Source: Natronospirales bacterium (GTDB lineage: Bacteria > Pseudomonadota > Gammaproteobacteria > Natronospirales > REEB76). From it: a stretch of DNA of 38,095 nt. Positions 1-38,095 of the stretch are shown piece after piece. The translations under genes were made by a program, and so were the position numbers. The stretch spans positions 1 through 38,095 of the forward strand of contig JAGXAL010000006.1 of NCBI GenBank assembly GCA_018971605.1, in the 5' to 3' direction. Every line of letters starts with the position of its first letter. The stretch's first letter is position 1. The notes beneath the pieces were generated by a model. That model was not told the origin of the DNA. It saw only the letters and a program-made list of their open reading frames with translations, and did no database searches.

Positions 1-1
1 G

Positions 2-232
2 TTGATCGAACGGCCGAAGATGGGTTTCGGCGTGCCCATCGATACGTGGTTGTGCGGACCGTTGCGCGACTGGGCGGAAGCGCTGCTCTCCGAAGAGCGC
101 CTCAATCGCGAAGGCTTCTTCAACGCCGGACCGATCCGCGCCAAGTGGCGTGAGCATCTTTCCGGCAAGCGCCGCTGGCACTTCCCGCTCTGGGACGTGT
201 TGATGTTTCAAGCGTGGCTTGCGCAGCAATGA
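2..232 (+). CDS. Asparagine synthetase (glutamine-hydrolysing)-like amidotransferase, C-terminal fragment
   Basis: Only the last 76 codons lie in the window; the 5' end is cut off at base 1, so the ORF-track start is not a true start. The peptide [13 protein letters not shown] followed by a tail with [12 protein letters not shown] is characteristic of the extreme C-terminus of AsnB-type proteins (ATP-dependent amide transfer from glutamine). Such genes often lie in polysaccharide loci, where they are thought to amidate sugar carboxylates. The two glycosyltransferases that follow make that role more likely here than bulk asparagine synthesis, but this is inference. Its stop overlaps the next gene's ATG by 4 nt (ATGA), which suggests translational coupling. 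Confidence 0.85.
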
Positions 233-1395
233 ACCCAAAGCCACGACTGCTGTTTTTCGAGAATAATCCCGCGTATTTTCTGTCGCATCGCCTGCCGCTG
301 GCGCGCGCCGCGCAAGGCCTGGGCTTTGAAGTGCAGGTCGCCAGCATGCCGGGGAAATCCACGCGCGAGATCGAATCCGCAGGTTTTGCCGTGCATACAG
401 TGCGCATGCACCGCAGCCGCATGAATCCTTTCGCCGAGTTGCTCACGCTGCTGCGAATCCGCCGGCTGTACCGCAAATTGCGCCCCGACCTCGTTTACCA
501 GGTCACCGCGAAACCGGTGATTTACGGGATGCTCGCGGCCCGCAGCACCCAAGTACCGCATGTCGTCAGCGTGGTCTCGGGTCTCGGGCATGCTGCTACG
601 CGGCCGGGCATCAAAGGCTGGATTCTGCGACATATGCTTTTCTGGCTGTACCGCTTTGCGCTGCGGCATCCGTCCCAGAAAGTCATCTTTCACAACCGCG
701 ACGACCGCGATCTGTTTGTGAGCAAGCGCATGGTCAAGCCGGCGGATGCGGCAGTGGTGCCGGGTTCGGGTGTGGACATGGAGTATTTCTCGCCGCAAGC
801 GGAGCCCGAGGGTATCCCCAGGATATTGTTTCCGTCGCGCGTGTTACGCGACAAGGGCGCGGTCGAGTTTGCCGGAGCGGCTGCCTCTTTGCGGGCGGCG
901 GGCGTGCAAGCGCAGTTTGTCATTGCCGGCGGGACGGACCCGGGCAATCCCAGCGCGCTTTCCGAGGCGCAGCTCCGACGCTGGGTTGCCGAGGGCATCA
1001 TTGAATGGCTCGGCCATGCGCGGGATATGCGTGCGCTGTATGCCCAAGTGCACATCGTATGCCTGCCCTCGTATCGCGAGGGGCTGCCCAAAGCGCTGAT
1101 CGAGGCCGCGGCTTGCGGCCGGCCGGTGGTTACCACGGACGTACCGGGATGCCGCGAGGTGCTCATCGATGGCGAGACCGGTTTGCGAGTGCCAGCGCGC
1201 GACACGGCGGCGCTCGCGGCGGCACTCAAACGCCTGATCGAGGACCGGGACCTGCGCCGGCGCATGGGGAATGCGGGCCGGCGTTACGTGGCCGCGCGCT
1301 TCTCGACTGCGCAGGTGATTGCGCAGACCAGCGCGATTTTCACCGCGCTGCTGCCGTTGCCGTCCGGGTCCGCGGCGCACAGTGCCAACCCATGA
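229..1395 (+). CDS. Glycosyltransferase family 4, surface polysaccharide assembly
   Basis: A 388-residue GT-B fold glycosyltransferase, expected to transfer a sugar from a nucleotide-sugar donor to an undecaprenyl-diphosphate-linked acceptor on the cytoplasmic face. The C-terminal half carries the GT4 signature with two spaced glutamates (about E284 and E292, in [14 protein letters not shown]) followed by [14 protein letters not shown]. The N-terminal region resembles the CapM/PglA-type acceptor domain, but the donor and acceptor cannot be read from sequence. The ATG at 229 is chosen over the GTG at 214 because it forms an ATGA overlap with the preceding gene. It is followed by another 4-nt overlap, so three genes appear co-translated. 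Confidence 0.88.
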
Positions 1396-2504
1396 AAACC
1401 GTGATGTTTGTCCTGCCTTCTCTCGGCGGCGGCGGCGCGGAACGCGTGGTGCTGACGCTGCTCAAGCATCTGGACCGCACGCAATTCAGCCTGTCACTCG
1501 TGGTGATCAATACCAGACGCTCGGTGCATTTGGGCGAGGTGCCGCGCGACGTCGAGTTGATTGATTTCGGTTCGCGGCGTGTCCGTGCCGCGCTGGTCAA
1601 GTTGATGCGACTGATCCGCAGGCGCCGTCCGGATGTGGTGTTTTCCACCCAAGGGTATCTCAACCTGGGGATTGCACTGATCAAGCCGTGGCTGCCGGTC
1701 GCGACCCGCTGCCTTGCCCGCGAGACCAGCATCGTCAGCAAAGTCCTGCATCTGCACCGCCGGCCGGTTGTCCTGCGGTTTCTCTACCATAGGGTGTACA
1801 AGCGGCTGGACGCGGTTATTTGTCAGTCGCGTGCCATGCGCGATGACCTGGTTGCTGCCTATGCGTTTCCGGCCGGCAAAACTGTGATTATTCACAATCC
1901 TGTCGATGTTGACTGGGTGCGCGAGCGTGCCCGGGAAAAGGTTGAGCTTGTCGGGCTGAAGCCCGGCCGGTTGAATCTGGTGACTGCTGGGCGGCTCAGC
2001 CCTGAAAAGGGGTTGGATAGCGTGATTGCGGCGCTGGCGCTGTGTCGCATGCCGAATCTCAATCTCGTGATTCTGGGCGAGGGCAAGCTGCGTGCCGCGC
2101 TTGAGGCGCGCGCGTCGCAGTTGGGTGTTGGCGGGCAAGTGCAGTTCGCCGGTTTCCAGACGAATCCCTATCCCTGGTTTGCACACGCGGATCTTTTCGT
2201 GTTGGGTTCGCGTTCGGAGGGGTTTCCGAATGTGGCGCTGGAGGCGCTCGCCTGCGGCACGCCGCTGGTAGCGACACCCTGTGACAGCCTGGCGGATCTC
2301 GGTGTCGATGCCAGCGATGGATTGCTTGCCAGGGATTTCACTCCGCAAGCACTGGCGGATGCGATTCAACAGGCCGTTGCACGGCGCGCGGATTTTTCCG
2401 TTTCCATTGAACGTATTCGCACCAAGTTCGGCATCGACACGATTGCGCGCCAGTATAGGGATTTGCTGCTGGGTTCAGGCCGGGAACCGGCAGTGGTTGA
2501 GTAA
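1392..2504 (+). CDS. Glycosyltransferase family 4, second in the polysaccharide locus
   Basis: A 370-residue GT4 enzyme. The N-terminal loop has the GGGGAERV motif typical of GT-B transferases that act on lipid-linked glycans. The donor-binding half has the R/K pair (about R201 and K206, in GRLSPEKG) and the E-x7-E signature in SEGFPNVALEALACG (about E276 and E284). The ORF track extends it to 1005, but that stretch is a shadow of the previous gene; the ATG at 1392 overlaps the upstream TGA (ATGA). The product should add a further sugar to the same undecaprenyl-linked repeat unit. Linkage specificity is unknown. Confidence 0.88.
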   Translation: MKTVMFVLPSLGGGGAERVVLTLLKHLDRTQFSLSLVVINTRRSVHLGEVPRDVELIDFGSRRVRAALVKLMRLIRRRRPDVVFSTQGYLNLGIALIKPWLPVATRCLARETSIVSKVLHLHRRPVVLRFLYHRVYKRLDAVICQSRAMRDDLVAAYAFPAGKTVIIHNPVDVDWVRERAREKVELVGLKPGRLNLVTAGRLSPEKGLDSVIAALALCRMPNLNLVILGEGKLRAALEARASQLGVGGQVQFAGFQTNPYPWFAHADLFVLGSRSEGFPNVALEALACGTPLVATPCDSLADLGVDASDGLLARDFTPQALADAIQQAVARRADFSVSIERIRTKFGIDTIARQYRDLLLGSGREPAVVE

Positions 2505-2607
2505 AATTCGCATTGTTGCGACCTTGTGCACGCGCAACCATTGAACCGGGATCTTTTACCTTTCGTCGGTTGCCAGCACTTAAATTCCAGCATTTCACCA
2601 TAAGTGA

Positions 2608-2637
2608 TTGATTGCATAGGGATTGAACGGGTAAACT
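2608..2637 (+). promoter_or_regulatory. Weak sigma70-like promoter candidate upstream of the sugar transferase
   Basis: TTGATT and TAAACT are separated by 18 nt in the 223-nt gap between the second glycosyltransferase and the sugar transferase. Each hexamer matches the consensus at 4 of 6 positions. This is the least coding-like stretch in the first 17 kb, so a promoter here is plausible, but the match is weak. A second -10-like hexamer, TAAAAT, overlaps the previous gene's stop at 2502-2507. Confidence 0.2.
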
Positions 2638-2727
2638 GCCCACCTGCACAAATTATTAGATGGCCGTCTTGCTTTTCGGCGGGGATCGGATGAATTCTGG
2701 TTTTGCGGTCCAGGCGATCGACAGACA

Positions 2728-4044
2728 ATGAACCAAATGGAACTGCAGTCCTTGTATGTCACCGGCGCGGGACGATTCGCGGGCGGCCGTGCGCTGCGTT
2801 GGGGTTCCTTTCCGGTGCTGCTCTGGTCGCTGCTGGGGCTGGTATTGGTCATCGGCGGCTCGTTGCTTTTTGCCCTGCTGCTTGCCGTGCGCCCGGGTGT
2901 GGCGCAACAACTGTTCGTTCAGCATCTGCCTTTGATTCTCGCCGTGGTGGCTGCCTATGCGGTGGCCACGATCGTCATCGAAAAAATCAGCCGCTTTCCG
3001 GGTTGGAGCAGCGTGGCGGTAGTGTTGCCTGCGGTCACCGGCGTGTTTCTGGTGCTGGTGTGTACGTTGTGGATCGGGCGCTTTTATTATTCACGCAGTT
3101 TTTTGCTGGCGGCGTACTGTTTAAGCCTGTTGTGGCTGATGGTCGGCATGCACCTGCGGCGCCGCTATCTGATCCCGCGGCTGGCGCTGGTACTGGAGGG
3201 CGAGGCTACGGAACTTGCCAAAATCCGCGGTGTGCACTGGCAGGTGCTGGTGAAGCCGTCGCTGGCTAACACCCAGGTTGACGGCGTGGTGGTGGATCTG
3301 CATGCCAAGCTGTCCGATCCGTGGCTGCGTTTTATTGCCGACTGCGCCCTGCACAACGTCCCGGTCTACCACGCCCGCTGGGTTTACGAATCCGTTACCG
3401 GCAGAACCTCGCTTGAGCAAATGTCGGACGGCTTCATGAGCAGCCTGGAACCGTCCGGGACTTATCTGCTGGGGAAACGTGCCATCGACGTGCTGGCAGT
3501 GCTGGCAATATCACCGCTGGTGGTCCTTTTGCTGGCGATCATCACGCTGGCCATCAAGACGGATGCTCCCGGGCCGGTGTTTTTCGTTCAAGAGCGCGTG
3601 GGGCGCGGCGGCCAGATCTTCAGGATGTTGAAATTCCGCAGCATGCATTTGCAATCCGAGTCTGATGGTGCGCGGTTTGCTGATCATGCCGACCCACGCG
3701 TTACCCGCGTGGGCAAGGTGCTGCGCAAATGGCGGCTGGACGAGCTGCCGCAGGTCGGCAACGTGCTGTTGGGACACATGAGCCTGGTGGGCCCGCGGCC
3801 GGAGCAGGTCGATTTCGTGCGGTATTTCGAGGCGCAGATACCGTTTTACGGTTTCCGCCAGATCATCCGGCCCGGGATTACCGGCTGGGCGCAGGTCACT
3901 CACGGCTATGCCGCGGATGTCGAATCCACGGCGGAAAAACTCGAGCGCGACATCTATTACATCCGGCACATGTCCGTGTGGCTGGATGTTGCCATTCTGA
4001 TCCGCACCTTGCGTACCCTGATTACGGGATTCGGCGCCCGCTGA
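2728..4044 (+). CDS. Polyprenyl-phosphate sugar phosphotransferase (initiating transferase, WcaJ/WbaP-like)
   Basis: A 438-residue membrane enzyme expected to transfer a sugar-1-phosphate from a nucleotide sugar to undecaprenyl phosphate, the first step of a surface glycan. Four N-terminal membrane segments (about residues 29-53, 68-86, 97-115, 124-142) lead into a soluble middle region. A C-terminal bacterial sugar-transferase domain starts near residue 250, with the hydrophobic re-entrant helix, KFRSMH, the [10 protein letters not shown] block, and SLVGPRPE. The length fits the EPS polyprenyl glycosylphosphotransferase family. The start has little Shine-Dalgarno support. It ends 8 nt before miaB, an unusual pairing of a glycan-initiating gene with a tRNA-modification gene. 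Confidence 0.9.
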
Positions 4045-4052
4045 TCTGCGTC

Positions 4053-5423
4053 ATGCCGCAAAGACTTTTCGTCAAGACCTTCGGCTGCCAGATGAACGAG
4101 TACGACTCCGCCAAGATGGCGGACGTGCTGCGGGTTGCATGCGGTTTCGAGTTGACCACGCAGCCGGAAGCTGCTGATGTATTGTTGCTGAATACCTGCT
4201 CGGTGCGCGAGAAGGCCGAGGACAAGGTGTTTTCCCAACTGGGCCTGTGGCGCGAGTTGAAGCAGCAGAAGCCGGGCTTGGTGATCGGCGTGGGCGGTTG
4301 CGTGGCGAGCCAGGAAGGCGAGGGCATCGTCAAGCGCGCGCCGTTTGTGGATTTGGTATTCGGGCCTCAGACGCTGCATCGCCTGCCGGCGATGCTTGAC
4401 GAAACCCGCCGCACGCATGCTCCGGTGGTGGATATTGCATTTCCGGAAATCGAGAAGTTCGACAATCTGCCGCCGCCGCACGCCGAGGGGGCCACCGCCT
4501 TCGTGTCCATCATGGAGGGTTGCAGCAAGTATTGCTCGTTCTGCGTGGTGCCCTATACGCGCGGCGAGGAAGCCAGCCGGCCCTTCGATGACGTGATTGC
4601 CGAGGTTGCGGAGCTGGCCGAGCAGGGCGTCAAGGAAGTCACGCTGCTGGGCCAGAACGTGAACGGCTACCGCGGCCGCATGCAGGATGGCGCGATCGCG
4701 GATCTGGCGCTGCTGATTGACTATGTGGCCGCGCTGGACGGTATCGAGCGCATCCGTTTCACCACTTCCCATCCGCTCGAGTTCAATGATCGCCTGATCC
4801 GCGCCTATGCCGAGCGGCCCAAGCTCGCCAATTACCTGCACTTGCCGGTACAAAGCGGCTCCGACCGCATCCTTTCGATGATGAAGCGCAATTACACGAC
4901 CCTGGAGTACCGGAGCAAGATCCGTAAATTGCGCGAAGTGCGTCCCGGCATCAGCCTGTCCACGGATTTCATCGTCGGCTTCCCCGGGGAAACCGCAAAG
5001 GATTTTGATGCCAGTATGCGGTTGATTGATGACGTTAAGTTCGATCAGGCATTTGCTTTTATCTACAGCCCGCGTCCCGGTACACCGGCAGCGAACCTCC
5101 CTGACAGTGTCAGCCATGAAGAGAAGGTGCGTCGGCTGGAGCAGTTGCAGGCCCGTATCCACGGGTTCGGACAGCAGTACATGCAGCGGCTCGTGGGGAC
5201 CGTGCAGCGTGTGCTGGTGGAGAAGCGTTCCACTCGTGACTCGGATGAGCTGGCAGGCAAGACCGAGTGCAACCGTTGGGTGAATTTTTCCGGCAATGCA
5301 GATCTCATTGGGCATTTTGCCGACGTGGTGATTACCGAAGTCAAACAGAATTCCTTGCGTGGACGCTTGGGAGCCGTCACGGTGACGCGTGCCGGCTCCG
5401 GAGCACAGTTGATTGCCGGCTAG
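4053..5423 (+). CDS. miaB: tRNA-2-methylthio-N6-dimethylallyladenosine synthase MiaB
   Basis: A 456-residue radical-SAM methylthiotransferase that adds the 2-methylthio group to i6A37 of tRNAs reading UNN codons. The N-terminal UPF0004 domain has its three cluster cysteines (about C12, C49, C83). The radical-SAM motif CSKYCSFC gives C157, C161 and C164. A TRAM domain forms the C-terminus. The ORF track begins at 3729 inside the previous gene; the ATG at 4053 gives the standard MiaB start ([15 protein letters not shown]). It begins the conserved order miaB-ybeZ-ybeY-ybeX-lnt and overlaps ybeZ by 11 nt if the TTG at 5413 is used. Confidence 0.97.
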
Positions 5424-6423
5424 AGCCTTGGCTGATACCGCTCCAGTTTCCCTGGATTTGAAACTCGAACCTGCTGACAACGCGCGGCTGGCCAACCTGT
5501 GCGGCCAGTTCGACGAGCACCTGCGCCAACTGGAACAGCGCCTGGGCGTCGAGATCAACAACCGCGGCAATCAATTTCGCATCATCGGTGATGTGCAACC
5601 AGCCGAGGCTGCAGTCGAAGTTCTCAAGCAGTTGTATGCCGCGACCGCCAACGAACGCATACGCCGCGAGACCGTGCATCTAATGCTGCAGCAATCGGGG
5701 ATCAATGCACTGCTGGGCAAAGGTGAAGGCGCGGAAGTTGCCGACGAGATTGTGATTCCCACCAAGGAAGGCCGGGTGCATGGCCGCGGGCCGAACCAGC
5801 GTCGCTATCTGCAGAACATCGCGCAGCACGATCTTAGTTTCGGCATCGGTCCGGCCGGCACCGGCAAGACCTATCTCGCCGTAGCCAGCGCCGTGGCCGC
5901 GCTCAACAACGACAAAGTGCGGCGCCTGGTGCTGGTGCGTCCGGCGGTGGAAGCCGGCGAACGCCTGGGCTTTCTGCCCGGAGATCTGGCAGAAAAGGTG
6001 GATCCTTATCTGCGGCCCATTTACGACGCGCTCTACGAAATGCTCGGCTTCGAGCGCGTCAGCCGCCTGCTGGAGCACGCCGTCATCGAGGTGGCGCCGC
6101 TTGCCTTCATGCGCGGCCGCAGCCTGAATGACGCCTTCATCATCCTGGACGAGGCCCAGAACACCACCATCGACCAGATGAAGATGTTCCTGACCCGCAT
6201 CGGTTTCGGCTCGAAGACCGTGGTGACCGGCGACATCACCCAGGTGGACATTCCGCGTCCGCAACGTTCCGGCCTGCGAGATGCGGTAGATTTGCTGCGC
6301 GGCATGCCGGGCGTGAGTTTCACGTTTTTTACCGCGGCGGACGTGGTGCGCCACCCGTTGGTGCAGCGCATCGTCAGTGCCTACGAGCAGCGCGGTCCGC
6401 TGAACGGCGGCGAGGATTTGTGA
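5413..6423 (+). CDS. ybeZ: PhoH-like ATPase YbeZ
   Basis: A 336-residue PhoH-family P-loop protein that partners YbeY in ribosome and rRNA maturation. Walker A is GPAGTGKT (about residues 146-153) and Walker B is FIILDEAQN (D246, E247), both intact. The N-terminal region resembles the KH-like RNA-binding extension of YbeZ. The start is uncertain. TTG at 5413 has GGAG nine bases upstream and overlaps miaB by 11 nt. A second in-frame TTG at 5428 would begin MADTAPVS just after the miaB stop but has poorer Shine-Dalgarno spacing. The 3' end overlaps ybeY (GTGA). Confidence 0.95.
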
Positions 6424-6890
6424 CGGTGCAGGTGCGTGTCACGGTGCAACGCGTCACACGCTTGCGCGGTTTGCCGCGCGATAAGAAGTTTGCCCTTTGG
6501 GTGGACGCGGTGTTGCGTGGCGCCGGATATCGGCGTGCCGCGGAACTGGCGATCCGCCTCGTGAACGAGGCGGAAGGGTGTCGGTTGAATCGTGAATGGC
6601 GCCACAAGAATTACGCCACCAATGTGCTGGCATTTCCTGCGAAACTTCCCAAAGCCCTGCACTCACCGCTGCTCGGGGACCTGGTTATCTGTGCGCCGGT
6701 AGTCAGGCGCGAGGCGGCTGAACAAGACAAGCCGCTTGAAGCCCACTGGGCGCATCTCACCGTGCACGGCACGCTGCATTTGCTGGGCTTCGATCATCAG
6801 ACCCAGGCCGAGGCACATACGATGGAAGCCATGGAGGCTGCAATTGTGGCCAAGCTTGGTTTCCCTGACCCCTATCAGCTTTCAACTTGA
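6420..6890 (+). CDS. ybeY: Endoribonuclease YbeY, rRNA maturation factor
   Basis: A 156-residue UPF0054 metalloprotein required for 16S rRNA 3'-end processing and 70S quality control. The zinc motif H-x3-H-x5-H is present as [11 protein letters not shown] near the C-terminus. The conserved TNVLAFP stretch and LGDLVIC also fit. The GTG at 6420 is used as start because it makes the 4-nt GTGA overlap with ybeZ; GTG 6426 is an alternative. The stop codon lies within the -35 element of the promoter for the toxin-antitoxin pair that follows, a break from the usual ybeY-ybeX order. Confidence 0.95.
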
Positions 6891-6915
6891 CCACCTCATA
6901 CCCGAGCGATATTCT
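6887..6915 (+). promoter_or_regulatory. Promoter of the AbrB/PIN toxin-antitoxin pair
   Basis: A -35 TTGACC (5 of 6) at 6887-6892, a 17-nt spacer, and a -10 TATTCT (4 of 6) at 6910-6915. The -35 overlaps the ybeY stop codon, and the -10 lies inside a palindrome that is a likely operator. With only 8 nt between the toxin and corC, this promoter may also feed corC, lnt and genes beyond. Assigned from motif quality and position only. Confidence 0.55.
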
Positions 6916-6929
6916 TACCGGTAAGAGTA
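6910..6929. promoter_or_regulatory. Palindromic operator candidate for the antitoxin
   Basis: A perfect 14-bp palindrome, TCTTACCGGTAAGA (6913-6926), extends to 20 bp with one mismatched pair and covers the -10 element. An overlapping shorter palindrome, AGTAATACT, follows at 6926-6934. AbrB-fold antitoxins usually repress their own operons by binding palindromes in this position, so autoregulation is the natural inference. Confidence 0.55.
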
Positions 6930-6948
6930 ATACTTTGAGGCTAGCGTC

Positions 6949-7176
6949 ATGAAAGTAACGTCCAAAGGACAGGTGACTGTACCGCTTGAAATCCGCCGGC
7001 GACTCGGCCTCTTGCCTGACACCGAGGTCGAGTTCAAGGTAGTAGGCGATCGCGTTTACCTGCAAAAAGCCGCTGGCAAGGCGAGGCGGGGCGCTGCCCT
7101 GGTCACGCACATGCGCGGTCGCGCCACCGTGCGGATGAGCACCGATGAGATCATGGCGCTTACGCGTAGCGAATGA
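6949..7176 (+). CDS. AbrB/MazE-type antitoxin
   Basis: A 75-residue protein whose first 45 residues form a SpoVT-AbrB swapped-hairpin DNA-binding domain (MKVTSKGQVTVPLEIRRRLG, then EVEFKVVGDRVYLQKA). The C-terminal 30 residues would wrap the toxin. A GAGG Shine-Dalgarno lies 8 nt before the ATG. The gene overlaps the downstream PIN gene by 4 nt (ATGA), the usual arrangement for antitoxin first and toxin second. It is expected to neutralise the PIN toxin and repress the operon. AbrB-type antitoxins pair with both MazF and VapC toxins; here the partner is a PIN protein. Confidence 0.88.
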   Translation: MKVTSKGQVTVPLEIRRRLGLLPDTEVEFKVVGDRVYLQKAAGKARRGAALVTHMRGRATVRMSTDEIMALTRSE

Positions 7177-7598
7177 TTCAGGCGTCACGGGTTCTGATTG
7201 ACAGCAATGTATTGCTCGATGTGCTCGAGGAAGATGTGCATTGGTATGCATGGTCAGCCGGGCAGTTGGCGCGCTGGGCAGAACGCGCTGAACTGGTGAT
7301 CAATCCGATAATTTACGCCGAGGTATCCATCGGTTTCGATAATATCGAGTCGATCGAAGACGCCTTGCCCGCGAGCTACTTGCGGCGCGAGCCATTGCCT
7401 TGGGAAGCGGCATTTCTCGTGGGCAAATGTTTTCTGCGTTATCGGCAACTGGGTGGCGCGCGGCGTTCGCCACTACCTGATTTTTTCATCGGCGCGCACG
7501 CCGCGGTCACCGGCATGCTGCTGTTGACCCGCGATGCGTCACGTTACCGCAGCTACTTCCCCAAGCTTGCCCTGATAGAACCTGCAACTGCAGAATAG
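7173..7598 (+). CDS. PIN-domain ribonuclease toxin (VapC-like)
   Basis: A 141-residue PIN protein with the expected acidic residues: D10 in LIDSNVLLD, E50 in YAEVSIGF, D103 in LPDFFIGAHA, and D121 in LTRDASRY. All four positions are filled, so it looks catalytically intact. VapC-family toxins are Mg-dependent RNases that cut tRNA or rRNA; the target here cannot be told. The ATG overlaps the antitoxin stop by 4 nt. It ends 8 nt before corC with no terminator visible, so its transcript probably continues into corC-lnt. Confidence 0.87.
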   Translation: MIQASRVLIDSNVLLDVLEEDVHWYAWSAGQLARWAERAELVINPIIYAEVSIGFDNIESIEDALPASYLRREPLPWEAAFLVGKCFLRYRQLGGARRSPLPDFFIGAHAAVTGMLLLTRDASRYRSYFPKLALIEPATAE

Positions 7599-7606
7599 AC
7601 TCTCCC

Positions 7607-8494
7607 ATGTCCACTCCAGTCTCGGATAATCATAATCGCCAGTTTGGCGCGGGCCTGCGCCCCTGGTTCGAGCGCCTGCGCTCGGCACTCGCGGGCGAGC
7701 CGCGTGACCGCGAGGAGCTGCTGGAACTGCTGCAGGATGCCCAGGCACGCGATCTGTTCGATGCCGACGCCCAGGCGATGCTCGAGGGCGTGCTGCAGGT
7801 TGCCGACATGCACGCGCGCGACATCATGATCCCGCGCGCGCAGATGGTGGTGCTGGAAAAGGACGCCGAACTGCGTGCCGCGCTCGGCACCGTGGTGGAA
7901 TCGGGGCATTCGCGTTTTCCGGTGGTGGGCGAGAGCCGTGACGAAGTGGTCGGCATCGTGCTCGCCAAGGACCTGCTGGAGCATTTCCTCGAGGATCCCG
8001 AAGGTCCGTTCAACCTGCGCGACTACCTCAGGCCCGCACCGTTCGTGCCCGAGAGCATGCGGCTCAACGTGCTGCTCAAGAATTTCCGCGCCAGCCGCAG
8101 CCACATGGCCATCGTCGCCGACGAGTATGGCGGCGCCGCCGGGTTGGTGACCATCGAGGACGTGCTGGAACAGATCGTCGGCGATATCGACGATGAATAC
8201 GACGTGGATGACGAAGCCCGCATCCTCAAGCACAGCGACAAGCGTTACACCGTCAAGGCGCTCACCCCCATCGGGGATTTCAACGAGTATTTCGGCACCA
8301 CTTTTGGCGATGCCGATTACGCTACCGTGGGCGGCCTGGTGACGCACGCGTTTGGCCATCTGCCGAAACGTGGCGAGAAAATCCTGATCGGCAAACTGCG
8401 TTTCAAGGTGCTGCGCGCCGACAGCCGCCGCCTGCATCTGCTGGAAGTATTGCGCAAAGATACCGCTGCAACTTCGCCAGAAATCACCCAATGA
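7607..8494 (+). CDS. corC: CorC/YbeX-family CBS-domain protein
   Basis: A 295-residue soluble protein with tandem CBS domains (about residues 65-195, including [13 protein letters not shown] and [16 protein letters not shown]) and a C-terminal CorC_HlyC domain (about 210-285). In E. coli YbeX is encoded between ybeY and lnt and is linked to magnesium/cobalt homeostasis and ribosome metabolism. It lacks the DUF21 membrane domain, as usual for YbeX. In this genome it is separated from ybeY by the toxin-antitoxin pair. The stop overlaps the lnt ATG (ATGA). Confidence 0.95.
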
Positions 8495-10028
8495 GTGCCG
8501 GGCTGGCACGGGACGCGCGCGGATTTCGTTTGGGTGTCCGCGGGATGGACAGTGGCTGGCGTGGCGATCTCGCTTCGCTGGTGTGCGGCGCGCTCATGGT
8601 ATTCGCCTTCGCGCCGTTCAATGTTTATCTGCTTGCCGTAGTCACTCTTGCGGTGCTGTTCGGGTTGCTGCAGGGGGCAAGCGTCGGCCGTGCATTCTGG
8701 CGCGGGTTCCTGTTCGGCGTGGCTGCATTCGGCTTTGGCCTTTATTGGATATATATCAGCATCCATATTGTCAGCGGCGCACCCGTTTGGCTGACGTTGC
8801 TGGTCATCATTGCGTTGGTTGTGGCCATGGCTTTGTACGGCGCGGTTGCCTGTGCGTTGGCGGTCTGGATCTTGCCGCGTGCCAGGCTGTTGCGAGGATT
8901 GCTGCTGCTGCCCGGGCTCTGGGTAGTGCTTGAATGGTTGCGCGGCTGGTTGCTGAGCGGTTTCCCGTGGCTGAGTCTGGGATACAGTCAGATTGATAGT
9001 GCGCTCAAAGGCTATGCACCGATTTTCGGCGTGTACGGCGTAAGTCTGGGCGTGGCGCTATCGGCCGGTCTGCTCTTGGGATTGCTACAGCTACGCCGTT
9101 CGTGGAAATGGAGAACTGGTTTTCTGGCGGGATTGGCTGCGCTGTGGCTGGCGGGCTGGGGATTAAGCTCTGTGCGCTGGACGCATGCCGCGGGTGCACC
9201 GATTCGCGTGAGCTTGATCCAGGGCAATATCGCACAAAGTCTCAAATGGGATCCGCAGGAATTCCAGCCGACGCTTGAGCGCTATCTGAAGCTCACGCGC
9301 CGGCATTGGGACAGCCGCCTGATCATCTGGCCGGAGGCCGCGATTCCCGCCTATGCCGATCAGGTTCAGGAGGGCTTTCTCGATCCTCTCGAGGCCGAAG
9401 CGCGCCAACACGGCACCGACATGTTGATTGGCGTGCTCACCGAGAACCCCAGTACCGGCGCGGCCTATAACAGCGTCATCAGCCTCGGCCGTCACGACGG
9501 CGTGTACAACAAGCGTCATCTGGTGCCGATGGCGGAATACTTCCCGGCACCGGCCTGGGTGACCCACTGGCTGGAGAGCATGAATCTTCCGTATTCCTCG
9601 TTCACCCCCGGCGCCCCGCGTCAACCGCTGCTGCAGGTTGCGGGTTATCCTGTGGCGGTATCCATTTGTTACGAGGATGCTTTTGGCAGTGAAATAATGC
9701 GCGATCTGCCGCAAGCGGCGTTTCTGGTGAATGTCAGCAACGACGCCTGGTTTGGGGATTCGATTGCGTTACCGCAACATTTCGAGATTTCGCGCATGCG
9801 CGCGCTGGAAGCCGGACGGTATCTATTGCGGGACACCAACACCGGTATTACCGCAGTCGTGACCCCCGCCGGGAGCGTGGCTGAGCGCTTGGCTGTGGAT
9901 AAAGTAGGGGTACTGACTGTGGCGGTGCCGCCTTATGCAGGCAGCACTCCGTATGTGCGCTTGGGAAATCTTGTTATCGTGATCATCAGTGCGGTGTTAA
10001 TTCTGGTAAGTGGCGCAGGGAGAATCTG

Positions 10029-10038
<10 letters not shown>
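8491..10038 (+). CDS. lnt: Apolipoprotein N-acyltransferase Lnt
   Basis: A 515-residue inner-membrane enzyme that adds the third acyl chain to the N-terminal cysteine of lipoproteins. Several N-terminal membrane helices (about residues 25-225) precede a periplasmic nitrilase domain. The catalytic triad is visible: E282 in WPEAA, K341 in YNKRHLVP and C393 in SICYED. A final helix lies near residue 495. Length matches E. coli Lnt. It is coupled to corC by ATGA. Substrates in this window would include LptE and the discoidin lipoprotein. Confidence 0.97.
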
Positions 10039-14932
<4,894 letters not shown>

Positions 14933-14936
<4 letters not shown>

Positions 14937-15937
14937 AACTCACGTTCGACCGCTTGCACTCGCAGTTGCGTGACAAGCTCGCGCCGCTGTACCTGATCGC
15001 GGGCGATGAACCGCTGCAGCGCGAGGAAGCCGCGGACGCCGTGCGCGCTGCGGCCCGCACCCGCGGATACACGGACCGCGAAGTTTTCTTCGCCGAGCGC
15101 AACTTTGACTGGCACCGGCTGACACTCGCAGCCGCAAGCCTGTCGCTGTTTGCCTCCAAACGCATCCTGGATTTGCGCCTGCCGACCGGCAAACCCGGCG
15201 TGGAGGGCGGGGAAGCGCTGAGCGCCTACGCGCAGGCGCCAGCGCCGGACACCGTACTCCTGGTAGTCAGTCCGAAGCTCGAGCGCGGCGGCGGCCGCTG
15301 GGCCGAAGCGCTGGAACAGGCGGGCGTGCTCGTGCAGATCTGGCCGGTGGAGGCGCGCGATTTGCCCGTTTGGATCGAGCGGCGCATGCGCGCCCGCGGG
15401 CTGGTGCCGACACCGGAAGTGGCGGCGTTCATCGCGGCGCGCGTGGAAGGCAACCTGCTGGCCGCGACCCAGGAGATAGAAAAATTGCGGCTGTTGCAGG
15501 GTGAGGCTGCGGTGGACATGGCCGCGGCCGAAGCCGCGGTCGCGGACAGCGCACGCTACGACGCCTTCAAACTGGTGGATGCGGCACTTGCCGGAAATGG
15601 CGCGCGCGTGGCGCATATCCTCGAAGGCCTGCGCCAGGAGGGCACCGAGCCCCCGGTGATTCTGGGCGCGCTCAATTACGCGCTGCGCGAACTCGCCACC
15701 AAAGCCTGGCAAATCGAAGCGGGCAGCTCCGCAGCGGAGGTGCTGGCGTCCGGCTGGCCGCAGCGCCGCCCGTTGATCCAGCAGGCGCTCAAGCGCGGGC
15801 GTGCGCGCGACTGGCAGCGGCTGCTGCAGCGCGCCGCGCGCGCCGACCGCGTGCTCAAGGGTCAAACGCCGGGGCGCGTTTGGGATGAACTGTTAAACTT
15901 GTCCGAAGGCTTGGCGGGCCTGCAACTGCCTGCCTGA
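14933..15937 (+). CDS. holA: DNA polymerase III subunit delta
   Basis: A 334-residue clamp-loader subunit that opens the beta clamp. The N-terminal domain with LYLIAGDEPLQREEAAD, followed by a central region with AAFIAARVEGNLLAATQEIEKL, is characteristic of HolA and allows recognition despite low family conservation. Start is TTG 14933, overlapping the lptE stop (TTGA); no better start is near, and the protein length is normal (E. coli HolA 343). Confidence 0.94.
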
Positions 15938-15962
15938 ACGGAGCGCCGGATCAAACTTGCGC

Positions 15963-16610
15963 ATGCGCAAAATAGGCATCTTCGGGGGCAGCTTCGACCC
16001 CGTCCATTTTGGTCATCTGCGGCCGGCGCTGGAAATCCTCGGGGCGCTGGTGCTGGACGAAATCCGCTTCCTGCCGGCGGGCCAATCCCCGCTGCGAGCT
16101 GCGCCGGTGGCGCCACCAGGCCTGCGTCTGCGAATGCTCAAGGCCGCGCTGCGCGGCGAACCGCGCTTCGTGGTGGACGAGCGCGAGCTCAAGCGCCCCG
16201 GACCGTCCTACACCGTGGACACGCTCGTCGATCTGCACCACGAGTTTCCCCGGGCATGCCTGGTGTTGATCGTGGGCATGGATGCGTTCCTCGGTTTTCC
16301 CGAATGGCATGAGTGGCAGCGAATCTTTGAATATGCACACGTGGTGGTTGCACATCGGCCGGGGTGGTCGCCGCCGGCCACGGGCAAGCTGGCTGACACA
16401 TTGCGCGAGCGGCGTGCGGACCCCGCTGCCGGACTGTTCGCCGCACCGGCGGGGTGGGTGTTGTTGCAACCGGTGACGCAACTCGAGATTTCTTCGACGC
16501 ACATCCGTGCAATGGCTGCCGCCGGCCGCGATCTGCGCTATCTGGTGCCGGAGCCGGTGTGCGAGCTGATTCGGGATTCACATTGTTACGCCCAAGCCGT
16601 GGAGCGCTGA
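15963..16610 (+). CDS. nadD: Nicotinate-nucleotide adenylyltransferase
   Basis: A 215-residue nucleotidyltransferase making deamido-NAD from nicotinate mononucleotide and ATP. The GGSFDPVHFGHL motif (GxFxPxHxGH) is at the N-terminus, and ISSTHIR (the ISSTxIR motif) lies near the C-terminus. ATG 15963 is preferred; the ORF track uses TTG 15957, which adds two residues and has a GGA six bases upstream, so the exact start is not settled. It lies 25 nt after holA and overlaps rsfS (TGATG). Confidence 0.95.
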   Translation: MRKIGIFGGSFDPVHFGHLRPALEILGALVLDEIRFLPAGQSPLRAAPVAPPGLRLRMLKAALRGEPRFVVDERELKRPGPSYTVDTLVDLHHEFPRACLVLIVGMDAFLGFPEWHEWQRIFEYAHVVVAHRPGWSPPATGKLADTLRERRADPAAGLFAAPAGWVLLQPVTQLEISSTHIRAMAAAGRDLRYLVPEPVCELIRDSHCYAQAVER

Positions 16611-16981
16611 TGCAAGCTGAAAAATTGCGCGATCTTGTGGTCAATGCCTTGCAGGACATGAAGGGCGTGGAGGTGCGCGTGCTGGACGTGCGCGGCATGA
16701 CTACGCTCATGGATTTCATGGTGATCGCGAGCGGCACCTCGGACCGGCATGTGAAATCGCTGGCGCGAGAGGTGCAGGACGATGCTCGCCGCGCCGGCGT
16801 CAAGCCCATGGGCGTCGAGGGCGAACAGGAAGGCGAGTGGGTGCTGGTGGACCTGCGCGATGTGGTGGTGCACGTGATGCGCCCGCAAATCCGCGACTTC
16901 TACAATCTGGAAAAGCTCTGGAGCCTCGTGCCTGGGACGGATGAGGCGCCACCGGCGCAGGCCGTGTCCCGGCGCCCCTGA
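16610..16981 (+). CDS. rsfS: Ribosomal silencing factor RsfS
   Basis: A 123-residue Iojap/DUF143 protein that binds uL14 on the 50S subunit and blocks subunit joining under starvation. Recognised by MDFMVIASGTSDRHVKSLA and by the DVVVHVMRPQIRDFYNLEKLW block. The ORF track begins at 16454 inside nadD; ATG 16610 shares a base with the nadD stop (TGATG) and has GGAG five bases upstream. The nadD-rsfS-rlmH order is widely conserved. Confidence 0.96.
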   Translation: MQAEKLRDLVVNALQDMKGVEVRVLDVRGMTTLMDFMVIASGTSDRHVKSLAREVQDDARRAGVKPMGVEGEQEGEWVLVDLRDVVVHVMRPQIRDFYNLEKLWSLVPGTDEAPPAQAVSRRP

Positions 16982-16983
16982 GC

Positions 16984-17454
16984 ATGCGTATGCACTTGCT
17001 GGCGGCGGGCACGCGTCAGCCCGCCTGGATCAACACCGGCTATGACGAGTTCGCCAAACGTTTGCCGGCGGAATGCAAGCTGCTGTTGCATGAAATCCCG
17101 CTGAGCACGGCCCGCAAACGCGCTGACCTCGCGCGTGCGGTCAGGGACGAAGGCCAGAAAATGCTGGCGGCGTTACCGGACGGTGCCGGGGTGGTCGCGC
17201 TGGATGTGAATGGCCGCAGCTTCAGCAGCGAAGCCCTGGCGCGGCAACTCGGCCGCTGGCTGCAGGGCGGCCGCGATCTGGCGCTCATGATCGGCGGACC
17301 CGACGGTTTGACGCGGGAGTGCCTGGCGCGCGCCGAACTCAAGTGGTCGCTGTCACCGATGACGCTGCCGCACGGCTTGGTGCGCGTGTTGGTGGCCGAG
17401 CAGCTCTACCGCGCCTGGACGATTCTGAAAGGCCATCCGTATCACAGGGCCTGA
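16984..17454 (+). CDS. rlmH: 23S rRNA (pseudouridine1915-N3)-methyltransferase RlmH
   Basis: A 156-residue SPOUT methyltransferase modifying pseudouridine 1915 in helix 69 of 23S rRNA, in assembled 70S ribosomes. The knot region LALMIGGPDGL and the invariant C-terminus with LPHGLVRVLVAEQLYRAW and HPYHR are present. It starts two bases after rsfS. It is the last gene of the long forward run; the next gene converges on it from 61 nt away and I see no clear terminator in that gap. Confidence 0.97.
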   Translation: MRMHLLAAGTRQPAWINTGYDEFAKRLPAECKLLLHEIPLSTARKRADLARAVRDEGQKMLAALPDGAGVVALDVNGRSFSSEALARQLGRWLQGGRDLALMIGGPDGLTRECLARAELKWSLSPMTLPHGLVRVLVAEQLYRAWTILKGHPYHRA

Positions 17455-17515
17455 GCTGCATTCTGTGTGGCGCGCCGGCGAGCGGCAAGCCATGGTAAAC
17501 CCCCGACCCGGGGAC

Positions 17516-20266
17516 CTAGTAACCCTCCGCCCATATGGCAAACAGCGCCAGCGGCCAGCCGCTGCCGTCCCCAACCTTGCTGACCACCAGGCGCAAATAG
17601 CGTCCCTGGGTGTTCAGCAATTCGTCGCCGTTGATTAGCGGTTTTGTATTGCTGCGCGCCAGCACGGTTTTCCAGGTGAGGGCATCGTCCGATACCTGTA
17701 TCGAGTAGTCGCTGGGAGACTCTGCATTGTAGGGGGAGCCGTCGGCGCCACTCCATTGCAGACGGTCGATCTGGCGGCGTGAGCCAAAATCAAGCTGCAG
17801 CCAGGTGTTGTTGTTGTCAGGGGAAGCCGCAAGGTTTGCCAACCAGGGCTTGTCAGCCCCGTCCACGGCGTTGCCCGCCGGATATCCCGCCGCCTCGCTC
17901 TTGGCGCTGGCTTGGGCTCCCAATACCGCGGAAACGCTGCTACCTTCGGCCCAGAGATCATGGAATTGGGTGTCGGGGATGGGCGGGATCTGGATACGCA
18001 GGTAACGCCCTTGGGCGCTCAGCGCAAGAGTTTGCTGACCGAAAACGAGCGTGCGTACCTGCAATACCGTCCGCCAACTATTGCCGTTATCCGACACCTG
18101 TACTGTGCAGGCAAGCGGTTGGGCGTTGTTGGATACCGCGCGCCAGCCGATGCGGGTAATCTGCTGGCGTGCGCCGAAATCTATGACGTATCCGGTAAAG
18201 CTGCCCCCGGCAATCGGCCCGCCTCCGAGTGCAGGCAATCGCGCCGAGGGCGGTGGCGGCGCACCCTGCGCCCAGAATTCAGAAAAATCCGCCGGCGTCA
18301 GCGCGGAAGCGTCGGCTTGCGGTGCAATCAGGCGCACATAACGGGCCTGCTCGTTCAACAGTTCGTGGCTTGCGGTCAGCGCGCGGGCGTCATGGCGCAC
18401 GATAATCGTCTGCCAGAGGAGGCCGTCAGTCGATATTTCCACGGCGTAGTTTGTAAGCGCCGCGAGTGCCGCGGTTCCCTTGCTGCGCCAATGCAGCTGT
18501 TGCACCCATCGGGCGGTTCCAAGATCAAGCACCAGCCCGTTGACGGGGCTGGCGACCGCGCTCACCGTTGCCGGCAGGACTGAGGAACGCGGTAACGGCG
18601 AGGCGGTCTGCAGGGCGCGATCCAGGAAGTTGCGCGTCAGCTGCTGCACCCCGGGCACGCTGCCGCGGCTGCGGCCAAAGTCATCAAGACCGAGATCCCA
18701 GTCGATGGATCCGGCAGCGAATACGACCGCGCCGCTGGGCGCAGTATAAACGGTGGCGTTAGCCCAAATTTGCTGGCTTTCGGAGAGTGTTTTTGGAAAC
18801 CGCGAGCGCGCAACAATGACCGTGTTCACGGGCTGGTGACCGTGCACTGCATCCACTTCGTAGCCGAGGATATCGGGCAGTACAGCGCCGGCGTAGAGTC
18901 CGGTGCTCTGCGAAAGCCAGGCCGGCCAACCAGCCGGGGCGGTCACGGCAATGTCACCGATGGCTTTGGCCTGGCTGGTGCAGCAATTGCCGTTCCTTTC
19001 CGTTTCCGCGCCAATGAGCGCTTCTTCCGGCCGGTTTACCAGGTCGGTGTAATGCACCTTCCAGTTTTCCAGGTCGCTCCAGTAGCCGGTTGCGTAACGC
19101 CTTCTTGATTTGTCGCCTCCGGTTGCATACGGATCACGGCGTGCAACGTCTTCCTTGAAGGCGATCAGGCGTCGCTCAGGTTCGCCTTCGGCATCTGCCG
19201 CGTAGCGCGCCTGCCAGTAAACGGAGTTGCCGGAGAAAAACCCGAGACTCACCCCCTGATCGCGCGCCCTTTCCAGGTTGGCGCGCATGCGCCAGCTCCA
19301 GTATTCGCCGTGACCGACGATCAGGATGGCCTTGTGCTTTAAGAGGAGTCCGGGGTGTGCATCCAGGTCGGTGTCCGTGACGTAAGTGACATCCAGCCCC
19401 TCCCTTTCCAGCCAACGCAGCATGTTGATTTCGTAACTGAGGAAATCGCCGCTGCCCTCACCGCGCCAGTAGGGCCGGTCGAAGGAAACGCGGTAACCGG
19501 TTTTTTGATCTTTGAGCGGACCGCTCTTGAAGCGGGTATACAGCGAGCTGCCCCCCCATTCGTTGTAGGCCTGGTAGGTATTCACGCTGGAAATGAACAG
19601 GTATGCGGAAGGCCGGCTGTCGTCCCTGACCACGAAGATGATGTAGCTCTGCTGGCCGGCGGCGGTCTCAAGTTTTGCGAGGTACACGCCGCTCACCCAG
19701 GTTTCGGGGACCGTCAGCGTGTAAGCCGCCGGCCAGTGACATTCAATCAGGCCGTCCTGTCCCGGGTCCGGAACCGGCTGGGGATTGCCTTGCAAGGACA
19801 CCGGCCCGAGCACCAGTCTGGCCCCGGCTCCGGCGTACCAGCCGATGCGGAAAAAACTCATGGTGTAGCCGGTGGGCGAGCCGGTACTGACAAAAAACGT
19901 GATCGGTTCGCCGGGGTTCACGCTGGTTTTTGAGGCGTAACCCTGCACGGCGACTCCCGCATACAATTGCTTGGCATCGGCTTCGTTGTACGCGATGTTG
20001 TCGGTACACGGGTTGCAGGCAGGGGCCATGATCTTCCAGTCCCCGGATCCGGAAAGCAGGTTTTCCTGTGCAACGGAAACGCGCGTGTACCAATCGGGTG
20101 AAGTGGAGTAATCCGCTGCCCGATATTCCGCGGTGTAGGTGTCGGCGGTGGGAGCGCTGATTACGTCTGTGGTGACGTCCGGATTACCGCTCCCGTTACA
20201 GGCATTGAGCAGCAACACTGCGGTGGCTGTGACGGCCATCAACTTCCATGCAGATATGCGCATCAT
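17516..20266 (-). CDS. Large lipoprotein: N,N-dimethylformamidase-large-subunit-like domain plus three discoidin-like modules
   Basis: A 916-residue exported lipoprotein; the signal peptide ends in LLNAC (C23). Residues about 100-555 resemble the domain named for the N,N-dimethylformamidase beta subunit, with IIFVVRDDSRPS, QAYNEWGGSSLY, RWLEREGLDVTY, and IVGHGEYWSWRMRANLE followed by GFFSGNSVYW. Three F5/8 type C (discoidin)-like modules follow (about 565-668, 678-775, 778-914). Each has a paired TVQVSDNGNSW-like strand and a RYLRL strand, and each ends in FWAQG, LWAEG or IWAEG. Such modules usually bind glycans, so surface polysaccharide binding is a fair guess. No enzymatic activity can be assigned. 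It is the only reverse gene between rlmH and maf. The start is either of two adjacent ATGs (20266 or 20263). Confidence 0.82.
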   Translation of the reverse strand: MMRISAWKLMAVTATAVLLLNACNGSGNPDVTTDVISAPTADTYTAEYRAADYSTSPDWYTRVSVAQENLLSGSGDWKIMAPACNPCTDNIAYNEADAKQLYAGVAVQGYASKTSVNPGEPITFFVSTGSPTGYTMSFFRIGWYAGAGARLVLGPVSLQGNPQPVPDPGQDGLIECHWPAAYTLTVPETWVSGVYLAKLETAAGQQSYIIFVVRDDSRPSAYLFISSVNTYQAYNEWGGSSLYTRFKSGPLKDQKTGYRVSFDRPYWRGEGSGDFLSYEINMLRWLEREGLDVTYVTDTDLDAHPGLLLKHKAILIVGHGEYWSWRMRANLERARDQGVSLGFFSGNSVYWQARYAADAEGEPERRLIAFKEDVARRDPYATGGDKSRRRYATGYWSDLENWKVHYTDLVNRPEEALIGAETERNGNCCTSQAKAIGDIAVTAPAGWPAWLSQSTGLYAGAVLPDILGYEVDAVHGHQPVNTVIVARSRFPKTLSESQQIWANATVYTAPSGAVVFAAGSIDWDLGLDDFGRSRGSVPGVQQLTRNFLDRALQTASPLPRSSVLPATVSAVASPVNGLVLDLGTARWVQQLHWRSKGTAALAALTNYAVEISTDGLLWQTIIVRHDARALTASHELLNEQARYVRLIAPQADASALTPADFSEFWAQGAPPPPSARLPALGGGPIAGGSFTGYVIDFGARQQITRIGWRAVSNNAQPLACTVQVSDNGNSWRTVLQVRTLVFGQQTLALSAQGRYLRIQIPPIPDTQFHDLWAEGSSVSAVLGAQASAKSEAAGYPAGNAVDGADKPWLANLAASPDNNNTWLQLDFGSRRQIDRLQWSGADGSPYNAESPSDYSIQVSDDALTWKTVLARSNTKPLINGDELLNTQGRYLRLVVSKVGDGSGWPLALFAIWAEGY

Positions 20267-20561
20267 CGCGACGGTGCCTTGATCGAGGCAGGTGGACGAC
20301 GGCAGATTCTATTCCGGATTACGACGCCAGGCATATCAAAAAGTCGCAATTTTTGCCGGGCCCAGTGCCATGGGGGTGCCTTGAGAGCAAAGCGCGGGTA
20401 CCCTTATTACTGCAAGTAACATCAGCGGCTGGAAGCATCATGGGCTTAGCGGTGAATCCTTGCGTCGCTGGCGTCTTGGCGTCGGGCCCTGCGCAGACCT
20501 GCCCGGTCGAGTCTGCCAATGGTGCTACTTGTGAATAACAACCAGATTTGGGCGGCTCGGC
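20267..20561. other. Intergenic region between the divergent lipoprotein gene and maf
   Basis: About 295 bp must hold the promoters of both genes. The clearest feature is a 13-bp inverted repeat, TTACTGCAAGTAA (20407-20419), next to a GGGTACCC palindrome (20396-20403). On the minus strand a TAGAAT hexamer upstream of the lipoprotein gene would be a good -10, but no fitting -35 is present. No RNA gene or open reading frame is evident. Confidence 0.35.
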
Positions 20562-21146
20562 ATGGGATATGAGCTTGTTTACCTTGCTTCCAGGTCGCCG
20601 CGGCGCGCGGAGTTACTGCGCCAGTTGGGAGTGCGTTTCGAGCTCGTGGACGCCGATGTGGACGAAAGCGCGCGTGCTGGTGAAGCCGTCGAGGCCTATG
20701 TAACGCGCCTCGCGCAGGCAAAAGTTGAGGCCGCCCGGGCGAGATTGGGCAGCCGCGCGACAAACCCCATTCTCGCGGCGGACACCGCCGTGGCGCTCGA
20801 CGGGGTGATATTCGGCAAGCCAGGCAGCCGGAGCGAGGCGTTGGAAATGCTCGGGCGCCTGTCTGCCTGCAGCCATCAGGTATTATCTGCGGTGGCGGTA
20901 TATGCAGCGGGCGCGCTGCGCACGGTCGTGAGTATCAGCAAGGTCAGCTTCCGCGCCATCAGCGCGGCCGAAGCGGCCGCCTACTGGGAGAGCGGCGAAC
21001 CTACCGACAAGGCCGGCGGCTATGCGATCCAGGGACGCGGTGCCATGTTCGTCGAGCGCCTTGAAGGCAGCTATTCGGGCGTCGTGGGACTGCCGCTTTA
21101 CGAGACCGCGCAGCTTTTGCGTGCGGCGGGTCTGCGAATTCTGTAA
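20562..21146 (+). CDS. maf: Maf-family nucleoside triphosphate pyrophosphatase
   Basis: A 194-residue house-cleaning pyrophosphatase that hydrolyses dTTP/UTP or modified nucleotides. LASRSPRRAELL at the N-terminus, LAADTAV (D74, the catalytic aspartate) and GEPTDKAGGYAIQG are diagnostic. The YhdE-type (dTTP/UTP) subgroup is likely from context with rng-yhdP, but substrate is not proven by sequence. It begins the block maf-rng-yhdP-nit-tldD; mreBCD, which precede this block in E. coli, are not here. Confidence 0.95.
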   Translation: MGYELVYLASRSPRRAELLRQLGVRFELVDADVDESARAGEAVEAYVTRLAQAKVEAARARLGSRATNPILAADTAVALDGVIFGKPGSRSEALEMLGRLSACSHQVLSAVAVYAAGALRTVVSISKVSFRAISAAEAAAYWESGEPTDKAGGYAIQGRGAMFVERLEGSYSGVVGLPLYETAQLLRAAGLRIL

Positions 21147-21176
21147 TTGGAGCGCGGCTTCGGCCGTGCACGGGTC

Positions 21177-22643
21177 ATGAGCGAGGAGATTCTGGTCAAC
21201 GTCACGCCGCGCGAGACGCGTGTGGCGCTGCTCGACAACGGCGTACTGCAGGAGCTCTACATCGAGCGCTTGCAGCGCCGCGGTCTGGTCGGCAACATCT
21301 ACAAGGGCAAGGTGTCGCGGGTGCTGCCGGGCATGCAGGCAGCGTTCATTGACGCCGGCCTCGCACGCACCGCCTTCCTGCACGCGGCCGACATTCTCAA
21401 GTCCGCCTACGAAGATCACAACGGCGAGCCGGCTGCGCCGCCAGACATCCGCACGCTGTTGCACGAAGGCCAGGAACTGCTGGTGCAGGTGCTCAAGGAT
21501 CCGCTCGGCAGCAAGGGCGCGCGCCTCACCACGCATATCAGCATTCCCTCGCGCTATCTGGTGTTTCTGCCGGAGGGCAGCGGTGTGGGCCTGTCGAACC
21601 GCATCGAGGACCTTACCGAGCGCAGCCGTCTGCAGGATCTGGTGAAGACTTTCGCCGACGGCGCCCGCGGCGGCTACATCGTACGCACCGCGGCCGAAGC
21701 GGCGCCTGCGGAGGCACTGCGTGCCGACATGCTGTTTCTCGCCAAGCTGTGGCAAAGCGTTGCGGCGCGCGCCGCGCACACGCCGGCAGGGCAACTGGTG
21801 CATGCGGATTTGCCGCTGTCGCTGCGCATCCTGCGCGACCTGTTCGGCGGCGAAGTCGAGCAGGTGCGCGTGGACTCGGCGGAGGCCTATGCGCGCATGC
21901 GGGAATTTGCCGCCATGTTCGTGCCGGAGATGGCGCCGCGCATCGAGCGTTACGACGGGGCGCGCCCGATTTTCGATCTCTACGGCATCGAAGAGGAAAT
22001 CCGCAAGGCCCTGGAACGCAAGGTGCCGCTGAAATCCGGCGGGCATCTCATCATAGACCAGACCGAGGCCATGACCACGGTGGATGTGAATACCGGCGCC
22101 TACGTCGGCCACCGCAATCTCGAAGACACCATCCTCAAAACCAACCTCGAAGCCGCACAGGCGATCGCCCGCCAGCTGCGGCTGCGCAACCTGGGCGGCA
22201 TCATCATCATTGATTTCATTGACATGACCGACAACGGTCACCGGGAGCAGGTGCTCGCGGCGCTGCAGCAGGCGCTCGCCAAGGATCGCGCCAAGAACCA
22301 GGTGAGCGAGGTTTCGACGCTCGGCCTCGTGGAAATGACGCGCAAGCGCACGCGCGAGAGCCTCGGGCACGTGCTGTGCATGCCCTGTCCGGTGTGCCAG
22401 GGGCGCGGCGCGTTGCGTACGCCGGAAACCGTGTGTTACGACATCTTCCGCGAAATTCTGCGGGTCACACGCCAGTTCGAGGTGCGCGAACTGCGCGTGC
22501 TCGCGGCCCAAGAGGTTGTGGATCGGCTGCTCGATGAGGAATCCACGGGGCTCGCCGAACTCGAAGCCCAGACAGGCAAACCCATCCGCCTGCAGGCGGA
22601 GGCGCTTTACAGCCAGGAACAATTCGACGTGGTGCCGCTGTGA
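21177..22643 (+). CDS. rng: Ribonuclease G
   Basis: A 488-residue single-strand endoribonuclease involved in 5' maturation of 16S rRNA and mRNA turnover. The S1 domain begins with LVGNIYKGKVSRVLPGMQAAFID. The catalytic aspartates appear at D303 (VDVNTG) and D346 (IIIDFIDM). The zinc-link CPVC gives C404 and C407, the same numbering as in E. coli RNase E. The protein stops soon after the small domain, without an RNase E degradosome tail, so it is RNase G. ATG 21177 (MSEEILVNVTPRETR) is preferred over the track's TTG at 21147. Confidence 0.96.
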   Translation: MSEEILVNVTPRETRVALLDNGVLQELYIERLQRRGLVGNIYKGKVSRVLPGMQAAFIDAGLARTAFLHAADILKSAYEDHNGEPAAPPDIRTLLHEGQELLVQVLKDPLGSKGARLTTHISIPSRYLVFLPEGSGVGLSNRIEDLTERSRLQDLVKTFADGARGGYIVRTAAEAAPAEALRADMLFLAKLWQSVAARAAHTPAGQLVHADLPLSLRILRDLFGGEVEQVRVDSAEAYARMREFAAMFVPEMAPRIERYDGARPIFDLYGIEEEIRKALERKVPLKSGGHLIIDQTEAMTTVDVNTGAYVGHRNLEDTILKTNLEAAQAIARQLRLRNLGGIIIIDFIDMTDNGHREQVLAALQQALAKDRAKNQVSEVSTLGLVEMTRKRTRESLGHVLCMPCPVCQGRGALRTPETVCYDIFREILRVTRQFEVRELRVLAAQEVVDRLLDEESTGLAELEAQTGKPIRLQAEALYSQEQFDVVPL

Positions 22644-22668
22644 GTTCACCCGCACGCTCGAGGCCCGC

Positions 22669-25600
22669 ATGAAACGCTGGCATCACATCACCTGGAAATC
22701 CGCGCTGGGCTTGATCGCCGCGCTGATCCTGGTGCTGGCCGCCGCCGCCGGCCTGTTCCGCGCGTTGGCGCCGCTGGTGCCAAGCTACCGTGCCGACGCC
22801 CAGGCGTGGGCCAGCAAGGCGCTCGGCCGGCCGGTGCAAATCGCCTCCATGGGCGCGCGTCTCGGACTGCTCGGCCCGGAGCTGACGCTGGGACAGGTGG
22901 CGATTTATTCCCATGACCGCCGTTACGTGATCGTGGAAGCGCGCGAGCTGCGCCTGGGTTTTACCCTGGGCGCGCTGGTGCACGGCCAGTTTGCGCGTCC
23001 GAGCCGCGTCATCCTGATTCAGCCGCAACTGGTGCTGGAGCGCGAGACCGACGGCAATTACGCGGTGCGCGGACTCGAGGGCAGTCTCAACTTGGGCGCC
23101 CAGAAAACCGATTGGCGCGCGATTGCCGCCGAGGCCTTCGCACAAGACGCCGCGCTGCGCGTGCGCGACGGCCGGGTGACGCTGATCGACATGCGCAGGC
23201 CCGCGGCGCCGCTGGTATTCAGCAAGCTGCAACTCAATCTCGACAACAGTCGCGACGACCACCGTTTGTCCGGGCGCATGCAGTTGCCGGCCGAGCTCGG
23301 GCGGAGCCTGGCATTCAGCGCGCAGGTGCAGGGCACGGGTCTCGCGCCCGAAGGCTGGCAATGGCAAACGCAGGTCCAGGGCGATGCCGTGAATCTTCCG
23401 CAGTGGCTGGCGTATTGGCCGGCGGCAAGCGGGCGTTTTCAGAGCGGGCAATTGGACCTGCGGGCGGCGCTGTCCGGCGTCGGCCCGCGCCTGGATCAGG
23501 CCGAGGCCAGCGTGAACGCGCATAACCTCAGGCCCGTGCAGGCGGCGTCAGGCTTGGATCTGCTTGCCGGCACGATCACTTGGGCGCGCACCGCGTCCGG
23601 GTGGACGCTCGCCGGCCGTGATTGGCAGCTGCGCCGCGGCACGGATGTCTGGCCGGCAAGTGACTTTGATTTGCGCTATGCGCAGGGCGCCGCGGCGGAT
23701 GCCACGGCCTGGTCCGGAGACGCGAGCTTTCTGCGCCTGCAGGATGTCACGTTCCTGAGCACCTGGTTGCCGGCGGATTTCAGCACGGCCATCGCCCGCC
23801 TGCAGAAACTCGCGCCGAGCGGCGACCTGCAAGCCGTGGGATTTTCCGCGCAGCGCAGCGGCCAGTCGTTTGCGCAGTGGGCGCTGCGCGGACAATTCGC
23901 CAATCTCGGTCTGCGCGCCGACGGCCACATCCCGGGTTTCAGCGGGCTGAGCGGCACGCTCGCTGCCAATCAGGACGGCGGCACGCTGGCGCTGACCGGC
24001 ACCAACGCCACGGTCACGTTCCCGCACCTGTTCCGCGGCCCCTTGACTGCCACCACGCTCAAGGCGGACGTCGTGTTCAGCCACGACTCCCAAGGCTGGC
24101 TGTTTACCTTGAAAGATCTGAGCGCCGCCAATCAGGACGTGCAGCAGGCGAGCGCGCAGGGCACGCTGCTGCTGCCGGCCGACGGCGGTTCGCCGGTGAT
24201 TGACTTGCAGGCGAGTGCCGCGAACGTCGACGCCAAGAACAAGTCGGTGTACTTTCCGGTCGGCATCATGCCGAAAGAAGTGGTCGACTGGCTGGATGGC
24301 GCCATCGCGAGCGGCCAGGTGCCGAGCGCCAGCCTGGTGTTGCGCGGCCGCCTCGATGATTTTCCCTACGACAAGAACCAAGGCCTGTTCGCCATCCGTT
24401 TTCATCTGCTCCATGGCCAGTTGGACTACGCTTCCGGCTGGCCGGCCGTGAGAGACCTCGACGCCGACGTGGAGTTCAAGAACCAGGGCATGTTCGTGAA
24501 CGTGCAGCAGGGCACGTTGCTCGGCGACCAGATCGCGGGCGCCACCGCGGACTTCGTCGACTTACGCAACGGGCAGCTGCATATCCGGGGCAGCGCGCGC
24601 GGCGGCGCGGCGGCGGCGCTTGAATTCCTGCGCAGCGGTCCGCTCAAGGACCGCTTTGGCCACGTGCTCGACGGTTTGCGTGCCGCCGGCAGCGCCGACA
24701 TCAGCTTGAATTTGCTGTTGCCAGTGGAGCATGTGGGGAACTACCAGCTCGACGGCGAGCTGCAGTTGCGCAACGCGAGTCTTACGCTCACGGCGCTGCC
24801 GCAATGGCCGGTCAGCGATTTGCGCGGTATGGTCAAGATCACGCAGGAGGGCGTAAGCGCCAAGCATCTGCAAGCCGTGTTTTTAGGCGAACCCCTGAGC
24901 GTGCAGCTCAGCCCCGATGCCCAACGGGACAACACGCGGATTGCGCTCCGCGGAGGCATGCGGGCGGCGCAGTTGGCGGCGCCCCTGCCAGCGGCATTCA
25001 AACCGGTGTTCACGGGTTCGACCACTTGGCAGCTGCACGGTAGCTTGCCGAACAAGTCTGCGCAAAACAGCACGGGTCTGGCACTCACGCTGCAATCGGA
25101 TCTGCAAGGCTTGGGAGTGGATTTGCCGCCGCCTTTGGCGAAAGCCGCGGATGCGCCGGAGTCTTTTCAGGCCGTGCTGAATCTAGACGGCCGGGATCTC
25201 AACCTGCGGCTCGATTACGGTGAGCGCTTGCGCGGCCTGTACCGCTTGACCGACACGGACGGCAGTTGGCACTTTGACCGTGGGGATCTGGTGGTCGGCG
25301 GCGGTGAGCCGGTTTTGCCGTCTGCTCCCGGGCTGATGCTCCGCGGCAAGCTTGCGGAATTCTCGCTGCCTGTCTGGAAACCGTTTATCGCGGGCGGAGC
25401 TGCCGCGGCTTCGGTGGCGCCCTTGCTGCCCGCTTGGTTGCTGGGCGCCGACTTGGCTGTCGCGCAGTTCACGGGCTTCGATCAACATATCCGGAACCTG
25501 CACTTGAGCGTGATACGCGCCACGGAGCACTGGCTGTTGGACCTTTCCAGTCAGCCATTGGCCGGCAGCCTCCGCTGGCCGTTCCGGCCGGATGCGAGTC

Positions 25601-26520
25601 ACCCGATTGTCGCCGACATGCAGCGCGTCACGCTGCTGCGCATGCTTCCGGCCGCTAACCGCGCACCGCCGCCGAAGCTGAATCCGCACGACGTGCCGCC
25701 GCTTGAACTCAATGTCAAACAGTTTCGCTACAACGACATCGCGCTCGACAACCTGCACGCGGAACTCGAGCCGCAAGCCGAGGGCGTGAGTCTGAAAGCC
25801 CTCACGGTTTCCAGCTCCGGCCTGGACCTGCAGGCCAGCGGCCGCTGGACCGAACCGCCGCAAGGCGGGCAGCAAACCGTGCTCAACGTGCAGTTGCACA
25901 GCAAAGACGTCGCCCAAGCGCTGCGGGCGTTTGGTTTTGCGCCTGCCATCACCGGCAATAGCGGCGCGCTCGAAGCCGAGCTTAATTGGCCGGGCGGGCC
26001 GCTCGCGGAAATCCTGCCGGTGCTGAACGGCAAGCTGCACATCAAGTTGCAGCACGGGAGTCTGCTGGAACTCAAGCCCGGCGCCGGACGCGTGTTTGGT
26101 TTGCTGAGCATCAATGCGCTGCCGCGGCGCTTGCTGCTGAACTTCAGCGACGTGCTCGGCAAGGGCTTCGCCTACGATTCCATTGAGGGCAATTTCACCA
26201 TTGAAGACGGCGACGCCTATACCAGTGATCTGACGGTGAGCGGTCCGGCGGCGAAAATCAGCATGGTGGGCCGTACCGGCCTCGCCAAACACGATTTTGA
26301 CGAAGCCGTGGTGGTGCTGCCGAGCGTGGGCGCCACCCTGCCGGTGATCGGCGCGCTGGCCGGCGGCGTGGGCGTGGGCGCCGTGGTGTTTCTGCTCTCC
26401 GAGATTTTCAAGAAGCCGCTGTCGGCCGTGGGCGAAACCCGCTATCACCTTTCCGGAACGTGGGATAATCCCAAGCTCACCGAGGTAGTTCCGCCCAAGC
26501 CTGCCGCGTCCAAACCCTGA
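22669..26520 (+). CDS. yhdP: YhdP-family AsmA-like protein (outer-membrane lipid transport)
   Basis: A 1283-residue TIGR02099/AsmA-like protein. An N-terminal membrane anchor (about residues 13-35) is followed by a very long periplasmic region rich in repeated beta strands, then a C-terminal stretch, LPVIGALAGGVGVGAVVFLLSEIF, typical of YhdP. YhdP, TamB and YdbH form partially redundant bridges carrying phospholipid to the outer membrane. ATG 22669 gives the standard start (MKRWHHITWK); the track's start at 22516 lies inside rng. The rng-yhdP order is conserved. Confidence 0.93.
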   Translation: MKRWHHITWKSALGLIAALILVLAAAAGLFRALAPLVPSYRADAQAWASKALGRPVQIASMGARLGLLGPELTLGQVAIYSHDRRYVIVEARELRLGFTLGALVHGQFARPSRVILIQPQLVLERETDGNYAVRGLEGSLNLGAQKTDWRAIAAEAFAQDAALRVRDGRVTLIDMRRPAAPLVFSKLQLNLDNSRDDHRLSGRMQLPAELGRSLAFSAQVQGTGLAPEGWQWQTQVQGDAVNLPQWLAYWPAASGRFQSGQLDLRAALSGVGPRLDQAEASVNAHNLRPVQAASGLDLLAGTITWARTASGWTLAGRDWQLRRGTDVWPASDFDLRYAQGAAADATAWSGDASFLRLQDVTFLSTWLPADFSTAIARLQKLAPSGDLQAVGFSAQRSGQSFAQWALRGQFANLGLRADGHIPGFSGLSGTLAANQDGGTLALTGTNATVTFPHLFRGPLTATTLKADVVFSHDSQGWLFTLKDLSAANQDVQQASAQGTLLLPADGGSPVIDLQASAANVDAKNKSVYFPVGIMPKEVVDWLDGAIASGQVPSASLVLRGRLDDFPYDKNQGLFAIRFHLLHGQLDYASGWPAVRDLDADVEFKNQGMFVNVQQGTLLGDQIAGATADFVDLRNGQLHIRGSARGGAAAALEFLRSGPLKDRFGHVLDGLRAAGSADISLNLLLPVEHVGNYQLDGELQLRNASLTLTALPQWPVSDLRGMVKITQEGVSAKHLQAVFLGEPLSVQLSPDAQRDNTRIALRGGMRAAQLAAPLPAAFKPVFTGSTTWQLHGSLPNKSAQNSTGLALTLQSDLQGLGVDLPPPLAKAADAPESFQAVLNLDGRDLNLRLDYGERLRGLYRLTDTDGSWHFDRGDLVVGGGEPVLPSAPGLMLRGKLAEFSLPVWKPFIAGGAAAASVAPLLPAWLLGADLAVAQFTGFDQHIRNLHLSVIRATEHWLLDLSSQPLAGSLRWPFRPDASHPIVADMQRVTLLRMLPAANRAPPPKLNPHDVPPLELNVKQFRYNDIALDNLHAELEPQAEGVSLKALTVSSSGLDLQASGRWTEPPQGGQQTVLNVQLHSKDVAQALRAFGFAPAITGNSGALEAELNWPGGPLAEILPVLNGKLHIKLQHGSLLELKPGAGRVFGLLSINALPRRLLLNFSDVLGKGFAYDSIEGNFTIEDGDAYTSDLTVSGPAAKISMVGRTGLAKHDFDEAVVVLPSVGATLPVIGALAGGVGVGAVVFLLSEIFKKPLSAVGETRYHLSGTWDNPKLTEVVPPKPAASKP

Positions 26521-26533
26521 GTTTCATCACGCC

Positions 26534-26869
26534 ATGAAGCGAATGATCACCTTGTTGGTGTTTGCGATGCTCTGCGCCGCGGCATTGGATGCGCACGCCG
26601 GCAGCTACACCATCACCGCCGAGATGTGGATGCAGCCGCGCAGCGGCCAAGTCATGCTGCAGATGCCGCCGGTGCGTGCGGCCGTGGCCGACTGGATGCG
26701 CCATCCCGGCGGGAAGCTCCTGATCCTGCATTCCGGCGACGAGCAGGGCAGTCTGTGGGCGAGCGAGGTCCAGGATTGGCTGGTGTCGCTCGGCATTCCC
26801 TCATCCGACATCGGGAAGCAGGTAAGCGGCCAGGACGAAAATTCCGTCACGCTGGAAGTCACGCCGTGA
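26534..26869 (+). CDS. Small secreted protein of unknown function between yhdP and nit
   Basis: A 111-residue protein with a clear signal peptide (MKRMITLLVFAMLCAAALDA, cleavage probably after AHA). The mature 88 residues contain a strand-helix-strand pattern (KLLILHSGD, then a helix through EVQDWLVSLGIP, then SVTLEVTP). The layout is faintly reminiscent of half an OmpA-like domain, but the peptidoglycan-contact residues of OmpA are not evident, so I assign no function. It starts 13 nt after yhdP and overlaps the amidase gene by 4 nt (GTGA). Tight coupling on both sides supports a real gene and suggests an envelope role with YhdP. Confidence 0.8.
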   Translation: MKRMITLLVFAMLCAAALDAHAGSYTITAEMWMQPRSGQVMLQMPPVRAAVADWMRHPGGKLLILHSGDEQGSLWASEVQDWLVSLGIPSSDIGKQVSGQDENSVTLEVTP

Positions 26870-27681
26870 GCGTCCACAAAGTCGCAGCCATCCAGATGAA
26901 TTCCGGCGCCGAGGTGGCCGTGAATCTGCGCGAGGCCGGCAAGCTCATGGCCAAGGCTGCGGCCCAGGGTGCCGAGCTCGTGGTGCTGCCGGAGAATTTC
27001 GCACTCATGGCGAAGAACGACGTCCAGCGTCTGGCCGCGGGTGAATTGGACGGCAGCGGCAGTATTCAGGATTTTCTCGCCGAGAAGGCGCGTCATCTGC
27101 GCGTCTGGATCGTGGGCGGCAGCGTGCCGGTGCTGGCGGGCGAGGACCGGGTGTATGCGCGCTCTGTCGTTTACAACTCCAAAGGCGAACGCGTGGCGTG
27201 CTACGACAAGATGCACCTGTTCGACGTCACCGTGAACAGCGCGGGCGAGTCCTATCACGAATCCCGTGGTATCGCCGCCGGAAACCAGGTGGTGGCGGTG
27301 GACTCGCCGTTTGGCAAACTCGGCTTGAGTGTGTGTTACGACTTGCGTTTTCCGGAACTGTACCGCGCACTCGCGGCGCAGGGCGCGGTGTTGTTCACGG
27401 TGCCGTCCGCGTTCACCCGCACCACCGGTGCGGCGCACTGGGACCTGCTGAATCGCGCGCGCGCCGTGGAAAACCTGGCGTACGTGATTGCCGCCGCGCA
27501 GACCGGCCGGCACGCCAACGACCGCGAGACCTGGGGCCATTCCATGATCGTGGACCCCTGGGGCGAGGTACTGGCGCAGCGTGTGCGCGATCCCGGCGTG
27601 GTCATGGCGGCGATTGATACTGGCGCGCAGCAACGCCTGCGTGAACGATTTCCCGCTCTGAGTCACAGACGGGTCGGGTAG
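26866..27681 (+). CDS. Carbon-nitrogen hydrolase, Nit-type (deaminated glutathione amidase-like)
   Basis: A 271-residue nitrilase-superfamily amidase with the full triad: E43 (LPENFALM), K115 (YDKMHLFD) and C157 (SVCYDLRFP). The combination resembles Nit1/YbeM, which hydrolyses deaminated glutathione and so repairs a transaminase side product. Specificity is inferred from family resemblance. GTG 26866 overlaps the preceding stop by 4 nt and yields MSVHKVAAIQMNS, the expected N-terminus; the ORF-track start at 26626 is inside the previous gene. The same order, yhdP-nit-tldD, occurs in Pseudomonas. Confidence 0.92.
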   Translation: MSVHKVAAIQMNSGAEVAVNLREAGKLMAKAAAQGAELVVLPENFALMAKNDVQRLAAGELDGSGSIQDFLAEKARHLRVWIVGGSVPVLAGEDRVYARSVVYNSKGERVACYDKMHLFDVTVNSAGESYHESRGIAAGNQVVAVDSPFGKLGLSVCYDLRFPELYRALAAQGAVLFTVPSAFTRTTGAAHWDLLNRARAVENLAYVIAAAQTGRHANDRETWGHSMIVDPWGEVLAQRVRDPGVVMAAIDTGAQQRLRERFPALSHRRVG

Positions 27682-27684
27682 AAT
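27679..27684 (+). promoter_or_regulatory. Possible -10 element for tldD
   Basis: TAGAAT (5 of 6 to consensus), preceded by GGG and followed by TCG, lies 28 nt before the tldD ATG and overlaps the nit stop codon. No good -35 sits 16-18 nt upstream, so this is tentative. Read-through from nit is equally possible across the 30-nt gap. Confidence 0.22.
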
Positions 27685-27711
27685 TCGATACCTGTTTCGC
27701 GTGAGTTATTC

Positions 27712-29151
27712 ATGGAAAATCCTCTGCAAATCGCCAGGCAAATCCTGCTGACTCCGGGGGGGCTTGACGAACAGGCCATTGCGCGCACGCTCGACGGCAT
27801 GCTGCGTTACCGCGTGGATGAGGCCGAGTTGTATTTCCAGTTGTCGCGCCACGAGTCCTGGTCGCTGGAGGACGGCATCGTCAAGGAAGGCTCGTACAAC
27901 ATCGAGCAGGGCGTGGGTGTGCGCGCAGTTTCCGGCGAGAAAACCGGCTTTGCTTATTCCGACGAGATCGTGCTGCCGGCGTTGATGCGTGCTTCCGACA
28001 TGGCGCGCGCCATCGCCAAGCAGGGCGGCGCGAGCGCATTGCAGGCTTGGCACACGGCTGCGCCGCAAAGTCTCTACGCTCCGCTGGATCCGTTGCCGAC
28101 GCTGAAGGACGCGGACAAGGTAAAGTTGCTGGAGCAGGTGGACCGCGAGGCGCGGCGGCAAGACTCACGCGTCAAGCAGGTAATGGTGAGCCTGTCCGGT
28201 GTGCACGAAGTGGTGCTGGTCGCGGCGAGCGACGGCACCTTTGCGGCCGACGTGCGCCCGCTGGTGCGTTTCAACGTGAGCGTGATCGCGGAAAAGAACG
28301 GCCGGCGCGAGCAGGGCTACGCGGGCTGCGGCGGCCGCACCGGCTACGCGTATTTCCAGGAATCGGGACGCGTGCTGGCGCTGGCACGCGAGGCCGTGCG
28401 CCAGGCGCTGGTGAATCTCGATGCCGGCCCGGCGCCGGCCGGAAACATGACCGTGGTGCTGGGTCCCGGTTGGCCGGGGATTCTGCTGCACGAGGCCATC
28501 GGTCACGGTCTCGAAGGCGACTTCAACCGCAAGGGCACCTCCGCCTTTTCCGGCCGTATCGGCGAGAAGGTGGCGAGTGAACTCTGCACCGTGGTGGACG
28601 ACGGTACGCTCGCCAACCGTCGCGGCTCGCTCAATGTGGACGACGAGGGCACGCCCGCGCACTGCACTACGCTCATCGAGAACGGCATCCTCAGGGGCTA
28701 CATGCAGGACAAGCTCAACGCGCGCTTGATGGGCGTGGCGCCTACCGGCAACGGCCGGCGCGAGTCCTTCGCGCACTTGCCCATGCCGCGCATGACCAAT
28801 ACCTACATGCGAGCCGGCTCGCATGACCCGGAGGAGATCCTGCGCTCCGTGAAGGAAGGTTTGTACGCGGTGAATTTCGGCGGCGGGCAGGTGGACATCA
28901 CCAACGGCAAGTTCGTGTTCTCGGCGAGCGAGGCCTATCTGATCGAGGATGGCAAGGTCACACGTCCGGTGCGCGGCGCCACCTTGATCGGCAACGGCCC
29001 GGATGTGCTCACGCGCGTGTCCATGGTGGGCAGCGATTTGAAACTGGACGAGGGCGTCGGCACCTGCGGCAAGGAAGGCCAGAGCGTGCCGGTGGGCGTG
29101 GGCTTGCCGACGGTGCGGGTGGACGGCCTGACCGTGGGCGGGACCTCTTGA
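27712..29151 (+). CDS. tldD: Metalloprotease TldD
   Basis: A 479-residue TldD subunit, which with PmbA/TldE forms a heteromeric zinc protease degrading small unfolded peptides (microcin B17 leader, CcdA). The catalytic HExxxH is HEAIGH (H260, E261, H265), and a conserved [15 protein letters not shown] segment is near the C-terminus. Length matches E. coli TldD (481). The partner pmbA lies 4.5 kb downstream, beyond the peptidase and pur genes. Confidence 0.97.
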
Positions 29152-29153
29152 AC

Positions 29154-29356
29154 ATATAACGAAGTCTTATATTGAAAATTCCTGTTTCTCTGCTAAACCT
29201 ATTTAACCCTTGGAACGTGCGCTCGATAACCGGACATAACCGGTCAGGGCGATGCGTACGCGGGTGTTGTTATCAGGGACTGTCCCTCTCTCTATCTGAG
29301 TGAGTGCGCAGAATGGAAATAATGCCTCGATTGCACAGCGGGTTAGCGGGTGTAAT
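29154..29356. promoter_or_regulatory. Palindrome-rich control region upstream of the S53 peptidase
   Basis: The gap after tldD (about 237 bp) holds an ATATAA/TTATAT inverted repeat with a 7-nt loop (29154-29172), two direct ATAACCGG copies spaced one helical turn apart (29226-29233 and 29236-29243), and a 13-bp palindrome AGGGACTGTCCCT (29275-29287). A TGTAAT hexamer at 29351-29356 could be a -10. No terminator follows tldD. These are visible patterns; regulation of the peptidase by a DNA-binding protein is inference. Confidence 0.3.
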
Positions 29357-29388
29357 TGGGGCGACTTTCATCTTTCGGGGGTAAGCAC

Positions 29389-31356
29389 ATGTTTTCCAAG
29401 AACAGATTGGTTCTGATTGCGAGTTGCGCCTTGCTGGGTCTTACTGCAGGAATCGGCCTGTCCGCAAACGCTGCGGCCCCCCCGGATGCCGGACCCACGG
29501 CCGCGGCCAATACCATCACCACCTCCATCATCCTGAATGTCACCGATCCCCAGGGGCTCGCGAACTACGTGCAGGCGACGCTCACGCCCGGCAGCCGGAA
29601 TTTCCACCAGTTTCTGACGGTGGGCCAGTTCCGTCAGCGCTTTGCGCCTTCAAATCGCGAGGTCCAGCAATTCGTGCGTTATCTGCAATCTTTCGGCATC
29701 ACCGTCAATAAAATTTATGCGGACAACCTGGATATTACGGTGACGGGTACCGCGGCGCAGTTGAATGCAGCGTTCTCCACCGAGTTGCATGACTACGTGA
29801 AGAACGGCCAGCGATTCCACCGTCCGGCCTCCAAGTTCAGCATGCCCGGCAGTTTCGCCCAACTGGTGTTGGCGGTGCCGGGACTGAGCAACGAGCCCGG
29901 GCGCTTCCATCCAATGAACCTGCGGATGAAACCCGCGGTCGGGATTCCAGGTCAAGTGGCCGGCCAGTATCCGGCGATGACCTGGCCGCAGAACAGCACG
30001 GCCACCGGCATTCCCGGTGAATACACGGTCGGCGATGTGGCTAACTTCTACCAGGTCAATCCGCTGTATCAGGCGGGCATCAAGGGACAGGGCCAGACCG
30101 TGGGCATCATGACCTTGGCCAATTTCCGTAAGGCTGACGTGTACGCGTATTGGAGGAATATCGGCCTCAAGGTCAAGCCCGGCCGCATCACCAAGGTGGC
30201 GGTGGACGGCGGCATGCCGGTGCAGCAGGGCGTGGGTGATGACGAGACGTCGCTGGACGTGGAACAGTCCGGCGGCCTCACGCCACAGGCCGACATGCTG
30301 GTGTATATCGCGCCCAACACCAACAACGGCTTCATTGACCTGTTCTACAGCGCCGCTTCGGACAACGTGGCAGATACCGTGTCCATCAGCTGGGGTTTGC
30401 CGGAAGAGTTCTATTTCGCCGCGGCCAACGGCGGCGTGGACTTCACCGGCCAGATGCTGGCGATTGACCAGGCGCTGATGGAATCCGCAGCCCAAGGGCA
30501 ATCGGTGTTTACCGCCGCGGGCGATTCCGGGGCCTACGATGCAAACCGCGGCCTGCCGGTACCTTATTTCAACCCGCAACTGACGGTGGACTATCCAGCC
30601 TCGGATCCGTATATCACCGCCGCCGGCGGTACCACCATGAAGGGCTTGCAGCAGTATGGTTTGCCGGATGGCTCCACGCTCAACATCAACATCGCGCAGG
30701 AACAGGTGTGGGGCTGGGATTATCTCATCCCGCTTTGCAGTGCCTTGGGCTATGACCCGGTGAGTTGCGGTATTGAATTCGGAGGGGGCGGAGGCGGCGT
30801 CAGCTCCTTCTGGCCCCTGCCGTATTACCAGCAATCCGTGTCCGGCATCACCCAGACCCAGCCGGGCCAAAGCCTGACCTGTAACACTGCGGCGGCCTGC
30901 GCGGCTTTGGGTCTGGCCGGCACGCCGCCGCAGACATTGCTGACGCTGCCGGCGGGCTTTGCGGGCCGCAATCTGCCGGACTTGTCATTGAATGCCGATC
31001 CGCAAACCGGTTATGTGCTGGTGGACTGCACCGACTTTCCGAGACCCGCCAATCCGGGATGTGCGGCGACGTTTTTCGGCGGCACCAGCTTCGTGGCGCC
31101 GCAGTTGAACGGCATCACCGCGCTTGTTGATCAAGCGGCGGGTTCGCGCGTCGGCTTGCTGAATCCGGTGATCTACACGCTGCAGTCGGTGTTCGGTTAC
31201 GGCAAATACACACCGTTCAACGACATCACCGCCGGCGACAACTGGTTCTACCCCGGGGTTCCCGGCTATGACAACGGCGCCGGCATCGGCACCCTCAACG
31301 CCACCAATCTGGCGCTGACCTATGTGTTCCTGAATTCCCTGGGATTCGGACACTAA
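29389..31356 (+). CDS. Secreted S53 (sedolisin/kumamolisin-type) peptidase precursor
   Basis: A 655-residue pro-enzyme. An N-terminal signal peptide (about 1-29) is followed by a pro-kumamolisin activation domain (about 45-180) with FHQFLTVGQFRQRFAP. The catalytic domain has E286 and D290 (ETSLD), oxyanion aspartate D379 (AAGDSGAYD) and nucleophile S567 in GGTSFVAP. The calcium site is near D612 (NDITAGDN) with GYDNGAGIG at the end. Sedolisins are pepstatin-insensitive acid-active endopeptidases, so activity in an acidic exterior or periplasm is likely. ATG 29389 follows a strong GGGGG Shine-Dalgarno; the track's start at 29356 would put 11 residues before the signal peptide. Confidence 0.93.
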   Translation: MFSKNRLVLIASCALLGLTAGIGLSANAAAPPDAGPTAAANTITTSIILNVTDPQGLANYVQATLTPGSRNFHQFLTVGQFRQRFAPSNREVQQFVRYLQSFGITVNKIYADNLDITVTGTAAQLNAAFSTELHDYVKNGQRFHRPASKFSMPGSFAQLVLAVPGLSNEPGRFHPMNLRMKPAVGIPGQVAGQYPAMTWPQNSTATGIPGEYTVGDVANFYQVNPLYQAGIKGQGQTVGIMTLANFRKADVYAYWRNIGLKVKPGRITKVAVDGGMPVQQGVGDDETSLDVEQSGGLTPQADMLVYIAPNTNNGFIDLFYSAASDNVADTVSISWGLPEEFYFAAANGGVDFTGQMLAIDQALMESAAQGQSVFTAAGDSGAYDANRGLPVPYFNPQLTVDYPASDPYITAAGGTTMKGLQQYGLPDGSTLNINIAQEQVWGWDYLIPLCSALGYDPVSCGIEFGGGGGGVSSFWPLPYYQQSVSGITQTQPGQSLTCNTAAACAALGLAGTPPQTLLTLPAGFAGRNLPDLSLNADPQTGYVLVDCTDFPRPANPGCAATFFGGTSFVAPQLNGITALVDQAAGSRVGLLNPVIYTLQSVFGYGKYTPFNDITAGDNWFYPGVPGYDNGAGIGTLNATNLALTYVFLNSLGFGH

Positions 31357-31378
31357 GTCAGGATTGCCGAAAGTACTG

Positions 31379-31413
31379 AGCCTCTTCCCGGGAAACCGGG
31401 AAGAGGCTTTTTT
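31379..31413 (+). terminator. Rho-independent terminator of the S53 peptidase gene
   Basis: A perfect 13-bp stem, AGCCTCTTCCCGG/CCGGGAAGAGGCT, closed by a GAAA (GNRA) loop and followed by six T residues. It begins 22 nt after the peptidase stop. The opposite-strand purK stop codon (31412-31414) lies in the T tract. Transcription from purK would meet the same stem but without a following T run, so it works mainly in the forward direction. Confidence 0.92.
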
Positions 31414-32536
31414 ATGCATCCAGGCCGGGAAAGTTCTGCAGTCGGCTCATCAGTTCCTTGCGGGTCTTGCACACCAGTGTGGCGTGGCCGAGCTTGCGGC
31501 CGGGGCGCGGCTGCTTGCCGTAGTCATGATAGTGCGCGCCGGGAATTTCGAGCACATCTGCCACAGCCGGCATTTGACCGATAAAATTCACCATGGCGGA
31601 ATGACCGATGGTGGAAGTGTCACCCAGCGGCAGGTCCAGGATCGCGCGGATGTGATTCTCGAACTGGCTGGTAACGACGCCCTCGATGGTCCAGTGGCCG
31701 GAGTTGTGCACCCGCGGCGCGGTTTCGTTGGCGATCAGCTGTCCGTTCTTGACGAAGAACTCGACGGTGAGCACACCAGCGTAGTCGAAGTGCTGCAGAA
31801 TGCGCTTGAGATAAAGTTGCGCGCGGGCTTGCAGTTTGCGGTCAGCATATGGCGCGAGTGACAGGCGCAGGATGCCGTCGCTGTGGCGGTTTTCGGAGAG
31901 CGGATAGAAACGCATATCACCGCGGGGGTTGCGCACGGCGATGAGCGAAACCTCGCGCTCGAACTCGATGAATTGCTCCAGGAGCAACGGCACGCCGCCG
32001 AGCGCGTTGAAGGCGCTGCCGAGTTCCGCCGGGCTGCGGATCAGGCGCTGGCCGCGGCCGTCGTAGCCGAGCTGCCGGGTCTTGAGCACCGCCGGATAGC
32101 CGATCGCCTGAATCGCCTGCTCCAGATCGGGCATGCTGTCCACGGTACGATATTTGGCCGTGGGAATCTTGAGCTTCTGGAACAACTGTTTTTCCGACAG
32201 CCGGTCCTGTCCGGCCGCCAGCGCCGCCACCGGCGGAAAAAAAGTCTTGTGCTTGGGGATATCGCCGAGTGCCGCCACCGGCACGTTCTCGACATCGTAG
32301 GTCAACACGTCCACCTGCGCCGCGAGCTCGGCGATTTTCTGGGCGTCATTCAACTCGCCGAGGATGATGCCGCCGACTTGCGCGCCGGGCGCATCGGCAC
32401 GCTTGTCCAGGAATACGAATCGCAATCCCAGCGGATATCCGGCAAGCGCCAGCATCCGGCCCAGCTGTCCGGCGCCGATGATGCCGATGGTTTTCTGTTT
32501 GGGCGCGGGGCTTGCGCTGGCGGGATTTGGAGTCAT
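31412..32536 (-). CDS. purK: 5-(carboxyamino)imidazole ribonucleotide synthase
   Basis: A 374-residue ATP-grasp enzyme that converts AIR, ATP and bicarbonate to N5-CAIR in purine synthesis. The N-terminal nucleotide-fold motif IGIIGAGQLGRMLA, the ATP-binding GYDGRGQ, EFEREVSLIAVRN, and NETAPRVHNSGHWTIE are all typical. The CAT at 32534-32536 gives MTPNPAS, about 15 residues before the conserved core; the track's longer start at 32716 runs into purE. It follows purE by 70 nt on the same strand. Confidence 0.96.
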   Translation of the reverse strand: MTPNPASASPAPKQKTIGIIGAGQLGRMLALAGYPLGLRFVFLDKRADAPGAQVGGIILGELNDAQKIAELAAQVDVLTYDVENVPVAALGDIPKHKTFFPPVAALAAGQDRLSEKQLFQKLKIPTAKYRTVDSMPDLEQAIQAIGYPAVLKTRQLGYDGRGQRLIRSPAELGSAFNALGGVPLLLEQFIEFEREVSLIAVRNPRGDMRFYPLSENRHSDGILRLSLAPYADRKLQARAQLYLKRILQHFDYAGVLTVEFFVKNGQLIANETAPRVHNSGHWTIEGVVTSQFENHIRAILDLPLGDTSTIGHSAMVNFIGQMPAVADVLEIPGAHYHDYGKQPRPGRKLGHATLVCKTRKELMSRLQNFPGLDA

Positions 32537-32606
32537 GGCCGCTCGCCACCGGAAAATGGAAGTGCCTGCCTCTTGAAGAGCATGTGCATGCAGCGCGCGT
32601 GTCTGA

Positions 32607-33101
32607 TTATCTGGAAGGGTCCGGATGCCTGAGCACGGTCCGGGTTTGCTTGCGGCGGAACGCGTCCAGCCGCTTGCGGATGGCGGGATATTTGTTGCCG
32701 AGGATCGCGGCCGCAAGCAGTGCCGCGTTCACCGCGCCGGCTTCGCCGATCGCGAGCGTGCCGACCGGCACGCCGGCCGGCATCTGCAGGATCGAAAGCA
32801 GTGAATCCACGCCCTTGAGTGCCCGGGATTTCACCGGCACGCCGAGCACCGGCAACGAAGTCTTGGCAGCGGTCATGCCCGGCAGATGCGCGGCGCCGCC
32901 GGCGCCGGCGATGATTACTTCGAGTCCGCGCGCTGCGGCGGCTTCGGCGTACCGATACAGGAGATCTGGCGTGCGGTGCGCCGACACCACCCGCTTCTCG
33001 TAGGGGATGCGCAGTTGCCCGAGGATTTTGGCGGCATGTTCCAGGGTCTTCCAGTCGGAGCGGGAACCCATGATAACGCCGACGAGTGGCTGCATCGGCA
33101 T
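32607..33101 (-). CDS. purE: N5-carboxyaminoimidazole ribonucleotide mutase
   Basis: A 164-residue class I PurE that converts N5-CAIR to CAIR. The substrate loop GSRSDW, SAHRTPD and the [12 protein letters not shown] segment are intact. Two in-frame ATGs are close together (33101 and 33095). A TAAAAT hexamer directly precedes the first, which would put a transcription start near the second, so a leaderless start at 33095 is possible. Alternatively it is transcribed from yjgA, 38 nt upstream. Confidence 0.96.
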
Positions 33102-33107
33102 ATTTTA
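33102..33107 (-). promoter_or_regulatory. Possible -10 element of purE
   Basis: TAAAAT read on the minus strand, within the 13-mer TGCGGGTAAAATA that also occurs before pmbA. It touches the first purE ATG and follows an odd palindrome, CCCGCAGCGGG (33108-33118). No matching -35 is obvious. Confidence 0.25.
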
Positions 33108-33139
33108 CCCGCAGCGGGCTGACGGATAAACCATGCGTT

Positions 33140-33634
33140 TCAATTTAGTCCTTGAATATAACGGAACAACTCGCGTGCATGCCGTGGTGGCTGGTTCTGA
33201 CCGGCCTCGTGCGCCGCTGCGCGCAGCAAGTTCTGCAAGTGCTGCCGGTCGGCCTGCGGAAATCTTGCGAGGAACTCCGTAACCGCGTGAGCGCCGTCCG
33301 CCAGCAGGCGCTCGCGCCAGCGCTCGGCTTCCTGGAAACGCGCCCGCGACACGCGGTCGGCACCGCGCAATTCTTCCAGCTTGGCGCGGAGGGGTTCGGG
33401 GTCGAGATCGCGCATCAGCCGGCCTATGAACTGACGCTGGCGGCGCAGCGCACCGTGGCTGTTGATCTGGCGCGCAAGTTCCAGCGCCTCGCGCAAGCGT
33501 TCCGGTAACGACAGTGCCGCGAGCTGTCCCGGCGGCAGCGCCACCAGATCTTCGCCGAGCTGCTGCAAGGCTTCGGCATCGCGCTTCGATTGTGAGCGGC
33601 TCGGTGTCTCTGGAATATCGTGGTCGCGCTGCAT
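33140..33634 (-). CDS. yjgA: Ribosome-associated protein YjgA/DarP (DUF615)
   Basis: A 164-residue helical protein of the DUF615 family, bound to late 50S precursors and promoting peptidyl-transferase-centre maturation. Recognised by PSRSQSKRDAEALQQLGEDLVAL near the N-terminus and RQFIGRLMRDLD in the middle. It is divergent from pmbA, the arrangement seen in E. coli. Only 34 nt separate the two start codons. It is followed on the same strand by purE and purK, probably as one transcript. Confidence 0.94.
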   Translation of the reverse strand: MQRDHDIPETPSRSQSKRDAEALQQLGEDLVALPPGQLAALSLPERLREALELARQINSHGALRRQRQFIGRLMRDLDPEPLRAKLEELRGADRVSRARFQEAERWRERLLADGAHAVTEFLARFPQADRQHLQNLLRAAAHEAGQNQPPRHARELFRYIQGLN

Positions 33635-33639
33635 GCGGG

Positions 33640-33645
33640 TAAAAT
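33640..33645 (+). promoter_or_regulatory. Possible -10 element of pmbA
   Basis: TAAAAT (5 of 6) lies 23 nt before the pmbA ATG at 33669, in the sequence TGCGGGTAAAATA. This position would give a leader of about 17 nt and argues against the upstream in-frame ATG at 33633. The -35 would have to lie within yjgA and is not obvious. Confidence 0.3.
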
Positions 33646-33668
33646 ACGCCTTCCTGAAAACCTACAGA

Positions 33669-35027
33669 ATGATGATGCCCACCCGTCCCGTTCATGATAC
33701 ACCGGCGGCCGCGCAAGCCGCGCTCGAAAACCTGGTGCGCGAGGTGTTGCAACAGGCGCGCAAGCTCGGTGCCAGCCAGGCGGAAGCCTCTGTGAGCGTG
33801 GAATCCGGATTGACGCTCACGGTGCGCCTCGGTGAAGTCGAGACGCTCGAATACCAGCAGGATCGCGGCCTCGGCATCACGGTTTACTTCGGCAAGCGCA
33901 AGGGCTCGGCGAGCAGCGCGGATCTGTCGCCGGCGGCGGTCAGCGAAACCGTGCGGGCCGCGGTGAGCATCGCGCGCCATACCGCCGAGGATGAGTGCGC
34001 CGGTCTCGCCGATGCCGAACTCATGGCGCGCGATCTCCCGGACCTGGACCTGGATTATCCCTGGGAGCTTGCGCCGGATGCCGCCATCGAAATCGCGCGT
34101 GCCTGTGAGGACGCCGCGCGTGCTCACGATAAACGCATTGAAAATTCCGAAGGCGCCACAGTCACCACGCATCGCGGCCGGCGGGTGTACGCCAACAGCC
34201 ACGGATTTGTCGGCGGCTATGCCAGCACCGCCCACAGCCTCACTTGCTCGGTCATCGGCAAGCTGGGCGACAGCATGCAGCGGGATTACTGGTACAGCAC
34301 CGCGCGCGATGCCGCGGAGCTGGAATCGCCCGAAGCCGTCGGCCGCAAGGCTGCGGAACGCACCGTGGCGCGGCTCGGTGCGCGCAAGCTCGGCACGCGT
34401 CAGGCGCCGGTGTTGTTCACGCCGGAAGTGGCGCGCGGAATCCTGGGTCATTTTCTTGGTGCCATGCGCGGCGGCGCGCAGTACCGCGAGTCTTCGTTTC
34501 TGTTGCACGCGGCCGGCGAAAAGATTTTCCCGGACTTCCTGCAGCTCTCCGAGCGGCCGCAGCTCAGGAAAGCCATGGCCAGTGCTGCCTTTGACAACGA
34601 AGGCGTGGCCACCTGCGATGCCGAAATCGTGGACCGGGGTGTGGCCACCATGTATCTGCTCGACAGTTACGCGGCGCGCAAGCTGAAACTCAAGAGCAAT
34701 GGCCACGCGGGCGGCGTGCGCAACCTGATCGTCAAGCCGGGCGAGCTGGATTACGCCGGACTGCTCAAACACATGGGCAGCGGCTTGGTGGTGACCGAGC
34801 TCATGGGCCAGGGCGTGAACGGCGTCACCGGCGACTATTCGCGCGGCGCCGCGGGCTTCTGGGTGGAGCGCGGCGAGGTCGCCTATCCGGTCGAGGAAAT
34901 CACCATTGCCGGCAATCTCAGGGACATGTATCGCAATGTCATTGCCATCGGAAATGACGTGGACTTGCGCGGCAGCCTCCGCACCGGCTCGATCCTCATT
35001 GCCGAAATGACGGTTGCGGGGGAATGA
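33669..35027 (+). CDS. pmbA: Metalloprotease subunit PmbA/TldE
   Basis: A 452-residue TldE/PmbA protein, the partner of TldD. It has LGITVYFGKRKGSASSADLSP and the C-terminal GVNGVTGDYSRGAAGFWVE segment typical of PmbA. As expected for TldE it lacks HExxxH, so catalysis depends on TldD. Three consecutive ATG codons (33669-33677) make the exact start uncertain by two residues. The track's start at 33462 is inside the opposite-strand yjgA. Length agrees with E. coli PmbA (450). Confidence 0.96.
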   Translation: MMMPTRPVHDTPAAAQAALENLVREVLQQARKLGASQAEASVSVESGLTLTVRLGEVETLEYQQDRGLGITVYFGKRKGSASSADLSPAAVSETVRAAVSIARHTAEDECAGLADAELMARDLPDLDLDYPWELAPDAAIEIARACEDAARAHDKRIENSEGATVTTHRGRRVYANSHGFVGGYASTAHSLTCSVIGKLGDSMQRDYWYSTARDAAELESPEAVGRKAAERTVARLGARKLGTRQAPVLFTPEVARGILGHFLGAMRGGAQYRESSFLLHAAGEKIFPDFLQLSERPQLRKAMASAAFDNEGVATCDAEIVDRGVATMYLLDSYAARKLKLKSNGHAGGVRNLIVKPGELDYAGLLKHMGSGLVVTELMGQGVNGVTGDYSRGAAGFWVERGEVAYPVEEITIAGNLRDMYRNVIAIGNDVDLRGSLRTGSILIAEMTVAGE

Positions 35028-35065
35028 GGCTTGCCACAAACTTGCCGCAAGCAAAGTTCCCCAAT

Positions 35066-35095
35066 TTGACGCGCAATTGTTCTAGGATGCGTAAT
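35066..35095 (+). promoter_or_regulatory. Weak promoter candidate for the secreted isoaspartyl peptidase
   Basis: TTGACG (5 of 6) and CGTAAT (4 of 6) with an 18-nt spacer, 27 nt before the ATG at 35122. The gap between pmbA and this gene is 94 nt and locally less GC-rich, which fits a promoter. Confidence 0.25.
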
Positions 35096-35121
35096 TCCCG
35101 GATGCCGTAAGGAGAGCAGCC

Positions 35122-36168
35122 ATGCATAAGTGGGTTTACTGGCTGGCCTGGTCGATCGTCCCGATTGTGCCGGCAACCGGCTGGGCAGCCGGCACTCCTG
35201 CCGCTGCCAGCCGCCAACCCATCGCCATCGTGATCCACGGTGGCGCCGGCACCCTCAGTCCCAAGGACATGACGCCGGGGCTCGAGATGGAATACCGCTT
35301 CGTGCTGCGCAAGTCGCTGGACGCCGGTTACGGCATCCTCAAGAAGGGCGGCACGAGCCTCAATGCGGTGCAGGCGGCCATCGAGGTGATGGAGGATTCG
35401 CCGCTGTTCAACGCCGGCCGGGGCTCGGTATTCACCCACGACGGCAAGAACGAAATGGACGCCGCCATCATGGACGGCAGCAACCTCGAGGCCGGGGCGG
35501 TGGCGGACGTGCAGCACATCAAGAATCCCATCGCGCTCGCGCGCCTGGTGATGGAGAAAACATCGCACGTACTGCTAGTCGGGGACGGCGCAGAAAAATT
35601 CGCACTGAGCCAGGGTATGCCGTTGATGCCCGCGAGTTATTTCTACACCAAGCAGCGCTGGGAGGAGTTGCAGCGTGCGCTCAAAAAAGAGGGTAACCAG
35701 GCCGCGGCGGTTCGCGAGCAGTACCCTGGCACGCAAGCCCATGGCTTCGGCACCGTCGGTGCAGTCGCGCTGGATCGCTACGGCAACATCGCGGCCGGTA
35801 CTTCCACCGGTGGCCTCACCAACAAACTGGATGGGCGCGTGGGCGATTCGCCCATCGTCGGCGACGGCACTTACGCGAACAATCTGACCTGCGGCGAGTC
35901 CGGCACCGGTATCGGCGAGTATTTCATGCGCCTGAATCTCGCCAAGGACGTGTCCGATCTGATGGAGTACAAGGGCTGGCCGCTCAAGAAGGCCGTGGAT
36001 TACGAAATCTACGACAAGCTGGTGAAATTCGGCGGCAAGAACAGCGGTGGTCTGATAGCGCTGGATCGCAAGGGCGACATCGTGACCGCCTTCAACACCA
36101 GCGGCATGTACCGCGGTTGGGTGGACACGCGCGGGCATGTGTTCGTGAAGATTTTCAAGGGCGAGTGA
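35122..36168 (+). CDS. Secreted isoaspartyl peptidase/L-asparaginase (Ntn-hydrolase, type III)
   Basis: A 348-residue threonine N-terminal nucleophile hydrolase with an N-terminal signal peptide (cleavage probably after WAA, about residue 23), so periplasmic or secreted. The precursor autocleaves before T211 in GFG|TVGAVALD to make alpha and beta chains. IVIHGGAGTL, DSPLFNAGRGSVF and NEMDAAIMDG mark the alpha chain, and TSTGGLTNKLDGRVGDSPIVG marks the beta chain. Family members release aspartate from beta-aspartyl peptides and hydrolyse asparagine. A strong AAGGAG Shine-Dalgarno precedes the ATG. A shorter paralog follows 244 nt downstream. Confidence 0.93.
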   Translation: MHKWVYWLAWSIVPIVPATGWAAGTPAAASRQPIAIVIHGGAGTLSPKDMTPGLEMEYRFVLRKSLDAGYGILKKGGTSLNAVQAAIEVMEDSPLFNAGRGSVFTHDGKNEMDAAIMDGSNLEAGAVADVQHIKNPIALARLVMEKTSHVLLVGDGAEKFALSQGMPLMPASYFYTKQRWEELQRALKKEGNQAAAVREQYPGTQAHGFGTVGAVALDRYGNIAAGTSTGGLTNKLDGRVGDSPIVGDGTYANNLTCGESGTGIGEYFMRLNLAKDVSDLMEYKGWPLKKAVDYEIYDKLVKFGGKNSGGLIALDRKGDIVTAFNTSGMYRGWVDTRGHVFVKIFKGE

Positions 36169-36198
36169 AGCTCGTTATTTTCAAGGCATCTCAAAACC

Positions 36199-36232
36199 CC
36201 CTCTCCCTCCGGGACAGGAGCAGGGGAGAGGG
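36199..36232. repeat. Palindromic intergenic repeat, first CCCTCTCCC hairpin
   Basis: CCCTCTCCC (36199-36207) and GGGAGAGGG (36224-36232) form a 9-bp stem around a 16-nt loop that contains a smaller CTCC/GGAG hairpin. No T tract follows, so it is a poor intrinsic terminator. The same core recurs at 36371-36389, and CCCTCTCCC palindromes are a common type of intergenic repeat in proteobacteria. Confidence 0.6.
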
Positions 36233-36288
36233 CACGGCGAAACTGTTAACGTTGTGACGTAATTTCACCCTCACCCGGTGCTTCGCGC

Positions 36289-36346
36289 CTTTCAGGCTCC
36301 ACATTCCTGTTACGCCTGAAAGTCCAGGGTTGCCATCCATGGGCAA
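36289..36346. repeat. Two further inverted repeats in the same spacer
   Basis: CTTTCAGGC (36289-36297) pairs perfectly with GCCTGAAAG (36314-36322) across 16 nt. TTGCC (36330-36334) pairs with GGCAA (36342-36346) across 7 nt. They lie between the two CCCTCTCCC hairpins and may belong to one composite repeat element. Confidence 0.5.
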
Positions 36347-36370
36347 CTCGTTCGCCGCATTGCGGCTCAC

Positions 36371-36389
36371 CCTCTCCCGAAGGGAGAGG
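36371..36389. repeat. Palindromic intergenic repeat, second CCTCTCCC hairpin
   Basis: CCTCTCCC-GAA-GGGAGAGG is an 8-bp perfect stem with a 3-nt loop, 24 nt before the start of the second isoaspartyl peptidase. The stem core matches the repeat at 36199-36232. It could shape leader RNA structure, but no function is shown. Confidence 0.6.
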
Positions 36390-36412
36390 ATTCGTTACTT
36401 GCCGAGGTTAAC

Positions 36413-37261
36413 ATGGGTTTCTCGATCATCGTTCACGGCGGTGCCGGCAAGATCGAAGCGGCGAGTGCGCCATCGCGCATCGCCGGTTGCCGCGCGGCGG
36501 CCGAAACCGGCTATGCGGTTCTGGAACGGAACGGCAGTGCGCTGGATGCGGTGCAAGCGGCGGTGGTCGCGTTGGAAAACAATCCGTTGTTCAATGCCGG
36601 CACCGGCTCGACGCTCAACCGCGAAGGCAAAGTCGAAAACGACGCCGCCATCATGGACGGCGCCACGCTCCGGGCCGGCGCGGTGGCCGCCGTCAGCGGC
36701 GTGCGCAATCCGGTTAAGCTGGCACGCAAGATCATGGAAGCCGGCCCGCACATCCTGCTCGCAGGCGAGGGCGCCCATGGATTCGCGCGTGAGCACGACG
36801 TCGAGCTCTGTGATCCCGCTGAACTGGTCGTGGCGGCGCAGCGCGCGCATTGGGAAAAAGAACACGGCACGGTAGGCGCAGCAGCCCTGGACGCACACGG
36901 GCACCTGGCCGCGGCGACTTCCACTGGCGGGGTATTCGATAAACTCCCCGGGCGCGTGGGCGACACACCGTTGCTTGGCTGCGGCACTTATGCGAACGAA
37001 TACGCCGCTGTGTCCTGCACGGGTCTGGGCGAGGACATCATGCGTGTCACACTGGCGCGGCATGCGGCCTACCTTGTAGAGCAGGGCGCCGAGGCTTCGA
37101 GTGCTGCACGAGAGGCGATTGCGTATTGCTCAGGTAAAACCCGAGGCGAAGCCGGTCTTATTCTGGTGGACCGCGACGGGGGCCTCGGATTCGCGCGTAA
37201 TTCCGTCAACATGCCGGTCTGCGCCATGGCCGATGACGCCCGCGTTGTCCTGGAAATCTGA
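36413..37261 (+). CDS. Cytoplasmic isoaspartyl peptidase/L-asparaginase (Ntn-hydrolase, type III)
   Basis: A 282-residue paralog of the preceding gene without a signal peptide, so cytoplasmic. IIVHGGAGKIE, NNPLFNAGTGSTL and NDAAIMDGA mark the alpha chain; the nucleophile is T153 in HG|TVGAAALD. The linker before the cleavage site is much shorter than in the secreted paralog. Near the C-terminus RNSVNMP replaces the usual N-T-x-x-M, a small change in a conserved region. GAGG lies upstream of the ATG. It likely completes breakdown of imported isoaspartyl dipeptides; this is inference from family role and location. Confidence 0.93.
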   Translation: MGFSIIVHGGAGKIEAASAPSRIAGCRAAAETGYAVLERNGSALDAVQAAVVALENNPLFNAGTGSTLNREGKVENDAAIMDGATLRAGAVAAVSGVRNPVKLARKIMEAGPHILLAGEGAHGFAREHDVELCDPAELVVAAQRAHWEKEHGTVGAAALDAHGHLAAATSTGGVFDKLPGRVGDTPLLGCGTYANEYAAVSCTGLGEDIMRVTLARHAAYLVEQGAEASSAAREAIAYCSGKTRGEAGLILVDRDGGLGFARNSVNMPVCAMADDARVVLEI

Positions 37262-37336
37262 CGAACGACGCTGTCAACATAAAACCATTCCAGCGCTTTT
37301 CCTGGATTTTGCTGCAAGCGGTGCCCGGTATTCGGT

Positions 37337-37342
37337 TACACT
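37337..37342 (+). promoter_or_regulatory. Possible -10 element of the NERD-domain gene
   Basis: TACACT preceded by GGT lies 30 nt before the ATG at 37373, in the 111-nt gap after the second isoaspartyl peptidase. It matches the consensus at 4 of 6 positions and has no good -35, so it is tentative. Confidence 0.22.
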
Positions 37343-37372
37343 TTTCACTCGTCAACCAATCACCATCCACTT

Positions 37373-38095
37373 ATGCAACTCCTGCAGCTGTTGAATGCGA
37401 TCACCGGCGGCGTGTTGGCCGGCCTGCTGTGCTGGCTGTTGCTGAGCACGCTGACATGGATCGCGCCGCTGTTGCGCATGCGGCGCGTGTTCAGCGACTT
37501 GGTGCTGAACGCGGCCGGCGAGATGTCACGCAAGAACCTGCGGCGTGCCGGGCGCGGCATGCTACTGCTCGGCGCCGCTGCGTGCGCGGCCGTGGGTGGC
37601 TGCGTCGCGCTGCTGCTGCTCTCCGCACCGCGCTTTGCCGGCGTGCTGATGTGGGTCATTTTCCTCATTGCCTGCGCGCTGATCGTCGTGTGGGCGGTGT
37701 TCGTGGTGCGCGGCGTCGCGCGCTGGAGCGCCTGCCGCTTTGCGGCGCGTGCCGACGCGGCCCTGGGCGCGGCTCTCAGTCGGCTCGCCCTGCAGGGGCA
37801 TCGTGCATTCAATGATGTGATGCTCAGCCAAGAAAGCTTCGAACACGTGGTGGTCGGACCGCGCGGCCTGTTCGTGATCCGCACGGTGGCGCGCAGACCG
37901 CCGCGACGCCTGAATAGCGCGCGCCTGAACAGCGGCGTCCTGGAATTCCAGGACGGCAGGCGGCTGACCGAACCGGTCGCCGAAGTCCAGCAGGCGGCGC
38001 GCCTGCTGTCGGAGCTCGCCAGCCGTCAGCTGGGCCATCCGCTGCGGGCGCAGCCGGTGCTGGCGGTGCCCGGCTGGGAAGTGGCTGCGGATCAG
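37373..38095 (+). CDS. Membrane-anchored NERD-domain protein, 3' end beyond the window
   Basis: An open frame of 241 codons from ATG 37373 runs to the window edge without a stop, so the ORF track omits it (it lists only a shadow here). Three hydrophobic segments (about residues 10-33, 62-84 and 89-113) are followed by a NERD-like (nuclease-related) domain from about residue 128: HRAFNDVMLSQESFEHVVVGPRGLFVI, then GVLEFQDGR, EPVAEVQQAARLL and QPVLAVPG. NERD proteins are thought to act on DNA. Here the usual I-E-T-K-like catalytic strand reads VIRTVAR, so the nuclease centre may be altered. The C-terminal part is not visible. Confidence 0.8.
   Translation, partial: MQLLQLLNAITGGVLAGLLCWLLLSTLTWIAPLLRMRRVFSDLVLNAAGEMSRKNLRRAGRGMLLLGAAACAAVGGCVALLLLSAPRFAGVLMWVIFLIACALIVVWAVFVVRGVARWSACRFAARADAALGAALSRLALQGHRAFNDVMLSQESFEHVVVGPRGLFVIRTVARRPPRRLNSARLNSGVLEFQDGRRLTEPVAEVQQAARLLSELASRQLGHPLRAQPVLAVPGWEVAADQ

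Follow-up and report, generated by a model that had tools for sequence, protein, structure and literature searches.

The protein encoded between rlmH and maf in the window analysed here (38,095 nucleotides, one entire contig from a genome of 1.94 Mb and 91% completeness) is probably an exported, and likely membrane-anchored, metal-dependent amidohydrolase of the dimethylformamidase (DMFase) catalytic family. That it carries a DMFase-type fold and metal site we regard as nearly certain. DMFase itself converts dimethylformamide (DMF) to formate and dimethylamine, and the protein described here is not DMFase proper. Rather than being of a new kind, its architecture varies that of a known family, and the protein is a member of an exported, widespread branch whose C-terminal modules are interchangeable.

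Gene, family assignment and export signal

The whole gene occupies 17516..20266 on the (-) strand and encodes an exported protein of 916 amino acids that combines a DMFA2_C domain with discoidin-type modules; its limits are exactly those given in a first-pass annotation of the same DNA. In a Pfam scan, residues 136-528 scored 335 bits with DMFA2_C (PF20254), for which the cut-off is 27 (E=8e-100), and covered positions 2-369 of the 374 in the model, which places the protein in the DMFA2_C family. No NCBIfam model matched it. Within the source genome it is both the sole DMFA2_C protein and the sole F5/8C protein detected.

The N-terminus, MMRISAWKLMAVTATAVLLLNAC-NGSG, reads as a signal sequence (20198..20266, (-)) in which, as judged by eye, a hydrophobic stretch is followed by the lipobox-like LNAC at residues 20-23, with Cys23 as its last residue. 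The usual lipobox pattern does not include Asn at position -2, the residue present here. The protein had been called a lipoprotein in the first-pass annotation; anchoring of this kind appears from the sequence to be likely rather than certain because of this unusual Asn.

Fold and active site

Two domains precede the discoidin-type part. Ig-like domain I (residues ~104-215; 19622..19957, (-)) is uninterrupted and was delimited by a profile match to residues 5-41 of 6lvb, by AlphaFold2 strands and by the published domain limits of DMFase (PMC7686228), while catalytic domain III (residues ~216-555; 18602..19621, (-)) was defined by Pfam DMFA2_C, AlphaFold2 and Foldseek. Modelling with AlphaFold2 was restricted to residues 45-562 and a 45-row alignment because a mixed alignment misplaced discoidin rows from other loci; the discoidin part thus lies outside the model, which reached a pLDDT of 87.9 and a pTM of 0.91. 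A run on all 916 residues without an alignment gave a pLDDT of 32 and was discarded. When the model was compared with the PDB by Foldseek, the top matches were chains of N-acetyl-(R)-beta-phenylalanine acylase (8i5a/8huy; E=1.1e-22 for 8i5a, probability 1.00), along with the DMFase chains 6lvd/6lvb/6lve (E ~1e-19, 1.7e-19 for 6lvb, probability 1.00), and no comparable match was found beyond these two proteins. The TM-scores for acylase and DMFase chains were moderate (0.55-0.67), probably owing to differing domain arrangements. Structure prediction, which had been proposed as a check of the first-pass annotation, therefore gave a model that matches both enzymes.

The iron of the Paracoccus DMFase is bound by Y399, Y440 and E521, and three further residues are essential, namely H519 near the iron, N547 as the proposed oxyanion hole and E657 as the proposed catalytic base (PMC7686228). 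All six have counterparts here, each encoded on the (-) strand. Tyr234 (19565..19567), Tyr243 (19538..19540) and Glu321 (19304..19306) correspond to the ligands Y399, Y440 and E521, while His319 (19310..19312), Asn347 (19226..19228) and Glu470 (18857..18859) correspond to H519, N547 and E657, respectively. These equivalences were obtained by matching a profile of 29 relatives to the PDB chains, with numbering checked residue by residue; in the DMFase match, the mutant chains Y440A and E521A anchored the register. Each of the six residues is the same in all 45 aligned relatives. Only 14 of 518 alignment columns are invariant; the probability that six random columns would all fall among them is ~1e-10. 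The DMFase-type domain recognised in the first-pass annotation is thus upheld by the PF20254 match and by the retention of every iron-site and catalytic residue. That annotation had named two grounds for abandoning it, missing metal and catalytic residues and an architecture of already assigned function, and neither was found: in the collection of papers searched, the exported branch is given no function, and judged by title and abstract none of its papers that mention dimethylformamidase deals with exported members.

With the catalytic set completely conserved, the activity most readily inferred is amide hydrolysis, and we consider a metal-dependent hydrolysis of this kind to be fairly probable. 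As proposed for DMFase, Fe(III) or another metal would be held by Tyr234, Tyr243 and Glu321, where it would polarise the amide carbonyl and activate water, with Glu470 acting as the base and Asn347 stabilising the oxyanion. Alternatively, the domain could bind a metal or ligand without catalysis, the discoidin modules giving the function of a surface binding or adhesion protein. This is unlikely, even though adhesion-like modules abound among relatives (cadherin, Ig, DUF4082, NHL) and the two-Tyr iron site was likened by the DMFase authors to that of ferric-binding proteins (PMC7686228). Beyond the metal ligands, the His, the Asn and the proposed base Glu are invariant in 45/45 relatives, none of which would be needed for binding alone, and two DMFA2_C members (L114, 481 aa; L117, 511 aa) have no recognised accessory module.

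Discoidin-type modules

Three F5/8-type-C stretches follow the catalytic domain, each closed by a W-A-Q/E-G tag: module 1 (18263..18601, (-)) ends in FWAQG at residues 664-668, module 2 (17942..18262, (-)) in LWAEG at 771-775, and module 3 (17519..17941, (-)) in IWAEGY, its IWAEG lying at 911-915. Their pairwise similarities (z = 16, 23 and 20) stand 16-23 standard deviations above those of shuffled sequences. Module 3, scanned separately, is complete and matches positions 1-124 of the 127 in Pfam F5/8C with 64.3 bits, full-length and above cut-off. Modules 1 and 2 lack their N-terminal third and match only positions ~35-114, with 23-28 bits against curated cut-offs of 27.8/28.2. The three diverged, tagged discoidin modules of the first-pass annotation therefore stand, but two of them are truncated because they miss the first ~35 profile positions. 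In the proposed mechanism, module 3 would tether the enzyme to a surface or a glycan, with modules 1 and 2 perhaps serving as spacers.

Genomic surroundings

The left end of the window (2-4044) holds the C-terminal fragment of an Asn_synthase gene (2-232, (+)), two GT4 genes and an EPS sugar transferase gene. These are followed by miaB, phoH, ybeY, a corC-like gene, lnt, a Wzy_C protein gene (10029-11840), leuS, lptE, holA, nadD, rsfS and rlmH. The DMFase-like gene lies between rlmH and maf on the opposite strand; no same-strand gene adjoins it, and it forms no operon with its neighbours in the window. Beyond maf are rng, yhdP, a nitrilase-family gene, tldD, a gene for a kumamolisin-like protease, purK and two Asparaginase_2 genes. 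The protease gene beside tldD (29356-31356, (+)) encodes a pro-kumamolisin activation domain with a weak subtilase match (sedolisin-type protease), and the two Asparaginase_2 genes (isoaspartyl peptidase/asparaginase) neighbour each other at 35122-36168 and 36413-37261 (+). A short ATG frame, MGLAVNPCVAGVLASGPAQTCPVESANGATCE followed by a stop, is present between the DMFase-like gene and maf (20440-20538, (+)) and is perhaps a remnant.

A link to the AsnB-like gene had been suggested in the first-pass annotation, and EPS glycosyltransferases, the EPS sugar transferase and the Asn_synthase fragment at 2-4044, together with Wzy_C, could indeed point to an enzyme that tailors the product of a nearby EPS/AsnB locus. 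This we consider highly improbable. The AsnB-like gene is ~17 kb away across a mostly housekeeping run (miaB, phoH, ybeY, lnt, leuS, holA, nadD, rsfS, rlmH), the DMFase-like gene is on the opposite strand and missing in 10 of 10 congeners, and wherever the rlmH-maf interval of a congener is visible, this gene is not in it. The genome-neighbourhood survey proposed for this architecture covered 135 genes beside relatives and revealed neither an EPS enrichment nor recurrent polysaccharide genes, and the reading as part of a polysaccharide locus was set aside.

Distribution and gene history

PF20254 was found in 28 of 399 sampled genomes of Pseudomonadota, in 12 of 199 from the phylum of KBS 96, and in 70 of 249 from one further order belonging to the window's phylum. 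Exported members occur in several phyla with varying C-terminal domains, including F5/8C, DUF4082, Ig, cadherin, BACON and NHL. One Anaerolineae genome (G454) encodes five DMFA2_C paralogues (L068-L072) that form a single clade, i.e. a lineage-specific expansion. At another locus (L080/L113, G582:C199) an in-frame TAG interrupts the DMFA2_C match, which may reflect a decayed copy or a sequencing error.

In the tree, the 916-residue protein is sister to members from Bryobacteraceae and Acidobacteriaceae (98/96) and apart from those of its own class (L055, L110, L111 and L112). The DMFA2_C domain was found in none of the 10 congeners; in all eight with an rlmH match, maf follows rlmH directly or some hundred bases on, which makes the DMFase-like gene a species-specific insertion into the rlmH-maf interval. 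Because of its absence from congeners and its tree position next to Acidobacteriota, the gene was most simply acquired by horizontal transfer. Composition was set aside as proof of transfer, since its GC3 of 0.72 lies within the 0.68-0.84 of its neighbours and neither supports nor excludes such an event. In the two nearest congeners, the interval between rlmH and maf (L008, 1942-2411; L009, 1173-1500) is filled with REP-like palindromic repeats, TGTGGGAGCGG...CCGCTCCCACA, together with short tandem units; it shares no significant similarity with the insert. This repeat-filled gap may mark a permissive insertion site.

Association of the exported branch with CobW-type genes

CobW was the commonest family among the 135 neighbours of relatives (7 members). 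A CobW/COG0523 GTPase gene adjoins the DMFA2_C gene at 12 of 20 exported-branch loci labelled alphaproteobacterial by inference from genome groupings (L056, L057, L059, L060, L062, L063, L144, L149-L153), compared with none of the 21 other exported-branch loci and one of 10 pentraxin-type loci, the latter a weak match ~5 kb away. The two genes are separated by 3 to 41 bases in L149, L150, L056 and L057. The CobW-linked genomes, of 4.6-8.8 Mb, contain ~6-10 PF02492 matches each, and we estimate that adjacency by chance would occur at ~1% per locus. In a tree with several flagged long branches, 12 of 13 linked CobW proteins form one clade (99/99) apart from the remaining CobW copies in these genomes, with that of L153 falling outside.

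The linked clade is possibly a dedicated metallochaperone. A natural parallel would be the Fe-type nitrile hydratase, which is described as requiring a COG0523 activator in the COG0523 subfamily paper (PMC2770081), in whose main text the word 'formamidase' does not occur. The adjacency supports metal dependence for the exported branch and not directly for the 916-residue protein; because no CobW was detected in the source genome, such a link was ruled out there and the argument applies to the branch only. For that branch, the linked subfamily offers a concrete, testable pair of metallochaperone and client. More broadly, it is possible, although we would not call it likely, that exported DMFA2_C proteins constitute a large class of extracellular iron amidohydrolases that cleave polymer N-acyl groups and carry interchangeable surface- or glycan-binding modules, and that the alphaproteobacterial part of this class is supplied with metal by a dedicated CobW/COG0523 subfamily.

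Comparison with dimethylformamidase, acylase and related proteins

The large subunit of DMFase from Paracoccus sp. DMF (6lvb) resembles the 916-residue protein in the order of Ig-like domain I and domain III and in the six iron-binding and catalytic residues, with a family profile match of E=2.6e-104. The pentraxin domain II of DMFase (residues 74-337) is inserted in domain I (PMC7686228), and in the family profile match DMFase residues 5-41 and domain III form two separate stretches. In the 916-residue protein, in contrast, the pentraxin domain is missing and the Ig-like domain continues directly into domain III, leaving no room for an insert. A loop of ~30 residues between the equivalents of Y399 and Y440 is missing as well. 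Of the 45 alignment rows, 38 have a spacing of 9-12 between the two tyrosines, against 37-40 in the seven pentraxin-type rows. Finally, the 916-residue protein is exported and bears three discoidin-type modules, unlike DMFase.

The first-pass annotation had also remarked on the absence of a small-subunit gene, and none was found: an HMM built from seven small-subunit relatives detected no relative in the window, nor did a single-sequence search, run with no positive control, of the 91%-complete source genome. With the HMM, relatives were seen at none of 41 exported-branch loci, the window included, the branch having been assigned by eye from tree position, N-termini and accessory domains so that some members may not be exported. 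The pentraxin-type loci gave at least 17 of 37, a lower bound as some of them are short, and at the other 20 no small-subunit gene was seen. A conserved ~100-aa gene lies directly upstream of pentraxin-type DMFA2_C genes at L024, L121, L134, L139, L142 and L143, and its product is distantly related to the small subunit of DMFase (6lvb_B, E = 1e-4). Two-subunit enzymes thus seem to be common beyond DMF degraders. Taken together, the DMFase-type domain, export signal, discoidin modules and lack of a small subunit support the earlier suggestion of a role unlike that of the cytoplasmic two-subunit DMFase. By analogy, a bare domain III might be inactive, because the recombinant DMFase large subunit is inactive without the small subunit (PMC7686228), although the 20 pentraxin-type loci at which no small-subunit gene was seen weigh on the other side.

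The DMFase entrance is formed by the large and small subunits together; with the small subunit and the Tyr-Tyr loop lost, the site would be more open and could admit larger amides such as a glycan N-acyl group, a capped amino acid or a peptide. A substrate larger than DMF is favoured because the entrance would be enlarged and a binding module is present, while its identification as a glycan N-acyl group is tentative and open to considerable doubt, and the action on amide groups of polysaccharides put forward in the first-pass annotation is a guess. A periplasmic hydrolase of small amides (formamides, N-methylamides) that scavenges nitrogen or carbon is quite unlikely. The fold and residues are those of DMFase, which acts on DMF, N-methyl- and N-ethylformamide and weakly on formamide (PMC7686228), and a nitrilase-family gene and two Asparaginase_2 genes share the contig. 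However, these amide-hydrolysing genes are not adjacent, the DMFase-like gene is isolated among housekeeping genes, and the missing small subunit, the missing long Tyr-Tyr loop and the fused carbohydrate-binding-like modules all speak against it.

In both sequence and fold, the closest solved structure is that of N-acetyl-(R)-beta-phenylalanine acylase (8huy, 8i59, 8i5a), which has the same conserved residues and whose name implies that the family also cuts N-acyl amides other than formamides. Unlike the 916-residue protein, the acylase has a large insert separating its Ig part from domain III as well as a long Tyr-Tyr loop, and no discoidin modules were matched in it. The sister exported DMFA2_C proteins from Bryobacteraceae (L073, 51% identity over 441 columns) and Acidobacteriaceae KBS 96 (L074) have the same active site, but they are 1747-1930 aa long and carry other C-terminal domains, with no discoidin modules matched. 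A protein of the same class (L055, genome G054) also joins DMFA2_C to F5/8C within one chain; it has a single F5/8C module and belongs to a neighbouring subclade.

The iron site of two tyrosines and one carboxylate has been described as a feature of DMFase alone, an enzyme that acts on a man-made solvent, and the evolutionary origin of the site was left open. Because the same residues are invariant across a widespread exported branch, this site looks like general chemistry. The cytoplasmic DMFase is perhaps a specialised offshoot that gained the loop, the pentraxin domain and the small subunit, a direction that we infer from an unrooted tree.
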